Position numbers and translations under genes: made by a program. Shown piece by piece: positions 1 to 64,000 of a stretch of 64,000 nucleotides of DNA. The notes beneath the pieces are model-generated. The model was not told the origin of the DNA and searched no databases. It saw nothing but the letters and a program-made list of their open reading frames with translations. Position 1 is the stretch's first letter. Every line of letters begins with the position of its first letter. The DNA is taken from assembly GCF_012720115.1 (NCBI RefSeq), contig NZ_VNWN01000004.1:310001-374000 (forward strand), in the 5' to 3' direction. The DNA comes from Sneathiella chinensis. Its GTDB lineage: Bacteria > Pseudomonadota > Alphaproteobacteria > Sneathiellales > Sneathiellaceae.

Positions 1-631
1 AGGCGCCCAGGGGGCCATGCTGGACAACGATCACGGGACCTATCCGTTCGTAACCTCTTCCAACACGCTGGCCGGGCAGGCCGCTGTGGGCAGTGGCGTC
101 GGTCCGGGGGCTGTCAGCTATGTTCTGGGGATCACCAAGGCCTATACGACCCGTGTGGGTGAAGGTCCGTTCCCGACGGAACAGAAGAACGACATTGGCC
201 GTGGTCTGGGTGAGCGGGGCCGCGAATTTGGCACCGTCACCGGACGGGAACGCCGGTGTGGCTGGTTCGATGCGGTCATGGTTCGTCAGGCGGTCAAGAC
301 CGGCGGTATTACCGGGATTGCCCTGACCAAGCTGGATGTTCTGGATGGCATGGAAGAGTTGAAAGTCTGTGTTGGCTACCGTCTTGGTGACAAGACACTG
401 GATTACTATCCGTCCAACATGGCCGATCAGGCCGCGGTTGAGCCGATCTACGAAACCCTTGAAGGGTGGAGCGAAAGCACTTTTGGTGCCCGGAGCTGGG
501 ACGCCTTGCCGGCAACCGCCGTCAAGTATATCCGCCGGGTCGAGGAACTGATCGAGGCGCCGATCGCGCTTGTCTCCACCAGCCCGGAACGGGAAGACAC
601 CATTCTGGTTCGGGACCCGTTCGCGGACTGA
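1..631 (+). CDS. purA: Adenylosuccinate synthetase, C-terminal part (5' end outside window)
   Basis: This is the last ~210 residues of PurA, which joins IMP and aspartate using GTP in the first committed step of AMP synthesis in the cytosol. The frame is open from the window edge (first full codon at base 2) and begins [20 protein letters not shown], the conserved active-site segment of the family. Later blocks [16 protein letters not shown] and the C-terminal [14 protein letters not shown] are also typical. The real start lies upstream, so the ATG at 17 is internal. A hairpin terminator follows about 50 bases after the stop, ending the unit before the convergent histidine kinase gene. Identification is secure; only the upstream context is missing. 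Confidence 0.97.
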
Positions 632-680
632 ACCGCTTCCGGCTGATGTGACGACCTGATTTTGTCAGGACAGAAAGAAG

Positions 681-713
681 AAAACCCCCGCTTCCCTGTG
701 AGGCGGGGGTTTT
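681..713. terminator. Bidirectional rho-independent terminator
   Basis: An 11-bp inverted repeat AAAACCCCCGC / GCGGGGGTTTT has an 11-base loop, with A residues before and T residues after. It lies between convergent purA and the histidine kinase gene, so it can serve both strands. Confidence 0.85.
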
Positions 714-734
714 CTGTTGTTCTGAGGCAAGTGA

Positions 735-2336
735 TCAGTTTTTGGGGAACGCGATTGCGACGGTGGTGCCCTCACCAACGGCGCTGGTCAGGGTGATGTT
801 GCCGCCGTTCAGTTCGGTCAGGCGTTTGACAAGGGCGAGGCCAAGACCCGTCCCCCCGGTTCTGCGCACATGGACATCGTCGGTACGTTCAAAGGAATCG
901 AATATCCGGTCCTGATCTGCAGGATCGATCCCAAACCCGTTGTCCGCCACTTCAAAGGCCAGACCGTGATCGGTCAGGGGCCGGGCCGACAATTTGACGA
1001 TCCCGCCCTTTTCATTGAACTTGATGGCATTGGACAGCAGGTTGACGAGAATCTGGATCATGTGGCGATGATCCGCGTTCAGGGTTTTTGCCCCGGAATG
1101 AACATGGGTCTCGATGGTGATCCAGTTGCGGTCAGCCAGCACCCTCACCATGTCCACCACCTGTGCAATCAGGGACGTGACATCGATGCTGGTAACGCTG
1201 GGCTGTTCCTTGCCGGATTCAATGCGGGACAGGTCCAGAATGTCGTTGACCAGCGACAGCAGATGGCTGCCCGCCGCATGAATATCCAGAAGATATTCCC
1301 GCTTTTTCTCGTCAACAATATTGGCGGAGCGGGGACCGGACAGCAGTTCCGAATAGCCCATGATCGCGTTGAGGGGGGTTCGGAATTCGTGGCTCATGCT
1401 GGCAAGGAAACTGGATTTCGCCTCGTTGGCCTTGTGGGCAGCGCGGGCCGCTTCCTCCAGCTTGGTCTGGGCGGCCTTCTGGTCGGAGATATCCCGGATT
1501 ACCCCGATAAACTGGCGAAAATGGGGGTTCTTGGTATCGCCGATGGAAAGCTCGGCGGGAAAGATCGTACCGTCCTTTCGCATGGCCTGAACTTCCCGGC
1601 CAATGCCGATGATCTTGCCCTTGCCGGATTGGAGGTAGTTCCGAAGATACTGGTCATGCTGGTCCCGGTAAGGGTTCGGCATCAGCATGGAGACATTCTT
1701 GCCAACCGCCTCTTCCGGGGTGAAGCCAAAGGTTTTTTCGGCCGAGATACTCCAGTGGGTGATCAGGCCCCGGTCGTTGATCACGATAACCGCCTCGACG
1801 ATATTCTCGAAAACCGCTTTCAGGCGATCATTGGATTCCTGAAGGGATCGGGTGCGGGCTTCATAAATCTGTTCCAGATACTGTTTGACGCTGGGAAGTT
1901 GCAGGTTGTCCGGCTTTTTAAGGGCTGTCAGGTCCTTGTGTGCCCCCAGCATCCGCAGGGGGTTTCCCACCGTGTCGCGGATTGCGATGCCACGGCTTTG
2001 GAACCACAGGATGGTTCCGGATTTGTGAAAATACCGGACGATGTGATCAAACGGGAATGTTTCATCCGCGCAATGCAATTCGAAATGCTTGAGGGCAATT
2101 TCAATGTCATCCGGGTGGATACATTTCATCCATTCCGATGACAGATGCTCTTTCTCGTCGGGATCGTAGCCCAGCATCTCCCAAAAGGTGGTGTCCATCC
2201 ACTCGATTTCGGGATTTTCCATATCCAGACACCACAATCCGTCTCCGGCTGTATGGGTCAGAAAATTGTCAACTTTCGGGTCGGATTGCGCCAGAGCCCT
2301 GATTTCACTCTCCAGATAGTGAACTGGTTTTTCCAT
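735..2336 (-). CDS. Soluble two-PAS sensor histidine kinase with FixL-like PAS
   Basis: This is a cytosolic sensor kinase of 533 residues with no membrane segment. PAS/PAC 1 covers about residues 25-140, PAS 2 about 170-290, and a linker leads to HisKA (phospho-acceptor H316 in SMSHEFRTPLNA). The HATPase has N-box NLLSNAIKFN, DNGFGIDP and GTGLGLALVKRL. PAS 2 strongly resembles the haem PAS of FixL: NVSMLMPNPYRDQHDQYL carries the position of the FixL haem histidine (H227), followed by IIGIGR (R247). Oxygen sensing is therefore possible but not proven, since flavin-free relatives without haem share this block. I chose the ATG because GGAAGG lies five bases upstream; an in-frame TTG 15 bases earlier has no such support. 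No response regulator is adjacent. Confidence 0.88.
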   Translation of the reverse strand: MEKPVHYLESEIRALAQSDPKVDNFLTHTAGDGLWCLDMENPEIEWMDTTFWEMLGYDPDEKEHLSSEWMKCIHPDDIEIALKHFELHCADETFPFDHIVRYFHKSGTILWFQSRGIAIRDTVGNPLRMLGAHKDLTALKKPDNLQLPSVKQYLEQIYEARTRSLQESNDRLKAVFENIVEAVIVINDRGLITHWSISAEKTFGFTPEEAVGKNVSMLMPNPYRDQHDQYLRNYLQSGKGKIIGIGREVQAMRKDGTIFPAELSIGDTKNPHFRQFIGVIRDISDQKAAQTKLEEAARAAHKANEAKSSFLASMSHEFRTPLNAIMGYSELLSGPRSANIVDEKKREYLLDIHAAGSHLLSLVNDILDLSRIESGKEQPSVTSIDVTSLIAQVVDMVRVLADRNWITIETHVHSGAKTLNADHRHMIQILVNLLSNAIKFNEKGGIVKLSARPLTDHGLAFEVADNGFGIDPADQDRIFDSFERTDDVHVRRTGGTGLGLALVKRLTELNGGNITLTSAVGEGTTVAIAFPKN

Positions 2337-2518
2337 AAGAACCTTCCGCAAAGGTTTTTGTTATTCCATTCTACTAATGCTTTAGAGCGACACCAGTTTA
2401 AGGGGTATAGTGTTAAAAATTTATTCGCAAACTCTAATTTTAAATATATTTAATATTGCGGAAAAGAGTAGGGGAAACAGCGGAAGGTTGCCGAAATATT
2501 CTGTTCGGTCGGTTTTTA

Positions 2519-3073
2519 TCAGGCTGGGTCCTGATCGTCCTGCTGCTGCAGGCGGGTCGCCTGACGGAAGATTTTCTCCATCAGGTGGTTCAGGGTCTGG
2601 TATTCCTTTTTCGACAGAGCCGACAGGATCGCGGCCTCCCTCTCGCGGGCGAGGGGGATGATCTGGTTATAGACAGCCGTTCCCTGATCGGTCAGGTGCA
2701 GGGTCTTCTGGCGCCGGTCCGCACTATTTGTATGGGCGGACACCAGTCCGGCCTGCCGCAACCTGTTCACAGCCCGGCTGACAGTCATTTTTTCCATGCT
2801 GGTAATCCGGCCAAGCTCCGTTCCTGAAAGCGGCTGGTGATTGCCAAGCGCGGCAAGGATGCGCCATTCGTGCCGGGTCAGGTGGAACCGATCCGCATAA
2901 AGTTCGGACAGGGCCTTGCTGACGGCGATATTCAGGATCGACAGGCGATAGGGAAGGAAGGTGGCAAGATCAAGGGGCTGGTCACTGTCCGGGGCGGGGT
3001 TGGCTGAAATGTCCCAACTGTCTTCGGCGGGGGACCAGATGTCCCGGATATGTGTGCGGTCAGGTTTTGTCAT
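2519..3073 (-). CDS. MarR-family transcriptional regulator of the tyrosine operon
   Basis: This is a winged-helix MarR regulator of 184 residues. The core LTRHEWRILAALGNHQPLSG, then TSMEKMTVSRAVNRLRQAGLV (recognition helix) and DRRQKTLHLTDQG (wing), are diagnostic. It is divergent from the VOC-hppD-fumarylacetoacetase-maiA operon, and a perfect inverted repeat lies in the promoter between them. It probably represses that operon and responds to an aromatic intermediate; this is inference from position. I prefer the ATG giving MTKPDRTHIRD. A longer reading starting near 3202 would run through the promoter and operator and is unlikely. Confidence 0.88.
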   Translation of the reverse strand: MTKPDRTHIRDIWSPAEDSWDISANPAPDSDQPLDLATFLPYRLSILNIAVSKALSELYADRFHLTRHEWRILAALGNHQPLSGTELGRITSMEKMTVSRAVNRLRQAGLVSAHTNSADRRQKTLHLTDQGTAVYNQIIPLAREREAAILSALSKKEYQTLNHLMEKIFRQATRLQQQDDQDPA

Positions 3074-3176
3074 GTCAGTCCCGGTGCCCGAAATTTCTTG
3101 CGCCCTTTGTAGCGTGAACCGGCCCTTTGTGAAAGACCGGTCTGCGGGCGACCGCAGGAGGGAATTCCCTTCCCGA

Positions 3177-3205
3177 TTGACAATAGTAACATTTGTTACC
3201 AATAT
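3177..3205 (+). promoter_or_regulatory. Promoter of the tyrosine operon with embedded MarR operator
   Basis: A perfect -35 hexamer TTGACA (3177-3182) is followed by a 17-base spacer and a -10-like CAATAT (3200-3205). The spacer holds the inverted repeat GTAAC-ATTT-GTTAC (3186-3199). Binding there would block RNA polymerase directly. The site lies between the MarR gene and its presumed target operon. The -10 element is weak, and operator function is inferred. Confidence 0.65.
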
Positions 3206-3263
3206 GACAAGAGCTGCCCTCCCCGAAACAGGACGGGCCGTGGCAGCGATGGAGGAGCGCCTT

Positions 3264-3797
3264 ATGAAAATTGGGAAAATTCATCACGTCGCCTACCGGT
3301 GTCGGAATGCCAAGCAGACTGTGGAATGGTATCAGAAGTATCTGGGTATGGATTTTGTTCTCGCCATCGCCGAGAACGAGGTTCCCTCGACAAAGGCGCC
3401 TGACCCTTACATGCATATTTTCATGGATGCGGGGCAGGGCAATGTTCTGGCCTTTTTTGAACTGCCCAACTCCCCCGAAATGGGAAAAGACCCGAACACA
3501 CCGGACTGGGTGCAGCATATTGCCTTTGAAATTGACAGTCTGGACGATCTTCTGGCCACCAAGGCCCGTCTGGAGGCGGACGGGATTGATGTTGTCGGCC
3601 CGACAGATCACACTATCTTCAAATCTATCTACTTCTTTGATCCCAGCGGTCATCGGCTGGAACTTGCGGTGAATACCGGCACACCGGACATGGCCCGCCG
3701 ACTGGACGATGTGAAATGGCAGATGCTGGAAGAATGGGACCGCACCAAGCAGGCCCCGCAACATGCGGCCTGGATGCATGACGGCAGTCATAGTTGA
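3264..3797 (+). CDS. VOC-family (glyoxalase/dioxygenase superfamily) protein
   Basis: This is a single vicinal-oxygen-chelate protein of 177 residues. It opens KIGKIHHVAYRCRNAKQT, with WVQHIAFEIDSLDD in the middle and DPSGHRLELAV near the end, which supply the usual metal-ligand positions of the fold (His early, His mid, Glu late). It is the first gene of the tyrosine operon, before hppD. The substrate cannot be read from sequence. It is not homogentisate dioxygenase, which is a cupin, although a homogentisate-oxidising activity is needed at this point of the pathway. The ATG follows GGAGGAG by six to seven bases; ATG 3249 lacks a site. Confidence 0.8.
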   Translation: MKIGKIHHVAYRCRNAKQTVEWYQKYLGMDFVLAIAENEVPSTKAPDPYMHIFMDAGQGNVLAFFELPNSPEMGKDPNTPDWVQHIAFEIDSLDDLLATKARLEADGIDVVGPTDHTIFKSIYFFDPSGHRLELAVNTGTPDMARRLDDVKWQMLEEWDRTKQAPQHAAWMHDGSHS

Positions 3798-3951
3798 TCG
3801 GCATACAGCGGATTTGAAAAGGAACGGCACATGTATCTTGTGATCGGGAGAATGCTGGAAAACAGTGTGCGGGGGGTGTCGTGTGCGCCGCCGATGAGGC
3901 CGGCTTTCCCCTTGCTTCCCTTTACAGTTATTCCAGAATGGAACCCTTCAC

Positions 3952-5049
3952 ATGACACAAGATACGACACACCCCACAGACCTTTTTGAAAATCCCATGG
4001 GCCTTGATGGCTTTGAATTTGTTGAGTTTGCCTCGCCCAAGCCGGGCATTCTGGAGCCGATCTTCGAATTGCTGGGCTTCACGAAAATCGCCGTGCACCG
4101 GTCAAAAGACGTGGTGTTGTACCGGCAGGGCGATATCAACTTCATCATCAATAACGAACCCAAAAGCCATGCCGCCTATTTCGCCGAAGAACACGGGCCA
4201 TGCGCTTGCGGTCTGGCTTTCCGGGTCCGCGATTCCCACAAGGCTTATGCCCGTGCGCTGGAACTGGGCGCACAGCCGATTGAAATTCCCACCGGGCCGA
4301 TGGAACTGCACTTGCCGGCCATCAAGGGCATTGGCGGGGCGCCCCTCTATCTGATCGACCGCTATAAGGAAGGTCAGAGCATCTACGATATCGATTTTGA
4401 ATATCTGGAAGGGGTGGACCGGAACCCGGTTGGATGCGGCTTTAAGGTTATCGATCACATGACCCATAATGTGTATCGCGGGCGCATGGATTACTGGGCA
4501 CGATTCTATGAAACTCTCTTCAATTTCAAGGAAATCCGGTATTTCGATATCAAGGGCGAATATACAGGGTTGAAATCCCGCGCCTTGACGGCGCCCGATG
4601 GGCGGATCAGAATTCCCCTGAACGAGGAGGCATCCGAAGGCACCGGCCAGATTGAGGAATTCCTGATGGCCTATAACGGCGAAGGGATCCAGCATATCGC
4701 TTTTGCCAGTGATGACCTGCTGGCCAGTTGGGACATGCTGAAGGAACGGGGGTTGGCCTTCATGACGCCGCCGCCGGATACCTATTATGAAATGCTGGAA
4801 GAACGTCTTCCCGGCCACGGGGAGCCGGCAGATGAATTGAAGAAACGCGGCATCCTTCTGGATGGCACCACCGAGGGCGGGGATTTGCGCCTGTTGTTGC
4901 AGATTTTCTCGGAAACCCTGATCGGTCCGGTATTCTTTGAATTCATCCAGCGGAAAAAGGACGACGGTTTCGGTGAGGGGAACTTCAAGGCCCTGTTTGA
5001 ATCCATGGAGCGGGACCAGATCCGGCGCGGCGTCGTCAAGGCCGAATAG
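3952..5049 (+). CDS. hppD: 4-hydroxyphenylpyruvate dioxygenase
   Basis: This iron(II) dioxygenase converts 4-hydroxyphenylpyruvate to homogentisate in tyrosine degradation. At 365 residues it has the bacterial length. The three iron ligands are visible: H169 in [13 protein letters not shown]248 in [11 protein letters not shown] and E330 in FFEFIQRK, with the C-terminal gate helix [20 protein letters not shown]. It lies 154 bases after the VOC gene and 54 bases before the fumarylacetoacetase gene, in one operon. The ribosome site before the ATG is poor (GGAAC about eight bases upstream). Function is very likely; regulation by the divergent MarR protein is inferred. Confidence 0.96.
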
Positions 5050-5103
5050 AGGGGGGCGGCATGCCTTCTGATACGGGAATAAACGGAGAACTTGGATAAC
5101 GGA

Positions 5104-6405
5104 ATGACCACATATTACAAAACACAAGATCCGTCCCTGAAAAGCTGGGTGAAAAGCGCCAATGGGCCGGAATGCCCGTTTCCCATCCAGAACCTGCCTT
5201 ACGGGGCTTTTTCAACGGCGGCAAATCCCGCCCCCCGCATCGGTGTGGCGATCGGGGACCATGTGCTGGATTTGTCCGTTCTTGAAAAGGCGGGCCTGTT
5301 GCCCCAATCGGAAGGCTGTTTTTCGGCGCCGGTCCTGAACGGGTTCATGGGGCTGGGGGCGGCGGTCTGGTCGGACACGCGGGCCACCATCAGCGCCCTT
5401 CTTGAAAAGGAGAACAGCCGCCTTCGCGATGACAGTGCCTTGCGGGCCGGGGCATTGGTCCCCCTGTCCGATGTGACCCTGCATATGCCGGTGCAGGTGG
5501 GGGACTTTACGGATTTCTATGCGTCGCGGGAACATGCCACCAATGTGGGGACCATGTTCCGGGACCCGGAAAATGCGTTGATGCCCAACTGGCTGCATAT
5601 TCCAATCGGCTATAACGGGCGGGCCAGTACGGTGGTGGTCAGCGGCACCGACATTCACCGCCCGTGTGGTCAGGTCAAGGCCCCCGATCAGGCGGCCCCG
5701 TCGTTCCGGCCCAGCGGCAAGCTGGATATGGAACTGGAAATGGGGGCCCTTGTCGGCACCGGCAATCCACTGGGACAGCCGGTGACGGTAGAGCAGGCCC
5801 GCGAGATGATTTTCGGCTATGTCCTCCTGAATGACTGGAGCGCCCGGGATATTCAGGTGTGGGAATATCAGCCCCTTGGCCCGTTTCAGGCCAAGGCCTT
5901 CGCCACCACCATATCGCCATGGGTTGTCACCGCCGAGGCGCTGGAGCCGTTCCGGGTTTCCGGACCGTCTCAGGACCCTGTCCCGCTGCCTTATTTGCAG
6001 CAGACAGCGGCCAATAACTATGATCTGAACCTGAAAGTGACGCTTCAGCCCGCAGGCGCGGCCAGCCCCGCCGCAATTTGCGAGACCAATTTCCGCTATA
6101 TGTACTGGTCCAGCCCCCAACAACTGGCCCATCACGCGTCAAGCGGCTGTGCCATGCGGCCCGGCGACCTTCTGGGGTCCGGGACCATCAGCGGGCCAAC
6201 CCCCGCTTCATGGGGCAGTTTGCTGGAACTGACCTGGAATGGCCGCGATCCACTGACCTTGCCGGAGGGCCAGACACGCACCTTTATCGAGGATGGCGAC
6301 AGCCTGACCCTAACCGGTTGGTGTCAGGGGGATGGCTATCGTATCGGCTTCGGCGAGGCGGAGGGGACCATCCTGCCCCCGGTCCCGCATCCGGCAGGGG
6401 GATAG
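5104..6405 (+). CDS. fahA: Fumarylacetoacetase
   Basis: This enzyme hydrolyses 4-fumarylacetoacetate to fumarate and acetoacetate, the last step of tyrosine breakdown. At 433 residues it matches the long FAH type. It has an N-terminal beta-barrel domain, then DFTDFYASREHATNVGTMFR, LHIPIGYNGRASTVVVSG, KLDMELEMGALVG and LLNDWSARDIQVWEYQPLGP, which include the metal-binding acidic residues and the catalytic His region. The start is uncertain: I use the ATG giving MTTYYKTQDP, but GGAG is 15 bases away and only three bases before an in-frame TTG at 5092. Only three bases separate its stop from maiA. Confidence 0.94.
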   Translation: MTTYYKTQDPSLKSWVKSANGPECPFPIQNLPYGAFSTAANPAPRIGVAIGDHVLDLSVLEKAGLLPQSEGCFSAPVLNGFMGLGAAVWSDTRATISALLEKENSRLRDDSALRAGALVPLSDVTLHMPVQVGDFTDFYASREHATNVGTMFRDPENALMPNWLHIPIGYNGRASTVVVSGTDIHRPCGQVKAPDQAAPSFRPSGKLDMELEMGALVGTGNPLGQPVTVEQAREMIFGYVLLNDWSARDIQVWEYQPLGPFQAKAFATTISPWVVTAEALEPFRVSGPSQDPVPLPYLQQTAANNYDLNLKVTLQPAGAASPAAICETNFRYMYWSSPQQLAHHASSGCAMRPGDLLGSGTISGPTPASWGSLLELTWNGRDPLTLPEGQTRTFIEDGDSLTLTGWCQGDGYRIGFGEAEGTILPPVPHPAGG

Positions 6406-6408
6406 GTC

Positions 6409-7059
6409 ATGTCCCTTCGTCTTTTCGGGTATTGGCGATCCAGTGCATCCTACCGGGTGCGGATCGCCTTGAACCTGAAGGGACTGGGATGGAAACATCA
6501 GGGGGTGCATTTGCTCCGTGACGGGGGGGAGCAGCTAAAGGCTGACTATGCCCACCTCAACCCCCAAAAGCTGGTGCCGACCCTTGTGGCCGATGGCGTG
6601 CCCTTGACGCAATCCCTTGCCATTCTGGAATATCTGGAAGAAGCCTACCCCGATCCGCCCCTGCTGCCGGAAGACCTTGCCGGGCGGGCACGGGTGCGGG
6701 CCATTGCGGCGGCCATCGCCTGCGATATTCATCCGCTCGATAACCTGCGGGTTCTCCGCTACATGAAAAATGCCCTTGATTCGGACGAGACGGCCCGCAA
6801 CAGGTGGTATGCCCACTGGATCACCGAAGGCTTCAATGCGCTGGAAATCACTTTGGGCGCTTCCGAAACGGGGCAGTTCTGTCATGGCGACCAGCCCACA
6901 TTCGCCGATTGTTGCCTTGTTCCGCAGGTTTATAATGCCCGCCGGTTCCACATCGACATGACGCCATACCCGGAAATCTGCCGGATTGAGCAGGCCTGCC
7001 TTGGTCTGCCGGCGTTTGACCTGGCGCGTCCTGAACAGCAACCCGATTGCGAAGACTAG
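6409..7059 (+). CDS. maiA: Maleylacetoacetate isomerase (zeta-class GST)
   Basis: This glutathione-dependent enzyme isomerises maleylacetoacetate to fumarylacetoacetate. The 216 residues have the GST layout: an N-terminal thioredoxin-like domain with FGYWRSSASYRVRIALNLKG (the zeta-class Ser-Ser-x-Ser motif) and LVPTLVADGVPLTQSLAILE, then an all-helical domain with QPTFADCCLVPQVYNARRF. It is the last gene of the operon and is translationally close to the fumarylacetoacetase gene. The weak hairpin after it is not a convincing terminator. Confidence 0.93.
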   Translation: MSLRLFGYWRSSASYRVRIALNLKGLGWKHQGVHLLRDGGEQLKADYAHLNPQKLVPTLVADGVPLTQSLAILEYLEEAYPDPPLLPEDLAGRARVRAIAAAIACDIHPLDNLRVLRYMKNALDSDETARNRWYAHWITEGFNALEITLGASETGQFCHGDQPTFADCCLVPQVYNARRFHIDMTPYPEICRIEQACLGLPAFDLARPEQQPDCED

Positions 7060-7063
7060 TATT

Positions 7064-7081
7064 CGAAAATTCGCATTTTCG
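7064..7081 (+). other. Small A+T-rich hairpin after maiA
   Basis: The inverted repeat CGAAAAT-TCGC-ATTTTCG begins four bases after the maiA stop. It has no T-run after it and may be a weak stop or mRNA end signal. A second short repeat, CTGTC-TTGCG-GACAG (7107-7121), lies between it and the thiolase-like gene and could be part of that gene's control region. Confidence 0.3.
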
Positions 7082-7224
7082 TGCAAGGTGTGTATTTAGG
7101 TACAAACTGTCTTGCGGACAGGGGGCCTTTTCTGCCACAATCCGGCCAACCCCAACCAAAGGGCATGTTCCCGAGCATGCCAAGTTAGACCAACAAAAAA
7201 CAAGAAAGAGGGTTGAAATATATC

Positions 7225-8397
7225 ATGAGCCGAAGTTGTAAGGCCTATATTGCGGGCGTGTATGAACACCCCACACGCAAGGCCGTGGATAAAACCGTTC
7301 CCCAGATTATTGCGGAAGTTTCCCTTGGCGCCCTGAAGGATGCCGGACTGACCATGGCAGATGTCGACGGATATTTCTGTGACAGTGTGGTTCCCGGTCT
7401 GGGCGGTATGTCCATGGCGGAATATATGGGGCTGGACCTCACCCATACGGATTGTACGGAAACCGGCGGGTCTTCCTATGTTGTCCATGTTGGACATGCC
7501 GTTCAGGCCATTGCTGCCGGAAAATGCAAGGTGGCACTGGTCACACTGGCAGGCCGTCCGCGTGCCGAAGGTTTGGCCACGCTTGGCGCCCGCGACCACG
7601 GCGGCGAGTTGCCGGAACGCGGGTTTGAAATTCCCTACGGTCCGGCAGTGACCAACCTTTATGCCATGGCCGCCATGCGCCACATGTACGAATATGGCAC
7701 CACCAGCGAGCAGCTGGCCTGGATCAAGGTTGCCGCATCCCATCATGCCCAGCATAACGAACTTGCGGTTCTGCGCGATGTGGTGACGGTTGATGACGTG
7801 GTGAATTCACCCATGATCGCCGATCCGCTGCACCGTCTGGATTGCTGCGTGATCAGTGACGGCGGCGGGGCCCTTGTCATTGTCGCGCCGGAAATTGCCA
7901 AGTCCCTTGGCGATCGCTGCGTCAAGGTTCTGGGGCACGGCGAGGCCATCAAGCACCTGAATTCCGGCAATTTTGACCTGACCCATACAGGGGCAGCCAA
8001 ATCCGGTCCCATCGCCTTTGCCGAGGCAGGGTTGACACCGGCAGATATGGATTATGCGTCCATCTATGACAGCTTTACCATCACGGTTCTGGAAACCCTC
8101 GAAGATCTGGGCTTCTGTGAAAAAGGTCAGGGCGGCAAGTTCGTGGCCGACGGAAACCTGATTTCTGGCGTTGGCAAGCTGCCGTTCAACACCGATGGCG
8201 GCGGGCTGTGTAACAACCATCCCAACAACCGGGGCGGCATGACCAAGGTCATCGAGGCTGTTCGCCAGCTTCGCGGCGAGGCTCATCCCAAGGTGCAGGT
8301 GCCGGATTGTACACTGGCCCTCGCGCATGGTACCGGCGGTCAGATTTCAACCCGTCACGGCAGTTCAACAGTAATTTTGGGGAGGAACGACGCATGA
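7225..8397 (+). CDS. SCP2-type thiolase-fold protein without the nucleophilic Cys (possible retro-aldolase)
   Basis: This 390-residue protein has the thiolase fold of the SCP2/lipid-transfer class: AYIAGVYEHPTRKAVDKT at the start, GGGLCNNHPNNRGGMTKV and LALAHGTGGQISTRHG at the end. In an ungapped reading, the residue at the catalytic Cys position is G82 of TGGSSYVVHVGHAVQAI, so ordinary Claisen chemistry looks unlikely. Cysteine-less relatives paired with DUF35 proteins, such as Ltp2 in steroid side-chain loss, act as retro-aldolases. A DUF35 gene overlaps its stop by ATGA, which fits such a complex. The substrate is unknown. ATG 7225 follows AGAGGG by about 12 bases; a TTG at 7213 is less likely. 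Confidence 0.82.
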   Translation: MSRSCKAYIAGVYEHPTRKAVDKTVPQIIAEVSLGALKDAGLTMADVDGYFCDSVVPGLGGMSMAEYMGLDLTHTDCTETGGSSYVVHVGHAVQAIAAGKCKVALVTLAGRPRAEGLATLGARDHGGELPERGFEIPYGPAVTNLYAMAAMRHMYEYGTTSEQLAWIKVAASHHAQHNELAVLRDVVTVDDVVNSPMIADPLHRLDCCVISDGGGALVIVAPEIAKSLGDRCVKVLGHGEAIKHLNSGNFDLTHTGAAKSGPIAFAEAGLTPADMDYASIYDSFTITVLETLEDLGFCEKGQGGKFVADGNLISGVGKLPFNTDGGGLCNNHPNNRGGMTKVIEAVRQLRGEAHPKVQVPDCTLALAHGTGGQISTRHGSSTVILGRNDA

Positions 8398-8795
8398 GCC
8401 AGCAGGAAAGAACCTACATTGACCCGGACGTCAATATGGAAAACCAGGCCTACTGGGAAGCGGCAAAGGAAAACAGGCTTGTGCTCAAGCGCTGTACCTC
8501 CTGTGGCAAGACCCATTTCTACCCGCGCTCGATCTGCCCCCATTGCTGGAGCACCGAAACCGAATGGTATGAAGCCAGTGGGAAAGGGACCATTTACACC
8601 TATTCCGTCATGCGGCGCGCCGAAGTTCCCTATGTCATCGCCTATGTGACACTGGAAGAAGGGATCACCATGATGACCAATCTGGTGGACTGCGATTTCG
8701 ATGCCCTGCGTGTTGGGGAACCGGTTGAGGTCCAGTTCCGGCAAACCGAGGGGGGCTGGGCGCTTCCTGTTTTCCGGCCCGTAGCAGCGGCTTGA
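8394..8795 (+). CDS. DUF35 OB-fold / zinc-ribbon protein, thiolase partner
   Basis: This is a small protein of 133 residues with an N-terminal helix, a rubredoxin-like zinc ribbon CTSCGKTHFYPRSICPHC (two CxxC pairs), and a C-terminal OB-fold that begins TEWYEASGKGTIYTYSVMRR. Proteins of this family form complexes with SCP2-type thiolases or thiolase-like aldolases and help bind the acyl-CoA. The start overlaps the stop of the thiolase-like gene (ATGA) and has a strong GGGGAGGA site, so the two are probably made together. Confidence 0.88.
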   Translation: MSQQERTYIDPDVNMENQAYWEAAKENRLVLKRCTSCGKTHFYPRSICPHCWSTETEWYEASGKGTIYTYSVMRRAEVPYVIAYVTLEEGITMMTNLVDCDFDALRVGEPVEVQFRQTEGGWALPVFRPVAAA

Positions 8796-8843
8796 TCCGC
8801 AGATATCATACTTAATAATAAAAAATAAAATGGGAGAGAAAGA

Positions 8844-9317
8844 ATGATAGAAAACAAGATCAAGCCATCCGGGCTGTATTACGAAGAGTTCGAGGTCGGG
8901 CAGGAGTTTCACCATGCCCTGACCCGGACTGTCACGGAAATGGACAACATCATGTTCTGTGCCATGACCCACAATCCGCAGCCCCTGCATCTGGACGAGG
9001 AATATTCCAAGGACACCATGTATGGGCAGCGTATTGTGAACAGCCTGTTCACCCTGGGCCTGCTGGTTGGCGTTACCGTTGCGGATACCACACTCGGGAC
9101 CACCCTTGGCAATCTTGGCATGACCGATATCCGTTTCAAGAACCCGGTATTCCACGGCGATACCATTCGCGTCGTGACCCGGATCAAGGATATGCGCGAA
9201 AGCAAGTCCCGCCCCAATGAGGGCATCGTTGTGTTTGAGCATATCGGCTATAACCAGCGGGACGAGGAAATTGCCTATGTGGTCCGCACCGGCCTGATGA
9301 AGAAGAGACCGGCATGA
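8844..9317 (+). CDS. MaoC-family (hot-dog) dehydratase/hydratase
   Basis: This single hot-dog domain protein of 157 residues is of the MaoC enoyl-CoA hydratase type, starting LYYEEFEVGQEFHHALTRTV. The hydratase-2 motif region reads HNPQPLHLDEEY; aligned with the usual GDxNPxH, the catalytic Asp is Asn while the His is kept. That variant is common in single-domain MaoC proteins of acyl-CoA clusters, so activity cannot be excluded. The next gene begins inside its stop (ATGA). It probably hydrates an unsaturated branched or dicarboxylic acyl-CoA for the lyase encoded next to it; this is inference. GGGAGAGAAAG precedes the ATG. Confidence 0.85.
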   Translation: MIENKIKPSGLYYEEFEVGQEFHHALTRTVTEMDNIMFCAMTHNPQPLHLDEEYSKDTMYGQRIVNSLFTLGLLVGVTVADTTLGTTLGNLGMTDIRFKNPVFHGDTIRVVTRIKDMRESKSRPNEGIVVFEHIGYNQRDEEIAYVVRTGLMKKRPA

Positions 9318-10207
9318 TTATCCGGTCCCTGCTTTTCGTCCCCGGTGACAGCGAGAAGAAAATGGCAAAAGGCGGCGAGAATGCCGCCGATGCCCTGATT
9401 CTGGATCTTGAGGATTCCGTATCCGATGACCGTCAGGATGTGGCCCGGGAACTGACCTGCAAGTATCTTCAGGACAATCCGGACCGCAGCCGTCAGCAGT
9501 TGTGGGTTCGGATCAATCCGCTGGACAGTCCGCTGTCCCTGCCGGACCTTGCGGCTGTCATGCCGGGGGCGCCGGACGGGATCGTCTTGCCCAAGGTTTA
9601 TTCCTCGGACGAGGTCAACAAACTGGACAATTACCTGTCCATTCTGGAGGTACGCGAAGGCCTGCCTCAGGGGTCGACAAAAATCCTGTGTGTTGCCACG
9701 GAAACAGCAGCCTCGCTGCTGACTTTCCATACCTACCTCGAAAATACCACGGACCGCTTGGTCGCCATGACATGGGGCGGCGAGGATCTGGCGGCATCCC
9801 TGCATGCCAGTGACAACCGCCATCCCGACACCGGCGAATATGACCATCCGTTCCAGTTGGCCAGAACCCTGTGTCTGTCCACGTCGCGGGCGCTGGATAT
9901 CCAACCGGTTGGGGTTGTCTATACCAACTTCCGCGATCTGGATGGCCTGCGCGAGGAATGCCTGCGGGATCGTCGCTCCGGCTTTTTCGGGAAAATTGCC
10001 ATTCACCCGGCCCAGTCCGAGGTGATCAACGAGGCCTTTACCCCGACAGAGGCCGAGATCGGCCATGCCCGGCGGGTCGTGGATATCTTTGAACAGAACC
10101 CCGGTCTTGGAACCGTCGGTCTGGACGGGATGATGCTGGACATGCCGCACCTGAAACAGGCGCGGAACCTGCTGGCACTGGCGGATCAGATCAACAACCG
10201 GTCCTGA
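9314..10207 (+). CDS. HpcH/HpaI / citrate-lyase-beta-like CoA-thioester lyase
   Basis: This TIM-barrel lyase of 297 residues belongs to the CitE / malyl-CoA lyase group, which cleaves (or condenses) 3-hydroxyacyl-CoA diacids such as malyl-CoA or citramalyl-CoA. Motifs in order are RSLLFVPGDSEKKM, DALILDLEDSV (Asp/Glu near the magnesium), GIVLPKV, VATETAASLL, TWGGEDLAASL and GFFGKIAIHPAQ. It overlaps the MaoC gene by four bases, so a hydrate-then-cleave pair is likely. Substrate candidates are citramalyl-CoA or methylmalyl-CoA; none is proven by sequence. Confidence 0.86.
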   Translation: MIIRSLLFVPGDSEKKMAKGGENAADALILDLEDSVSDDRQDVARELTCKYLQDNPDRSRQQLWVRINPLDSPLSLPDLAAVMPGAPDGIVLPKVYSSDEVNKLDNYLSILEVREGLPQGSTKILCVATETAASLLTFHTYLENTTDRLVAMTWGGEDLAASLHASDNRHPDTGEYDHPFQLARTLCLSTSRALDIQPVGVVYTNFRDLDGLREECLRDRRSGFFGKIAIHPAQSEVINEAFTPTEAEIGHARRVVDIFEQNPGLGTVGLDGMMLDMPHLKQARNLLALADQINNRS

Positions 10208-10232
10208 TCCCGGCCTGTCAATAAACCATACT

Positions 10233-10275
10233 GCCATGCCCGCATTTTCGCAGCCTTGCGTCATGCGGGCATGGC
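10233..10275 (+). other. Long perfect hairpin between lyase and CoA-transferase genes
   Basis: A 13-bp perfect inverted repeat, GCCATGCCCGCAT (10233-10245) and ATGCGGGCATGGC (10263-10275), encloses a 17-base loop. No T-run follows, so it is not a standard terminator. Lying within an apparent operon, it may protect or process the mRNA or bind a regulator. Confidence 0.6.
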
Positions 10276-10305
10276 CAATAACATCAAAAACAAAGGAGAA
10301 AAGGA

Positions 10306-11511
10306 ATGCCAGGCTGTCTGGACGGAATCCGGATTGTGGATTTGTCTACCGTGATTCTGGGGCCGTGGGCTACGCAGATGCTGGGGGATATGGGGGCGGA
10401 CGTCATCAAGGTCGAAACGCCGGGCGGGGATACCACCCGCAATTCCGGACCCAAGCAGAATGACGGCATGGGGTCCCTGTATCTGGGGGTGAACCGCAAC
10501 AAGCGAAGCGTGGTTGTGGACCTTCGGACCGAGGAGGGGCGGGAAGCCCTGTTCAAGATTGTCGGTACGGCCGATGTGTTCCTGCATAACATGCGTCCCA
10601 AGGTCGCCAAGAAGCTGGGGCTGGACTACGAACGGTTTGCCGAGGCGTATCCCGACCTTATTTTCTGCGCCACCTACGGGTTCCGTAAAGACGGACCCAT
10701 GGCGGACAAGCCGGCCTATGACGATATCATTCAGGCCGCCTGCGGTATTGCCGATCTGCAAACGGTCACCGCGGACCAACCGCGTTTTGTGCCGACAATC
10801 GTTGCGGACAAGACAACCGCCTATAACGTGGTGTCAGCCATTCTTGCCGGGCTTTTGAACCGGGAGCGGGGCGGCGGCGGCCAGTCGATCGAGGTTCCCA
10901 TGTTCGAGACCCTTGTGGACTATGTCATGGTCGAGCATCTTTACGGCGCCGCGTTCGAGCCGCACAAGGGCCCGATGGGGTATGAGCGTCTTCTGAATGT
11001 GGAGCGGCGTCCCTACGCGACGAAGGATGGCTATCTTGCCGTTCTGCCCTATACGGATGCCAACTGGCGGGATTTCTTCGATGTGGCCGGAATGCCCGAG
11101 ATGAAGGATGATCCGCGCTTTGTGGATCTGGCCACCCGGACCCGCTATTCCGAGGAAATCTACCAGCTTCTGGGCGAGATCGTTGCCACCCGCACATCGG
11201 CGGACTGGCAGCGGGATCTTGATACCAAGGGCATCCCGGTGCAGCCGGTCCTGACCAAGGAGATGCTGCTGGAGGATGAACAGCTTCATGCCTCCGGGTT
11301 CTGGCGTCTGGAGGACCATCCGACGGAAGGCACCTTGCGTATGACAGACCCGCCGATCCGTTTTTCGAAGACGCCGTCAACCATTCGCAGGTTGGCCCCC
11401 CATCTTGGGGAACATAGTGCGGAAATCCTGCGGGAAGCCGGATATTCGGACGCCGAAATCGAGACCTTGTTCGAGGTTGGCGCCACCAAGACAACCAGAC
11501 TTGAAAAATAA
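10306..11511 (+). CDS. CaiB/BaiF (family III) CoA-transferase
   Basis: This protein of 401 residues moves CoA between carboxylic acids through an aspartyl-CoA intermediate. It starts GIRIVDLSTVILGPWATQML, then has GADVIKVETPGGDTTR, LGVNRNKRSVVVDL, the catalytic Asp D139 in KPAYDDIIQA, and a C-terminal region typical of the interlocked dimer. Together with the upstream hydratase and lyase it would complete activation, hydration and cleavage of an unsaturated diacid such as itaconate or mesaconate. This reading rests on gene combination only. AAGGAGAAAAGGA precedes the ATG, and a terminator follows directly. Confidence 0.9.
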   Translation: MPGCLDGIRIVDLSTVILGPWATQMLGDMGADVIKVETPGGDTTRNSGPKQNDGMGSLYLGVNRNKRSVVVDLRTEEGREALFKIVGTADVFLHNMRPKVAKKLGLDYERFAEAYPDLIFCATYGFRKDGPMADKPAYDDIIQAACGIADLQTVTADQPRFVPTIVADKTTAYNVVSAILAGLLNRERGGGGQSIEVPMFETLVDYVMVEHLYGAAFEPHKGPMGYERLLNVERRPYATKDGYLAVLPYTDANWRDFFDVAGMPEMKDDPRFVDLATRTRYSEEIYQLLGEIVATRTSADWQRDLDTKGIPVQPVLTKEMLLEDEQLHASGFWRLEDHPTEGTLRMTDPPIRFSKTPSTIRRLAPHLGEHSAEILREAGYSDAEIETLFEVGATKTTRLEK

Positions 11512-11515
11512 CGGA

Positions 11516-11543
11516 TGCCCCGCCTGTTGGCGGGGCATTTTTT
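11516..11543 (+). terminator. Rho-independent terminator or attenuator
   Basis: A nine-bp stem TGCCCCGCC / GGCGGGGCA with a four-base loop is followed by six T residues. It lies only a few bases after the CoA-transferase stop and 24 bases before the enoyl-CoA hydratase ATG. It therefore either ends the operon or tunes read-through into the last gene. Confidence 0.85.
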
Positions 11544-11567
11544 GTTTAGACAGAGAGGGAGAGACAG

Positions 11568-12350
11568 ATGGGAACCTATGAAAATATCACCGTGGAGCGG
11601 GAGGGCGCGGTTGCGGTCCTGAAGCTGAACCGGCCAGAGGCGCTGAATGCGCTGACATTCGACATGATGGACGAGGTTCAGGAGGCAATTGCCGCCCTCA
11701 ATGAAGACCGGTCTGTGCGCTGTCTGGTCCTGACCGGGGCGGGACGGGGTTTCTGTTCCGGGCAGGATTTGCGAAGCCGCAGCACCAACCCCGCCAATCT
11801 GGTGGAAGACGTGATGAACAGCTATTACGGGGCGTTCAAGGCGATCCGTACCTGCCGGGTGCCGGTGATCACGGCGGTGAACGGTGTGGCAGCGGGCGGC
11901 GGCTTTTCGTTTGCCCTTGCCGGGGATATCCTGATGGCCGCGAAATCCGCCCGCTTCATTCAGGTGTTCAGCCGCATTGCGCTGGTCCCGGATCTGGGGT
12001 CCACACTTCTGTTGCCGCAGGCCATCGGGCGGTCGGCAGCGTTGAAGTTGATGATGACCAACGACACCCTGACCGCAGAGGAGGCGCTCAAAATCGGCCT
12101 GATTAGTGATTGCGTCGAGGATGACAGGCTGATGGACGCGGCGCTGGAACTGGCGGGCCGTCTTGCCAAGGGGCCGACCCATGCCCTGATGATGACCCGC
12201 GCGCTGGTGGATGAGCCAGAGGGGGATCTTCTGGAAAGGCAGTTCCGACGCGAGCTGGAAGTGCAGGTGGAGATGCGGGATCGTCCCGATGCGCGGGAAG
12301 GCGTTGCCGCTTTCTTGGAGAAAAGAGCCCCCGTCTTCCGCGGCGAATAG
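11568..12350 (+). CDS. Enoyl-CoA hydratase/isomerase family protein, PaaG-like
   Basis: This crotonase-fold protein of 260 residues has oxyanion-hole segments VLTGAGRGFCSGQDL and VNGVAAGGGFSFALAGDI, then IALVPDLGSTLLLPQAIG. The Asp in VPDLGST stands where hydratases carry a Glu, which is the pattern of PaaG-like isomerases of the phenylacetate pathway. Other phenylacetate genes are absent here, so it may serve double-bond isomerisation in the neighbouring CoA pathway. GAGGGAGAGAC precedes the ATG; a terminator-like hairpin separates it from the CoA-transferase gene. Confidence 0.88.
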   Translation: MGTYENITVEREGAVAVLKLNRPEALNALTFDMMDEVQEAIAALNEDRSVRCLVLTGAGRGFCSGQDLRSRSTNPANLVEDVMNSYYGAFKAIRTCRVPVITAVNGVAAGGGFSFALAGDILMAAKSARFIQVFSRIALVPDLGSTLLLPQAIGRSAALKLMMTNDTLTAEEALKIGLISDCVEDDRLMDAALELAGRLAKGPTHALMMTRALVDEPEGDLLERQFRRELEVQVEMRDRPDAREGVAAFLEKRAPVFRGE

Positions 12351-12386
12351 CATCCGGGCAAGAAACCTTTTCTGCACGTTGCCGGA

Positions 12387-12412
12387 CCAATCGGGGAAAA
12401 ACCCCCGGTTGG
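12387..12412 (+). other. Hairpin downstream of the enoyl-CoA hydratase gene
   Basis: CCAATCGGGG and CCCCGGTTGG can pair (with one G-T pair) around a short A-rich loop. A purine-rich stretch follows rather than T residues, so termination is doubtful; it may mark the 3' end of the transcript. Confidence 0.4.
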
Positions 12413-12563
12413 GAGGGGAGAGGGAGGATTAATCGTATTTTTTGAAGGCCATTCGGGCCGGATAGTTGTCCGGTTTATAGAGATGAGAGGGGGGAAATTA
12501 ACCTCATTTTAACATCGAATTGGCACTTTGACGATATTACTCTTCTTAGGTCATCTACTTATA

Positions 12564-14615
12564 ATGGCACTTGCTGAAAATAAAGGAAGCTGGGGACGAA
12601 AGCGGGATAGCGGGACCAGGGAAGTCTTGCGGGACCGCTACAGGATTTTTCTGTCCAGCCCGATCCCGCATATGGATAGCGGCGAGAATCGCGCCTATCA
12701 GGTGGAGGATCTGCGCGACCCTGTCTCGCGTCTGTATGCCATTGTTGTGGACCCTTCCATACCGTATCGCGATGAAATGGCTCAGCGGATGACCTCGCGC
12801 AGTGTGTCGGGCATCCTTGAACTGCATGCCCACGGGGTGGTTCAGTTTGACGATACGGACTATCGGTATGTGTTTGTTTTTGACCAACCCCTGCATGGGC
12901 GGGCCTTTTCGGAAGGCACCCCGCTGACCGAGCAGGAGGTTCTTGGCAAGATCGTCCCGCGTCTGATCGATACCATCACCGATTTGCACAGCCGGGGACT
13001 GGCCCACCGGGGCATCCGCGCTGATAATCTGTTCTTACGCGAAAAGGGCCGTCTTGGGCTGGTACTGGGAGAGGCGGTTACAAACCCGGCAGGGTCCTTG
13101 CAGCCGGCGGTTTATGAGCCTTTGGAATCGGCCAACGCCATGCCCCATGGACGCGGGGAATTGAACCCGGCGGCCGATGTGTATGCGTTGGGTGTTCTGA
13201 TTGTGCATCTTCTGGGCGGGGTGTTGCCCGGTCAGGGACGGCAGGCCGTGGACCTTTACAAGGCCAAGCTGCAGCAGGGCACCTATGCGGTGCTGGTCCC
13301 GAAAATCCAGGCTTCCAGCCGGGCCGGTTTCCTGCTGGCCGGGTTGCTGAACGACGATATTACCCGCCGCTGGAATCTTGAGGTCCTGAAGCGATGGCGG
13401 GATGGGGTCTATGAACGGCCCCGCCCCGGTTTCGGCGACCGTCGGGCGCCGGGCCCGATTGCTTTTGATGATCAGGAATTTGTCTCGCCCCGTCTGTTGG
13501 CGCAGGCCCTGACGGAACGTCCGTCCCTTGGCTACAGCATTCTTGAGAACGGCAAGCTGGAAAGCTGGGTTCGCAACTCCCTCAATGACAAGGAGGCCGC
13601 CGTTCGCATTGGCGAAATCCTGACCAGGTCAACCGGGTTGACGCGGGGAATGCGGCGCAATGAAATTCAGGCGATCTCTCGGGCAGCGGCCATTCTCGAT
13701 CATCAGGGGGCCCTGTGGTATCGCGATATTACCTTTTCCCGCGGGGGGATGGGCAGTTTGCTGGCCTATGGCTTTCGCAAGGGCGGAGCGCTGAAAAACA
13801 CCCTTGCCGAACTGCTGGAAAGCGGCCTTCTTCCCGATGTGGTGTTTACGGACCAGAACCGTATGACCAAGGAAAAGAAGAAGGAAGACAGCTGGATGAA
13901 AATCGGCGCGGCGGCCGATTGTTTCGAATATATGGAAAAATGGAAGCATCTGGGCTTTGGCCTGGAACGCTGCCTGTATGAACTGAACCCCACGTTATCC
14001 TGTCTCAGTCCGTCGCTGGACGGGGCCTATGTCAGGGATGTGGGGCAGTTGCTGGAGATACTGGAGACCAAGGCCCTGCAGATGGATGGAAAAATCAATC
14101 CGTTTGATAGGCATATTGCGGCCTTTGTCGCGGCCCGCACCCGCAGTGTCTCGAAGCATTTCTCGCGTCTGGCCGCACTGCCGCAGGGCAGCATTGATTA
14201 CACCATTTCCCTGCTGAACCTGTTTGCCCGCCTGCAGAACCTTCTGAAGCCGGGGCCGCTCCCCGGGTTGAGCCTGTGGTTCGGGCAGGCGATCGAGCCG
14301 CTGATCCAGAAAATCCATTCGGAAATGCGGCGAGAACTGGTCCGGGCGAAATATGAGCGGGTCAAGGATTCCGGCAATCTGGAGAAAATCCTGATCGAAC
14401 TGGACCTGAAGAACCACATCATTCGGGATGCCAGTGAATATGATCAGGCGATCAAGGCCTTCATTGCCGTTGATAACGGGATTGAGGCACTGGAAAAAGG
14501 GAGTGATTACCGAAAACTGGCGGCCCAGAAATATGGTCACTGGATTGCCTCCGTTCTGTCCATCAGCGTCCTGTTTGCCAGCATGGGGCTGTCCTACATG
14601 TATTTCATACGGTGA
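12564..14615 (+). CDS. Tail-anchored protein-kinase-like pseudokinase
   Basis: This 683-residue protein has a Ser/Thr-kinase-like fold over about residues 25-280 but has lost its chemistry. The VAIK lysine region reads YAIVV (no Lys), HRD reads H148-R149-G150, and DFG is replaced by LGE near 169-171. The kinase-like C-lobe ADVYALGVLIVHLLGG remains recognisable. A long helical region of unknown function follows (about 290-650), and one membrane segment ends the protein (WIASVLSISVLFASMG), so the bulk should face the cytosol. The next gene, a small membrane protein, starts four bases later. The start is uncertain: the ATG has only a weak TTAGG upstream, and a TTG at 12528 is possible. Confidence 0.8.
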   Translation: MALAENKGSWGRKRDSGTREVLRDRYRIFLSSPIPHMDSGENRAYQVEDLRDPVSRLYAIVVDPSIPYRDEMAQRMTSRSVSGILELHAHGVVQFDDTDYRYVFVFDQPLHGRAFSEGTPLTEQEVLGKIVPRLIDTITDLHSRGLAHRGIRADNLFLREKGRLGLVLGEAVTNPAGSLQPAVYEPLESANAMPHGRGELNPAADVYALGVLIVHLLGGVLPGQGRQAVDLYKAKLQQGTYAVLVPKIQASSRAGFLLAGLLNDDITRRWNLEVLKRWRDGVYERPRPGFGDRRAPGPIAFDDQEFVSPRLLAQALTERPSLGYSILENGKLESWVRNSLNDKEAAVRIGEILTRSTGLTRGMRRNEIQAISRAAAILDHQGALWYRDITFSRGGMGSLLAYGFRKGGALKNTLAELLESGLLPDVVFTDQNRMTKEKKKEDSWMKIGAAADCFEYMEKWKHLGFGLERCLYELNPTLSCLSPSLDGAYVRDVGQLLEILETKALQMDGKINPFDRHIAAFVAARTRSVSKHFSRLAALPQGSIDYTISLLNLFARLQNLLKPGPLPGLSLWFGQAIEPLIQKIHSEMRRELVRAKYERVKDSGNLEKILIELDLKNHIIRDASEYDQAIKAFIAVDNGIEALEKGSDYRKLAAQKYGHWIASVLSISVLFASMGLSYMYFIR

Positions 14616-14619
14616 TGTG

Positions 14620-15150
14620 ATGTCCAAGACAGCGACAAGGAAATCCGGGAACGGCCTGTTTCCCATACTGGTCTTCACTGGCCTGTGTTCGGTTTTTGCG
14701 CCGCCGACCATGTTGATCATTGGGGTGGGCATGTTGCCGACCCTGGTGGCGGCGCTGGCCCGTCCGGGCGGCGTGCGGGGCAGCATTGCCGCCATGCTGG
14801 CGCTCAATCTGGCGGGGGTTATTCCTGTGGTGGGGATGCTGTGGCGCTGGGGTCATACGCTGGAAAATGCCATTTCACTGCTGACCGATGTGTTCATGTG
14901 GTTGCTCATGTTTGGCGGGGCCGGGGTGGCGGCCTTCCTATTGTGGGGGGTGCCGATCCTTGTGCATGCCGCCTATGAGGTGCAGGCCCAGACCATGATC
15001 AAGCGACTGGAAAAACGGCGTATCAAGCTGATCGAGGAATGGGGCGGCCAGATCATCGAGGATGCCAAATATGGCGCCGGTCGGAAACGCCCTTCCGGGG
15101 ATGATGAAGAGGCAGGCGAGGAGCCTGATCTGGTGGCCGAGGAGATCTAG
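14620..15150 (+). CDS. Small multi-pass membrane protein, partner of the pseudokinase
   Basis: This is an unrecognised protein of 176 residues. Three hydrophobic stretches, at about residues 13-45, 54-75 and 84-118, are followed by a charged tail (KRLEKRRIKLIEEWGGQIIE) and an acidic end, probably cytosolic. The ATG comes four bases after the stop of the pseudokinase gene, inside GGTGATG, so the two are very likely translated together and may form one membrane complex. A strong terminator follows. No enzyme motif is visible and I assign no function. Confidence 0.8.
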   Translation: MSKTATRKSGNGLFPILVFTGLCSVFAPPTMLIIGVGMLPTLVAALARPGGVRGSIAAMLALNLAGVIPVVGMLWRWGHTLENAISLLTDVFMWLLMFGGAGVAAFLLWGVPILVHAAYEVQAQTMIKRLEKRRIKLIEEWGGQIIEDAKYGAGRKRPSGDDEEAGEEPDLVAEEI

Positions 15151-15173
15151 ACGGGACGCCTGTTCCAACCCAC

Positions 15174-15205
15174 AAAAAAAGCCCGGCATCTGACCGGGCT
15201 TTTTT
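15174..15205. terminator. Bidirectional rho-independent terminator
   Basis: A seven-A run, then GCCCGG-N7-CCGGGC, then six T residues. It separates the convergent pseudokinase operon and rpoH and can act in both directions. Confidence 0.88.
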
Positions 15206-15258
15206 GTTGTTTCTGTTTACGTTTCTGTTTCCGGGACGCGGGACGGCCGCGCCGGACA

Positions 15259-16137
15259 TCAGTTGATATGCTGTTCGATGGCTCTGGCCTTCACGGCCTT
15301 TTGCAGTTTCTCGAATGCCCGGACCTCAATCTGGCGGACCCGCTCGCGACTGATGTTGTAATGCTGGCTCAATTCTTCCAGCGTCAGCGGTTCATCGCGC
15401 AGACGACGTTCCGTCAGGATATGACGTTCCCGGTCGTTCAGCTTGTCCATGGCGCCGGCAAGCAGGGCGCGGCGGTTCTTCAGTTCCTGATTTTCCGCGT
15501 AAACGGTTTCCTGATCCGGCGCGTCATCTTCCAGCCAGTCCATCCATTCGCCTTCGCTGTCGGCGCGCATGGGGGAGTTCAGGCTGTGATCCGGCGCGGT
15601 CAGGCGGCGGTTCATGTTGATAACCTCGGTTTCGGAAACCCCCAGCTTTTCGGAAATGGACTTCACCTGTTCGTGGGTCATGTCCCCATCGTCAATGGCC
15701 TGAATCTGGCCCTTGATCTTGCGCAGGTTGAAGAACAGCTTCTTCTGGGCGGCGGTTGTCCCCATCTTGACCAGTGACCAGGTCCGCAGGATATATTCCT
15801 GAATGGAGGCCCGGATCCACCACATGGCATAGGTGGACAGGCGGAACCCTTTTTCAGGTTCGAACCGCTTGACCGCCTGCATCATACCAACGTTACCCTC
15901 GGCGATCAGTTCCCCGACGGGAAGACCATAGCCGCGGTACCCCATGGCGATTTTGGCGACGAGACGAAGATGGCTTGTGACCAGTTTGTGGGCAGCTTCG
16001 GAATCCTGACGGTCCTTCCATGCGGTCGCCAGCATATATTCCTCTTCCGGCTCCAGCATGGGGAATTTGCGGATTTCCTGCAAATAGCGGGACAAGCCCC
16101 CCTCTGGTGTTACTGTCGGCAAAGACGTATTGCTCAT
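15259..16137 (-). CDS. rpoH: RNA polymerase heat-shock sigma factor (sigma-32)
   Basis: This is an alternative sigma factor of 292 residues for heat-shock promoters. Region 2 is seen as LRLVAKIAMGYRGYGLPVGE and FRLSTYAMWWIRASIQEYIL (-10 recognition). The RpoH-specific box QKKLFFNLRKIK follows, then region 3 and region 4 with EELSQHYNISRERVRQIEVR (-35 recognition). It lies downstream of rluD on the same strand with a 110-base gap that carries a perfect inverted repeat. An hsp20 gene in this same window is a plausible target. Confidence 0.97.
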   Translation of the reverse strand: MSNTSLPTVTPEGGLSRYLQEIRKFPMLEPEEEYMLATAWKDRQDSEAAHKLVTSHLRLVAKIAMGYRGYGLPVGELIAEGNVGMMQAVKRFEPEKGFRLSTYAMWWIRASIQEYILRTWSLVKMGTTAAQKKLFFNLRKIKGQIQAIDDGDMTHEQVKSISEKLGVSETEVINMNRRLTAPDHSLNSPMRADSEGEWMDWLEDDAPDQETVYAENQELKNRRALLAGAMDKLNDRERHILTERRLRDEPLTLEELSQHYNISRERVRQIEVRAFEKLQKAVKARAIEQHIN

Positions 16138-16217
16138 TTACAGCACCCTCTCTTTGTTTCTAGCAAGTCCGGGAGAACCCACAAGTCTGTCAGGTAAAAG
16201 TCCGGACCCCTTGCAAC

Positions 16218-16242
16218 TCTCAATTTAAATGGAAAATTGAGA
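16218..16242. promoter_or_regulatory. Inverted repeat upstream of rpoH
   Basis: TCTCAATTT (16218-16226) and AAATTGAGA (16234-16242) form a perfect nine-bp inverted repeat with a seven-base spacer. It lies between the rluD stop and rpoH. No T-run follows on the minus strand, so an operator or a leader hairpin for rpoH is more likely than a terminator. Confidence 0.4.
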
Positions 16243-16247
16243 CTGAA

Positions 16248-17234
16248 TTATGACGCCGAGTTACTCCCGCGGAAGGCGGCAAGCAACTTCTTGAAGTCAG
16301 ATGGGAATTCTGCCTCAAATTTCAAGGGTTTGTCTGTGACAGGATGCACAAAGCCGAGGGTTTGCGCGTGCAGAGCCTGACGGGGGAACTTGCGGATCAC
16401 GTTCTGGCGGGCTTCCGGCAGGGATTTCGTGCGGCTGAGCTTGGGCCGGGTATAGACGGGATCGCCCACAAGCGGGTGCCCGATATGGGCCATATGGACC
16501 CGAATCTGGTGGGTGCGGCCCGTCTCCAGATTACAGCGTACCAGACAGGCGATGTCCTCGAAATTCTCTTCCAGTTCATAATGGGTCAGGGCGGTTTTCC
16601 CGCTGCTTTCCATGACGGCCATGCGTTTGCGGTTATGGGGATCGCGGCCGATATTTTTCTCGATCTGGCCGCTGGTCGGATAGACCCGGCCCCACACGAT
16701 GGCCCGATAGGTCCGCTCGATGTCATGGGCCTCGAACAGGGCGGCAAGACCCTGATGGGCCTGATCGGTCTTGGCGACCACCATCAGGCCACTGGTTTCC
16801 TTGTCGATCCGGTGGACAATGCCGGGACGCTTGACCCCGCCCACACCGGACAGGCTGTCCCCACAATGATACAGCAGGGCATTGACCAGCGTTCCGCTCC
16901 AGTTGCCGGCGGCAGGGTGGACCACCATGCGGGCCGGTTTGTTGACCACGATCAGGTGCTCATCCTCAAACACGATATCAAGGGGGATATCCTGTGGCTT
17001 CGGGATCGGGTCAGCCGCTTCGGGGATGGTGATGCTGTACAGTTCCCCTTCGCGCACACGGCGGGACGGATCGGTGATAACCTCGCCGTCCAGAAACGCC
17101 TGCCCTTCCTTGACAAGGGGCTTGACCCGGTTGCGGGACAGGCCGCCCAGTTTTTCCGCAAGAAACCGGTCGAGGCGTTCTCCAACGTCTTCGGGGGAAA
17201 CTTCGACTTGATGTGTACCTTCTGGTGATGGCAT
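16248..17234 (-). CDS. rluD: RluD-type 23S rRNA pseudouridine synthase
   Basis: This enzyme isomerises uridines in helix 69 of 23S rRNA. It has 328 residues: an N-terminal S4 RNA-binding domain (GERLDRFLAEKLGGLSRNRV), linker, then the RluA-type catalytic domain with D144 in GIVHRIDKETSGLMVVAK and the later RTYRAIVWGR and LETGRTHQIRVHMAHIGHP blocks. It is upstream of rpoH on the same strand and divergent from a small membrane-anchored protein. The family is sure; RluD rather than RluA/RluC is inferred from length and the S4 domain. Confidence 0.93.
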   Translation of the reverse strand: MPSPEGTHQVEVSPEDVGERLDRFLAEKLGGLSRNRVKPLVKEGQAFLDGEVITDPSRRVREGELYSITIPEAADPIPKPQDIPLDIVFEDEHLIVVNKPARMVVHPAAGNWSGTLVNALLYHCGDSLSGVGGVKRPGIVHRIDKETSGLMVVAKTDQAHQGLAALFEAHDIERTYRAIVWGRVYPTSGQIEKNIGRDPHNRKRMAVMESSGKTALTHYELEENFEDIACLVRCNLETGRTHQIRVHMAHIGHPLVGDPVYTRPKLSRTKSLPEARQNVIRKFPRQALHAQTLGFVHPVTDKPLKFEAEFPSDFKKLLAAFRGSNSAS

Positions 17235-17274
17235 ATGCTTTAATTACCGAAACTAACTGCTGACGGTTACTGTT

Positions 17275-17670
17275 ATGACAGAAGAAGAAGTTCCAAACAC
17301 CACTTTTTTGAAATGGGTGGTGATTATCCTCGGCATCCTGATTATCGGCGTGGCATCGCTGATCGGGGTGACCATTTACAAACGGGCGACCAGCGCCGTG
17401 GAAACTGCTGAACAGGCCGAAAAGGCGGTCTCGGTTGTCCCTGTGCCTGCGACGCCCGCTGTGGCCCCGCCTGCGGAAACCCCGGTCGCGGCCTTCGGGA
17501 ATATCCCGGTCTCTGCCCCGGCGGGCCTGACCCTTGTTTCCGTTGAGGCAAGCGGTAATCGCCTGCTGCTGCAGTTTGCCGATGCGGAAGGGATCGTTCG
17601 GCAGATTGCCGTTGTGGATTACGCAGAAGGCAAGGTTCTTGGCACCATCAGTATTGATATGCCGCAGTGA
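17275..17670 (+). CDS. Small single-span membrane protein (DUF6476-like)
   Basis: This 131-residue protein has one membrane segment (residues ~10-32, WVVIILGILIIGVASLIGV), a Pro/Ala/Val-rich linker, and a short C-terminal beta-rich part (LTLVSVEASGNRLLLQFADA). It resembles the small membrane protein often found beside rluD and rpoH in alphaproteobacteria; the DUF number is from memory. Its function is unknown. The next gene's GTG start lies in its stop (GTGA). Confidence 0.7.
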   Translation: MTEEEVPNTTFLKWVVIILGILIIGVASLIGVTIYKRATSAVETAEQAEKAVSVVPVPATPAVAPPAETPVAAFGNIPVSAPAGLTLVSVEASGNRLLLQFADAEGIVRQIAVVDYAEGKVLGTISIDMPQ

Positions 17671-18101
17671 TTAAACTGGTCCTGCAAGATCGTGATCTGG
17701 CCGCTCTGGCCGACCATGCGGCGGCCTGCTGGCCGGAGGAGGCCTGCGCCCTTCTTGTTGGACAGGAAGGGCCGGGCGGGGAGCGCCGGGTCCTGCGGGT
17801 GGAGGTGTCGCGGAACATAGCCGAAGACAGGACCCGTTTCTTTGAGATAGACCCCGGTCTTCGTATCCGGCTGGAGCGGGAACTTCGCGGGCAGGAACAC
17901 TGCATCATCGGGGTCTGGCACAGCCACCCCGGCGGCCCCGCGGCCCCGTCCGATGCGGATGCCCGCATGGTGATCGAACGCCAATTCATCTGGCTGATTT
18001 CAGCGGTGCAAGACGGGAAGGTTGTGGAAACAAACGCCTTCAGCCCGTCGCCAACATACGGGTTCGACCCGACAACCCTGACCATAATAACAGGCGATTA
18101 A
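17667..18101 (+). CDS. JAMM/MPN-domain metalloprotease (M67 family)
   Basis: This JAB1/MPN domain of 144 residues is complete. It has the upstream Glu in PEEACALLVG and the zinc motif HSHPGGPAAPSDAD (H-x-H-x10-D form), so it should be an active zinc isopeptidase-like enzyme. Bacterial relatives such as Mec remove amino acids or peptides from ubiquitin-like sulfur carriers; no such carrier gene is adjacent, though a TusA-like gene lies 2.4 kb away. It starts at a GTG overlapping the stop of the preceding gene, and threonine aldolase starts three bases after its stop. Confidence 0.85.
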   Translation: MIKLVLQDRDLAALADHAAACWPEEACALLVGQEGPGGERRVLRVEVSRNIAEDRTRFFEIDPGLRIRLERELRGQEHCIIGVWHSHPGGPAAPSDADARMVIERQFIWLISAVQDGKVVETNAFSPSPTYGFDPTTLTIITGD

Positions 18102-18104
18102 AGC

Positions 18105-19169
18105 ATGAAAAACAGGAACACCATCAGTTTTGCCAGTGACAATTCTGCGCCGGTCTGCCCGGAACTCATGGAGGCGCTTGCCCGTGTGAACAGTGGGGCG
18201 ACCTTTGGCTATGGGAATGACGACCATACCCGCCAGATGGAAGAACGCTTCAAGGATTTGTTCCAGTGTGACCTGCGGGCGTTTCCGGTGGCAACAGGCA
18301 CCGCCGCCAATGTTCTGGCCCTTAGTGTCCTGACGCCGCCCTATGGATCGGTGTACTGCCATCGTCAGGCCCATATCGAGATGGATGAATGCGGGGCGCC
18401 TGAATTTTACACCAACGGGGCAAAGCTGGTTCTGCTGGATGGGGAGGATGGCAAGATTGCCCCGACGGATCTTGTGGCGGCCCTGTCGGCATCGGGGGCG
18501 GGGGTTGTGCACCATGTGCAGCCTGCGGCCCTCAGCCTGACGCAGGTTACGGAATGCGGGACCCTTTATACCCCGGATGAAATTGCCAGCCTGACCGACA
18601 TTGCCCGGTCTCATGGGCTTTCCGTGCATATGGACGGGGCACGGTTTGCCAATGCTGCAGCGGCAATGGGGGTTTCGCCTGCCGACCTGACATGGCGATC
18701 CGGCGTTGATGTGTTGTCGTTCGGGGCGACGAAAAACGGCGCCATGGCCGTCGAGGCAGTTGTGTTTTTCAATCCAGAGGAACAGGCCGCCCGCATTAAG
18801 GATTTTGAATTCAGAAGGAAGCGGGGCGCGCACCTGTTCTCAAAGATGCGCTATCTGTCTGCCCAGTTGGACCGCCATCTTGAAGGGGATTTGTGGCTCC
18901 GGCTTGCGGGGAATGCCAATGCCATGGCAGCACGGCTGAAAGACGGGCTGTCCTCCTGCCCGGATGTGGCGCTTCTTTATCCGGTAGAGGCAAATATCCT
19001 GTTCGCCCGGTTGCCAGAGGCGACAATCGACAGGCTTGAAACCGAAGGGTTCCTTTTTTACGTTATGGGGGCGCGGCAGAACGGACAGGTCCGGCTGGTG
19101 ACGTCATGGAATACCACAGCGGATGAGGTGGACGCGTTTTTGTCCATCGTGCGGCAGACCGGCGCCTGA
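18105..19169 (+). CDS. ltaE: Low-specificity L-threonine aldolase
   Basis: This PLP enzyme of 354 residues cleaves threonine or allo-threonine to glycine and acetaldehyde. It has SFASDNSAPVCPELMEAL at the start, HIEMDECGAPEF, VHMDGARFANAAAAMG (cofactor pocket Asp) and the Schiff-base lysine in LSFGATKNGAM. Other beta-hydroxy amino acids may also be used. It follows the JAMM gene by three bases and is the last gene of this short operon. Confidence 0.93.
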   Translation: MKNRNTISFASDNSAPVCPELMEALARVNSGATFGYGNDDHTRQMEERFKDLFQCDLRAFPVATGTAANVLALSVLTPPYGSVYCHRQAHIEMDECGAPEFYTNGAKLVLLDGEDGKIAPTDLVAALSASGAGVVHHVQPAALSLTQVTECGTLYTPDEIASLTDIARSHGLSVHMDGARFANAAAAMGVSPADLTWRSGVDVLSFGATKNGAMAVEAVVFFNPEEQAARIKDFEFRRKRGAHLFSKMRYLSAQLDRHLEGDLWLRLAGNANAMAARLKDGLSSCPDVALLYPVEANILFARLPEATIDRLETEGFLFYVMGARQNGQVRLVTSWNTTADEVDAFLSIVRQTGA

Positions 19170-19290
19170 CAGGAAAAGTGAGACAGGTCTTGTCGCGAAT
19201 ATCATGATCTGCAAGTATGCGACCGGATGTTTTTCGGCCAACGGCCGGGAAATGTTCGACAGGAATTCAAGTCATTGAGGTGAGACAACG

Positions 19291-20484
19291 GTGGAAAACA
19301 GTCTGGACAAATTATGGGCCATTATTCTGGATGTCTGGAAAAGTGGCTATCTCGGTATTGATCTGTCCTCTGTTCTACCGGCCTTGGGTATCCTGTTCGT
19401 CGCGCTGACCCTTCGCGGGGTCTTTACCCGCTTTGTGGTCAATCGCATGGTGGCTTTTGCCCGGCGGACCAAGAACGAAATCGATGACCAGATCATCGCA
19501 TCTCTGGAAGGGCCGATCCGTTTTGTCCCCATCGTCCTCGGGGTGTATTTCGCCCTTGAAATCGGCAATTTTGCCTCGGATAACGGGCTCAACGAGTTCG
19601 GTGAAAATCTGGTCCGCTCGCTGGTGGTGTTCAACCTGTTCTGGGGGCTTTACTGTCTGGTCAACCCGCTGACCTTCTTCATGGGCCGGTTGGAGGAAAT
19701 CTTCTCCGGCGAGATGGTGGATTTCCTCGTCAAGGTGATGAAGGGCATTATCGCCGGGATCGGGGCGGCAACCATTCTTGAGCTTTGGGGAATTCAGGTC
19801 GGTCCGATCATTGCGGGTCTTGGCATTGTCGGCGTGGCTGTGGCGCTGGGCGCGCAGGACCTGTGTAAGAACCTGATCAGCGGCTTTCTTATTCTGGCGG
19901 AAAAGCGGTTCAAGGTGGGGGACTGGGTCCTTGTCACCGGGATTGTTGAAGGCACCGTCGAGAAAATCGGTTTCCGGTCAACCATGATCCGCCGCTTTGA
20001 CAAGGCACCGACCATTGTGCCGAATACTGTTTTTGCGGACCGTGCCGTGACCAATTTCTCGGAAATGAGCCACCGCCGGATTTACTGGAAAATCGGTGTG
20101 GAATATTCCACCAATGTGGCGCAGTTGCAGCAGATCACCGAGCAGATCAAGGACTACCTGACCGGCAACCGCGATTTTGCCCAGCCGCCCGAAGCCACGC
20201 TGTTCGTGGTTACAGACAGCTTCAATGCCAGCAGTATCGACATCATGATCTACTGCTTTACCAAGACGACAAACTGGGGCGAATGGCTGGAAATCAAGCA
20301 GGATTTCGCCTATGCCATCAAGCATATCGTCGAAAGTGCCGGGACGCATTTTGCCTTCCCGTCCATGTCTATCTATCCCGGAACCGGCGCTGATCAGCCC
20401 GAGGCCTATATCCCGCCGGACGGGCACAAGACCATGAAAACCAAGGCCTCCGTCTTTACGACCGAGGGTGCCGTCGGGGAATAG
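19291..20484 (+). CDS. MscS-family mechanosensitive channel
   Basis: This 397-residue protein has several N-terminal membrane helices, the pore helix with Gly/Ala pattern (IIAGLGIVGVAVALGAQDLC), the beta domain (NLISGFLILAEKRFKVGDWV, GTVEKIGFRSTMIRRFD, VPNTVFADRAVTNFS) and a C-terminal alpha/beta domain. It opens under membrane tension to release solutes during osmotic downshock. It is larger than E. coli MscS because of extra N-terminal helices. It starts at GTG, six bases after GAGGTGAG. Confidence 0.92.
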   Translation: MENSLDKLWAIILDVWKSGYLGIDLSSVLPALGILFVALTLRGVFTRFVVNRMVAFARRTKNEIDDQIIASLEGPIRFVPIVLGVYFALEIGNFASDNGLNEFGENLVRSLVVFNLFWGLYCLVNPLTFFMGRLEEIFSGEMVDFLVKVMKGIIAGIGAATILELWGIQVGPIIAGLGIVGVAVALGAQDLCKNLISGFLILAEKRFKVGDWVLVTGIVEGTVEKIGFRSTMIRRFDKAPTIVPNTVFADRAVTNFSEMSHRRIYWKIGVEYSTNVAQLQQITEQIKDYLTGNRDFAQPPEATLFVVTDSFNASSIDIMIYCFTKTTNWGEWLEIKQDFAYAIKHIVESAGTHFAFPSMSIYPGTGADQPEAYIPPDGHKTMKTKASVFTTEGAVGE

Positions 20485-20522
20485 TCATCCGCCGCTTCTC
20501 ACCCCCGTTTCAGGGAGTGGTT

Positions 20523-20759
20523 TCAGGCCTTCTGAATGCGATAGGTGAACACCCCGTCATCCTCGCTGTGGGCCAGCAGGGTATTGCCGCTTTCATGGCA
20601 GAAATGGTTGAAATCGATATAGGATGCCGGGTCGGTCGCAATCACCACAAGGATGGCGCCGCTGTCGAGGGACTGGATGGCTTTTCTCGCCTTCAGGACC
20701 GGCAGGGGGCATTGCAGGCCGCTGGTATCCAGCATGTGATCGGTGGTGTTCTCTGACAT
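20523..20759 (-). CDS. TusA/SirA-like sulfurtransferase
   Basis: This 78-residue TusA fold protein has the conserved sulfur-carrying cysteine in GLQCPLPVLKARKAI. Family members pass persulfide sulfur for tRNA thiolation or related pathways. It lacks neighbouring tusBCD or sulfur oxidation genes, so the exact pathway is open. It is convergent with the MscS gene and followed on the same strand's upstream side by an unrecognised small protein. Confidence 0.85.
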   Translation of the reverse strand: MSENTTDHMLDTSGLQCPLPVLKARKAIQSLDSGAILVVIATDPASYIDFNHFCHESGNTLLAHSEDDGVFTYRIQKA

Positions 20760-20857
20760 TGTGATCCTGTTCAGGAAAGGTTTCGCCCACTATACGGTCC
20801 CGCACTGCATGTGCAAGAAGACAAATTTCCGGACGTTTCCGGTATTCCTTTTCGGGT

Positions 20858-21241
20858 CTATGGGGATGTCTCCTGACTGGTCAGACCGTCCAGAAGCAAC
20901 GGCAGGGTCGGGGCCTCCAGAAGGGTCTTGCCTGCGAGGTCAAACCGCCCGAAAGACGCGGGATCACTGTCGCGGCGAAACAGGAATTGCGGCTCTGCGG
21001 TGTTGTGGAAAAACAGGATCACCCCGATGGATGGGGTTGCGGGGGGCGCCGTAAAACAGGCTTCCATCAGGTCTGGTATCTGGTTCATGACCGCATATCC
21101 GCACCAGTTCTTTGCCGCGCCCTGTTCGGTGAAGGCCCGTTTGATCTGCTCAATCTGGTCGTCGGAAAAGGGCGCAATCGGCACCGGGAAGGGGCCGGCC
21201 TTGCCGGTCTGTCCGTAAGTCAGCTTGACGACCGTGGCCAT
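20858..21241 (-). CDS. Small conserved hypothetical protein
   Basis: This is an unrecognised cytosolic protein of 127 residues. It has no membrane segment. Notable parts are PFPVPIAPFSDDQIEQIKRA, NWCGYAVMNQIPDLMEAC and GVILFFHNTAEPQFLFRRDS. It lies upstream of the TusA-like gene on the same strand with 98 bases between. Of two in-frame ATGs, the one giving MATVVKLTYG has GGGA at a workable distance; the ATG nine bases earlier lies directly against it. No function is assigned. Confidence 0.6.
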   Translation of the reverse strand: MATVVKLTYGQTGKAGPFPVPIAPFSDDQIEQIKRAFTEQGAAKNWCGYAVMNQIPDLMEACFTAPPATPSIGVILFFHNTAEPQFLFRRDSDPASFGRFDLAGKTLLEAPTLPLLLDGLTSQETSP

Positions 21242-21523
21242 AGGTTTCATGTCCCGATGGTTGGTGTGTTGTAAAGCGGTTCAGGCGCGTTCCCCGTGTC
21301 GTACCAGTGGGGAAGAGCACTGATCTTCCAGAAAATCCGTTAATCTTCGGTTTAAATAGAACGAGAGCGGGAGGGCTTTGTGAAAAAATGCCAGTCCCGT
21401 GGGTCGGGAGGACTTTATTAACCAATTTTATACGGGTTTATGGGAGACTTTTACGGGTTAAAGAGACATTTTTAGTTTTTGATTCCGTTGACTGAATACT
21501 CCCAAGAGTGATTAGCGATATCT

Positions 21524-22798
21524 ATGCAAATGGAACCCTGGAAAAGTAATTCTGTGTCACAGGCCCCTGGCGGCGGTTCCGCATCGTCCGCCCCGAAAGG
21601 GGTGGTCCAGCATCATGAAATTGGTGAAATGGCGCATTTCCTCAATGCCTTCGGGCATAGCAAGGAAGAAGCCGTCAAGACCCTGCTGGCCAGCAGCCTG
21701 CAGATCGTTGGGCTGGAGGAAGTCAAGAAACAGTATGCCAGCCGCTGGAAGCAGATCGAGAAGACGGTCTACAAGGCGACCGAGGCGTTTTTCTCGCGCA
21801 AGCTGAGGAAGGAAGACCGCTTTGTCCGGTTGCGGGAAGGGCGCTTTGCCATCATTTTCCGGGATATGAGCCGGGAAGAGGGGCAGGCGCGGGCCTCCGA
21901 GTTGGCGCGGGAATTGGTCACCAAGCTGTTTGGCGAGATCGAGGGCGCGGAACTGGTCACGGTCGAGGTCATGGTCCTTGATGAAGGCGTGATGGACGCG
22001 GTCGATGACTTCGACAGCCTCGAAGACCTGATCCAGCATTTCGAACGGGCCATTCATCTGGTTGACGAGCGGGAAAAGCAAGAGTTCGAGGAAAGCGAGG
22101 AGGTTCTGACCGTTCAGTACCGCCCCTGCCTCAATCCCCGCAAGAAGATGATCTCGATGATGGAGATTGTTCCCTGCCGCCAGACCGGCAGCCAGACAGA
22201 GCGTCTGGCCGGTGACGATCCCATGTTAAACGGCTCCCCGCGTTTGCGGGCCGAGCTGGATATCCACACGCTGAAACAGACGGCAGATGCGGTCGGCAGG
22301 CTTGGCAAGGCAGGGCACAAGCCGTTGCTGCTGCTGACGGTTGCCTTTGAGACCATGGCCAATCCCTATATGCGCCGCAAATATGCGGAAACCCTGAAGA
22401 CCCTGCCGGATTATACCAGCCAGCGCCTGGTCCTGAATCTGGAAGGGATCGGCAGCGGTATTCCCAACAGCCGGTATGTTCAGATCGTCAGTTCGGTCAA
22501 GACGCTGGTCCGGGGGTTCTCGCTTGAGGTCGCACCGGGGTGGAATGATTACGCGGCGATCGAAGGATTGCCGGTTTTGGCCATTGCGGCGACGGTGGAC
22601 CCCAAGGTGGGACCGGACGGCGCGGCGGATCTGTTTCAGGCGGCCCGGTCTCAAAAACGCAAATGTATCCTGCGTTCGGTCGCCAGCGACGATATCGCCC
22701 GGCAGGCTCTCAAACTTGGGGTCGATTATGTGTGCGGCCCCGTGATCGCGGGAATGCTGCCCGCGCCGGGGCGGCCCTTCTCCATTCGCAACCTTTAA
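21524..22798 (+). CDS. Degenerate GGDEF-EAL-like regulatory protein
   Basis: This soluble 424-residue protein appears to be a GGDEF-EAL tandem that has lost both active sites. Residues ~60-185 follow a GGDEF domain, with REGRFAIIF (104-112) in place of GGDEFAVLL. Residues ~195-424 follow an EAL domain: YRPCLNPRKKMISMMEIV, with MEIV (213-216) for the EAL motif, and LKLGVDYVCGPVIAG near the end where EAL proteins have LGCDYxQGY. The DDFG metal motif is not visible. It may still bind c-di-GMP or act as a protein adaptor. A Gly/Ser/Ala-rich start precedes it. The domain call is by eye. Confidence 0.68.
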   Translation: MQMEPWKSNSVSQAPGGGSASSAPKGVVQHHEIGEMAHFLNAFGHSKEEAVKTLLASSLQIVGLEEVKKQYASRWKQIEKTVYKATEAFFSRKLRKEDRFVRLREGRFAIIFRDMSREEGQARASELARELVTKLFGEIEGAELVTVEVMVLDEGVMDAVDDFDSLEDLIQHFERAIHLVDEREKQEFEESEEVLTVQYRPCLNPRKKMISMMEIVPCRQTGSQTERLAGDDPMLNGSPRLRAELDIHTLKQTADAVGRLGKAGHKPLLLLTVAFETMANPYMRRKYAETLKTLPDYTSQRLVLNLEGIGSGIPNSRYVQIVSSVKTLVRGFSLEVAPGWNDYAAIEGLPVLAIAATVDPKVGPDGAADLFQAARSQKRKCILRSVASDDIARQALKLGVDYVCGPVIAGMLPAPGRPFSIRNL

Positions 22799-22827
22799 CC
22801 GTCGTCAGCCTGTTTAGTTGCGCGGGC

Positions 22828-24087
22828 CTATTTCCGGATGAAAGTGGCAAACAGTTCCACATGGGACGACCACAGGAACTGGTCCACCGGTGTCAGGGTC
22901 TCAATCCGGTAGCCGCCGTCCTGCAACGTTTTGGCATCCCGGGCGAAGCTGGCGGGATTGCAGGAAATGAAGATGACTTTCTTGACCCCCGATCCGGCGA
23001 TTTGCTCGCATTGCGCATCGGCCCCGGCCCGGGGCGGATCGATGATCACCACGTCATAGGCGTTCAGTTCTTCCGCCATCAGGGGGCGGCGGAACAGGTC
23101 CCGCGTTTCACTGGTCAGGTTGATCCGGCTTTTATTCGCCCCGCTTTGCAGGGCCTCTGTCAGGGCGGCGTCCCCTTCAATGGCATGCAGGCTTTTGCAG
23201 TGAGGCGCGGCCGGTAACGAGAAACTGCCGCAGCCCGAGAACAAATCGACCACATCCTGTTTTTCCGGCAGATGGTCCAGCATCAGGTCGGTGAGGGCCT
23301 GCTCCCCCTCCCGCGTGGCTTGCAGGAAGGCCCCCGGCGGAATATTGACCTGTCCGCTGCCAAGGGGAATGGCCGCCGGTTTTCGCGCCGCGACCACTTC
23401 CAGCAGTTTGTCCGTTTCGTGATAGAGCGAAATACGGCTGAGATCATGGTCCGCGGCAAAGGACGCCAGGGTTTCGCGAACACCAAGGTCCAGATCAAGA
23501 TTGGCAGTGATCAGCAGGTCCGTGCCGTTCAGGGTGCGGGTCAGGGTCAGGCGGGCCTGACTGTTGCGGGGCATTACAGTGGGCAGCATGGCCCGCAGCG
23601 GTTTCACAAGGGCCAGCAGGTCCGCATCGATCAGGGGGCATTCCCCCACATCGAAAATCTGGTGACTGCGCCGCAGGTGATAGCCGATCATGACGCCCTT
23701 TTTCCGCTTGGCGGCGACAAATTCGACGCGCCGGCGGGAGCGGGGCGGGCTGCTCACGGTCGGGTTGATGGGCGGGAAGACGACCTCGGCCCGTGTCAGG
23801 GCCTCCTCAAGGCGCTGGCGTTTCCAGTCTGCGAGCCAGTCGCCATCGATATGTTGAAGCGAACAGCCCCCGCAGGTGCCGAAATGGCGGCAGGCGGGTT
23901 GCTGCCGGATGGGGGCGGGCTGGGTGATGGCGGTCAGGGTTGCGGTCTGGCCCCGGCCGCGCTTTTCGCCGGGCTCGGCCTGAACCCGGTCACCGGGGGC
24001 CGTGAAAGGCACATACCATGCTTTCCCTTCGGCGGTGGCGACACCGTCCCCTCCCGCGCCAAGGTGATCGATTTCCAGTTCAAGCAT
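22828..24087 (-). CDS. RlmD/RumA-type 23S rRNA 5-methyluridine methyltransferase
   Basis: This SAM-dependent m5U methyltransferase of 419 residues has an N-terminal TRAM domain (LELEIDHLGAGGDGVA), a cysteine cluster CRHFGTCGGCSLQH for an iron-sulfur cluster, SAM motif DLFSGCGSFSLP, IDPPRAGADAQ, and the catalytic Cys in FISCNPASFARD. The start is the ATG inside the end of tlyA, with GGGAG nine bases upstream; a longer reading into tlyA is an artefact. RlmC or RlmD cannot be told apart. Both products of this pair modify ribosomal RNA. Confidence 0.9.
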   Translation of the reverse strand: MLELEIDHLGAGGDGVATAEGKAWYVPFTAPGDRVQAEPGEKRGRGQTATLTAITQPAPIRQQPACRHFGTCGGCSLQHIDGDWLADWKRQRLEEALTRAEVVFPPINPTVSSPPRSRRRVEFVAAKRKKGVMIGYHLRRSHQIFDVGECPLIDADLLALVKPLRAMLPTVMPRNSQARLTLTRTLNGTDLLITANLDLDLGVRETLASFAADHDLSRISLYHETDKLLEVVAARKPAAIPLGSGQVNIPPGAFLQATREGEQALTDLMLDHLPEKQDVVDLFSGCGSFSLPAAPHCKSLHAIEGDAALTEALQSGANKSRINLTSETRDLFRRPLMAEELNAYDVVIIDPPRAGADAQCEQIAGSGVKKVIFISCNPASFARDAKTLQDGGYRIETLTPVDQFLWSSHVELFATFIRK

Positions 24088-24826
24088 CGAAGGAGGCTCC
24101 CATGAGATATTCTGTATTTCCGTCGCTGCCGGTGATGGGGCTTTCAACCGAGCCCAGGCAGCGCCACCCGGTACGGGCGTCGATCCAGGCTTCCATGTCG
24201 CGCCGGACTTTTTCCTTGAGTTCAAGGTCGCGGACAATGCCGCCCTTGCCAAGATTTCCCTTGCCCACCTCGAACTGGGGCTTGACCAGAACGGCAAGAA
24301 CCGCGCCGCGTCGGCACAGGTTAAGGGCCGCAGGAAGGGCCTTGGTGAGGGAAATGAAGCTGACATCCGACACCACCAGATCGATGGGTTCGGGAATATG
24401 ATCGGCCGACAGGTGCCGGGCGTTCAGGTTTTCAAGATTGATGAGGCGGGTCTCGTTCTGGAGTTCCGGTGCCAGTTGGCCGTGACCGACATCCACGGCA
24501 TAGACCCGTTCGGCACCCCGGCGCAACAGAACCTGACTGAAGCCGCCGGTACTTGCCCCGATATCGACAGCGACCTTGTTCTGACAGTCGCAACCGAAAT
24601 GATCCAGGGCGGCAATGAGTTTCAGGGCCCCCCGGCCAACCCACTCGAAGTCGAGAGTCTCCACGGATAAATCGCAGTTTCCGCTCACCTTGCGGTTTGC
24701 CTTTGTCGCGGTGACCCCGTTCAGGGACACCCGCCCGTCTGAAATCATTGCCTGTGCCTTGGCCCGACTGGGGGCAAGCCCTCGCGCGACCAAGGCAAGA
24801 TCAAGTCGTTGGTATGCTGTCGCCAT
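24080..24826 (-). CDS. tlyA: TlyA-family rRNA 2'-O-methyltransferase
   Basis: This protein of 248 residues has an S4 RNA-binding domain (YQRLDLALVARGLAPSRAKA, DGRVSLNG) followed by an FtsJ-like Rossmann methyltransferase with VAVDIGASTGGFSQVLLRRG for SAM binding. TlyA methylates cytidine 2'-hydroxyls in 16S and 23S rRNA; many bacterial homologues were once called haemolysins. It sits between dxs and the m5U methyltransferase gene, overlapping the latter. Confidence 0.92.
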   Translation of the reverse strand: MATAYQRLDLALVARGLAPSRAKAQAMISDGRVSLNGVTATKANRKVSGNCDLSVETLDFEWVGRGALKLIAALDHFGCDCQNKVAVDIGASTGGFSQVLLRRGAERVYAVDVGHGQLAPELQNETRLINLENLNARHLSADHIPEPIDLVVSDVSFISLTKALPAALNLCRRGAVLAVLVKPQFEVGKGNLGKGGIVRDLELKEKVRRDMEAWIDARTGWRCLGSVESPITGSDGNTEYLMGASFDA

Positions 24827-24835
24827 CGCAGTCGG

Positions 24836-26764
24836 TCAAAGAGGGGTGGCGGAAAGGGTGGATGCCGTACTCTTGGCCTCCAGTGCATTGAGGGCGGTAT
24901 CAACGATCTGCTGATGGTTGAGGCCCGCCAGATCATACATTTTTTCCGGCTTGTCCTGATCAATGAACAGGTCGGCCATACACAGCGGACGGACCTTGAG
25001 GCCGTTATCCAGAAGGCCGTTCATGGCAAGGAATTGCATCACATGGCTGCCAAAGCCGCCAACCGCGCCTTCCTCAACCGTGATCAAAAGATCGTGGCTC
25101 TCGGCGAGGGAGCGGATCAACTCCTCGTCCAGCGGCTTGCAGAAGCGGGCATCCGCAACCGTGGTGGACAGGCCCTTAGCGTCCAGTGTTTCCGCTGCCA
25201 GCAGGGATTCTGCAAGGCGGGTACCAAAGGACAGGATGGCGATTTTCTTGCCTTCCTTGACAATACGCCCCTTGCCGATTTCAAGCGGCTGCCCCTTTTC
25301 GGGCATGTCCACGCCCACACCCTCACCGCGCGGATAGCGGAAGGAAATGGGGCCGTCATCATAGGCGGCGGCTGTCGCCACCATATGTTTCAGTTCGGCT
25401 TCGTCGGCGGCGGCCATGACCACCATGTTGGGCAGGGTCGCCAGATAGGTGGTGTCGAACGATCCCGCATGGGTCGCCCCGTCCGCCCCGACCAGACCGG
25501 CGCGGTCAATGGCAAAGCGAACCGGCAGGTTCTGGATGGCCACATCGTGAACCACCTGATCATAGGCCCGCTGCAGGAAGGTGGAATAGATGGCCACAAA
25601 GGGTTTGAGCCCCTCGGTCGCCATACCGGCGGCAAAGGTGACCGCATGCTGTTCCGCAATCCCCACATCAAAGCAGCGCCCCGGAAATTCCTTGGCGAAC
25701 TTGTCAAGGCCGGTGCCGTCCGGCATGGCGGCGGTAACCGCCACAATGTTCCGGTCCTCACGGGCCTCGGCAATCAGGCTTTCGGCGAAAACCTTGGTAT
25801 AGCTTGGCGCGTTGGGGGTGGCCTTGGCCTGCGCCCCGGTCACCACATCGAATTTCGAGACCCCGTGATATTTGTCGGCGGCGGCCTCGGCGGGTGGGTA
25901 TCCCTTGCCCTTCTGCGTGACACAGTGAATGAGGATCGGGCCGTTTTCCGTATCCCGTGCATTTTTCAGGACCGGGATCAGGTGTTCCAGATTGTGCCCG
26001 TCAATGGGGCCCACATAGAAAAACCCGAGTTCCTCGAACAGGGTACCGCCGGTGACCATGCCACGGGCGAATTCCTCGGCACGCTTTGCTGTCCGCTCCA
26101 GCGGATCAGGCAGTTTCGACGCAATCTGTTTCATCAGGTCGCGCAAGGATCGATAGGACCGGCCAGACAGCAGGCGGGACAGATAGGCGCTCATGGCGCC
26201 AACGGGCGGCGCGATGGACATATCGTTGTCGTTCAGGATGACGATCTGGCGGCTGTCCATGGCCCCGGCATTGTTCATGGCCTCATAGGCCATGCCCGCG
26301 CTCATGGAGCCATCCCCGATCACTGAAATCACATTGTTCTGGCGACCCAGAAGGTCCCGGCCCACCGCCATGCCAAGACCGGCGGAAATGGACGTGGAGG
26401 AATGGGCCGCCCCGAACGGGTCATATTCGCTCTCGGACCGCTTGGTAAAGCCGGACAGGCCATCGGCCTGCCGCAGGGTGCGGATACGGTCGCGACGCCC
26501 GGTCAGGATCTTGTGCGGGTAACACTGATGCCCCACGTCCCAGATCAGGCGATCATCCGGTGTGTTGAAAACATGGTGAATGGCGACGGTCAGTTCCACA
26601 ACGCCAAGACCGGCCCCAAGATGGCCCCCGGTAACGGACACCGCATCAATGGTTTCCTGCCGAAGCTCGTCCGCAAGCTGGATCAACTGGTCCATTGTGA
26701 AGTGCCGCATGTCCGCCGGATATTTTACCTGGTCGAGAAGCGGTGTTTTAATCTTGTCAGTCAC
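24836..26764 (-). CDS. dxs: 1-deoxy-D-xylulose-5-phosphate synthase
   Basis: This thiamine-diphosphate enzyme joins pyruvate and glyceraldehyde 3-phosphate to make DXP, the entry step of the MEP isoprenoid pathway. It has 642 residues, the normal length. Visible motifs are [20 protein letters not shown], the ThDP site [30 protein letters not shown], and in the second half [15 protein letters not shown] and [15 protein letters not shown]. It starts at GTG, 15 bases after the ispA stop, so it is co-transcribed with it. Confidence 0.97.
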
Positions 26765-26779
26765 ATTAATACTCGTTTT

Positions 26780-27670
26780 CTACCGTCTGCGTGTCACAGT
26801 AAAGCGGGCCGCATCCATCAGAAGATCGGCATTGCCCTTGAACATGCTGAGATGGCCGATGGCCTGCTTGGAAAGCATGTTGGCGTGGATTTTGGCTTTT
26901 TCCAGACCCAGCAGGGAAACAAAGGTGGCCTTGCCGGCATCCTCGTCCTTGCGGGTGGCCTTGCCCATTTCCTCGACTTCGCCCTCTGCATCCAATATGT
27001 CGTCCGTGATCTGAAAAGCCAACCCCAGGTCGTGGGCAAAGGCCTTCAATGCACTGATTTGCGCAGGGGAGGCATGGCCAAGAAGCGCGCCAGCCTCACA
27101 GGCAAAGGTGATCAGGGCACCGGTTTTAAGCTGCTGAAGGCGGGTGATCGTTGCCAGCGAGATGTCCTCGTTATTGGCATAGATATCCATGGTCTGGCCG
27201 CCGACCATGCCGCGCATGCCGGCCGCCTGTGCCAGTCGTCCCACCAGCATGGCCCGAACCGAACCGGACGGATGGGTGGCCGGGTCGGCGAGAATTTCGA
27301 AGGCCAGCGCCTGCAGGGCATCACCGGCCAGAACCGCGAGGGTTTCGTCAAATTTCTTGTGAACCGTGGGAATGCCCCGGCGCAGGTCATCATCATCCAT
27401 GCAGGGCAGATCGTCATGAATCAGCGAATAGGTGTGCATGATTTCAAGCGCCGCCGCCACACGGACGGAATAATCGCGGGAGACACTGAACAGGTCGGCG
27501 CACTGGATCACCAGAAAGGCGCGCAGGCGTTTGCCGCCCGACAGGGTCGCATAGCGCATGGCCTCGCACAGTTCGCGTTCCAGCGAGCTGGTGGTGGGCA
27601 GAAAACGGTCCAGTTCCCGTTCCATCAGTTCGGCGGTCTGCCGAAGGGCCGTGGCGAAATTGTCTTCCAT
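26780..27670 (-). CDS. ispA: Polyprenyl (farnesyl/geranylgeranyl) diphosphate synthase
   Basis: This trans-isoprenyl transferase of 296 residues has the first Asp-rich motif in LIHDDLPCMDDDDLRRG and the second in FQITDDILDAEGEVEEMG, with GGKRLRAFLV for substrate binding. It elongates dimethylallyl diphosphate with isopentenyl diphosphate. IspA (farnesyl) is likely from the xseB-ispA-dxs order; chain length is not certain from sequence. Confidence 0.94.
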   Translation of the reverse strand: MEDNFATALRQTAELMERELDRFLPTTSSLERELCEAMRYATLSGGKRLRAFLVIQCADLFSVSRDYSVRVAAALEIMHTYSLIHDDLPCMDDDDLRRGIPTVHKKFDETLAVLAGDALQALAFEILADPATHPSGSVRAMLVGRLAQAAGMRGMVGGQTMDIYANNEDISLATITRLQQLKTGALITFACEAGALLGHASPAQISALKAFAHDLGLAFQITDDILDAEGEVEEMGKATRKDEDAGKATFVSLLGLEKAKIHANMLSKQAIGHLSMFKGNADLLMDAARFTVTRRR

Positions 27671-27727
27671 AAAACTACTCTATATCCGAAGGCGCAGCAG
27701 ATGCGTGGGGCCTGTAGGGTCCTGAAA

Positions 27728-27979
27728 TTATTCGACGTTTGCGGGTTCGGTGCCGAGCGTGCCGTTCTGGTTCACAATCTTGTCGATTTTCTCCTGTGCG
27801 GAGCGCAGCTTGTCTTCGCAATGCTGCTTCAGCAAGGACCCGCGGGTATAGATTTCGATGGATTGATCAAGATCCACCTGCCCGGAATCCAGTCTCTCGA
27901 CAATTTGCTCCAGTTCCTTGAGGGCCGCCTCGAAACTCAGTTCGGCAATATCGGCCGGGATTTTCTTTAACTCAGACAT
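27728..27979 (-). CDS. xseB: Exodeoxyribonuclease VII small subunit
   Basis: This 83-residue helical protein has the family pattern LSFEAALKELEQIVERLDSG and YTRGSLLKQHCEDKLRSA. With XseA it degrades single-stranded DNA. I chose the ATG with AAGGAG seven bases upstream over a GTG six bases earlier. It lies 57 bases before ispA on the same strand, the usual bacterial order. Confidence 0.95.
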   Translation of the reverse strand: MSELKKIPADIAELSFEAALKELEQIVERLDSGQVDLDQSIEIYTRGSLLKQHCEDKLRSAQEKIDKIVNQNGTLGTEPANVE

Positions 27980-28010
27980 GGTCACTCCTTTGCCATCTTA
28001 TACTCTGGCT

Positions 28011-28940
28011 TCAGGCGCCAAGCAATGTTTTCACATGGATTTGCGCGCTTTCGCCAAGGCCGACAAGGTCATATCCCCCTTCCAGCACGGATACAATCCT
28101 TCCGCGGCAATGGCGTTCGGCGCTGTCCATCAGTTTTCGGGTGATCCATTCAAAATCGCTGACATCAAGGTCAATGTCGGCGCGCGGGTCCCGGTGGTGG
28201 GCATCAAACCCGGCAGAGATGATCAGCAGTTCGGGCTGAAACGCATCAAGCGCGGGCAGGACCACCTTTTCCATGGCGGCCCGGAATTCCGCAGAACCGG
28301 CCCCGGCGGGAAGGGGGGCGTTGACCACGTTGCCAACCCCGGTTTCCGATACATGGCCGGTGCCGGGATAAAAGGGCGCCGCCTGATGGGTGGAACCATA
28401 GAACAATCCGGCATCCTGTTCGAACAGGGCTTGCGTCCCGTTGCCGTGATGCACGTCGAAATCAATGACGGCCACCCTGTCCAGCCCATGCGCCTGCCGG
28501 GCATGAACGGCACCGATGGCCACATTGTTATAAAGACAGAACCCCATGGCCCGGTCTTTCTCCGCATGATGTCCCGGCGGGCGAATGGCGCAAAAGGCGT
28601 TGCTGCCCGGCTCGCTCATCACAAGGTCGATGGCATCGCGAACCGCGCCGACCCCGCGCAAGGCCGCGCCAATCGATCCCGGCGACATGAAGGTGTCCGG
28701 GTCCAACTGGATAATGCCCGTCTTCGGGGCCTTTCTCTCAATCTCGTCCAGATAGTCCGGGTCATGCACCAGTTCCAGCAACTCACGCGTGCCTCGGCTG
28801 GCCTCGTGGCGAATAAGGGCGGCAAATTCATCCTCGTCCAGATGGTGCAGGACAGACCGCAAACGGTCCGCCATTTCCGGGTGTCCGGGGCCCGTATCAT
28901 GGAACAGGCAATCCTTGTGCGTGAATAAATGCGTGGTCAT
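28011..28940 (-). CDS. Histone-deacetylase-family (acetylpolyamine amidohydrolase-like) protein
   Basis: This zinc hydrolase of 309 residues removes acyl groups from amines or lysines. It has FHDTGPGHPEMADRL, the paired histidines in RPPGHHAEKDRAMGFC, zinc ligands in DFDVHHGNGTQ, SAGFDAHHRDPRADI, and a final VSVLEGGYDL. The true bacterial substrate (acetylpolyamine, acetoin-related, or protein) is unknown. It is the first gene of the minus-strand run, 31 bases ahead of xseB. Confidence 0.92.
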   Translation of the reverse strand: MTTHLFTHKDCLFHDTGPGHPEMADRLRSVLHHLDEDEFAALIRHEASRGTRELLELVHDPDYLDEIERKAPKTGIIQLDPDTFMSPGSIGAALRGVGAVRDAIDLVMSEPGSNAFCAIRPPGHHAEKDRAMGFCLYNNVAIGAVHARQAHGLDRVAVIDFDVHHGNGTQALFEQDAGLFYGSTHQAAPFYPGTGHVSETGVGNVVNAPLPAGAGSAEFRAAMEKVVLPALDAFQPELLIISAGFDAHHRDPRADIDLDVSDFEWITRKLMDSAERHCRGRIVSVLEGGYDLVGLGESAQIHVKTLLGA

Positions 28941-29027
28941 GGGGTGCTTTCATTCGTTAATCAGGAAATGCTCAAGATTTTTGGCAGATTTTTTTATTGA
29001 TTTCAAATGAACTTCGACAGAATAGTG

Positions 29028-29073
29028 ATCGTAAACAGTTCAAGGGTTGTATCGTAAACAGTTCAAAGGTTGT
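29028..29073 (+). repeat. Two tandem 23-bp repeats in the RND promoter
   Basis: Two copies of ATCGTAAACAGTTCAARGGTTGT lie head to tail (29028-29050 and 29051-29073) with one difference (G/A). They end next to the -10-like TATAAT and probably are twin operator sites for a regulator of the efflux genes. Confidence 0.7.
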
Positions 29074-29078
29074 ATAAT
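29073..29078 (+). promoter_or_regulatory. -10 element of the RND efflux operon
   Basis: A perfect TATAAT ends six bases before the ATG of the adaptor gene, with no Shine-Dalgarno sequence between. A start near 29085 would give a leaderless mRNA. The -35 side is poor (TTGTAT with a 20-base spacer), consistent with regulator dependence. Confidence 0.5.
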
Positions 29079-29083
29079 ACATC

Positions 29084-30202
29084 ATGAAACGGATTGGTCG
29101 CATACTTCTGGCAGTCGCTGTTATCGCCGCTGCTTATGCAGGATGGAAATATCAGGATAGAATTCCGTTCCTGTCAGACAAGAATACTGCGACAGAGGGG
29201 GCACCCCGCGGCGCAAGGGCGGTGCCGGTTATCGCCCAGTCCGTGATCCTGCGGGATCTGCCCGAGGTCGTTTCAGCGGTGGGAACCTTGCTGGCGCGGG
29301 AATCCGTGGATATCACCTCCAAGGTATCGGCCAAGGTTGTGCGCCTGAACATTACCGAAGGCGGCCACGCGGAAAAAGGCCAGCCGCTTGTCTATCTGGA
29401 TGCCACGGAGTTGGAGGCGCAACTGGCCGAAACACGGGCGTCGCTGGAAAATTCCCGGAAATTGTATGCGCGGGCGCAGAAGCTGTTCAAGACCCGCAAC
29501 GTGCCTGCCTCCCGGGTTGAGGAACTGTTGTCCGATCTGCAGGTGGCCGAGGCCAAGGTGCTGGCAACGCAGGCCCGCCTTGATCATTATGTGATCCGGG
29601 CGCCGTTTTCCGGCAAGCTGGGATTGCGGGAAGTCAGCCTTGGGTCGCTGGTGCGGCCGGGCGACCTGATCACCACGCTGGATGATATTGTCAGTCTGAA
29701 GCTGGATTTTGATCTGCCGGAACGCAATCTGGCCAGTATACGGCCGGGGCAGACCTTCCAGGCCACCAGTGTTGCTTTTGAGGGGCGCTCTTTCCTTGGC
29801 GAGATCAGGACCATTGCCACCCGGATCGATCCGGTTACGCGGGCCGTGCGCATTCGCGGCATTATTCCCAATGACAGTGGCGAGCTGCGCCCCGGTATGT
29901 TCCTGTCCGTCCAGCTCAGGACCGGTACCACGGAAAATGCCGTGCTGGTGCCTGAACAGGCGGTGACCATTTCCGCCGCCGGTCATTTTGTCTACGAAAT
30001 CGTGGATGGCACGACAATCCGCCGCGAGGTGACCATTGGTCGCCGGGTGCCGGGCTGGGCGCAGGTTGTCGCCGGTCTTGGGCAAGAAGCGGTTGTCGTG
30101 ACCGAGGGCTTGCAGAAGATCAAGGACGGCGGCAAGGTGTTGGTGACACTGGAACAGCCGACCGCCCTGCCCGAGGATGACGGGAAAGGCCTGATGCAAT
30201 GA
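29084..30202 (+). CDS. RND efflux periplasmic adaptor (membrane fusion protein)
   Basis: This HlyD-like adaptor of 372 residues has an N-terminal membrane anchor (IGRILLAVAVIAAAYAG), a beta-barrel/lipoyl part (VGTLLARESVDITSKVSAKV, EGGHAEKGQPLVYLD), an alpha-helical hairpin and a C-terminal beta part with RPGMFLSVQLRTG and VLVPEQAVTIS. It links the RND pump to an outer-membrane channel across the periplasm. The pump gene starts inside its stop (ATGA). No outer-membrane factor is encoded nearby. Confidence 0.93.
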   Translation: MKRIGRILLAVAVIAAAYAGWKYQDRIPFLSDKNTATEGAPRGARAVPVIAQSVILRDLPEVVSAVGTLLARESVDITSKVSAKVVRLNITEGGHAEKGQPLVYLDATELEAQLAETRASLENSRKLYARAQKLFKTRNVPASRVEELLSDLQVAEAKVLATQARLDHYVIRAPFSGKLGLREVSLGSLVRPGDLITTLDDIVSLKLDFDLPERNLASIRPGQTFQATSVAFEGRSFLGEIRTIATRIDPVTRAVRIRGIIPNDSGELRPGMFLSVQLRTGTTENAVLVPEQAVTISAAGHFVYEIVDGTTIRREVTIGRRVPGWAQVVAGLGQEAVVVTEGLQKIKDGGKVLVTLEQPTALPEDDGKGLMQ

Positions 30203-33200
30203 AGCTGCCCGATCTGGCAATCAAGAGGCCGGTCCTCGCCATTGTTTTTTCCCTGGTTCTGGTCCTGTTCGGCCTGTTCTCCTATCAGTCCTTGAGTGTG
30301 CGGGAATACCCGGACATTGATAAACCCAACGTGTCGATCAGCACCACCTACAAGGGGGCGTCGGCGGAAATTATCGAAAGCCAGATCACCCAGATCATCG
30401 AGGATGCGGTGGCCGGCATTGGCGGCGTAGTGCGGATCAACTCCACCTCGCGTGAGGAATCCTCGTCCATCAACGTGGAATTCGATCTGTCTCGCGATAT
30501 TGAATCCGCAACCAACGATGTCCGGGCACGGGTGTCGCGGATTGTGTCGCGCCTGCCGGATCAGGCGGATGCACCCCGGATTTCCAAATCGGAAAGCGAT
30601 GCCCGGCCGATCATCTGGCTGTCCATGTCCAGCGACCGGATGAACCCGCTTGAACTGACGGATTATGCGGAACGGAACCTTGTCGATCCGCTGTCCACCG
30701 TGAACGGTGTGGCCAGTGTGCGGATTGGCGGGGCGCGCCGTTATGCCATGCGGATCTGGCTGGATACCGGGGCCATGGCCGCCCACAGCCTGACAGTTCA
30801 GGATCTGGAAACGGCAATTCAGAAACAGAATGTCCGTTTGCCGTCGGGCCGGATCGAGTCCGTGAACAGCGAATTTAATATCCGTACGGAATCCGATCTT
30901 AGAACCGCCGAGGGGTTTGAGCGGGTCATCCTGCGCAATGACGGTCGGGGCATTGTCCGGCTTGGTGATGTGGCCCGCGTTGAGGTTGGCGCTGAAAACG
31001 AGCGGACGGCTCTTCGCGTTAATGGCCGCGACTCGGTCGGGCTGGGGGTAATCCGGCAATCAGGGGCCAACGTTCTGGAGGTGGCCGACGGCGTGAAAGC
31101 CGTGGTGGCCCGGCTGGAATCGACCCTGCCGCAAGGCATGACCCTGACGGCGTCCTATGACCAGTCCGTCTTTATCAGCCAGTCCATCAAGGAGGTGTTT
31201 CTGGCGCTTGGTATTGCCATGGTTCTGGTGGTGCTGGTGATCTATGTCTTCCTGCGGTCCGTGCCCGCCACCTTCATTCCGGCGGTGGCCATTCCCGTTT
31301 CCATTATCGCGACCCTGACCGTTCTGGCCATGCTGGATTATTCGGTCAACGTGCTGACCCTGCTGGCGCTGGTGCTGGCAATCGGGCTGGTGGTGGATGA
31401 TGCCATTGTGGTGCTGGAAAATATCCACCGGCGGATTGAGCTTGGCGAACCCCCATTGCTGGCGGCCAGCCGGGGTGCGCGTCAGGTGGCCTTTGCGGTG
31501 GTGGCGACAACCATTGTCCTGATCGCGGTGTTTCTGCCCATTTCCTTCCTTGAAGGAACAACCGGGCGACTGTTTCGGGAATTTGGGGTTGCGGTTGCGG
31601 CGGCGGTGATGTTCTCCAGCTTTGTGGCGCTGACCCTGACCCCCATGTTGTGTTCCAAGCTGTTGGTCGAACAGAAGCAGGAAGGGTGGTTCTATCGCTC
31701 GACCGAATTCCTGTTCGTCAAGCTGGCCGATCTGTATCGCTGGGGCTTGCGGTTTGCGCTGCGGGTTCCGGCACTGATTGTCATTGTCGCGGTTGTGGTG
31801 TCCGGGGTGGCCTATTTCTTCTTTGAAAAGCTGCCCAAGGAATTCGCCCCGACCGAGGATCGCGGGGTGTTCTTCGTTCCCGTCCGGGCGGCCGAGGGGG
31901 CCAGTATGGACTATACCGCCCGCAACGTGCGCAAGATCGAGGATTTGCTGAACCCGCTGGTCGAGAATGGCGAGGGGTCCAGTGTGTTTGCCCTTGTGGG
32001 TAGTTCCTCCCGTCCGGGGCCGGTCAATACGGCCTTCATGTTCACCCGTCTGGTCCCGTGGGAACAGCGCGAACGTTCCCAGCAGGAAATTGTCAGTTCG
32101 GTCTTTCCCGGCCTGCTGGCGATCCCCGGTGTGCGGGCCTTTGCCATTAATCCGGCCAGTCTGGGACAGCGCGGTTTTCAGGCTCCGGTTCAGGTGATTG
32201 TCGGCGGCCCGTCCTATGACGTGATCAATGGATGGGTGGACCGCATTATCGAACGGGCACAGGAAAACCCCAACCTGCTGGATCTGGACAAGGACTATCA
32301 GGAAACCCAGCCCCAGTTGAAAATCCAGATCGACCGGGAACGGGCGTCGGATATGGGCGTGTCCATCCAGACCATCGGGCGGACGCTGGAAACCCTGATG
32401 GGGACCCGGACGGTCAGCACCTACGAGGACGGCGGCAAGCAGTATGACGTGATCATGCGGGCGCGTGAGGAGGACCGGCAAAGCCGTCAGGATCTGGACC
32501 GCATACAGGTCCGCTCGGAACAGTCCGGGCGTCTGATCCCCTTGTCCAACTTTGTGTCTGTCACGGAAATCGCCGGTCCCGGTGAATTGAAGCGCACCGA
32601 CCGCCTTCGGGCGATCCGGATCACCGCCTCGCTTGGGGATGGGTATACGCTGGAACAGGCGCTGAGCTATCTGGAAACCATCGTCAAGGAGGAAACCGCC
32701 GAGGAAGCCCGGATTTCCTACGGGGGCCTCAGCCGGACCTTCATGGACTCCAACACAGCCCTGATGTTCACCTTTGCGACAGCCTTTCTTGTGGTGTTTC
32801 TGGCCCTTGCCGCCCAGTTTGAAAGTTTCATCCATCCGGTGATCATCATGACCTCCGTGCCGCTTGCGGTGACCGGGGCGCTGGGGGCGATCCTGTTCTA
32901 CGGGCTCAGTCTCAACGTTTACAGTCAGATCGGGATTGTCATGTTGATCGGGTTGACGGCGAAGAACGCCATCCTGATCGTGGAGTTTGCCAACCAGCTT
33001 CGCGAGGAGGGGCTGGAGATTCTGGATGCGGTGACCGAGGCGTCCGTGATCCGGCTGCGGCCCATCCTGATGACGACCATCTCCACGGCGCTGGGGGCGG
33101 TGCCGTTGGCGCTGGCCACAGGGGCCGGAGCGGAAAGCCGCGAGGCCATCGGTATTGTCATCATCGGCGGGGTCATGTTCTCGACACTGCTATCGTTGGG

Positions 33201-33309
33201 GGTGGTGCCGGTCTTCTATCTGCTGCTGGCCCGTTTCAGCAAGCCATCCAACTATCTGGCTGACGCTCTCCAGAAACTGGAAAGCCGCTATCAGGACGCC
33301 GACAAATAG
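30199..33309 (+). CDS. RND family efflux transporter (HAE1/AcrB type)
   Basis: This proton-driven inner-membrane pump of 1036 residues has 12 expected membrane helices. It begins IKRPVLAIVFSLVLVLFGL with VREYPDIDKPNVSISTTY. The proton relay Asp pair is in GLVVDDAIVVLENIHRR. The second half carries PLAVTGALGAILFYGLSLN and LTAKNAILIVEFANQL. HAE1 members export hydrophobic compounds, antibiotics or bile-like molecules; the substrate is not readable. It overlaps the adaptor gene. Confidence 0.95.
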   Translation: MKLPDLAIKRPVLAIVFSLVLVLFGLFSYQSLSVREYPDIDKPNVSISTTYKGASAEIIESQITQIIEDAVAGIGGVVRINSTSREESSSINVEFDLSRDIESATNDVRARVSRIVSRLPDQADAPRISKSESDARPIIWLSMSSDRMNPLELTDYAERNLVDPLSTVNGVASVRIGGARRYAMRIWLDTGAMAAHSLTVQDLETAIQKQNVRLPSGRIESVNSEFNIRTESDLRTAEGFERVILRNDGRGIVRLGDVARVEVGAENERTALRVNGRDSVGLGVIRQSGANVLEVADGVKAVVARLESTLPQGMTLTASYDQSVFISQSIKEVFLALGIAMVLVVLVIYVFLRSVPATFIPAVAIPVSIIATLTVLAMLDYSVNVLTLLALVLAIGLVVDDAIVVLENIHRRIELGEPPLLAASRGARQVAFAVVATTIVLIAVFLPISFLEGTTGRLFREFGVAVAAAVMFSSFVALTLTPMLCSKLLVEQKQEGWFYRSTEFLFVKLADLYRWGLRFALRVPALIVIVAVVVSGVAYFFFEKLPKEFAPTEDRGVFFVPVRAAEGASMDYTARNVRKIEDLLNPLVENGEGSSVFALVGSSSRPGPVNTAFMFTRLVPWEQRERSQQEIVSSVFPGLLAIPGVRAFAINPASLGQRGFQAPVQVIVGGPSYDVINGWVDRIIERAQENPNLLDLDKDYQETQPQLKIQIDRERASDMGVSIQTIGRTLETLMGTRTVSTYEDGGKQYDVIMRAREEDRQSRQDLDRIQVRSEQSGRLIPLSNFVSVTEIAGPGELKRTDRLRAIRITASLGDGYTLEQALSYLETIVKEETAEEARISYGGLSRTFMDSNTALMFTFATAFLVVFLALAAQFESFIHPVIIMTSVPLAVTGALGAILFYGLSLNVYSQIGIVMLIGLTAKNAILIVEFANQLREEGLEILDAVTEASVIRLRPILMTTISTALGAVPLALATGAGAESREAIGIVIIGGVMFSTLLSLGVVPVFYLLLARFSKPSNYLADALQKLESRYQDADK

Positions 33310-33703
33310 ACGTCGGACACGGGGATGCCAGCGGTGTAAGGCCGCTGGCAATCCGCTGCAAACTCTCTCCAAACCCTTTGTAATTCTTCTCTCAAGCCGT
33401 CTTTCAGGGTGGCCTGTTTGCGCTGGATTATCTATAAGTTTAATAAAATTTTAAGAATTGGCTTTTACCCTTTCGGATAGTCAATTTGTGTTGGGACAAG
33501 GCCTGTGTTCGTGTGCGGATCGCCGTCCTTTCCAACTCTTTTTCAGTATGTAAGTCAGTTGTTGTGTAGGCAGGGTTGAATTCTGAACAGGGTTTCGTGC
33601 GTTTTTGCCGGGGCCCTGTCGTCAATCGTGCCTGCCGCTGTGTTTTCAAGAGGGGCCTGCCTCGTTGGGGGTGAATGATGCAGGGCATGTGGAGTTAGGG
33701 GTA
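33310..33703 (+). other. Intergenic region between RND pump and histidine kinase
   Basis: No convincing gene lies in these ~390 bases. The hairpin noted separately is near the left end. An A+T-rich stretch around 33430-33480 probably holds the kinase promoter, but I cannot fix -35 and -10 boxes. Short open frames on both strands lack ribosome sites. Confidence 0.5.
33326..33350 (+). other. Hairpin at the end of the RND operon
   Basis: TGCCAGCGG and CCGCTGGCA form a nine-bp perfect stem with a seven-base loop, 17 bases after the pump stop. The T-run normally required is absent, so it may be a factor-assisted end or an mRNA 3' protective hairpin. Confidence 0.5.
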
Positions 33704-35776
33704 ATGGGAGCTTTGATCAGTGAAAATGCGGCGAGTGTCTCGCTGCATTTGATGTGTGACGACCAGACGGTCCGACGATATATGCGTCAGAACGTCGTCG
33801 ATCCGGTTATCTCCCTTCATGTAAACAGTTTCCCCCCCGCAACCGACCTTTCATCCTTGCCCCGGGATGCAGACATCATCGTCTTCGTGATCAGCGAGGA
33901 CAGTTTCTCCCCAACCCTGACCCTGCTTTCCGCCCTTTGCCGGGACAGCCAGTCGCCGTCGCCGGCCCTTGTTGTTATTGACCCCGCCGCCACCGCAGAA
34001 CGGGCCGTCCTGATGATGAAGGGCGGGGCGGATGACTATATCCCCCATCGCCGTTCGGCGGGGCTGGCGGCCCTTCAGGATCGGGTGGAGGAAGCCTGCC
34101 TGAACATTCTGACAACCCTTCGCGATCGCGCCGCCGCGCCGCGCCGTGTCGTTACCGGTGCGGTGCAGGAGCGGGCGCGTCTGTCGGCGTTGCGGCGGCG
34201 TATCCACAAACTGGTGCGTACCGCCCGGTATCTGGCCACCCGTACCAGCCTTGATGAGTTGTGCGAGGGGCTTCTGGAAACATTGGGGGAGGCAACTGGC
34301 GCCACCGGGGGCAGCCTTTACCTGAAGCAGGGGGACTGCCTGAAGCGGGTCCATTGTCTTGACCCCGGCCATGCCCCGGCGACCCTGTCCCTGCCCTTGC
34401 GGGAGGGCAGTATCTTCGCCAGCGCCTTTGAAACGGGCAAGCCGATCATGCTGGAAGGCGACGAGCAGGTCTCGTCCTGTCAGTTGAGCGGTTGGGGCGG
34501 CTACCAGTCCGAGAACCTGCTTGTATATCCGTTGATGGAAAAGGGCGGGGCCCCGATCGGGCTTCTGTCCCTGCATGGGAAAGAACAGGCCGATTTCACC
34601 GAAGAGGACCGGGGGCTGGTCCTGATGCTGGTGTCTTTCACCCACGAGACCATCCGCGCCCTGATGGCCCATGAAAAATCCAACCGCACACTGGAAAGCC
34701 TGAACCGCACCTTCGAGAATATGGAGCAGGGCATCCTGCTGCTGGATACGGCGGGAAAGGTGGTTCACTTCAACCACCGCTTTGCCGAACATTTCGGCCT
34801 GCCGGGGGACGCGGTCAAGGTCGGGCAGACCCTTGAAGGGCTCTATCAGATGGTGCAGGAGCGCGGCGATGTCTGGGAGGATATGCCGGAGACCCATCAC
34901 CGGTCCGTGGCGGCGGACGGCTTTGTTCGTCAGCATACTTGCGCGGACGGGAAAATTCTGGGGCTGGTCGGTAATCCGGCCGATGACGGCGGGCTTGTCC
35001 TGACCTGTACGGACATCACGGAACAGAAGAAGGTGGAGCGTGACCTGCTGCTCGCCAAGGAGGAGGCCGAGGCCGCCAGCCGCAGCAAGACCAGTTTCCT
35101 CGCCAATATCAGCCATGAACTGCGGACCCCGCTGAACGCCATTATCGGTTTTGCCGAACTGATGGACAAGGAGGTCTTTGGCCCCCTGAATAACAAGCGG
35201 TACGCGGAATATGTGGATTATATCCATGACAGCGGATCGCATCTTCTGGGGGTGATCAACAACCTGCTGGACCTGTCCAAGGTGGAGGCGGGCAAGCTGG
35301 ACCTCCGCGAGAGCGAGGTGCATCTGCCCAGCCTTATTGAAAGTTCCGTGGCCTTTGTGTCCTCACAAGCCCAGAAGCAGGGGCTGGATGTTCGTACCCA
35401 TACGGAACTGGAAACGGAAACCCTGACCGGGGACGAGGATGTGTTGCGGCAAATCCTGCTGAACCTGCTGTCCAATGCGGTGAAATTCACCGGGGCTGGC
35501 GGCGCCGTTCTGGTGCGGGTTCGCCAGCAGGGCGACGATCACGTGGCCATTACCGTCAAGGATAACGGCATTGGTATGTCACCGGAGGATATCGAGGTGG
35601 CCCTGAAACCCTTTGGTCAGGTCAGAAGCGATCTGGCGCAGGGCCAGAAAGGCACCGGGCTTGGCCTGCCGCTGGTGGCGTCCCTGGTAGAGGCACACGG
35701 GGGCCGGTTCGAAATTGACAGCAGCCCCGGCAAGGGAACCCGCTGCACCATTCTGCTGCCTTATAAAAAGGATTAA
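33704..35776 (+). CDS. Soluble GAF-PAS sensor histidine kinase with degenerate receiver-like start
   Basis: This is a cytosolic kinase of 690 residues without membrane spans. Residues ~10-135 resemble a receiver domain that has lost its phospho-site (only the MMKGGADDYIPHRRSAG end is clear). GAF is at about 180-330 (SLDELCEGLLETLGEATGAT ... PIGLLSLHGKEQADF), PAS at about 345-455, HisKA with H471 in ANISHELRTPLN, then HATPase with LLNLLSNAVKFTG, VKDNGIGM and GTGLGLPLVASLVEAHGG. The ATG follows GGAGTTAGGGG; in-frame starts further upstream have no site. The convergent PilZ gene overlaps its stop by three bases. Confidence 0.87.
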   Translation: MGALISENAASVSLHLMCDDQTVRRYMRQNVVDPVISLHVNSFPPATDLSSLPRDADIIVFVISEDSFSPTLTLLSALCRDSQSPSPALVVIDPAATAERAVLMMKGGADDYIPHRRSAGLAALQDRVEEACLNILTTLRDRAAAPRRVVTGAVQERARLSALRRRIHKLVRTARYLATRTSLDELCEGLLETLGEATGATGGSLYLKQGDCLKRVHCLDPGHAPATLSLPLREGSIFASAFETGKPIMLEGDEQVSSCQLSGWGGYQSENLLVYPLMEKGGAPIGLLSLHGKEQADFTEEDRGLVLMLVSFTHETIRALMAHEKSNRTLESLNRTFENMEQGILLLDTAGKVVHFNHRFAEHFGLPGDAVKVGQTLEGLYQMVQERGDVWEDMPETHHRSVAADGFVRQHTCADGKILGLVGNPADDGGLVLTCTDITEQKKVERDLLLAKEEAEAASRSKTSFLANISHELRTPLNAIIGFAELMDKEVFGPLNNKRYAEYVDYIHDSGSHLLGVINNLLDLSKVEAGKLDLRESEVHLPSLIESSVAFVSSQAQKQGLDVRTHTELETETLTGDEDVLRQILLNLLSNAVKFTGAGGAVLVRVRQQGDDHVAITVKDNGIGMSPEDIEVALKPFGQVRSDLAQGQKGTGLGLPLVASLVEAHGGRFEIDSSPGKGTRCTILLPYKKD

Positions 35777-36132
35777 CTGTCTTCGTGTTCTTTCGGGGCA
35801 CCGGGCGGTGTGCCGATGGGCTGACCGTTGATCATGCAGATATAGATATAGATGTGGGAGCTGAGTTCCGTGAACTGGGCCGCGATCAGGTCGCCTTCCG
35901 CCCGGATTACCTTGGCGGAAAAGGTTCCCTTTTCGCCCCGCTCGAACACATCGATTTCGCCGTTGATGATATCGCCGGCGGCATGGCCGTGGGCCTCCAT
36001 TTGCACGGAGAAGCCATCCGGCGACCAGTCGTCCGCCAAATGAGGAATGCCATCAATGATCAGGACAACGCGGGAACTGGGGTCGCGAAAGAACTTGCGC
36101 CGATCGTCTGCGATACCGGAAGAATTGGTCAT
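35773..36132 (-). CDS. PilZ-domain protein
   Basis: This 119-residue protein is a single PilZ-like domain: RRKFFRDP near the start gives an RxxxR-like motif and DWSPDGFSV the following D/NxSxxG motif, so c-di-GMP binding is possible. The rest is beta-rich (VRLEIDVFERGEK-type region, AKVIRAEGDLIAAQF). A signalling role in motility or surface behaviour is the usual one for the family. It overlaps the stop of the convergent histidine kinase and is divergent from the SDR gene. Confidence 0.75.
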   Translation of the reverse strand: MTNSSGIADDRRKFFRDPSSRVVLIIDGIPHLADDWSPDGFSVQMEAHGHAAGDIINGEIDVFERGEKGTFSAKVIRAEGDLIAAQFTELSSHIYIYICMINGQPIGTPPGAPKEHEDS

Positions 36133-36254
36133 CTAATTTCCCCAGATCAGTTTCTTTTATCCAGATTTCCAAACTTGTTTGTACAGGACAAAACCATTCG
36201 CTAGTATGGTCGCGAGACCTTAATAATCTGTTAAATATTTGATGGGCTTTACAA

Positions 36255-36992
36255 ATGTCCAATTCGCAGAAGATCCTACTCCTGACCGGTGCCAGCCGGG
36301 GCATCGGTCACGCCACTGTCAAGCGGTTCAGTGCCGCAGGCTGGCGCGTCCTGACGGTTTCCCGGCAGGCGTTTTCCGAATACTGTCCCTGGGAAGGCGG
36401 GATCGACAACCATATCCAGCTTGACCTTGCCGATATCGACAGTCTTGAAGCCGGGCTTGACCTCATTCGTGAGAAACTGGACGGGGCACCCCTGCATGCG
36501 CTGGTCAACAATGCGGGGATTTCCCCGAAAGGCCCGGAAGGGGCCCGGTTCAATACCCTGAACTCCTCTTACGCGGATTGGCAGCATGTCTATAATGTCA
36601 ACCTGTTCGCGCCGCTTCTGCTGGCCAAGGGCCTGTTCGCGGAACTGGTCGCGGCAAAGGGGGCCATTGTCAACGTGACCTCCATCGCGGGCAGCCGGGT
36701 ACATCCTTTTGCGGGTTCTGCCTATGGCACCTCCAAGGCGGCGCTGGCGGCCCTGACCCGCGAGATGGCGGCTGATTTCGGCCCGCACGGGGTCCGGGTC
36801 AACGCCATTGCGCCGGGCGAGATTGACACCTCCATCCTGTCACCGGGGACCGAGGAACTGGTGGCGGAAATCCCCCTCCGCCGTCTTGGCCGCCCGGAAG
36901 AGGTAGCCTCCACCATCTATTTCCTGTGCGACGCGCCGTCCTCCTATGTGACCGGCGCCGAGGTGCATATCAACGGCGGACAGCATGTCTGA
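36255..36992 (+). CDS. SDR-family oxidoreductase
   Basis: This classical short-chain dehydrogenase of 245 residues has the NAD(P)-binding TGASRGIG, NNAG in ALVNNAGISPK, the catalytic Ser in NVTSIAGSR and the YGTSK active site. Its C-terminal YVTGAEVHINGGQHV is also typical. The substrate is unknown. A bidirectional terminator follows; it is the only gene of its unit. Confidence 0.92.
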   Translation: MSNSQKILLLTGASRGIGHATVKRFSAAGWRVLTVSRQAFSEYCPWEGGIDNHIQLDLADIDSLEAGLDLIREKLDGAPLHALVNNAGISPKGPEGARFNTLNSSYADWQHVYNVNLFAPLLLAKGLFAELVAAKGAIVNVTSIAGSRVHPFAGSAYGTSKAALAALTREMAADFGPHGVRVNAIAPGEIDTSILSPGTEELVAEIPLRRLGRPEEVASTIYFLCDAPSSYVTGAEVHINGGQHV

Positions 36993-37029
36993 CCAAGTGG
37001 GGGCCTAGGGCCTGACCCCCTGAAATAAT

Positions 37030-37066
37030 AAAAAGGCGCGGCAGGGAACCCCACCGCGCCTTTTTT
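37030..37066. terminator. Bidirectional rho-independent terminator
   Basis: AAAAAGGCGCGG pairs with CCGCGCCTTTTTT (stem 37035-37041 / 37054-37060, with GGG/CCC in the loop). It separates the convergent SDR and aminotransferase genes. Confidence 0.88.
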
Positions 37067-37085
37067 GTTTTTCTGGCAGCCGGGA

Positions 37086-38477
37086 TCAACCTGCCTTTTG
37101 GGCCAGCGGCAGGACCGCGTTCAGTCCCTGTTCAAACTTGTCGAACATGTCGTTGATCTGGTCTTCGGTGATGATCAGCGGCGGACACAGGGCCACATTG
37201 TCCCCGGCCACGGCGCGGGCGATCAGACCGGCGTCCTGCATGGCCTTGACGGCGTTCGCAGCCAGACCCAGCGACGGGTCAAAGGATTGCCGTGTGGCCT
37301 TGTCCGCGACCAGTTCCACCGCCCCGACCAGACCGCAAACGCGGACCTCGCCGACCAGCGGATGATCGGCCAGCGCTTGAAAGCGTTTTTCGAACAGCGG
37401 GGCAATGGCCTGTACATGTTCAACCATGTTCCGCTCTTCCATCAATTCAAGGGTGCGCAGCGCCACAGCCGCCGGAACCGGGTGACCGGAATAGGTGTAT
37501 CCGTGGGCAAAGGCACCATGTTTTTCGCTCTGTTTGACCATGCCCCGGAAAATGTCTTCCGATACCAGAACGGCGGCAATGGGCAGATAGGCGCTGGACA
37601 GGGCCTTGGCACAGCTCAGGATATCCGGCTGAATTCCCAGGGTTTCCGATCCCCACATGTTACCGGTCCGGCCAAACCCGCAGATCACCTCGTCGGCGAC
37701 CATCAGGACATCGTATTTTTTCAGGACGGCCTGAATTTTCTGGAAATATCCCTTGGGCGGCACAATCACCCCGCCGGCCCCCATGACCGGTTCGGCGATA
37801 AAGGCGGCAACCGTGTCCGGGCCTTCCCGCAGGATCAGTTCTTCCAGTTCCGTTGCCATGCGGGTGGCGAAATCCTCTTCGCTTTCGCCGTCCTTGCCAA
37901 AGCGGTAATAATGCGGGCAACTGGTATGCAGGATATTCTGGATGGGCAGGTCGAAATCATTATGCAGCGGCGGCAGGCCGGTCATGCTGGCAGCGGCCAC
38001 GGTGACCCCGTGATAGGCCTTCTGGCGGCTGATGATCTTCTTCTTTTTCGGCAGGCCCCGTGAATTGTTGTAATACCAGACCAGCTTGACCACGGTGTCG
38101 TTGGCTTCGGACCCGGAATTGGCAAAGAACACCTTGGACAGGTTGCCGGGGGCAATTTCCAGCAGTTTTTCCGCAAGCAGAATGCCCGGTTCCGTCGATT
38201 TGCTGGCAAAGGAATGGTAATAGGGCAGCTTGTGCATCTGCCGGATGGCCGCATCAATCAGTTCCTGTTCCCCGAACCCGAACGATGTGCACCACAGACC
38301 GGCAAGGCCTTCGATATATTCCTTGCCGTTGTCGTCATATACATAAATGCCCTTGCCTGTCTCGATGATCAGCGGTCCCTCTTTTTCGTGGGCGGACAGG
38401 TTGGTATAGGAATGAATAAGGCTTTTTACATCCCGGCTGGCCAGTGAATTCCCCTGGCTGAGAGTTGGACTATTCAT
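37086..38477 (-). CDS. Class III (omega-)aminotransferase, SpuC-like
   Basis: This PLP enzyme of 463 residues has the class III fold: GLWCTSFGFGEQELIDAA, VFFANSGSEANDTVVKL, KAYHGVTVAAASMTGLP, the cofactor Asp in VLMVADEVICGFGRTG and the Schiff-base lysine in LSCAKALSSAYLPIAAV. It most resembles putrescine- or beta-alanine-pyruvate aminotransferases. The exact amine donor is uncertain. It stands alone between two terminators' worth of space and has no transporter next to it. Confidence 0.9.
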   Translation of the reverse strand: MNSPTLSQGNSLASRDVKSLIHSYTNLSAHEKEGPLIIETGKGIYVYDDNGKEYIEGLAGLWCTSFGFGEQELIDAAIRQMHKLPYYHSFASKSTEPGILLAEKLLEIAPGNLSKVFFANSGSEANDTVVKLVWYYNNSRGLPKKKKIISRQKAYHGVTVAAASMTGLPPLHNDFDLPIQNILHTSCPHYYRFGKDGESEEDFATRMATELEELILREGPDTVAAFIAEPVMGAGGVIVPPKGYFQKIQAVLKKYDVLMVADEVICGFGRTGNMWGSETLGIQPDILSCAKALSSAYLPIAAVLVSEDIFRGMVKQSEKHGAFAHGYTYSGHPVPAAVALRTLELMEERNMVEHVQAIAPLFEKRFQALADHPLVGEVRVCGLVGAVELVADKATRQSFDPSLGLAANAVKAMQDAGLIARAVAGDNVALCPPLIITEDQINDMFDKFEQGLNAVLPLAQKAG

Positions 38478-38619
38478 GCGGACGCTCCCTTTTACGTTAC
38501 TGGAACCATGTTGTTTTAAGGCAGGCTAGCCCTCTTCAAACAGAGCGTCAATTTATGTTCCTGTTGCCCGGATAAATTGTTCATGTCTTAATTACGGAAA
38601 ATTGAACAGGGGGACTGGA

Positions 38620-39546
38620 ATGGCAAATTTTTGGGTATCCGGGGCCGATGGGTTGCCGATACATGTTTATGAATGGTTGCCGGACGGGGATATTCGGGCG
38701 GTGGTGCATATGGCCCACGGCATGGCCGAGCATGGCGGACGCTATGCCCGCTTTGCGGATTTCCTGAACCGGGCGGGTGTGGCGGTCTATGCCAATGATC
38801 ACCGGGGGCATGGCCTCAGCATTCCAGCGGGCGAGGTGCCGGGCCACATGGCGGACAGCAATGGCTGGGACAAGGCGGTTGAGGATCTCTATCTGGTGAA
38901 CCGGGAAATCGCCTCCCGTCATCCGGGGCTGCCGATCATCCTGACGGGGCACTCCATGGGGTCTTTCATGACGCAGGATTACATGGGGCAATATGGGGAT
39001 AGCATTGCCGCGGCGGCCTTGTCCGCAACCAACGGGCCGCCGGGAACGCTGGGGAAGCTGGCGCAGCTTGTCTCGCGGGTCGAGAAACTTCGGAACGGCA
39101 AGGAAGGGCACAGCACCCTTCTGGCCAACATGTCCTTCAAGGCCTTCAACAAGGCGTTCGCTCCCAACCGAACAGAGTTTGACTGGCTCAGCCGTGACGA
39201 AGCCGAGGTGGACAAATATGTGGCCGATCCCCTGTGCGGTTTTGAATGCAGCATCGCCACCTGGATCGGGCTTCTGGATGCCATGGTGCGCATTGCCGGG
39301 GATGCGGCCCTGTCCGGTATGAACAAGCATATGCCGGTCTATGTCTTTGCCGGGGATCAGGATCCGGTTGGCGAGAATAGCAAGGGCATCGAACGGCTGC
39401 TGGCTGCCTATGACCGGCATGGTTTTTCGCGGGTCAGCCACAGATTTTATCCCGGTGGCCGTCATGAAATCCTGAACGAGACCAACCGGGATCAGGTCAT
39501 GGCCGATTATCTGGACTGGCTGGAAGGGGTGCTGGCGGGCGACTGA
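38620..39546 (+). CDS. Alpha/beta hydrolase, monoacylglycerol-lipase-like
   Basis: This serine hydrolase of 308 residues has HMAHGMAEHGGRYARFADFL, VYANDHRGHGLS and the nucleophile elbow LTGHSMGSFM, with the Asp and His expected in VYVFAGDQDPVG and YPGGRHEILNE. It probably cleaves monoacylglycerols or similar esters. The ATG follows AGGGGGACTGGA; a TTG 18 bases earlier is not needed. Its last 40 bases overlap the end of the convergent cupin gene. Confidence 0.9.
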   Translation: MANFWVSGADGLPIHVYEWLPDGDIRAVVHMAHGMAEHGGRYARFADFLNRAGVAVYANDHRGHGLSIPAGEVPGHMADSNGWDKAVEDLYLVNREIASRHPGLPIILTGHSMGSFMTQDYMGQYGDSIAAAALSATNGPPGTLGKLAQLVSRVEKLRNGKEGHSTLLANMSFKAFNKAFAPNRTEFDWLSRDEAEVDKYVADPLCGFECSIATWIGLLDAMVRIAGDAALSGMNKHMPVYVFAGDQDPVGENSKGIERLLAAYDRHGFSRVSHRFYPGGRHEILNETNRDQVMADYLDWLEGVLAGD

Positions 39547-40193
39547 ACCAGCGGCACACCCAGATAAACGCCGAATTCCTCTCCGATATCACAGGAGACG
39601 CGGGCATGGACCCGGCCTTGCCGGTCCAGAAACCGCTGGCTGTCTGATGCGGGGAAGATTCCCTCGTGCCAGATATTCGGGTGGATATACAGGCCCCGAC
39701 TGCCATCACACCAGAAGGCAATCACCTTGTCCGGCGTCAGGTCATCGCCGGGCAGGGCGACCGGCACCACGAAGGGTTGCTTGTCCAGTGGGAAGAAAAG
39801 CTGGCCGCCATCGGGATGGTAATTCATATGCCATAACAGAACCTGTTCCCGCGGGCCGGACGGGGTTTCCGTGCGGGCGATTTGCGGGTCCTGGCTCCAG
39901 CCAAGGACATAATGACCCGCAACGGCCTCGTTCCGGCCCATCAGGATATCGCCGTCCCATGTGCCGTGGAAAACCCCCTCGACCCAGCCGCCTTCATCGC
40001 CGCTGTCCGTATCCACCGGGCGCCAGCCTTGGGCGGGCCAGCGGACAATCTCGATCTGGAAATCATCCGGGTTGTCTACAAGGCAGCCATATCCCTTGAC
40101 GCTGTCATCCGTCGCCACCACCAGCGGGACGGAATGCACCGGGCGGGTGGGCTTGTCTTTTGCCTCGAAAATATAGGTGGGGGCTGTGTTCAT
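39507..40193 (-). CDS. Ureidoglycolate-lyase-like (AllA) cupin protein
   Basis: This 228-residue protein resembles the AllA cupin family in its core: LLWHMNYHPDGGQLFFPL, FVVPVALPGDDLTPDKVIAF and GLYIHPNIWHEGIF. AllA-type enzymes release urea from ureidoglycolate in purine catabolism, but no other allantoin genes lie here, and it may act on a different small acid. It is divergent from a LysR regulator that probably controls it. It overlaps the end of the convergent hydrolase gene by 40 bases. Confidence 0.65.
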   Translation of the reverse strand: MNTAPTYIFEAKDKPTRPVHSVPLVVATDDSVKGYGCLVDNPDDFQIEIVRWPAQGWRPVDTDSGDEGGWVEGVFHGTWDGDILMGRNEAVAGHYVLGWSQDPQIARTETPSGPREQVLLWHMNYHPDGGQLFFPLDKQPFVVPVALPGDDLTPDKVIAFWCDGSRGLYIHPNIWHEGIFPASDSQRFLDRQGRVHARVSCDIGEEFGVYLGVPLVQSPASTPSSQSR

Positions 40194-40242
40194 GATACCT
40201 ATCCTTGTCTGACGCTGCTGGACGGACTATCCGCTTGATCTC

Positions 40243-40256
40243 ATTTGCAATCAAAT
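40243..40256. promoter_or_regulatory. Putative LysR operator
   Basis: The inverted repeat ATTTG-CAAT-CAAAT fits the T-N11-A LysR pattern. It lies in the 101-base region between the divergent cupin and LysR genes. Function is inferred. Confidence 0.45.
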
Positions 40257-40294
40257 TAATAATATTGTGAAATTTATAGAATTGGATTTATGGA

Positions 40295-41146
40295 ATGACC
40301 TATGCGCAGTTTCGGGCGTTTTATGCCGTGGCGATGGAGCGGAGCTTTCAAAAGGCGGCGGATCGGCTGGGCCTGACACAACCGGCCGTGTCCATTCAGG
40401 TCCGCAATCTGGAGCGGGAAACGCGCCGCCTCCTGTTTCGCCGCAGTGGTCATGACGTGGCCCTGACCGACGAGGGCAAGGAGTTGTTTCGCCTGACCCG
40501 TTCCCTGTTCGACGCCGAGGCCCAGTGTCGGGATTTCCTGACGCCGGACAGTGAAAAGGCACCGCAGGTTCTGCATCTTGGGGCGGATGGCCCACATGTG
40601 GCGCTGGATGTGCTGGCCCGTTTTCGGGAACGGTGCCCCGATGTGCAGGTGCGTGTCACCCTCGCCAACGCGGACCAGACATGGCGGAACCTGACCGACC
40701 TTCGGGTGGATGCGGCGGTTATGGCCAATGCGGAACCGGCGGCCCATGTGGTGACGCGTCCCATTTGCCGGCAAAGCCTTGTTGCACTGGTGCCGCGGGC
40801 AATGGCCTTTCAGGTCGACGGGCCGGTGACATTGCAGGCCCTTGCAGAATTGCCACTTGTCTTTCGCGAGGCCGGATCAAATACCCAGCAGTTGCTGGAA
40901 AAGGCGCTTGCCCGCAATGGGGTGTCCGTCACCCCGGCGCTGATCATGGGCAGCCGCGAAGGCGTGCGCGAAGCCGTGGTCCGGGGGCTTGGGGTCGGGT
41001 TCCTGTTTGATCGGGAAGTCAGCGACGATCCCCGCCATGTTCAGTATCCCGTCCTCGGGATGGAGGACAGCAATACGGACATGTTGCTGGTCCTGAAGGA
41101 TCAGCGTCACAATCCCCTGATCCGGGAATTGCTGGACTGTGCCTGA
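40295..41146 (+). CDS. LysR-family transcriptional regulator
   Basis: This 283-residue regulator has the N-terminal winged helix (FRAFYAVAMERSFQKAADRL, TQPAVSIQVRNLERE) and a C-terminal periplasmic-binding-like ligand domain (VLHLGADGPHVALDVLARFR ... REGVREAVVRGLGVGFLF). It probably senses a small acid and controls the divergent AllA-like gene. Its 3' end overlaps the convergent desaturase gene by 40 bases. Confidence 0.93.
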   Translation: MTYAQFRAFYAVAMERSFQKAADRLGLTQPAVSIQVRNLERETRRLLFRRSGHDVALTDEGKELFRLTRSLFDAEAQCRDFLTPDSEKAPQVLHLGADGPHVALDVLARFRERCPDVQVRVTLANADQTWRNLTDLRVDAAVMANAEPAAHVVTRPICRQSLVALVPRAMAFQVDGPVTLQALAELPLVFREAGSNTQQLLEKALARNGVSVTPALIMGSREGVREAVVRGLGVGFLFDREVSDDPRHVQYPVLGMEDSNTDMLLVLKDQRHNPLIRELLDCA

Positions 41147-42102
41147 GGCCATTCTGACGGGTCGGACACGGCGATGTCTTCCGCTGTCGCCGTCGCCGCT
41201 GTCGCCGGGGCCGGGGCAGCCCGCCGCACCCTGTCGCGGGCTTTCAGCATTTTCGAGGTCATGCGCGATCCGTCCTCACTCCATCCCGGCGGGCCAAAAA
41301 CATACAGAAAGGCCGCCTTCAGGCTTTTTGCCGCCATCAGGTCCCGGACAATCCCGGCCCATTCGTGAAAGGCGATGATCAGCGGGTTGAAGCTGGCCAG
41401 TTGCCGGACAATGCCATAGCGGCAGGGCTCGTTCCTGTCCTCGGGCACGAAGGTGCCGAACAGGCGGTCCCAGATGATCAGGATACCGGCATAATTGGCA
41501 TCCAGATACCGGGGGTTGGTGGCATGATGGACCCGGTGATGGGACGGGGTGTTGAAAATGGCCTCGACCGGTTTCCACATCCGGTCGATAACTTCCGTGT
41601 GAATCCAGAACTGGTACACAAGGCTGATCCCTTTCTGAAAGGCAATCAGCGGGGTCGGGAACCCGATCAGCGACAACAGAAGCCACGGGGTCCATGACCC
41701 GGCAAGGCCGCCCGTCCATGTTTGCCGCAGGGCCGTGGACAGGTTGTAATATTGCGATGAATGATGGTTCACATGGGCCGCCCACCACAGGCGATGCTCA
41801 TGGCTTAACCGGTGAAACCAGTAATAGCAAAAATCCTCGGCGAAAAAAATCAGCAGAAAAGCATACCATTCATACCCGATGTCAAACAGGCGGTGCTCAT
41901 ACACCCAGCTCGACACCCCATAAATGACGCCGAAATTGATGAAGTCCTTGGAAAAATTCCCAAGCCCCATCAGCAGTGATGCGGCACTGTCTCGCATTTC
42001 ATAGTTGGATTTTCGCGGCCGGAACTTCCCGATGATAACCTCGATCAGGATCAGCAGCACAAAGGCGGGAATGGCAAGGGTGACCGGGTCCGGCAGGGTC
42101 AT
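41107..42102 (-). CDS. Sterol-desaturase / fatty-acid-hydroxylase family membrane protein
   Basis: This di-iron membrane enzyme of 331 residues has the histidine boxes HRLSHE, HVNHHSSQYYN and HHRVHH, with helices before (LAIPAFVLLILIEVIIG) and between them. It should hydroxylate or desaturate a lipid; the substrate is unknown. Its gene overlaps that of the preceding small protein by four bases (ATGA on the minus strand), so the two are co-translated. The Ala/Thr-rich tail is probably flexible. Confidence 0.9.
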   Translation of the reverse strand: MTLPDPVTLAIPAFVLLILIEVIIGKFRPRKSNYEMRDSAASLLMGLGNFSKDFINFGVIYGVSSWVYEHRLFDIGYEWYAFLLIFFAEDFCYYWFHRLSHEHRLWWAAHVNHHSSQYYNLSTALRQTWTGGLAGSWTPWLLLSLIGFPTPLIAFQKGISLVYQFWIHTEVIDRMWKPVEAIFNTPSHHRVHHATNPRYLDANYAGILIIWDRLFGTFVPEDRNEPCRYGIVRQLASFNPLIIAFHEWAGIVRDLMAAKSLKAAFLYVFGPPGWSEDGSRMTSKMLKARDRVRRAAPAPATAATATAEDIAVSDPSEWPQAQSSNSRIRGL

Positions 42103-42509
42103 GTGGTCTGCCCTTTTAAAATAGGGCTCAGCCAGCCGGGCAACGGTTGGCCTTCGCGCAGGGACAGGGTGGTTGCCGGATGTCCCATGTCCTGACGGGC
42201 AATGACAATCCGGTTCGGCTGGGGTTGGATTTCACCATTGCTCAGGACCTGCATGACCAGCGTGTTGCCAAAACTGCGGATCAGGCGGATCGGGGCCGGA
42301 TCATCAAGGCGGACAAGGGCGGCACGGTGATCCTCGGACAGCAGGATATCCAGAACGGGAACATTGATTTCCTCATGGGCCAGAAAATCCCGGACGGTGG
42401 CCTCATCAATCCGGGCCTGCCGGGACCCGGTCATCAGGCGGATGAAAGTCACCATCAGGATAACGGCGATGGTGGCTCCGGTGACCAGTGCGAGGGGGTC
42501 CAGTCCCAT
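42099..42509 (-). CDS. Small membrane-anchored protein upstream of the desaturase
   Basis: This 136-residue protein has one N-terminal hydrophobic segment (LALVTGATIAVILMVTFIRL) and a soluble part with no recognised motif (LDILLSEDHRAALVRLDDPA). The desaturase gene starts inside its stop codon, suggesting a functional link such as an accessory subunit. I do not recognise the family. Confidence 0.7.
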   Translation of the reverse strand: MGLDPLALVTGATIAVILMVTFIRLMTGSRQARIDEATVRDFLAHEEINVPVLDILLSEDHRAALVRLDDPAPIRLIRSFGNTLVMQVLSNGEIQPQPNRIVIARQDMGHPATTLSLREGQPLPGWLSPILKGQTT

Positions 42510-42664
42510 CCTTGTTCTTTCCTCCCGTGCGAAAGATATTCCTTATATTCTTGTATAGTTCAGGGCTTTTGCCAAGGGCAAGATTGTATTTGCCCGCGGG
42601 GCGAAAAGTTTACGTAACGTCTTCAATATGTTGGCGAAAAAATGGTGGATTTGCCACAGATTGC

Positions 42665-42693
42665 TTTACCGGAATGGGCAGTTTTCGTATCCT
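42665..42693 (+). promoter_or_regulatory. Promoter of the acyl-CoA ligase gene
   Basis: TTTACC, a 17-base spacer and TATCCT form a sigma-70-like promoter about 60 bases before the ATG. Upstream, TTTACGTAACGT (around 42609-42620) contains two ACGT cores and may be a regulator site like those of fatty-acid or branched-chain acid regulators; this is weak. Confidence 0.4.
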
Positions 42694-42749
42694 GCGAGGG
42701 AATGGGAATTCTTTAATAAAAACGTCTAATGTAAAACAGGGAAGAAAAT

Positions 42750-44378
42750 ATGTTGGGTCTTGTTCAGGATCGTCCTCTGCTGATCTCTTCACTTATTGAA
42801 TATGCGTCTCTCTATCACGGCGATGTCGAGATTGTGTCTCGTTCTGTCGAGGGGCCTATTCACCGCACCAACTATCGCGAGGTGAATCAGCGGGCCAAGA
42901 AACTGGCTCAGGCACTGGGCCGTCTTGGTGTCCAACCGGGGGAGCGGATCGGCACCCTGGCCTGGAACGGCTATCGGCATGTGGAAATCTATTTCGGTGT
43001 GTCCGGGATGGGCTGTGTGTGTCATACCATCAACCCGCGCCTGTTCCCGGAACAGATCGCCTATATCGTCAACCATGCGGAAGACAGCTATATTTTGGTC
43101 GACCTGACCTTTGTCCCGCTGGTCGAGGCGCTGGCCGATCATCTGCCCAATGTGAAAGGCTTCATCGTCATGACGGACGAGGCCCACATGCCGGACAGCA
43201 AGCTGGACCGCCTGATCTGCTATGAAACCCTGATCGGGGCCGAAGACGGCGATTATGCGTGGCCGGACTTTGATGAAAATACCGCTTCCAGCCTGTGCTA
43301 CACCTCGGGCACCACAGGGAACCCGAAGGGCGTTCTCTATTCCAACCGGTCTACCGTCCTGCACAGTTTCTGCGTTTGTACCAATGATGGTCTTGGCGTT
43401 TGCAATCAGGACAGCATTCTGCCGGTTGTTCCCATGTTCCATGCCAACGCGTGGGGGATCCCCTATGCGGCGGCCATGTCCGGCGCGAAAATGGTCATGC
43501 CGGGGGCGGCCATGGATGGGCAGTCCATCTATGAACTGATGGAGGCCGAAGGCGTTACCCTGTCCGCCGGTGTGCCGACCGTCTGGTTGATGCTGCTGGG
43601 CTATGTGAAGGAAAAGGGCCTGAAATTCTCCACCATGACCCGCACCGTGATCGGGGGGTCTGCTGCGCCGCGTTCCATGATCGAAGCCTTTGTGAATGAC
43701 TACGGGGTCAATGTGGTTCATGCATGGGGCATGACGGAAATGAGCCCGCTTGGCACCACCGGCAACCTGCTCAAGAAGCATCAGGACCTGTCCGAGGCCG
43801 AGAAAATCGATATCCGCCTGAAACAGGGCCGGGCCGTTTATGGTGTCGATCTCAAGATTGTTGATGATGAAGGCACGGAACTGCCGCGGGATGGCAAGGC
43901 GTTCGGCCGTCTTCTGGTGCGCGGTCCGTGGATCACCAGTGGCTATTTCAAGGGTGAAGGCGGTCAGGTCATTGACGAGGATATGTGGTTTGATACCGGC
44001 GATGTGGCGACCCTTGATCCGGATGGCTATATGCAGATCACCGATCGTTCCAAGGATGTGATCAAGTCCGGCGGGGAATGGATTTCCTCCATCGATGTGG
44101 AAAACGAGGCGGTTGGCTGCCCCGGCATTGTCGAGGCGGCGGTGATTGCCGTTCCCCATCCGAAGTGGGACGAACGCCCGCTGGTCATCGCGGTCAAGGA
44201 GCCGGGCCATTCGGTCACCCGCGAGGATGTGATCCATCATCTGGAAAAAACGCTGGCCAAGTGGCAATTGCCCGATGATGTGGTGTTTGTCGATGAATTG
44301 CCGCACACCGCAACCGGCAAGCTGCTCAAGACCAAGCTTCGTGATGAATACCAGAATTACAAGCTGCCAACCGCCTGA
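42750..44378 (+). CDS. AMP-forming acyl-CoA ligase, medium-chain / DmdB-like
   Basis: This ATP-dependent ligase of 542 residues activates a carboxylic acid to its CoA ester. It has the AMP motif [51 protein letters not shown], and the C-terminal lysine in [15 protein letters not shown]. The sequence style is that of long-/medium-chain ligases and of the methylmercaptopropionate ligase DmdB; the substrate is not certain. AGGGAAG lies ahead of the ATG, and a terminator follows directly. Confidence 0.93.
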
Positions 44379-44402
44379 TCGGGCGTTGGTTTCTGAACGC
44401 GG

Positions 44403-44430
44403 AAAAGGCCGGGCATGTCTCCGGCCTTTT
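44403..44430 (+). terminator. Rho-independent terminator of the acyl-CoA ligase gene
   Basis: AAAAGGCCGG-N8-CCGGCCTTTT is a ten-bp hairpin ending in T residues, about 25 bases after the stop. Confidence 0.85.
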
Positions 44431-44466
44431 CTATTTTATCCCCGGCTGTGCCCGGCGGGCGGGCCC

Positions 44467-44499
44467 AAAAAAAAGCCCCGCCGTTTGACGGGCGGGGCT
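44467..44499 (-). terminator. Rho-independent terminator of hsp20
   Basis: On the minus strand AGCCCCGCC and GGCGGGGCT pair around an eight-base loop and run into eight T residues (plus-strand A-run 44467-44474). It ends the hsp20 transcript before the convergent ligase gene. Confidence 0.85.
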
Positions 44500-44548
44500 G
44501 ACAGTTGCGGCTTGGTTCGATGTTAAACGCACCCGCTTCAGAAAACTG

Positions 44549-44980
44549 TTATTTCTTGCCGATGGATATCTTCTTGGCGCTGGACGGCAGTTCCTGGAGT
44601 TTTGGCAGTTTGATTTCCAGAACGCCATCCTTGAAGCTGGCCTTGATATCCGCCGGTTTTACATCCCCCGGAAGTTGGAAGGACCGCTGGAACGAGCCGT
44701 ACATCCGTTCGGAAAAGTAATAGGACTTGTCCTTGTCCTTCTCTTCGCGCTCGGAATGTTTTTCGCCCTTGATGGTCAGCAGCCTGTTGTCGAGGCTGAT
44801 GTCAATATCCTCTTCTTTCACGCCGGGAAGTTCGATCTTGATTTCGTAGTCCGTATCCGTGGCACCGGCTTCCGCTTCGGGGGAGAAGAAATCCTGTACC
44901 CGGCTCCCCAAAGTCCGGAAGGGCTGGAATACATCCGTCCACCAATCGGCCTGACGACGTGCTGGTGTGGGTGAGACCAT
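44549..44980 (-). CDS. Hsp20 small heat-shock chaperone
   Basis: This alpha-crystallin-type holdase of 143 residues binds unfolding proteins under heat. Its core is DTDYEIKIELPGVKEEDIDI, ...LLTIKGEKHSEREE..., GSFQRSFQLPGDVKPADI and DGVLEIKLPK, with an N-terminal arm (WWTDVFQPFRTLGS) and a short C-terminus ending in basic residues. Two ATGs lie close upstream; I chose the one preceded by GGAGGG with a good spacing. A role for RpoH, encoded in the same window, is plausible but no clear sigma-32 promoter could be fixed. Confidence 0.92.
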   Translation of the reverse strand: MVSPTPARRQADWWTDVFQPFRTLGSRVQDFFSPEAEAGATDTDYEIKIELPGVKEEDIDISLDNRLLTIKGEKHSEREEKDKDKSYYFSERMYGSFQRSFQLPGDVKPADIKASFKDGVLEIKLPKLQELPSSAKKISIGKK

Positions 44981-45006
44981 TTTCATTCCCTCCATCTCTG
45001 GATTTT

Positions 45007-45029
45007 ATATCCGCTCAGGATTGGGATAT
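45007..45029 (-). promoter_or_regulatory. Hairpin in the hsp20 leader
   Basis: ATATCC and GGATAT pair around an 11-base loop. It lies just upstream of the hsp20 ribosome site and could take part in temperature control of translation, though it does not itself cover the site. Confidence 0.3.
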
Positions 45030-45051
45030 TAGGAAGTTCGAATTTTCATGT

Positions 45052-45067
45052 CTTGACAAGAGTCAAG
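45052..45067. promoter_or_regulatory. Inverted repeat upstream of hsp20
   Basis: CTTGAC-AAGA-GTCAAG is a perfect 6-4-6 inverted repeat about 72 bases upstream of the hsp20 start. It also contains CTTG, the core of heat-shock -35 elements. It may be an operator or part of the promoter. Confidence 0.4.
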
Positions 45068-45260
45068 TTTCGGCTGTTCCGGGGCAAATTTTCACAAAAA
45101 GGCAAAGACCGGACCCAAACGGGCCCAAACGGAACAAAATGGAATAAAACGTGGAAAAAAGGGGTAAAAACGCGCTTTTTTATAGTTTTAGAACGATCGC
45201 TCTTGATCTCGGTCCGCAAACAGGCTTGGATGGCATATCAGGGAAATAAAGGATAGGAAA

Positions 45261-46271
45261 ATGACACCCATGAACAAGCAGTATCGTCTGGCGGCCCGTC
45301 CCGTCGGGACCCCGAAAGACAGCGACTGGTCCTTTACCACGGAAGAAATCCCCACCGCCGCCGAGGGCGAGGTGGTGGTGCGCGTTCACTATGTCTCTCT
45401 GGACCCGGCCATGCGAGGCTGGATGAACGATGCCAAATCCTATATCCCGCCGGTGGGGCTGGGCGAGGTCATGCGCGCCGGTACCGTCGGCGAGGTGATC
45501 GCCAGTAAAAATCCTGCCTTTGCGGTGGGGGATCATGTCACCGGGTATCACGGGGTGCAGCAATATGGCGTGTCTGACGGCCGCGATCTGGTCAAGGTGG
45601 ACCCCAAACTGGCACCGCTGGAAAGCTATCTTGGCGGGCTGGGGATGCCGGGCCTGACCGCCTATTTCGGGCTGACCGATGTGGGCGCGGTCAAGGAAGG
45701 GGATACGGTTCTGGTCTCCGGGGCGGCCGGGGCCGTTGGGTCCATGGTCGGGCAGATCGCCCGGATCAAGGGGGCCCGTGCGGTGGGGATCGCCGGCGGT
45801 GCGGACAAGTGCCGCTATGTCACCGAGGAACTGGGCTTTGATGCCTGCGTGGATTACAAGGCGGACAGTTTCCCGCAGGACCTGAAAGCGCCGTTGAAAT
45901 CCGGGGTGGATGTGTATTTCGATAATGTGGGCGGGGATATCCTTGATATCGCGCTGGCCCGCCTGAACCGCCATGCCCGCGTGGTGATTTGCGGCGCCAT
46001 TTCGCAGTATAACAACACCACACCGGTGCAGGGGCCAGCGAATTACCTGAACCTGCTGGTCCAGCATGCCCGCATGGAAGGCTTTGTGGTGTTCGATTAT
46101 GTCCGCCAGTATGAGGAAGGCACCCGTCAGCTTGCCACATGGTATGCGGAAGGCAAACTGAAGCTGAAAGAGCATGTGGATACGGGCATCGAGAATTTCC
46201 CGGCCACCTTCCTGAAACTGTTCAGCGGCGGGAATTTTGGCAAGCTGGTCCTGAAAGTTTCCGAAGACTGA
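45261..46271 (+). CDS. MDR-family NADP-dependent oxidoreductase (CurA-like)
   Basis: This medium-chain reductase of 336 residues belongs to the zinc-free double-bond reductase group. It has VHYVSLDPAMRGWMND, GLGMPGLTAYFGLTDVG, the NADP site VSGAAGAVGSMVGQIA and VYFDNVGGDILDIALAR. It probably reduces an enone or a related double bond; physiological substrate unknown. GATAGGAAA lies before the ATG. Two hairpins, one a terminator, follow its stop. Confidence 0.92.
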   Translation: MTPMNKQYRLAARPVGTPKDSDWSFTTEEIPTAAEGEVVVRVHYVSLDPAMRGWMNDAKSYIPPVGLGEVMRAGTVGEVIASKNPAFAVGDHVTGYHGVQQYGVSDGRDLVKVDPKLAPLESYLGGLGMPGLTAYFGLTDVGAVKEGDTVLVSGAAGAVGSMVGQIARIKGARAVGIAGGADKCRYVTEELGFDACVDYKADSFPQDLKAPLKSGVDVYFDNVGGDILDIALARLNRHARVVICGAISQYNNTTPVQGPANYLNLLVQHARMEGFVVFDYVRQYEEGTRQLATWYAEGKLKLKEHVDTGIENFPATFLKLFSGGNFGKLVLKVSED

Positions 46272-46283
46272 CCGGAATTGGAA

Positions 46284-46310
46284 AGGCGGCGGCCTGCGGT
46301 TCCGCCGCCT
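46284..46310 (+). other. GC-rich hairpin after the MDR gene
   Basis: AGGCGGCGG and CCGCCGCCT pair perfectly with a nine-base loop, 12 bases after the stop. There is no T-run, and the real terminator is the next hairpin. It may protect the mRNA end. Confidence 0.45.
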
Positions 46311-46340
46311 GTCTGATAAGGAAAACCTGAAAATCTCTTT

Positions 46341-46383
46341 AAGCCGGTGTGCCTCCTGTGCTATGTCACACCGGCTTATTTTA
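46341..46383 (+). terminator. Rho-independent terminator before prfC
   Basis: An 11-bp stem AAGCCGGTGTG / CACACCGGCTT with a 15-base loop is followed by ATTTTAT. It separates the MDR gene from prfC, whose start is only about 50 bases further on. Confidence 0.75.
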
Positions 46384-46429
46384 TCGAGAGCCGTACAGGC
46401 CTCATCTCAGGCCCGGATCAGGACATTTC

Positions 46430-48019
46430 ATGAGTATGTTAGAGGACCGTGTCGCCAACCGGCGCACATTCGCCATTATCGCCCACCCGGACGCGGGTAA
46501 GACAACGCTGACTGAAAAGCTGTTGCTGTTCGGGGGTGCCATCCAGCTTGCCGGTGCGGTGAAAACCCGCGGTGAACAGCGGCGCGCCCGATCCGACTGG
46601 ATGAAAGTGGAGCGGGAGCGGGGCATTTCCGTGGCGTCCTCGGTCATGACGTTCGATTACAAGGGCCGGACCTTCAACCTGCTGGACACCCCGGGCCACG
46701 AGGACTTCAGTGAGGATACCTACCGCACCCTGACCGCCGTGGACAGCGCCGTCATGGTGCTGGACGGTGCCAAGGGTATCGAGACCCAGACCCGCAAATT
46801 GTTCGAGGTCTGCCGCCTTCGCGACATGCCCATCGCCACCTTTATCAACAAGTTCGACCGCGAGGCGCTGGACCCGTTCGAGCTGCTGGACGATATCGAG
46901 CAGACACTGGCGCTGGACGTGGTGCCGGCAAGCTGGCCCATCGGCATGGGGCGGAATTTCCTGGGGTGCTATGACCTGTTCCGCGACCAGTTGGTGCTGG
47001 TCAGCAAGGACAAGAACAACCATCTGGATGAAGGCATCGTCTGTCAGGGCGTGGAAGACCCGAAGATTGACGAATTACTGCCGGAAAGCTATGCGGCCAA
47101 GCTGCGCGAGGATGTGGAGATGATCCGCGAACTGTGCCCGGCCTTTGACCTTCAGGCGTTTCTGGATGGCACCATGACGCCGGTCTATTTCGGTAGTGCG
47201 GTCAACAATTTCGGCGTGGAAACCCTGCTGGAAGGGCTGACCACCATGGCACCGCCGCCCCGCTCCGCCCCGTCTGCAACGCGGGAAATCCTGCCGAACG
47301 AAACCAAGGTCGCCGGCTTCATTTTCAAGATCCAGGCCAATATGGACCCCAAACACCGGGACCGTATTGCCTTCATGCGTCTTGTATCCGGCCATTTCAA
47401 ACGCGGTGCAAAACTGAAGCATGTGCGCTCTGCCAAGACTATCAATGTGCATAACCCGGTGCTGTTTCTGGCACAGGACCGGGAACTGGCCGAGGAAGCA
47501 TGGCCCGGCGATATCATCGGTATCCCCAACCACGGCAACCTGCGGATCGGGGATGCTCTGACGGAAGGTGAGGATATCCGCTTTACCGGTATCCCGAGCT
47601 TTGCGCCGGAACTGCTTCAGAAGGTGCGGCCCATCGATCCGATGCGGGCCAAGCATCTGGGCCGGGCCCTGATCCAGATCGCCGAGGAGGGCGCCGCCCG
47701 GACCTTCAAGACCCGCATGGGGTCGGACTGGGTCGTGGGTGTCGTCGGGGCCCTGCAATTCGAGGTGCTGGCCGATCGCATTCGGACGGAATATGATATT
47801 CCGGTGAATTTCGAACAGACAGAGCTGTATACGGCCCGCTGGGTCGAGGCCGACGATCATAACGATCTGAAAAAATTCGTGGATGCCAATCAGGCGTCAC
47901 TGGCGGAGGATCATGATGACTCCCCGGTGTTCCTTGCCCGAAACTCGTGGCATCTGGAGCGGGCTGAAAAGGATTGGCCTGCGATTCGATTTTTGAAGAC
48001 AAAAGAACAACTCGCCTGA
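46430..48019 (+). CDS. prfC: Peptide chain release factor 3
   Basis: This GTPase of 529 residues recycles RF1/RF2 after translation termination. It carries G1 AHPDAGKTTLTEKLL, the switch region ERERGISVASSVMTFDYKG, G3 DTPGHEDFSEDTYR and NKFD-type G4 in FINKFDREALDPF, then a domain 2/3 part with GVVGALQFEVLADRIRTEY. The ATG with AGGA seven bases upstream gives the usual length. It is 10 bases upstream of yajQ, so the two are co-transcribed. Confidence 0.95.
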   Translation: MSMLEDRVANRRTFAIIAHPDAGKTTLTEKLLLFGGAIQLAGAVKTRGEQRRARSDWMKVERERGISVASSVMTFDYKGRTFNLLDTPGHEDFSEDTYRTLTAVDSAVMVLDGAKGIETQTRKLFEVCRLRDMPIATFINKFDREALDPFELLDDIEQTLALDVVPASWPIGMGRNFLGCYDLFRDQLVLVSKDKNNHLDEGIVCQGVEDPKIDELLPESYAAKLREDVEMIRELCPAFDLQAFLDGTMTPVYFGSAVNNFGVETLLEGLTTMAPPPRSAPSATREILPNETKVAGFIFKIQANMDPKHRDRIAFMRLVSGHFKRGAKLKHVRSAKTINVHNPVLFLAQDRELAEEAWPGDIIGIPNHGNLRIGDALTEGEDIRFTGIPSFAPELLQKVRPIDPMRAKHLGRALIQIAEEGAARTFKTRMGSDWVVGVVGALQFEVLADRIRTEYDIPVNFEQTELYTARWVEADDHNDLKKFVDANQASLAEDHDDSPVFLARNSWHLERAEKDWPAIRFLKTKEQLA

Positions 48020-48029
48020 GGAGGATGTA

Positions 48030-48515
48030 ATGCCATCATTTGATATCGTTTCCAAAACCGACTTGAACGAAGTTGAAAACGCCCTGAACAATGTGCGGCG
48101 GGAAGTTGAAACCCGCTATGACTTCAAGGGCAGCAACTGCTCCATCGAGCGGGCGGACAATGTGCTGACCATTTTCGCCGATGATGACCTGAAACTGCGC
48201 CAGATGCATGAACTTCTGCAGGGCCACCTGACCCGCCGGGGCGTGGATGCAGGCGTTCTGGATTACAAGAACCCGGAACGGGCCGCCGGACAGAGTGTCC
48301 GCCAGCAGGTTGTTGTCCGGGAAGGGATCGAGAAGGAACTGGCCAAGAAGCTGGTCAAGGACATCAAGGGGTCCAAGATCAAGGTTCAGGTCGCCATTCA
48401 GGGCGACGAGTTGCGGGTGACCGGCAAAAAGCGGGATGACCTTCAGGAGGTGATTGCCTTCTGCAAGGAACTGAAGACCGACATGCCGCTTCAGTATGTC
48501 AACTTCCGGGACTGA
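48030..48515 (+). CDS. yajQ: YajQ-family nucleotide-binding protein
   Basis: This protein of 161 residues opens MPSFDIVSKTDLNEVENALN and has RYDFKGSNCSIERADN, later GSKIKVQVAIQGDELRVTGK and LQEVIAFCKELKTDMPLQYV. It is the full-length YajQ two-domain fold; some relatives bind c-di-GMP and affect gene expression. Other c-di-GMP-related genes occur in this window (PilZ, GGDEF-EAL-like), but no direct link is shown. Confidence 0.95.
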   Translation: MPSFDIVSKTDLNEVENALNNVRREVETRYDFKGSNCSIERADNVLTIFADDDLKLRQMHELLQGHLTRRGVDAGVLDYKNPERAAGQSVRQQVVVREGIEKELAKKLVKDIKGSKIKVQVAIQGDELRVTGKKRDDLQEVIAFCKELKTDMPLQYVNFRD

Positions 48516-48538
48516 CGGTGCGGGCCTGACCAGCCCAT

Positions 48539-48586
48539 AAAAAAAGGCGGCGCCGGGCTGTAACCCCGATGCGCCGCCCCTGTTTT
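48539..48586. terminator. Terminator after yajQ, usable in both directions
   Basis: GGCGGCGC (48546-48553) pairs with GCGCCGCC (48571-48578), with further CGGG/CCCG pairing inside. A-rich sequence lies before and CCTGTTTTC after, between convergent yajQ and the MBL hydrolase gene. Confidence 0.8.
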
Positions 48587-48628
48587 CAGGCGCGGGGACG
48601 TGAGAGCCCCCGTCTGCCAGGTAAATCC

Positions 48629-49525
48629 TCAGGCGAGAGAATAGGTATCGTGAACCTCAATCTGGCCATCGCAGGATACCTCGCCATTTTCCACCATCAT
48701 GATGATATGGGAATAGACCGACCGGGCCGCCGCCGGGTGCAGGTATTCCGGCACATCCGTATACATCTTGCGAACCATGGACGGAATGTCCATCGGACCG
48801 GATTGCAGGCATGTCCTGATCTGGTTCATGCGGTCATGACGATGGGCAATCAGGCCCTGCACAAAGGCGTGGGGGTCCTCGATGGCCGGGCCGTGGGTGG
48901 GCCAGTATTTCCGGTGCGGGTAATCCAGCAGCTTTTCAAGGCTGGCAATATAATCCTTCATGTCCCCGTCAGGAGGCGACACGATGGAGGTGGACCACCC
49001 CATGACATGATCCCCGGAAAACAGGGTGTTTTCCTCGATCAGTTCAAAGCAGATGTGGTTTGACAGGTGACCGGGGGTATGAATGGCCCGAACGCTCCAT
49101 CCGTCGCCCTCAATCACGTCACGGTCGCGGATTTCAACGTCGGGGACAAAGGCCATGTCGCCGCCTTCCTCTGCCTTCATGCCGGGCTTGCCGCTGCCAT
49201 GGGGGCCATATCCATAGGTCTTTGCGCCGGTCCGCTCTTTCAGTGGGGCGGCCCCCGGTGAATGGTCGTTATGGGTGTGGGTGATCAGGATGTGGGTGAT
49301 GGTCTCGCCTTCGGTCGCCCGCAGGATCGCCTCTGTATGGGCTGCATCAATCGGGCCGGGGTCGATGACCGCCACATTGCCGCGGCCAAGGATATAGGTT
49401 CCCGTCCCGTGAAGGGTGAAGGCGCTGGGATTTTCCGCCACAACCCGCCGGATCAGGGGGCTGAGGGTGCTGGTCGTACCGTATTCGAATTCCAGCTCTT
49501 TGGAAAAGGGAATGGAGACTGACAT
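48629..49525 (-). CDS. Metallo-beta-lactamase-fold hydrolase
   Basis: This 298-residue MBL-fold protein has the binuclear metal motif HTHNDHSPGAAPL (HxHxDH), a GDHVMGW Asp ligand and HxP-like THGPAIEDPHAF. It probably cleaves a thioester or ester; the LACTB2-like C-terminal region (GLIAHRHDRMNQIRTCLQSG) supports an RNA or thioester hydrolase subgroup. The substrate is unknown. It stands upstream of the A+T-rich region on the opposite side from the ABC operon. Confidence 0.88.
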   Translation of the reverse strand: MSVSIPFSKELEFEYGTTSTLSPLIRRVVAENPSAFTLHGTGTYILGRGNVAVIDPGPIDAAHTEAILRATEGETITHILITHTHNDHSPGAAPLKERTGAKTYGYGPHGSGKPGMKAEEGGDMAFVPDVEIRDRDVIEGDGWSVRAIHTPGHLSNHICFELIEENTLFSGDHVMGWSTSIVSPPDGDMKDYIASLEKLLDYPHRKYWPTHGPAIEDPHAFVQGLIAHRHDRMNQIRTCLQSGPMDIPSMVRKMYTDVPEYLHPAAARSVYSHIIMMVENGEVSCDGQIEVHDTYSLA

Positions 49526-49949
49526 GGCGTTTCACTTCCTGTTGTTTTTTCCTGAATCCTAGCGCAAAAGCGCTGCGCTGCAACAAGAAACTCGATCAAG
49601 GCCTTCCCAGGGGCGGAAAGGGCCGAAAAGTCCGCGCGCGAGTGAAAGTTTTGTAATATTCGTGCTAATAATTTATGTTAACGTAATTTTATTTCCGGTT
49701 GAATGAGATTTTGTTAAAGAAATCGGCCAGTAAATAAAATAAGTCAATTGATTTAAAACGCCAATTGTATGAAGTATAAATTTTTTACGAAAATTTTTTG
49801 CCTGAATAAATAAAATAAATATTTAAAATAATATTTAAAAACAGATGAATGAATTGATTTATACATTTACGTTTTGAATATAGTCTATATTAGTACTTTT
49901 ATTCCGCGACTGCGAAATTATTCTGTTCGAAAATACACATTCGATTTTG

Positions 49950-49979
49950 TTGACTGTGCAAGTAAAGGCTGCCTATACT
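49950..49979 (+). promoter_or_regulatory. Sigma-70 promoter of the Liv-type ABC operon
   Basis: TTGACT (49950-49955), an 18-base spacer and TATACT (49974-49979) form a good promoter. The expected start is near 49986. It is the first gene's only nearby candidate, after the A+T-rich region. Confidence 0.65.
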
Positions 49980-49985
49980 TTCGCA

Positions 49986-50017
49986 TTGCCACATATGTCC
50001 GAAATCCAATGTGGCAA
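49986..50017 (+). promoter_or_regulatory. Perfect inverted repeat at the transcript start
   Basis: TTGCCACAT (49986-49994) and ATGTGGCAA (50009-50017) form a nine-bp stem with a 14-base loop, beginning at the predicted transcription start. It could be an operator or a 5' mRNA hairpin. Confidence 0.6.
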
Positions 50018-50060
50018 GAAGAATAAACAAGAACCATCGGACAATTATTGGGAGGCCGTT

Positions 50061-50954
50061 CTGTTTGAGTTTTTGCAGTTGGTCATAGGCGGCGTTTCGA
50101 TCGGATGCATTTACGCTCTGGTCGCGCTTGGCTTCGTATTGATCTACAAAGCGACGGAAGTCGTGAACTTTGCCCAGGGTGATCTGATGATGCTCGGGGC
50201 TTTTCTTGCATTTACATTCATTACCATTCTTGGATGGAATTACTGGTTGGGCGCGCTGGCGGCCATCGTCTGTATGTTTGTCATCGGCAATCTTATGGAC
50301 CGGGCGATCCTGCGGCCGGTTCTGGGACAGCCACAATTCTCCATCATCATGATCACCATTGGTGTTGGCTACATCGCCCGCAGCGCGGCGGGCATGATGC
50401 CGGGATGGGGCAATGAGACCTATGCGATTTCCACACCGTTTTCCAGTCAGGGCATGCGCCTGATCCCGGAAAGCATGGGGCAACTGGTCGTGTCGCAGAC
50501 GGACCTGTCGGTGATTGTGGCGACCCTGCTGTTCTGCGCCGGGCTGTTTGCGTTCTTCAAATATACCCGGCTCGGGGTTGCCATGCAGGCGTCCTCGCAG
50601 AACCAGCTGGCATCCTATTATATGGGTATTCCGGTCAAGGCCGTGTTCTCCATGATCTGGGGGATCAGTGCGGCGGTGGCCGCCGCGGCGGGCATTCTGC
50701 TGGCCCCGACCACCCTGATTGACACCAATATGGGCTTCATCGGACTGAAGGCCTTCCCGGCCGCGGTTCTGGGGGGATTCGGGTCCATTCCGGGGGCGGT
50801 TGTCGGCGGTGTCATCATTGGCATCATCGAGACACTGGCGGGCTTCTATCTGCCGCCGGGCTTCAAGAATGTGGCTGCCTATCTGGTGCTGTTGCTTGTG
50901 CTGGTTGTCCGGCCGCAGGGTCTGTTTGGTGAGAAGACGGGTAAGAGGGTGTAA
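50061..50954 (+). CDS. livH: Liv-type ABC transporter permease (LivH family), probable CTG start
   Basis: This inner-membrane permease of 297 residues has about eight helices. It begins FEFLQLVIGGVSIGCIYALV and contains ATEVVNFAQGDLMMLGAF and VLGGFGSIPGAVVGG. It forms the channel with LivM and ATPases LivG/LivF. GGGAGG ends six bases before CTG 50061, and the family's normal start aligns there, so CTG is the likely initiation codon. An in-frame ATG at 49995 lies almost at the transcript start and has no ribosome site; TTG 50073 is another option. The acyl-CoA ligase downstream hints that the cargo is an organic acid. Confidence 0.88.
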   Translation: MFEFLQLVIGGVSIGCIYALVALGFVLIYKATEVVNFAQGDLMMLGAFLAFTFITILGWNYWLGALAAIVCMFVIGNLMDRAILRPVLGQPQFSIIMITIGVGYIARSAAGMMPGWGNETYAISTPFSSQGMRLIPESMGQLVVSQTDLSVIVATLLFCAGLFAFFKYTRLGVAMQASSQNQLASYYMGIPVKAVFSMIWGISAAVAAAAGILLAPTTLIDTNMGFIGLKAFPAAVLGGFGSIPGAVVGGVIIGIIETLAGFYLPPGFKNVAAYLVLLLVLVVRPQGLFGEKTGKRV

Positions 50955-50956
50955 TC

Positions 50957-52063
50957 ATGCGGTTTCTGTTTAAGACGGATTATGACCAGGACATCCGGCT
51001 CGCCAAGCATTCCGGCTATTACTGGTCTTATGGGGCCCTTCTTGTGTTGATCACGGCGGTTCCCTTTGTTCTCGACTCCTATTATGTGGGGCAGTTGACC
51101 CAACTCTATATCATGGCCATTGCCGGGGTGGGGTTGATGCTGCTGTCCGGCTATACGGGGCTTGTCAGCCTTGGCCATGCGGCCTTTTTCGGGATCGGCG
51201 CCTACACAGAGGCTGTGCTGACCGCAGGGGTGACCCTGCCGTTCATGAGCGAGCCTGTGGTGTTCCCCTTTGTGCTGTCCTTCCCGCTTGCGGCTATTTT
51301 CGCGGCCATTGCCGGGGTGATTATCGGGGTTCCGGCGCTGCGCCTGATGGGGATCTATCTGGCCATGGCGACCTTTGCCTTCGCCATTGTGGTTGAGGAA
51401 ATCTTCTCGCGCTGGGAAAGCGTGACCAACGGCTATACGGGCCTGTTGGTGGAATCCCTCTATATCGGGGACATGGAACTGACTGACGGGAGGCCGTTCT
51501 ACTTCCTCAGCCTCGGTATGTTGATCATGGTGATCCTGTTCTCGCTCAACCTGCTGCGTTCGCCGACGGGGCGGGCCATGATGGCGGTCCGGGATTCGGA
51601 AATTTCCGCCCAGAGCATGGGGGTCAATCTGGCCAAGGTCAAAACCACCGCCTTTGGCATCAGCGCCGGGATCACCGGTCTGGCCGGTGCCCTGTTTGCC
51701 CACAAGCTGGGCTTCCTGTCGCCGGAAAGTTTCACCGTTCTGCAGTCGCTTGAACTGCTGGTCCTGGTGATTGTCGGTGGGCTTGGCTCTCTGCACGGGG
51801 CCATCTTCGGGGCCATGTTTGTTCTGGCCTTGCCGCAGGCACTGGCGATCATGAAGGATTATCTGCCGCTCTATATCGCCGAGCAACCGGGGTTGGAGCC
51901 GCTGATTTTCGGCATGATCCTTGTCTTCTTCATCATCTTTGAACCGCTCGGTATTTATGGCCGCTGGCTGAAAGTGAAACTCTATTTCCAGATGTTCCCG
52001 CTTTACAAGAAAGCCACCTTTAAACGCCAGAAATCCTACATGAAGTCGGAGAGATTGAGATGA
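50957..52063 (+). CDS. livM: Liv-type ABC transporter permease (LivM family)
   Basis: This second permease of 368 residues has about ten helices. It contains IAGVGLMLLSGYTGLVSLGH, AFFGIGAYTEAVL, LLRSPTGRAMMAVRDSEISA (the EAA-like loop touching the ATPase) and LVIVGGLGSLHGAIFGAMFV. The C-terminal tail is basic. It starts two bases after livH, and livG begins inside its stop (ATGA). Confidence 0.93.
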   Translation: MRFLFKTDYDQDIRLAKHSGYYWSYGALLVLITAVPFVLDSYYVGQLTQLYIMAIAGVGLMLLSGYTGLVSLGHAAFFGIGAYTEAVLTAGVTLPFMSEPVVFPFVLSFPLAAIFAAIAGVIIGVPALRLMGIYLAMATFAFAIVVEEIFSRWESVTNGYTGLLVESLYIGDMELTDGRPFYFLSLGMLIMVILFSLNLLRSPTGRAMMAVRDSEISAQSMGVNLAKVKTTAFGISAGITGLAGALFAHKLGFLSPESFTVLQSLELLVLVIVGGLGSLHGAIFGAMFVLALPQALAIMKDYLPLYIAEQPGLEPLIFGMILVFFIIFEPLGIYGRWLKVKLYFQMFPLYKKATFKRQKSYMKSERLR

Positions 52064-52818
52064 CCCTGTTTGCTGCTGAAAACCTGGCCATCAACTTTGG
52101 CGGTGTGAAGGCCGTTGATGGCGTGACCTTCGATATTCAGGAAGGCGAATGCTTTACCATTATCGGCCCCAACGGGGCCGGCAAGACCACCATCTTCAAC
52201 CTGATCAGCCGGATTTATGATTCCACTGAAGGGCGGATGATGTTCTGCGGGGAGGATATCACCACCGTCCCGCCGCACGAGATTGCGGGTCGCGGGATTG
52301 CACGAACCTTCCAGAATATCGAGCTTTTCGAACATGCCAGTGTGCTCCAGAACCTGCTGGTGGGGCGGCATTGTCACAAGACCACCAGCCTGTGGTCCGA
52401 GGCCTTGTTCCTGCCGTCCGTTCGCAAGGCGGAACTGGCGCACCGCGAGAAGGTGGAGGAGGTGATCGACTTCCTCGACCTGCAGCATTACCGGGACAGC
52501 ATGATCATGAACCTGCCCTACGGGGTGCGGAAGGTGGTCGAACTGGGCCGGGCCCTGTGTACGGAACCCAAGCTGATCCTGCTGGATGAGCCGTCTTCCG
52601 GCCTCAATGTGGAGGAAACGCAGGACATGTCCTTCTGGATTGAGGATATCAAGAAGGATCTGGGCATTACGGTGCTGATGGTGGAGCACGATATGGGACT
52701 GGTGTCCGAGGTGTCCGACCGGGTACTGGTGCTCAATTACGGGCGGATGCTGTCCTATGGCACCCCGCAGGAAGTGCAGAACGATCCGGAAGTGATCAAG
52801 GCGTATCTGGGGGGCTGA
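52060..52818 (+). CDS. livG: Liv-type ABC transporter ATP-binding protein (LivG family)
   Basis: This ATPase of 252 residues has Walker A GPNGAGKTTIF, a signature region reading LPYGVRKVVELGRALC in place of the usual LSGGQ, Walker B LILLDEPSSGL and the switch histidine in LMVEHDMGLV. The LivG group usually has LPYGxQR or LPYG-like signatures, so this is normal. It overlaps livM and ends one base before livF. Confidence 0.93.
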   Translation: MTLFAAENLAINFGGVKAVDGVTFDIQEGECFTIIGPNGAGKTTIFNLISRIYDSTEGRMMFCGEDITTVPPHEIAGRGIARTFQNIELFEHASVLQNLLVGRHCHKTTSLWSEALFLPSVRKAELAHREKVEEVIDFLDLQHYRDSMIMNLPYGVRKVVELGRALCTEPKLILLDEPSSGLNVEETQDMSFWIEDIKKDLGITVLMVEHDMGLVSEVSDRVLVLNYGRMLSYGTPQEVQNDPEVIKAYLGG

Positions 52819-52819
52819 C

Positions 52820-53593
52820 ATGAGCGATGCAATCTTGAAAGTTCGAAATATCGAAACCTATTACGGGCCCATCGTGGCAATCCGGGGGGTGTCGCTGGAT
52901 GTGCAGGAAGGCAGTATCGTGACGGTGCTGGGGGCCAATGGCGCGGGCAAGACCACGATCCTGAAAACCATCAGCGGCGTCATGGACCCCCAGAAGGGCA
53001 GCGTGATTTTCGATGGTCAGGAAATCCAGAAGCAGGACCCGGACTGGGTCATGCGTCAGGGTCTCAGCCATGTGCCGGAAGGCCGCGAGGTTTTTCCCTT
53101 CCTCAGTGTTTACGACAACCTGATGATGGGGGCCTATACCCGCAAGGACCGGGACGAGATCGCCCGCGATGTGGAGTTGGTGAATTCCTATTTCCCCATC
53201 CTGAAAGAGCGGTCCGACCAGCCTGCCGGCCAGCTTTCCGGCGGCGAGCAGCAGATGCTGGCCATCAGCCGGGCGCTCATGGCGCGGCCCAAGGTGATGC
53301 TGCTGGACGAGCCGAGCCTTGGCCTCAGCCCCCGGTTGGTGAAGGAAATCTTTGCCATCATCAAGCGCCTGAATGTGGAGCAGGGGATGACCATGCTGCT
53401 GGTCGAGCAGAACGCCAATATCGCCCTGCATACAGCCGATTTCGGCTATGTGCTGGAGGTGGGCCGGATCGTCATGGAGGATACCACGGCGAACCTGCTG
53501 GAAAAGGACGATATCAAGGAATTCTATCTGGGTATGCAGGATCATGGGGTCCGGGGAAAACGTCGCTGGAAAAAGCGGAAGACCTGGCGCTGA
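52820..53593 (+). CDS. livF: Liv-type ABC transporter ATP-binding protein (LivF family)
   Basis: This ATPase of 257 residues has Walker A GANGAGKTTIL, signature QLSGGEQQMLAISRAL, Walker B VMLLDEPSLGLSP and LVEQNANIAL with the switch position as Gln/Asn. The C-terminal extension is unusually basic (GKRRWKKRKTWR). It forms the ATPase pair with LivG. An acyl-CoA ligase gene follows after 25 bases. Confidence 0.93.
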   Translation: MSDAILKVRNIETYYGPIVAIRGVSLDVQEGSIVTVLGANGAGKTTILKTISGVMDPQKGSVIFDGQEIQKQDPDWVMRQGLSHVPEGREVFPFLSVYDNLMMGAYTRKDRDEIARDVELVNSYFPILKERSDQPAGQLSGGEQQMLAISRALMARPKVMLLDEPSLGLSPRLVKEIFAIIKRLNVEQGMTMLLVEQNANIALHTADFGYVLEVGRIVMEDTTANLLEKDDIKEFYLGMQDHGVRGKRRWKKRKTWR

Positions 53594-53618
53594 TCGCTTG
53601 AATATCGGGAGCAAACAA

Positions 53619-55448
53619 ATGAATGCAATCATGTATCCGCCGACGATCATTGACGGGTCGGACACCACGGCGAAACTGTTCTGGCAACGGGTTCAGGAAC
53701 TGGGCGACAAGATCGCCATGCGCGAAAAGGAACTGGGCATCTGGTCCTCGATCACCTGGCGGGAATATGGCGACCGGGCGCGGGCTGCCGGGCTCGGGAT
53801 GGTGTCGCTGGGGCTGAAACGGGGCGAAACCGTCTCCATTCTCAGTGACAATAACCCGGAATGGCTGTTCTGCGACATGGGCATCCTGGGGGTGGGCGGG
53901 GTCAGCAATGGCGTCTATACCACCGACAGTGCCAAACAGGTCGAATATCTCTGCAACGACTCGAAAACCGTTCTTTTCGTGGCCGAGAACGAGGAACAAC
54001 TGGACAAGATCCTTGAGGTGCGGGACCGGGTGCCGACCCTCAAGAAGATCATTGTCCTGGATATGGAGGGGCTGCGCGATCTGGAAGATGACATGGTCAT
54101 CAGTATCGACGACCTCTATGGTGCAGGGGAGGCATTCCACCGGGAAAATCCGTCTTTCTGGGAAGATGCGATTGCCCAGTCCCGGCCGGATGATCTGGCC
54201 ATCCTGATCTATACATCGGGCACCACCGGACCGCCCAAGGGGGCGATGATTTCTCATCGCAACCTGATGTTCCAGATTTCCAACCTGACACCGATTGTGG
54301 GGTTCGGCCCGGACGATGAACAATTGTCCTTCCTGCCGCTCTGTCATATCGCGGAACGCTCCTTCACCGTGTTCCTGCCGCTGTTTGCGGGCTCCGTCGT
54401 CAACTATGTGGAGGGGCTGGATACGGTTCCCGAGAATATCCGCGAAGTCTCGCCGACCATTTTCTTCGCCGTGCCGCGGATCTGGGAGAAATTCTATTCC
54501 TCGATCATGCTGCAACTGAGCGATGCGACGGGCCTTCAGAAGCTGGCCTACAAGCTGGCGATCAAGACCGGCTATGAGGTGGCGGAATGCCGGTTGGCTG
54601 AAAAAGAGCCGTCCGCCCTTCTCAAGGCGCGGTTCTGGCTGGCCGATGCGCTGGTGCTGCGGAATATCAAGCGGCTACTGGGGTTGGACCGGGCCCATTA
54701 TCTGGGTTCCGGCGCGGCACCGATCTCGCCGGACCTGATCAAGTGGTATCTGGCGCTTGGCCTCAACATGTATGAGGTTTACGGCCAGACCGAGAATGTG
54801 GGACTGGCGACCACCAACCTGCCCGGCAAGTTCAAGCTGGGAACGGTCGGGACCGTGGCCCCCAATACGGAGGTCAGCATTTCCGATGCGGGTGAAATCC
54901 TGCTGCGCGGTCCGCATGTGTTTCTCGGCTATCTGAACCAGCCTGAAAAGACGGCGGAAACCGTTGTGGATGGCTGGCTGCACACGGGCGATGTGGGCTA
55001 TGTGGACAATGAAGGCTATGTGAAGATCACCGACCGGATGAAGGATATCATCATCACGGCGGGCGGTAAGAATATCACCCCGTCCGAGATCGAGAACCAG
55101 CTCAAGTTCAGCCCCTATGTGTCCGATGCGGTGGTAATCGGGGACAAGCGGAAATACCTGACCTGCCTGATCATGATCGATCATGAGAATGTGGAGAAAT
55201 TCGCCCAGGACCGGGATGTCCCCTTCACCAACTTCCAGAGCCTGTGCCGGGCGCAGGAGGTGCAGGACCTGATCTGGGAGGAAGTGGAGAAGGTGAACAA
55301 GAATTTCGCACAGGTGGAAACCATCAAGCAGTTCCGCCTGATCGACGAAATCCTGACGGCGGAAGACGACGAACTGACGCCAACCATGAAGCTGAAGCGG
55401 TCCTTTGTGAACAAGAAATACAAGGAATTGATCGATACCATGTACTGA
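53619..55448 (+). CDS. AMP-forming long-chain-type acyl-CoA synthetase within the ABC operon
   Basis: This ligase of 609 residues is of the long FadD15-like kind: ILIYTSGTTGPPKGAMISHR, FLPLCHIAERSFTVFLP, YEVYGQTENVGLATTN, TGDVGYVDNEGYVKITDRMK, GGKNITPSEIENQLKFSPYV, and a C-terminal DDELTPTMKLKRSFVNKKY with the lysine motif. It activates a carboxylic acid as CoA ester. Placed between the ATPase genes and two binding proteins, it probably traps the imported acid as its CoA ester. GGGAG lies seven bases before the ATG. Confidence 0.92.
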   Translation: MNAIMYPPTIIDGSDTTAKLFWQRVQELGDKIAMREKELGIWSSITWREYGDRARAAGLGMVSLGLKRGETVSILSDNNPEWLFCDMGILGVGGVSNGVYTTDSAKQVEYLCNDSKTVLFVAENEEQLDKILEVRDRVPTLKKIIVLDMEGLRDLEDDMVISIDDLYGAGEAFHRENPSFWEDAIAQSRPDDLAILIYTSGTTGPPKGAMISHRNLMFQISNLTPIVGFGPDDEQLSFLPLCHIAERSFTVFLPLFAGSVVNYVEGLDTVPENIREVSPTIFFAVPRIWEKFYSSIMLQLSDATGLQKLAYKLAIKTGYEVAECRLAEKEPSALLKARFWLADALVLRNIKRLLGLDRAHYLGSGAAPISPDLIKWYLALGLNMYEVYGQTENVGLATTNLPGKFKLGTVGTVAPNTEVSISDAGEILLRGPHVFLGYLNQPEKTAETVVDGWLHTGDVGYVDNEGYVKITDRMKDIIITAGGKNITPSEIENQLKFSPYVSDAVVIGDKRKYLTCLIMIDHENVEKFAQDRDVPFTNFQSLCRAQEVQDLIWEEVEKVNKNFAQVETIKQFRLIDEILTAEDDELTPTMKLKRSFVNKKYKELIDTMY

Positions 55449-55508
55449 GTAAGGGGCGGGTATCGAGAGGAATGAACACGACCAAAAAGAAGGTTCAGGG
55501 AAAAAGAG

Positions 55509-55522
55509 TACCGGTACCGGTA
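55509..55522. promoter_or_regulatory. 14-bp palindrome upstream of the first binding-protein gene
   Basis: TACCGGTACCGGTA is fully self-complementary and lies 24 bases before the ATG. It may be an operator or simply a symmetrical stretch in the leader. Confidence 0.35.
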
Positions 55523-55546
55523 ATTTGCTTAAACAGGAGTGATGCA

Positions 55547-56737
55547 ATGATAAAAAGAAGACAGTTTACCATGGGTCTGGTAGCGGGCGCAGCACTGGCG
55601 GCTGCCACGCTTGGAACGACCGCCGCACGGGCCGATCAGGGGGTCCATGATGACAAGATCGTTCTCGGGACACATACTCCGCTGTCCGGCTCGGTCGCGC
55701 TGTGGGGGATTCCGTCCTCCAACGGCATGCGCATGAAGATCGAGGAAGTGAACGAGGCAGGCGGCATCAATGGCCGCAAGATCGAACTGATCGTCGAGGA
55801 TAACGCCTATCAGCAGAACAAGGCGGCGCAGGCCGGTGACAAACTGTTGCGCCGGGACAAGGTGTTCGCCCTGATCGGCGCGCTGGGCACCCCCATGAAC
55901 ATGGTGACCATGTCGCGGGCCCTGAAGATGAACGTCATGAACATCTTCCCGGTGACTGCGGCCAAGGAAATGTACGAGCCGTATCACCGACTGAAATTCT
56001 CCCTTTTCACCCCATATTACGACCAGATGCGGGCGGCCATCAGCCACTTCGTGGACAACGAGGGGATCAAGAAAATCGGCGTTCTCTATCAGGATGACGA
56101 CTTCGGCAAGAACGTTCTGGAGGGCTGTGTTGATCAGGCCAAGGAACATGGCATCACGGATGTGGTGACCGTGAACTTCAAGCGTGGTGCCAAGGACTTC
56201 TCGTCCCAGGTGGCGAAATTGCGCTCCGAAGGGGCGGAACTGGTCTGTCTTGGCAGCATCATCGGCGAGACCATCGGTGCGGTCGCAACAGCCCGCAAGA
56301 TCGGCTACAACCCGAAATTCCTGGTCAGCTCTGCCGGGTATGTACCGGAAAACGTAACGCTGGCAAAAGGCCTGACCGAAGGCATGTATGGCGCCAGCCA
56401 GACACCGATCCCCTACTATGATGATGCCACCCCGGAAGTGAAGGCATGGATGGACAAATACAAGGCCCGCTTTGAAAAGGATGCGGTTCTGCAGTCCATC
56501 GCCGGATATGAGGCAATGGAAGTGTTCCTGAAAGCGGTTGAACTGGCCGGTAAGGATGTGACCGCCGAGAAGGTGGCCATTGCGCTGGAAAGCATCAAGG
56601 ATCACCCGTCCAACTTTGGCGGTGCCCCGGTCAGCTTCAGTGAAGATGACCATCTGGGTCCGGATGCCCGGAGCAGTGCAAAACTGTTCCAGGTTCAGGG
56701 TGACAAGTGGGTTTATGTAAAGGATCTGAAATACTGA
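55547..56737 (+). CDS. Liv-type ABC substrate-binding protein 1
   Basis: This periplasmic binding protein of 396 residues has an export signal with a twin-arginine-like start (KRRQFTMGLVAGAALAAA) and an AxA-like cut after ARA. The mature part begins DKIVLGTHTPLSGSVALWG and has VLYQDDDFGKNVLEGC, FKRGAKDFSSQVAKLRSEGA and FLVSSAGYVPENVTLAKGL. It captures the cargo for LivHMGF. AGGAG lies seven bases ahead of the ATG. It is very similar to the second binding protein downstream, from which it is separated by a terminator. Confidence 0.92.
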   Translation: MIKRRQFTMGLVAGAALAAATLGTTAARADQGVHDDKIVLGTHTPLSGSVALWGIPSSNGMRMKIEEVNEAGGINGRKIELIVEDNAYQQNKAAQAGDKLLRRDKVFALIGALGTPMNMVTMSRALKMNVMNIFPVTAAKEMYEPYHRLKFSLFTPYYDQMRAAISHFVDNEGIKKIGVLYQDDDFGKNVLEGCVDQAKEHGITDVVTVNFKRGAKDFSSQVAKLRSEGAELVCLGSIIGETIGAVATARKIGYNPKFLVSSAGYVPENVTLAKGLTEGMYGASQTPIPYYDDATPEVKAWMDKYKARFEKDAVLQSIAGYEAMEVFLKAVELAGKDVTAEKVAIALESIKDHPSNFGGAPVSFSEDDHLGPDARSSAKLFQVQGDKWVYVKDLKY

Positions 56738-56763
56738 TCCCCCTTCCCACTGATGGAAAAGAG

Positions 56764-56794
56764 ATACCCGGCCTCGCAGGCCGGGTATTTTTTT
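56764..56794 (+). terminator. Rho-independent terminator of the ABC operon
   Basis: ATACCCGGCC and GGCCGGGTAT form a ten-bp stem with a five-base loop followed by six T residues. It lies after the first binding-protein gene, so the second one is likely a separate transcript. Confidence 0.9.
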
Positions 56795-56930
56795 GCGTGC
56801 GGCCCGGTCCGCTTTTGGTGCGCGCAGGGGGAAGGGGAATAAAAAAGTTGTTTTTCCCGCCTTATAAAGGCCTGTTTTTTATTTAATATTTTTCAAATAT
56901 GATAGAGTGTTTAGTTAAGGGAGTACCGTT

Positions 56931-56945
56931 TTAGATTATATCTAA
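56931..56945. promoter_or_regulatory. Perfect 15-bp palindrome before the second binding-protein gene
   Basis: TTAGAT-TAT-ATCTAA lies just upstream of the ribosome site of the second binding-protein gene in A+T-rich sequence. It may be an operator. The overlapping TATAAT at 56946-56951 would place the start past the ribosome site, so it is not the -10. Confidence 0.4.
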
Positions 56946-56963
56946 TATAATGGGAGGTAGAAT

Positions 56964-58157
56964 ATGATACGCAGGAAATTTGGTAAGTTGGGAGTTGCCG
57001 CGATTTCTGCATTGCTGCTGGCGTCGGGGGCGACGACAGGGGCAAAGGCCGCAGGTCAGGGCATTACAGATACCGAAATCATTCTCGGCACCCACCAGCC
57101 CCTGTCTGGTCCGGTGGCCCTTTGGGGCGTGCCGGTGACCAACGGGATGCGCATGGCGATCGAGGAAATCAACGAGGCCGGCGGCATCAACGGCCGCCAG
57201 ATTACGTTGATTGTCGAGGATACGGCCTATCAGCAGAACAAGGCTGCACAGGCCGCCGACAAGCTGCTGAAAAAAGACAAGGTGTTCGCCATGGTCGGTC
57301 CCCTTGGCACCCCGCCCAACATGGTGGTGATGCCGCGGGCGCTGAAAATGGATGTGATGAACATCTTTCCGCTGACCGCGGCGCGGGAAATGTATGAACC
57401 CCTGCATCCCCTGAAATTCGCCTATTTCACCCCCTATACGGACCAGATGCGGGCCGCCGTGAAATATCTGGTGGAAAATGAAGGCGTGAAGAAGGTCGGT
57501 GTTTTGTATCAGGATGACGATTTCGGCAAGAACGTGCTGGACGGCTGCGTGGAGCAGGCGGCGGAAATGGGCCTGCCCGAAGTGGTGACCACCAACTTCA
57601 AGCGGGGCGCCAAGGACTTTTCCAGTCAGATTGCCCAACTGAGTGCAGCCGGGGTCGATCTTGTCTGCCTTGGGACCATCATCGGGGAAACCATCGGCAG
57701 CGTGGCGACGGCCCGCAAGATTGGTTATGACGCCAAGTTCCTTGTCAGTTCCGCAGGTTACGTGCCGGAGAATATCACACTGGCCAAAGGCCTGACCGAG
57801 GGTCTTTACGGCGCCGGGCAGACCCCGATTCCCTATTATGAGGACGCCACCCCGGAAGTGAAGGCATGGATGGACAAGTACAAGGCCCGGTTTGATCGGG
57901 ATGCGGTTCTTCAATCCGTTGCCGGATATGAACTGATCCATACCTTTGCCATTGCCCTGAGAAATGCAGGCAAGGATCTGGACCCTTTCAAGGTCGGCGC
58001 CGCACTGGAGCAGATCAAGGATCGCGGGTCCATGTTTGGCGGCACAGAGGTCAGTTTCTCGAAGGATGACCATCTGGGGCCCGATGCCCGCAACAGCGCC
58101 AGCCTGTTCAAGGTGCAGGGCGATAAATGGATCAAGATTTCCAATATCAGTTATTGA
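56964..58157 (+). CDS. Liv-type ABC substrate-binding protein 2 (paralogue)
   Basis: This 397-residue periplasmic protein is clearly a duplicate of the preceding one: DTEIILGTHQPLSGPVALWG, YQDDDFGKNVLDGC, TTNFKRGAKDFSSQIAQL and FLVSSAGYVPENITLAKGL. The signal peptide MIRRKFGKLGVAAISALLLA is of the Sec type or a weak Tat type. It has its own ribosome site (GGGAGG), its own A+T-rich upstream region with a palindrome, and its own terminator, so it can be expressed independently and may broaden or change the cargo. Confidence 0.92.
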   Translation: MIRRKFGKLGVAAISALLLASGATTGAKAAGQGITDTEIILGTHQPLSGPVALWGVPVTNGMRMAIEEINEAGGINGRQITLIVEDTAYQQNKAAQAADKLLKKDKVFAMVGPLGTPPNMVVMPRALKMDVMNIFPLTAAREMYEPLHPLKFAYFTPYTDQMRAAVKYLVENEGVKKVGVLYQDDDFGKNVLDGCVEQAAEMGLPEVVTTNFKRGAKDFSSQIAQLSAAGVDLVCLGTIIGETIGSVATARKIGYDAKFLVSSAGYVPENITLAKGLTEGLYGAGQTPIPYYEDATPEVKAWMDKYKARFDRDAVLQSVAGYELIHTFAIALRNAGKDLDPFKVGAALEQIKDRGSMFGGTEVSFSKDDHLGPDARNSASLFKVQGDKWIKISNISY

Positions 58158-58222
58158 TCGATCCAGCCCCACTCCTTTGAAACAGTTTTAGGTCAAACAA
58201 TACTTCAAGGGGTGTGAACACG

Positions 58223-58254
58223 GAAAGCCCGGCTGTCACGGCTGGGCTTTCTTT
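58223..58254 (+). terminator. Rho-independent terminator after binding protein 2
   Basis: GAAAGCCC and GGGCTTTC pair around an inner GC stem and are followed by TTT. Confidence 0.75.
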
Positions 58255-58356
58255 ATGAATCTTTTTTAAATTTGTGAACCCTTTGGTAAGAATTTCCCGG
58301 CACTTTGTTTGATTGGGTAGGAAATAAAACATCTATAAGTAGTGCAGGGTAGGGTA

Positions 58357-60654
58357 ATGTTCAAAAAGAAAGATAAGGTTTCTTCCGGTAAGGGCGCCGC
58401 GGGAAAGAGCGGCAGGACGCTTCGAATTCCCCTGATTTCCGGAATGATCGCAAAGATGGGCATCCGGTCCCGTCTGTATACGGCGTTTGGGGTTGTGGCC
58501 CTGTTGACGCTGATCAGCGGGTCCATCGGTGTGCTGGAATTTGTGAAGCTTGGAAGATCCATGAACAGTGTGACCGAGGACAGTTTCTCGGCCTTTACGC
58601 TGGCGCAGGAATTGTCGGCCAAGGCCCGGGAAGTGGCCCAGTCCGGCCCGCATATTGCAGCCGCCCGTGATCAGGCTGATCTGGACCGCCGCCTTAACAG
58701 TGCAAAAACCGATCTGGACAGCCTGAAGGCCATGGTGGAAGGCGCACAAGCGGAAAGTGAAAATGCCGAATCCCTGCAACTGGCGCTGGCCAATGTGCAG
58801 ATGCTGGGCGCCACGCTGGACAAGCTGGCGGAAAATGTCAAAACCCGGAATGACGTCAGCGCCCTGATGGCCGCCGAGATGGAGGAGGTCGCAAGTCTGG
58901 ACCGGGAACTGCAGGACCTGATTGACCCGGCCATCAAGAACCAGAACTCGAAATTCAACGTTACCTCCCAGCTCATGAATGTGGAAAGCGATATTTCCAA
59001 ACTGCGCAAGGGCGTGCAGAAGCTGGTGTCCGAGGAGTTCCGCTTCATGCAGGAACTGATGGAATTCAAGGGGGATGTGAACGCACTGGTCGGGTCGCTG
59101 TACCGGACGCCGACACAGGAAAGTTTCAAGGATGTGGATGCCCGCTATTCCGAATTTGAACTGATCGGTACTAAAATCCAGCTTGTTGCCCTGCTGCGGG
59201 ATTTCAATGAAAAGCCCAAGATCGAGGAGGCGGCCAACCGCCTGTATGCGGTCGGCGACAAGCAGAACAATATCTTTACCCTGCGGAAAAAGATTTTGGC
59301 GGCGGAAACCGGCATTGATACAGCCGCCAACGAGGCGACCATCATTGCGGTCGCACTGGAAAATGTGGTGGCCCGGTTTATTGATGCCACTGAAGAACAG
59401 TCCCGTACCGTGGTCGCCAAGACCAATGGGGATATTGAACAGGCAACCATGGTGCAGATCGTCATTGCCAGTTCCAGTGTCCTGATGGCGCTGTTGATTG
59501 CGTGGCTGTATGTGGGACGCAACCTGATGAGACGCCTTAACCGGTTCGTCGAGGATATGCGGTCCATCGCGGGCGGAAATCTGGAAACCGATGTCTTGGT
59601 CAAGGGGTCCGATGAAATCACGGAAATGGCAACGGCCCTGATCGGGTTCCGTGACAATGCCAAGGAGGCAGAGGTTGCCCGCGCCGAAGCGGAGATGGAA
59701 CGCAAGCGCAGAGAGGAAGACAAGGCCCGCGCCGAAGCAGAGGCACAGGAAAACGAACGACGTGCGCAGGAAGAGAAGGAACGCCTTGCTGCGGAAGCAG
59801 AGGTACAGAAACGGGATGAAATGAACCGTCTGGCCGATGATTTCGAGGGCAGTGTGAAAAATCTGGTGGAAAGTTTCGCCGCTGCAACGGAACAGATGAC
59901 CGCCACCTCGCAAAGCATGGCGGAAACCGCCCGCGAAACCTCAAGCCGGTCGGAAACGGTGGCCAATGCCTCGCAGGAGGCCAGTGCCAGCGTGAATTCT
60001 GTATCATCAGCCGCAGAGGAACTGTCGTCTTCCATTCAGGAAATCAGCCGTCAGGTCGGCACCGCCGCCGAAATTGCCGGTCAGGCCGTTTCGGAAGCGG
60101 AGCGGACAAATGGCATGGTGGTCAGCCTGAACGAAGCCGCCGCGAAAATCGGTGATGTGGTCAGCCTGATCAATGATATTGCGGGGCAAACCAACTTGTT
60201 GGCACTGAACGCCACCATCGAGGCCGCCCGCGCCGGTGAGGCCGGGAAAGGCTTTGCGGTGGTCGCCAGTGAGGTGAAGAACCTTGCCACCCAGACGGCC
60301 CGTGCCACCGAGGAAATTTCCAACCAGATCCGGTCGGTGCAGGAAGAGACAACCAGTGCCGTGGGCGCCATTGGCAGTATCAGCAGCACCATCGGACGGA
60401 TCAACGAGATTGCCACGGGGATTGCCTCGGCGGTGGAAGAGCAGGGAGCGGCGACCAGTGAAATCAGTCGCAGTGTCCAGATGGCCGCGCAGGGAACCCA
60501 GTCGGTTTCCGAGAATATCGCCACGGTAAGCGAGGCGGCAGCGACAACCGGCCAATCCGCATCGGAGGTACAGAATGTGGCCACCGATCTTTCGCGGGAA
60601 GTGGGAAGTCTGGATCAGGAGGTCCAGCGTTTCCTGATGACCATTCGCGGATAA
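58357..60654 (+). CDS. Methyl-accepting chemotaxis protein with large helical sensor
   Basis: This chemoreceptor of 765 residues has two membrane segments (about 40-62 and 366-387), a periplasmic helical sensor of ~300 residues, HAMP, a very charged Glu/Arg/Ala coiled coil, and the signalling tip [20 protein letters not shown] with [20 protein letters not shown]. The helical sensor is of the HBM-like size, so it probably binds a carboxylic or dicarboxylic acid. The ATG has AGGGTAGGG upstream, and an in-frame GTG 15 bases earlier is less likely. The preceding binding-protein gene may be functionally linked. Confidence 0.92.
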
Positions 60655-60679
60655 CCGAGACGGTTTTATCGCTCAAACG

Positions 60680-60710
60680 GGGCCGCTGCCGACAGGGAGC
60701 GGCCCTTTTT
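60680..60710 (+). terminator. Rho-independent terminator of the chemoreceptor gene
   Basis: GGGCCGCT and AGCGGCCC pair around a ten-base loop and run into five T residues. Confidence 0.85.
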
Positions 60711-60767
60711 CGTTTCAGGATTTGCCCTGTCCTGCCTTTCCTGTCCCGCCTTTCCAGTTCGGGCTGT

Positions 60768-61991
60768 CTATTCGATGCTTTCCTGCCGGGCCGGTTCCGT
60801 GTTGGCAGAGGGGCTGCGGGGCGGCGCTGTCCGCCGCTGGCGTTTGGGGGCGATGAATTGGTTCATGACCGCCCGTAGCAGACCGGGATCATCCCAGGGC
60901 ACATTTCCGGGGCAGGTATAGAGATACTGGCTGTGCCTGTCCCGTTGGAGTTCCGAGGGAAAAACCGTGAGCGTCGCATGGTTTTGAGTGTGAAGGGGAC
61001 CTTCATCAACAGCCGGGGAGCCTTGCCGAAGGGAGGCGGCGAAACGCGGGATCAGGGGCGATCCGGTCTGGCGGCCCATTTGCAGGGAGTGGGTGGGCCG
61101 GAGGTTTACCTCAATCACCGTGGGGAGGCTGCTGGGGGATGATGAGGTTTCCATGACATCGAGACCACCAAAGCCGGTATAATCAAGCCTGGAGACAAGA
61201 GCGCGAAGCGGTTCCGCCCAATGGGGCCGAAAGGTTGTTTTCAGGACCGAAGTGGGGCCGTTTTTCCACGCTTTTTTGAGCGGGATATAAACCTCATATC
61301 CCAGCAGGGTGCCGCGCCATGCGGAAAAACTGATGGAGACCTCCTGCCCCGGTGCGGCTTTCTGGGCAAGGGCTGGCGCGTCGGGGGCCGGGTGAATGTT
61401 GGCCTGATCGCATTTTCCCATGACGGCGGAAAGGTCTTCCGGGCCGGTGAGCCAAAAAACGCCCTGTCCGCCGCTTTCAAAGCTGAGTTTCAGGTAAAAG
61501 GGATAGCCGAAATGCGGGGCCTGTGCCTTGATGGCCTGCCAACTGTCGGCGGTGAAACTGTCCAGGACGGGAAAACCGGCGGTCCGGGCGGCATCCTGAC
61601 TGCCCGGACGGGTGAAAAAGTCGTCATTGGTAACAAGGCTGGTTTCCAGCAGGGCGAGAAGACGCGCCCCGTCGGGAGGCAGGCGATCTTTCTGCAGGCG
61701 CAAGTGGCGACGGGCGGCCAGAAGGTTGCGGATGAAAAGTTCGTCATTGGTAAGAAGAAAGTCCGGCTCCCCCCCTTTCAAGGCGTCCAGAAGACCCCGG
61801 ACCATTCCGCGCATTGTGCCGGTTCGCGCACCCGGCGGAAAGGTGAAATGGCGGTCAAGAAGGGTTGAGTGTGCCAGCAGACTGTGCGGAAAACTCAGCC
61901 CAAAGCAGGCGGAGCCCGCTTCGCGAAAAAGCGAGGGCATCAAGGCCAGACTGCTGTTGTTGTGCATATCCGCAAAAAGAATTTTTCCCAA
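60768..61991 (-). CDS. ATP-grasp domain protein, TTG start
   Basis: This is an uncharacterised 407-residue protein. The middle and end have ATP-grasp features: FPVLDSFTADSWQAIK, GYPFYLKLSFESGGQGVFWL (ATP-lysine and glycine-rich loop), and TVIEVNLRPTHSLQMG (acidic/Asn metal site). The N-terminal ~110 residues (KILFADMHNNSSLALMPSLF) look like a substrate-binding pre-grasp part. It probably ligates a carboxylate to an amine, but the partner is unknown. The start is a TTG six bases after AAGGGGGAG; the first ATG is eight codons further and lacks a site. The neighbouring binding-protein gene is on the same strand. Confidence 0.8.
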   Translation of the reverse strand: MGKILFADMHNNSSLALMPSLFREAGSACFGLSFPHSLLAHSTLLDRHFTFPPGARTGTMRGMVRGLLDALKGGEPDFLLTNDELFIRNLLAARRHLRLQKDRLPPDGARLLALLETSLVTNDDFFTRPGSQDAARTAGFPVLDSFTADSWQAIKAQAPHFGYPFYLKLSFESGGQGVFWLTGPEDLSAVMGKCDQANIHPAPDAPALAQKAAPGQEVSISFSAWRGTLLGYEVYIPLKKAWKNGPTSVLKTTFRPHWAEPLRALVSRLDYTGFGGLDVMETSSSPSSLPTVIEVNLRPTHSLQMGRQTGSPLIPRFAASLRQGSPAVDEGPLHTQNHATLTVFPSELQRDRHSQYLYTCPGNVPWDDPGLLRAVMNQFIAPKRQRRTAPPRSPSANTEPARQESIE

Positions 61992-62094
61992 GCCGTTCTC
62001 CCCCTTCGGCCCAATTTGTCGCGGTATTCGTTATAAATAAAAATATAAATTAGAACAGGGGAAAGTTTTTTTCGCGGGGCAGGGGAAGGGGCTG

Positions 62095-62874
62095 TTAGAG
62101 GGGGACATCCCACGGGGGATTTGCAAGCAGGGACGGAACCTGTGCCTGAAGGAACTGATAGAGGGGCAGGTTCGGCTGTCCCGGTGGCTGGGAGACCAGA
62201 AAATGGCGCGCAAAAACCGAATGGGGGCGCGAAGAAATATAAAGTTCGGACGCCAGTTTGTGCCGTTCAATCAGGTAGGCGGCGATACTGGTGGGAAGGA
62301 TGGCGGCATCCGCCCGCCCGGCGACGACCATTTTCAAGGCGAGAAAGAACCGGGGGACCTCTTCCTTGATGATCAGACCGCGCGCAACCAGAGTATCCAC
62401 CAGACCCCACTGGGTCCCCTGCAATCCGGCAACCGATAACCCGTACAGGGAGAAGGGGGATTTATACTCCACCTTTTGCGAAATGCGGGAAATCACGGCG
62501 TTGCTGTCCCGCTGGTATCCGTCCGTGAACGGATAAGGGGGCGCATTCGGCTCGTTGAACCATTCCGGGTTGACCCACGGAACCACGCACAGGCACCCGT
62601 CTTTCAGGACAAGGTCCAGCCTTTTTCGCGGCAGGATTTCAACCTTGAAATAATACTGCCCATTGGATCGGGCCGACAGCGTGTCGGCAAGGGTGAAGGT
62701 CATGCCCAATCGCGAGGCTTCGTTGATGATGAAGGGCGGTGAATTGTGATAGGTCAGAAAGCGAATGGTGACCGGTTCGCCGGGCAGGTTTTCAGCATGG
62801 GCTGCAGGGAGTGTGATCATCGGTCCCAGCCCTGCAAGAAGCAGAAAGAAGATGCCAGAAACAACCCGGATCAT
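62095..62874 (-). CDS. Periplasmic solute-binding protein, family 3-like
   Basis: This 259-residue protein has a Sec signal (MIRVVSGIFFLLLAGLGP ... AHA) and an extracellular binding fold like amino-acid binding proteins: IRFLTYHNSPPFIINEASRL, ...VEILPRKRLDLVLKDG..., VVPWVNPEWFN, ISRISQKVEYKSPFSLYG and VVAGRADAAILPTSIAAYL. There is no cognate transporter nearby, so it may feed a sensor or be a stand-alone sensor domain. It is upstream of the ATP-grasp gene on the same strand, separated by ~100 bases. Confidence 0.8.
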   Translation of the reverse strand: MIRVVSGIFFLLLAGLGPMITLPAAHAENLPGEPVTIRFLTYHNSPPFIINEASRLGMTFTLADTLSARSNGQYYFKVEILPRKRLDLVLKDGCLCVVPWVNPEWFNEPNAPPYPFTDGYQRDSNAVISRISQKVEYKSPFSLYGLSVAGLQGTQWGLVDTLVARGLIIKEEVPRFFLALKMVVAGRADAAILPTSIAAYLIERHKLASELYISSRPHSVFARHFLVSQPPGQPNLPLYQFLQAQVPSLLANPPWDVPL

Positions 62875-62966
62875 GTCGGCGACGCTCCTTTCAAGACAAC
62901 AGACCTGTCAGGATAGTGTATCAACAGGGGGTATCAAGGGAAAGCAGGAAGCGGCAGGCAGCAGGC

Positions 62967-62987
62967 GGCATGTGGCATGGGGCATGA
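62967..62987 (+). repeat. Three 7-bp tandem copies of GGCATGN
   Basis: GGCATGT, GGCATGG and GGCATGA follow one another in the non-coding stretch between the binding-protein gene and the hybrid kinase gene. It is a short simple repeat of unknown meaning. Confidence 0.4.
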
Positions 62988-63015
62988 GGGAAGCCGTGAG
63001 TGGGAAGCGAGGTAT

Positions 63016-64000
63016 TTATGAGGCCCCCTCCGCGGATACTTCGTGGTTGCGGTTTGCATGAATATCCTCGCCCAGCACCCGGTTGATGGTTTCCAGAAGG
63101 GCCGGCAGGTTGATAGGCTTTTCACAGACGTCGTTCATTCCGGCCTGTTTATACGCGATGATATTGTCCTCGATGATGTCGGCGGTCAGGCCAATGATGG
63201 GAATGTCTGCCATGGGCGGGGGCATGGCGCGGATAACGCGGGTTGCCTGTTCCCCGTCCATGACAGGCATGCGGGCGTCCATCAGGATCAGGTCGAACGT
63301 GGTTTCCTCTACAAGCCGGGTGGCTTCCAGCCCGTTTTCGGCGATGGTCAGGCGGTGGTTCAGCCGACCGAGCAGGCTGTTGACGATCTGTTGGTTAATG
63401 AAATTGTCCTCGACCACCAGAATGTGAAGGGGGCGGCTTGCATGCCAACTGTTGGGGCGGGGGCGGTCCTTTCGCGTCTGAGCACCGTTAGTGGCGTCGG
63501 CATCGGTAGGAGGCGCCTCCGCAGCGTTTGCCGCAATGGTAAAGTGGAAGGTGCTGCCCTTGCCCGGACTGCTTTCAGCGCCAATCTCCCCGCCCATCAA
63601 TCTGGCCAGTTTTCTGGAAATGGACAGGCCAAGGCCGGTGCCACCAAATTCCCGCGAGATGGAACTGTCGGCTTGCGAGAAGGGATGGAAAAGCCTGCTC
63701 AGGTTTTCGCTGCTGATCCCGATGCCGGTGTCCATGACCTCGAACCGGACAAGTGGCGGGGTGCCGAACGGGCCTTGTTCCGGTTGGACGGTGATGGTGA
63801 TCTTGCCCTGCTGGGTGAATTTCAGGGCATTGCCAACAAGGTTGGACAGAATTTGCCCGACCCGCAGGCGGTCGGCGCTGATGGTGTCGGGAAGGGCGCT
63901 GTCCAGTGACCAGCTGACCTGCAGGCCCTTCTGCTTGAACTTGGCCGAAAACAGGTCAACGGTTTCGGTGACAAGGGTTTCCAGATGAAAGGGTTTGGGG
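63016..64000 (-). CDS. Hybrid histidine kinase, C-terminal part (5' end outside window)
   Basis: The frame is open to the window edge. It begins with the end of a HisKA region, then HATPase with QILSNLVGNALKFTQQG, MDTGIGISSENLSRLFHPF and GGTGLGLSISRKLARLMGG, then a receiver domain HILVVEDNFINQQIVNSLLG, the phospho-Asp in DLILMDARMPVMDGE, and the conserved lysine in CEKPINLPALLE. The receiver is C-terminal, as in many hybrid kinases that feed an Hpt protein. An ATG at 63735 is internal. The sensory part lies beyond the window, so the signal is unknown. Confidence 0.92.
   Translation of the reverse strand, partial: PKPFHLETLVTETVDLFSAKFKQKGLQVSWSLDSALPDTISADRLRVGQILSNLVGNALKFTQQGKITITVQPEQGPFGTPPLVRFEVMDTGIGISSENLSRLFHPFSQADSSISREFGGTGLGLSISRKLARLMGGEIGAESSPGKGSTFHFTIAANAAEAPPTDADATNGAQTRKDRPRPNSWHASRPLHILVVEDNFINQQIVNSLLGRLNHRLTIAENGLEATRLVEETTFDLILMDARMPVMDGEQATRVIRAMPPPMADIPIIGLTADIIEDNIIAYKQAGMNDVCEKPINLPALLETINRVLGEDIHANRNHEVSAEGAS

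Follow-up and report, generated by a model that had tools for sequence, protein, structure and literature searches.

A putative membrane-tethered pseudokinase and its conserved membrane partner in Alphaproteobacteria

P0001 and P0002, the products of two adjacent genes in a window of alphaproteobacterial DNA (the whole stretch of 64,000 nucleotides that was analysed), look like an old membrane signalling or scaffold unit, unstudied so far. In the reading favoured here, which is given a probability of roughly 0.6, P0001, tethered to the membrane and unable to transfer phosphate, serves as a scaffold or allosteric relay that works via P0002 in an obligate complex. P0001 would be barred from ordinary phosphotransfer, having no catalytic aspartate, ATP-binding lysine or glycine-rich loop, and probably lies on the cytosolic side of the membrane, tethered by its C-terminal helix; it would keep the scaffold of the kinase C-lobe and add to it a helical part that appears largely unique to the family. 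P0002 would be its dedicated multi-pass membrane partner, with a charged and probably cytosolic tail that bears the EEWG motif. The two proteins are proposed to interact physically in an obligate membrane complex, within which the partner's most likely task is to sense or hold a client or a state of the membrane; together with its helical arm, the pseudokinase may relay to, or scaffold, a soluble client.

The original prediction, made from the letters of the DNA, was of an undescribed membrane signalling or scaffold pair. The evidence supports this reading best, once two points are changed: the nearest relatives can be identified (proteins of the DLHK type and the kinase L223, both described below), and the active site retains its metal-binding half. 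Little of bacterial pseudokinase biology has been explored, and for most described families only the domain is known, with neither partners nor genetic context. The P0001 family offers a tractable case for the study of how a kinase fold can turn into a non-catalytic membrane component, with a partner in each genome sampled, a long-stable position in the gene order, a deep alignment, a confident model and relatives that bear the catalytic residues.

Conservation and setting of the gene pair

The source genome is alphaproteobacterial and 3.5 Mb in size, and among the named genomes of the collections a Sneathiellales MAG comes closest, with 65% identity. P0001 has 683 residues, its ORF running from an ATG to a TGA stop at 14613-14615, and P0002 has 176. 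That P0002 starts four bases after the P0001 stop, as originally stated, is confirmed by the ORF coordinates (TGA, TGTG, ATG). Neither ORF is due to chance, because both are conserved across the class. The features of the locus are collected in Table 1.

Table 1. Features of the P0001/P0002 locus (positions in the window)
Feature	Position	Strand	Remark
P0001 pseudokinase gene	12564..14615	+	kinase domain, helical C-terminal part, one C-terminal membrane helix
Kinase-fold domain, residues 21-283	12624..13412	+	N-lobe 21-110, C-lobe 111-283
Degenerate catalytic loop HRGIRADN, residues 148-155	13005..13028	+	Gly150 for HRD Asp, Asn155 kept
LGE, residues 168-170	13065..13073	+	register of kinase LGDFG; Glu170 at DFG-Asp position
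Helical modules, residues 284-463	13413..13952	+	first ~110 residues common to DLHK-type kinase-helicase proteins and L223
Family-specific core, residues 464-560	13953..14243	+	GxGxERCLYELNPxxPCxSP ... DRHIAAF
C-terminal membrane helix of P0001, residues 660-682	14541..14609	+	
P0002 partner gene	14620..15150	+	176-aa multi-helix membrane protein
EEWG motif, P0002 residues 139-142	15034..15045	+	in charged C-terminal tail
Intrinsic terminator-like hairpin	15175..15205	+	3' of the pair, before convergent rpoH; pattern match only
rpoH-like sigma factor	15259..16137	-	ancestral right-hand neighbour of the pair

A search for homologous pairs in the same order found them class-wide. Strong matches to the pseudokinase occur in 128 of 386 alphaproteobacterial genomes, and all 128 also encode the partner; in a phylum-wide sample, full-length pseudokinase matches were confined to Alphaproteobacteria. 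A single genome (G054) has the partner only, and there a contig end cuts the locus beside rpoH. Of the 18 near-complete genomes of the order, all have the pseudokinase and 17 have the partner. The partner lies within 600 bp in 96 of the 104 kinase genes examined, usually at a short distance (median gap 28 bp), and the remaining eight lie at contig ends, belong to unlinked pairs or are extra paralogues, of which there are four. The pair anticipated by the original prediction is thus a conserved one.

The usual site of the pair is between purA and rpoH, an order that is identical in Azospirillum thermophilum. Across 83 loci, purA is directly upstream in 33, and in 38 rpoH follows downstream in the opposite orientation, with hisZ and rluD farther out at the purA-rpoH loci. 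The left flank differs in the window; rpoH, rluD, a JAB protein and threonine aldolase are still there. Since the gene order here is old, adjacency by itself counts for little, and P0001 and P0002 might be functionally independent neighbours, vertically inherited and held together by the stable purA-rpoH order. This is very improbable in view of their joint presence and absence over the 386 genomes, their tandem duplication as pairs, and their co-retention in three genomes (G309, G229 and G345) where both are present though apart or on different contigs. Joint absence extends to two loci in genomes lacking the pair (L205 and L206), at which purA and rpoH are direct neighbours.

The absence of the pair from purA-rpoH in some genomes reads as loss from an ancestral site; alternatively, the pair may have been acquired later in another part of the class. 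No remnant of the pair was found in lineages that lack it, the purA-rpoH interval being either closed, as in L205 and L206, or occupied by unrelated genes. At three loci (L203, L204 and L214) the slot is filled by an unrelated membrane protein (MADYYPLL...) that has no Pfam family.

Two observations weigh against an obligate complex. The four extra pseudokinase paralogues (L157, L158, L253 and L255) have no adjacent partner, and inter-protein co-variation between P0001 and P0002 gave no interface signal above that of shuffled pairing. In genomes with several pairs, divergence is better correlated between adjacent partners than between swapped ones, with 110 of 9216 within-genome swaps reaching the observed correlation, a figure that overstates the strength of the effect, since three of the genomes tested belong to a single genus and one locus was counted twice; it is taken as supportive, not strong, evidence that partners have diverged together. 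An early hint that residues 561-630 form a co-varying interface with the EEWG tail was gone once the residues were mapped properly.

The kinase domain and its lost residues

P0001 belongs to the kinase fold by its PF00069 match, which scores 32.6 bits against the Pfam cut-off of 31.7, and its sequence matches in the PDB are ordinary kinases, over about residues 115-285. The AlphaFold2 model, for which the input alignment held 102 homologues with plasmid-derived rows left out, has a mean pLDDT of 93.9 and a pTM of 0.88, and Foldseek searches with it retrieve kinases, for example M. tuberculosis PknB, with TM-scores by target length of about 0.65-0.70. As modelled, the kinase domain is a real kinase fold. 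Azospirillum relatives of P0001 bear the plain annotation ‘serine/threonine protein kinase’, which is misleading. At two loci of one genome (L023 and L025 in G011) the pseudokinase is broken in two past the kinase domain, near residue 355, through either a sequencing error or a true split of the ORF.

The original claim that P0001 lacks the ATP lysine and the HRD aspartate is upheld. Val61 occupies the position of the beta-3 lysine, which is absent in 103 of 105 homologues, and Gly150 occupies that of the HRD aspartate, which is lost in 104 of 105 and replaced mostly by Ala, Gly, Asn or Ser. P0001 also has no glycine-rich loop, and no equivalent of the beta-3 lysine was found in it. The DFG aspartate had been reported as missing too; letter by letter this is correct, but the register was wrong. 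The P0001 segment is LGEAV, the family motif LG[E/D]C corresponds to the LGDFG of kinases, and two alignments, one with L223 (IADFG) and one with DLHK proteins (ICGFG), set Glu170 on the DFG aspartate. The residue is acidic in 96 of the 105 homologues (Glu 62, Asp 34). The metal-binding Asn155 of the catalytic loop is kept in 101, as is Arg69, and Arg152 is kept in 88. Intact residues at shifted positions, which would count against the pseudokinase assignment, therefore exist in part: there is an acidic residue at the DFG-Asp position and Asn155 is kept, but the ATP lysine and the HRD aspartate are gone. As judged from these alignments, the active site has largely conserved its metal-binding half and has lost the base and the ATP anchor.

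With Val61, Gly150 and Glu170 at the decisive positions, P0001 does not have the residues of an active Ser/Thr kinase. It is highly improbable that it is one with displaced catalytic residues. The beta-3 lysine can move, as in the WNK kinases, which sets a precedent, and a few homologues retain one of the residues, L155 and L156 only the VAIK-type lysine and L100 only the HRD aspartate. Against this, the members with the lysine lack the HRD aspartate and the reverse, and the VAIK lysine, HRD aspartate and DFG aspartate occur together in none of the 105. In contrast to the catalytic residues, Asp205 of the alpha-F motif DxYALG is kept in 105 of 105, and Gly210 and Arg269, which also determine the fold, are strictly kept. 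Since catalytic residues have been lost and fold-determining and family-specific residues strictly retained, selection appears to have acted for something other than phosphotransfer.

A pure scaffold would have no need of Asn155 and an acidic residue at position 170, both kept in most members, and these allow metal or nucleotide binding. As their retention is left unexplained by scaffolding, the chief alternative to the favoured reading is a switch that depends on nucleotide or metal. P0001 would bind Mg-nucleotide via Asn155, Glu170, Arg69 and Arg152 without transferring phosphate, and its nucleotide state would control the membrane partner. The conservation of all four positions speaks for such a switch, as does the modelling of DLHK relatives, which lack the beta-3 lysine, with arginine-based ATP binding that includes one arginine in the catalytic loop (PMC12599244). 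The missing glycine-rich loop and lysine speak against it, and the switch is considered possible, though on the unlikely side.

Relation to known pseudokinase families

Scans of P0001 and P0002 against Pfam, NCBIfam and PADLOC named only the kinase fold. The families ActPs1-3, DLHK, GLW, CP1 and DYD are outlined in a 2025 review of bacterial pseudokinases (PMC12599244), and the motifs of the P0001 family were set against the DLHK, GLW and ActPs3 motifs given there. By this comparison of motifs the family lies outside all three; ActPs1, ActPs2, CP1 and DYD were considered in outline. The P0001 family may be an unnamed member of the 42-family bacterial kinase atlas.

DLHK proteins keep the HRD aspartate, have GFG for DFG and no membrane region, and often carry helicase or DNA2 domains, an example being P. 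aeruginosa Q9I0B5 (O'Boyle et al. 2025, PMC12599244). Four kinase-helicase-nuclease proteins of this type (L224-L227) were found among the relatives of P0001, and L224-L226 bear the published signature of AVLT, HRDLRP and GFG. The two families have in common the absence of the beta-3 lysine, an arginine at the HRDxK place, the RW...W motif and the next module of ~110 residues. Only DLHK proteins have the HRD aspartate, GFG, and helicase and nuclease domains, with no membrane helix, whereas only the P0001 family has lost the HRD aspartate and has LG[E/D]C, a membrane anchor and a dedicated partner. P0001 itself, with HRG and LGE, a C-terminal membrane helix and no helicase domain, is not a DLHK protein.

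According to the same review, the GLW family has GLW in place of HRD and LLLL/W in place of the lysine motif (PMC12599244). The P0001 family shares with it only a C-terminal membrane region and has instead FALV and, in most of the 105 homologues, HR[A/G/N/S]. ActPs3 (MviN) is given there as VALT / Lsidhpsr / DFG missing and as mainly actinobacterial (PMC12599244), and P0001 differs from it in both motifs and taxon. MviN/ActPs3 and EssB/YukC are membrane-linked bacterial pseudokinases with scaffold roles, and P0001 would resemble them in working principle only; they belong to other phyla, have another domain order and have motifs that degraded differently.

The top score outside Alphaproteobacteria, 114 bits over the family profile, belongs to L223, an 879-residue kinase from another class of the phylum (G413, 2991-5627, minus strand). 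It resembles P0001 in the order of kinase and modules and in being anchored C-terminally, by membrane helices. Unlike P0001, it has VILK, HRD and DFG intact, has no partner homologue beside it, and has more repeats and, by inspection, an Ig-like stretch. Its helical modules are repeated, and it was found in one of 48 genomes of its order.

P0001 residues 20-342, the kinase domain and first module, also give a weak match (39.4 bits) to MkoA, a kinase-helicase defence profile of PADLOC. P0001 differs in having no helicase part and in its housekeeping synteny rather than a defence island. A defence role was rejected, the MkoA, PD-T4-6 and mad6 matches reflecting the shared kinase fold and first module. 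Literature on the family in Azospirillum, Magnetospirillum and Gluconobacter yielded nothing usable.

The helical part, the anchor and the partner

The 400-residue helical part of P0001 (residues 284-683) is modelled confidently on its own, with a pLDDT of 93.6. It had been described as belonging to no known family, which the searches bear out. No Pfam family was found across all 102 C-terminal parts, save scattered chance matches in one or two members, a PDB profile search gave no significant match, and the best results of a PDB fold search were a Foldseek E of 1.2 and a VIA-align Z of 5.0. Its first ~110 residues, which open with the RW...W motif where the kinase domain ends, are common to L223 and L224-L227. 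It is the unbroken alignment across the kinase domain that supports this link, because the C-terminal profile alone scores only L226 and L227 among these proteins (with E of about 1e-3 and 3e-4 in a search of 4272 ORFs). Designed armadillo and coiled-coil proteins of the PDB, which appeared with marginal E-values in sequence-profile searches, were rejected as helical compositional matches.

The best-conserved stretch outside the kinase domain is family-specific and comprises the two motifs listed for the core in Table 1. Tyr472 and Cys480 are invariant in 105 of 105 homologues, Asp515 is kept in 103 and His517 in 99, and Glu468 and Arg469 are near-invariant. The core may form a site for a ligand, a metal or catalysis, and its fold has no known match. 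One could imagine a class-wide membrane sensory module in which the metal- or nucleotide-binding half-site of Asn155, Glu/Asp170, Arg69 and Arg152 acts as a switch and the helical domain with Tyr472, Cys480, Asp515 and His517 provides a catalytic or redox/metal-sensing output under the control of an obligate multi-pass partner, a proposal that we regard as fairly unlikely.

It is distinctly unlikely that P0001 is a non-canonical enzyme, in which the kinase fold or the C480/D515/H517 core runs another reaction in the manner of SelO (AMPylation) or SidJ (glutamylation). The conservation of the core and of the metal-site residues would suit such an enzyme, but the conserved Cys, His and Asp may equally be structural. 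Moreover, a table in PMC12599244 gives SelO and SidJ as keeping the beta-3 lysine, and SelO-type AMPylases also a DFG-like aspartate; with the lysine absent in 103 of 105 members, the P0001 family is not of the SelO type.

To return to the membrane-tethered scaffold or relay, its anchor would be the C-terminal helix foreseen in the original prediction, which is the sole membrane helix predicted in P0001.

P0002 had been called an unrecognised three-helix protein with a charged tail. It is indeed without a family in Pfam or the PDB, and Pfam searches with all 88 partners gave only chance matches in one or two members. Hydropathy places hydrophobic stretches at about residues 15-45, 61-70 and 90-116, followed by the charged C-terminal tail. 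Since the N- and C-terminal flanks are both basic, the chain may cross the membrane an even number of times, with four passes more probable than three. Motifs of the family are GMLPT, N..GV.P and, in the cytosolic-looking tail, EEWG. Two genomes (G037 and G163) hold three extra partner copies without a pseudokinase (L234-L237). One of these, in L236, lies directly behind a 994-residue hybrid histidine kinase and a response regulator, an arrangement that fits a signalling role of the partner.
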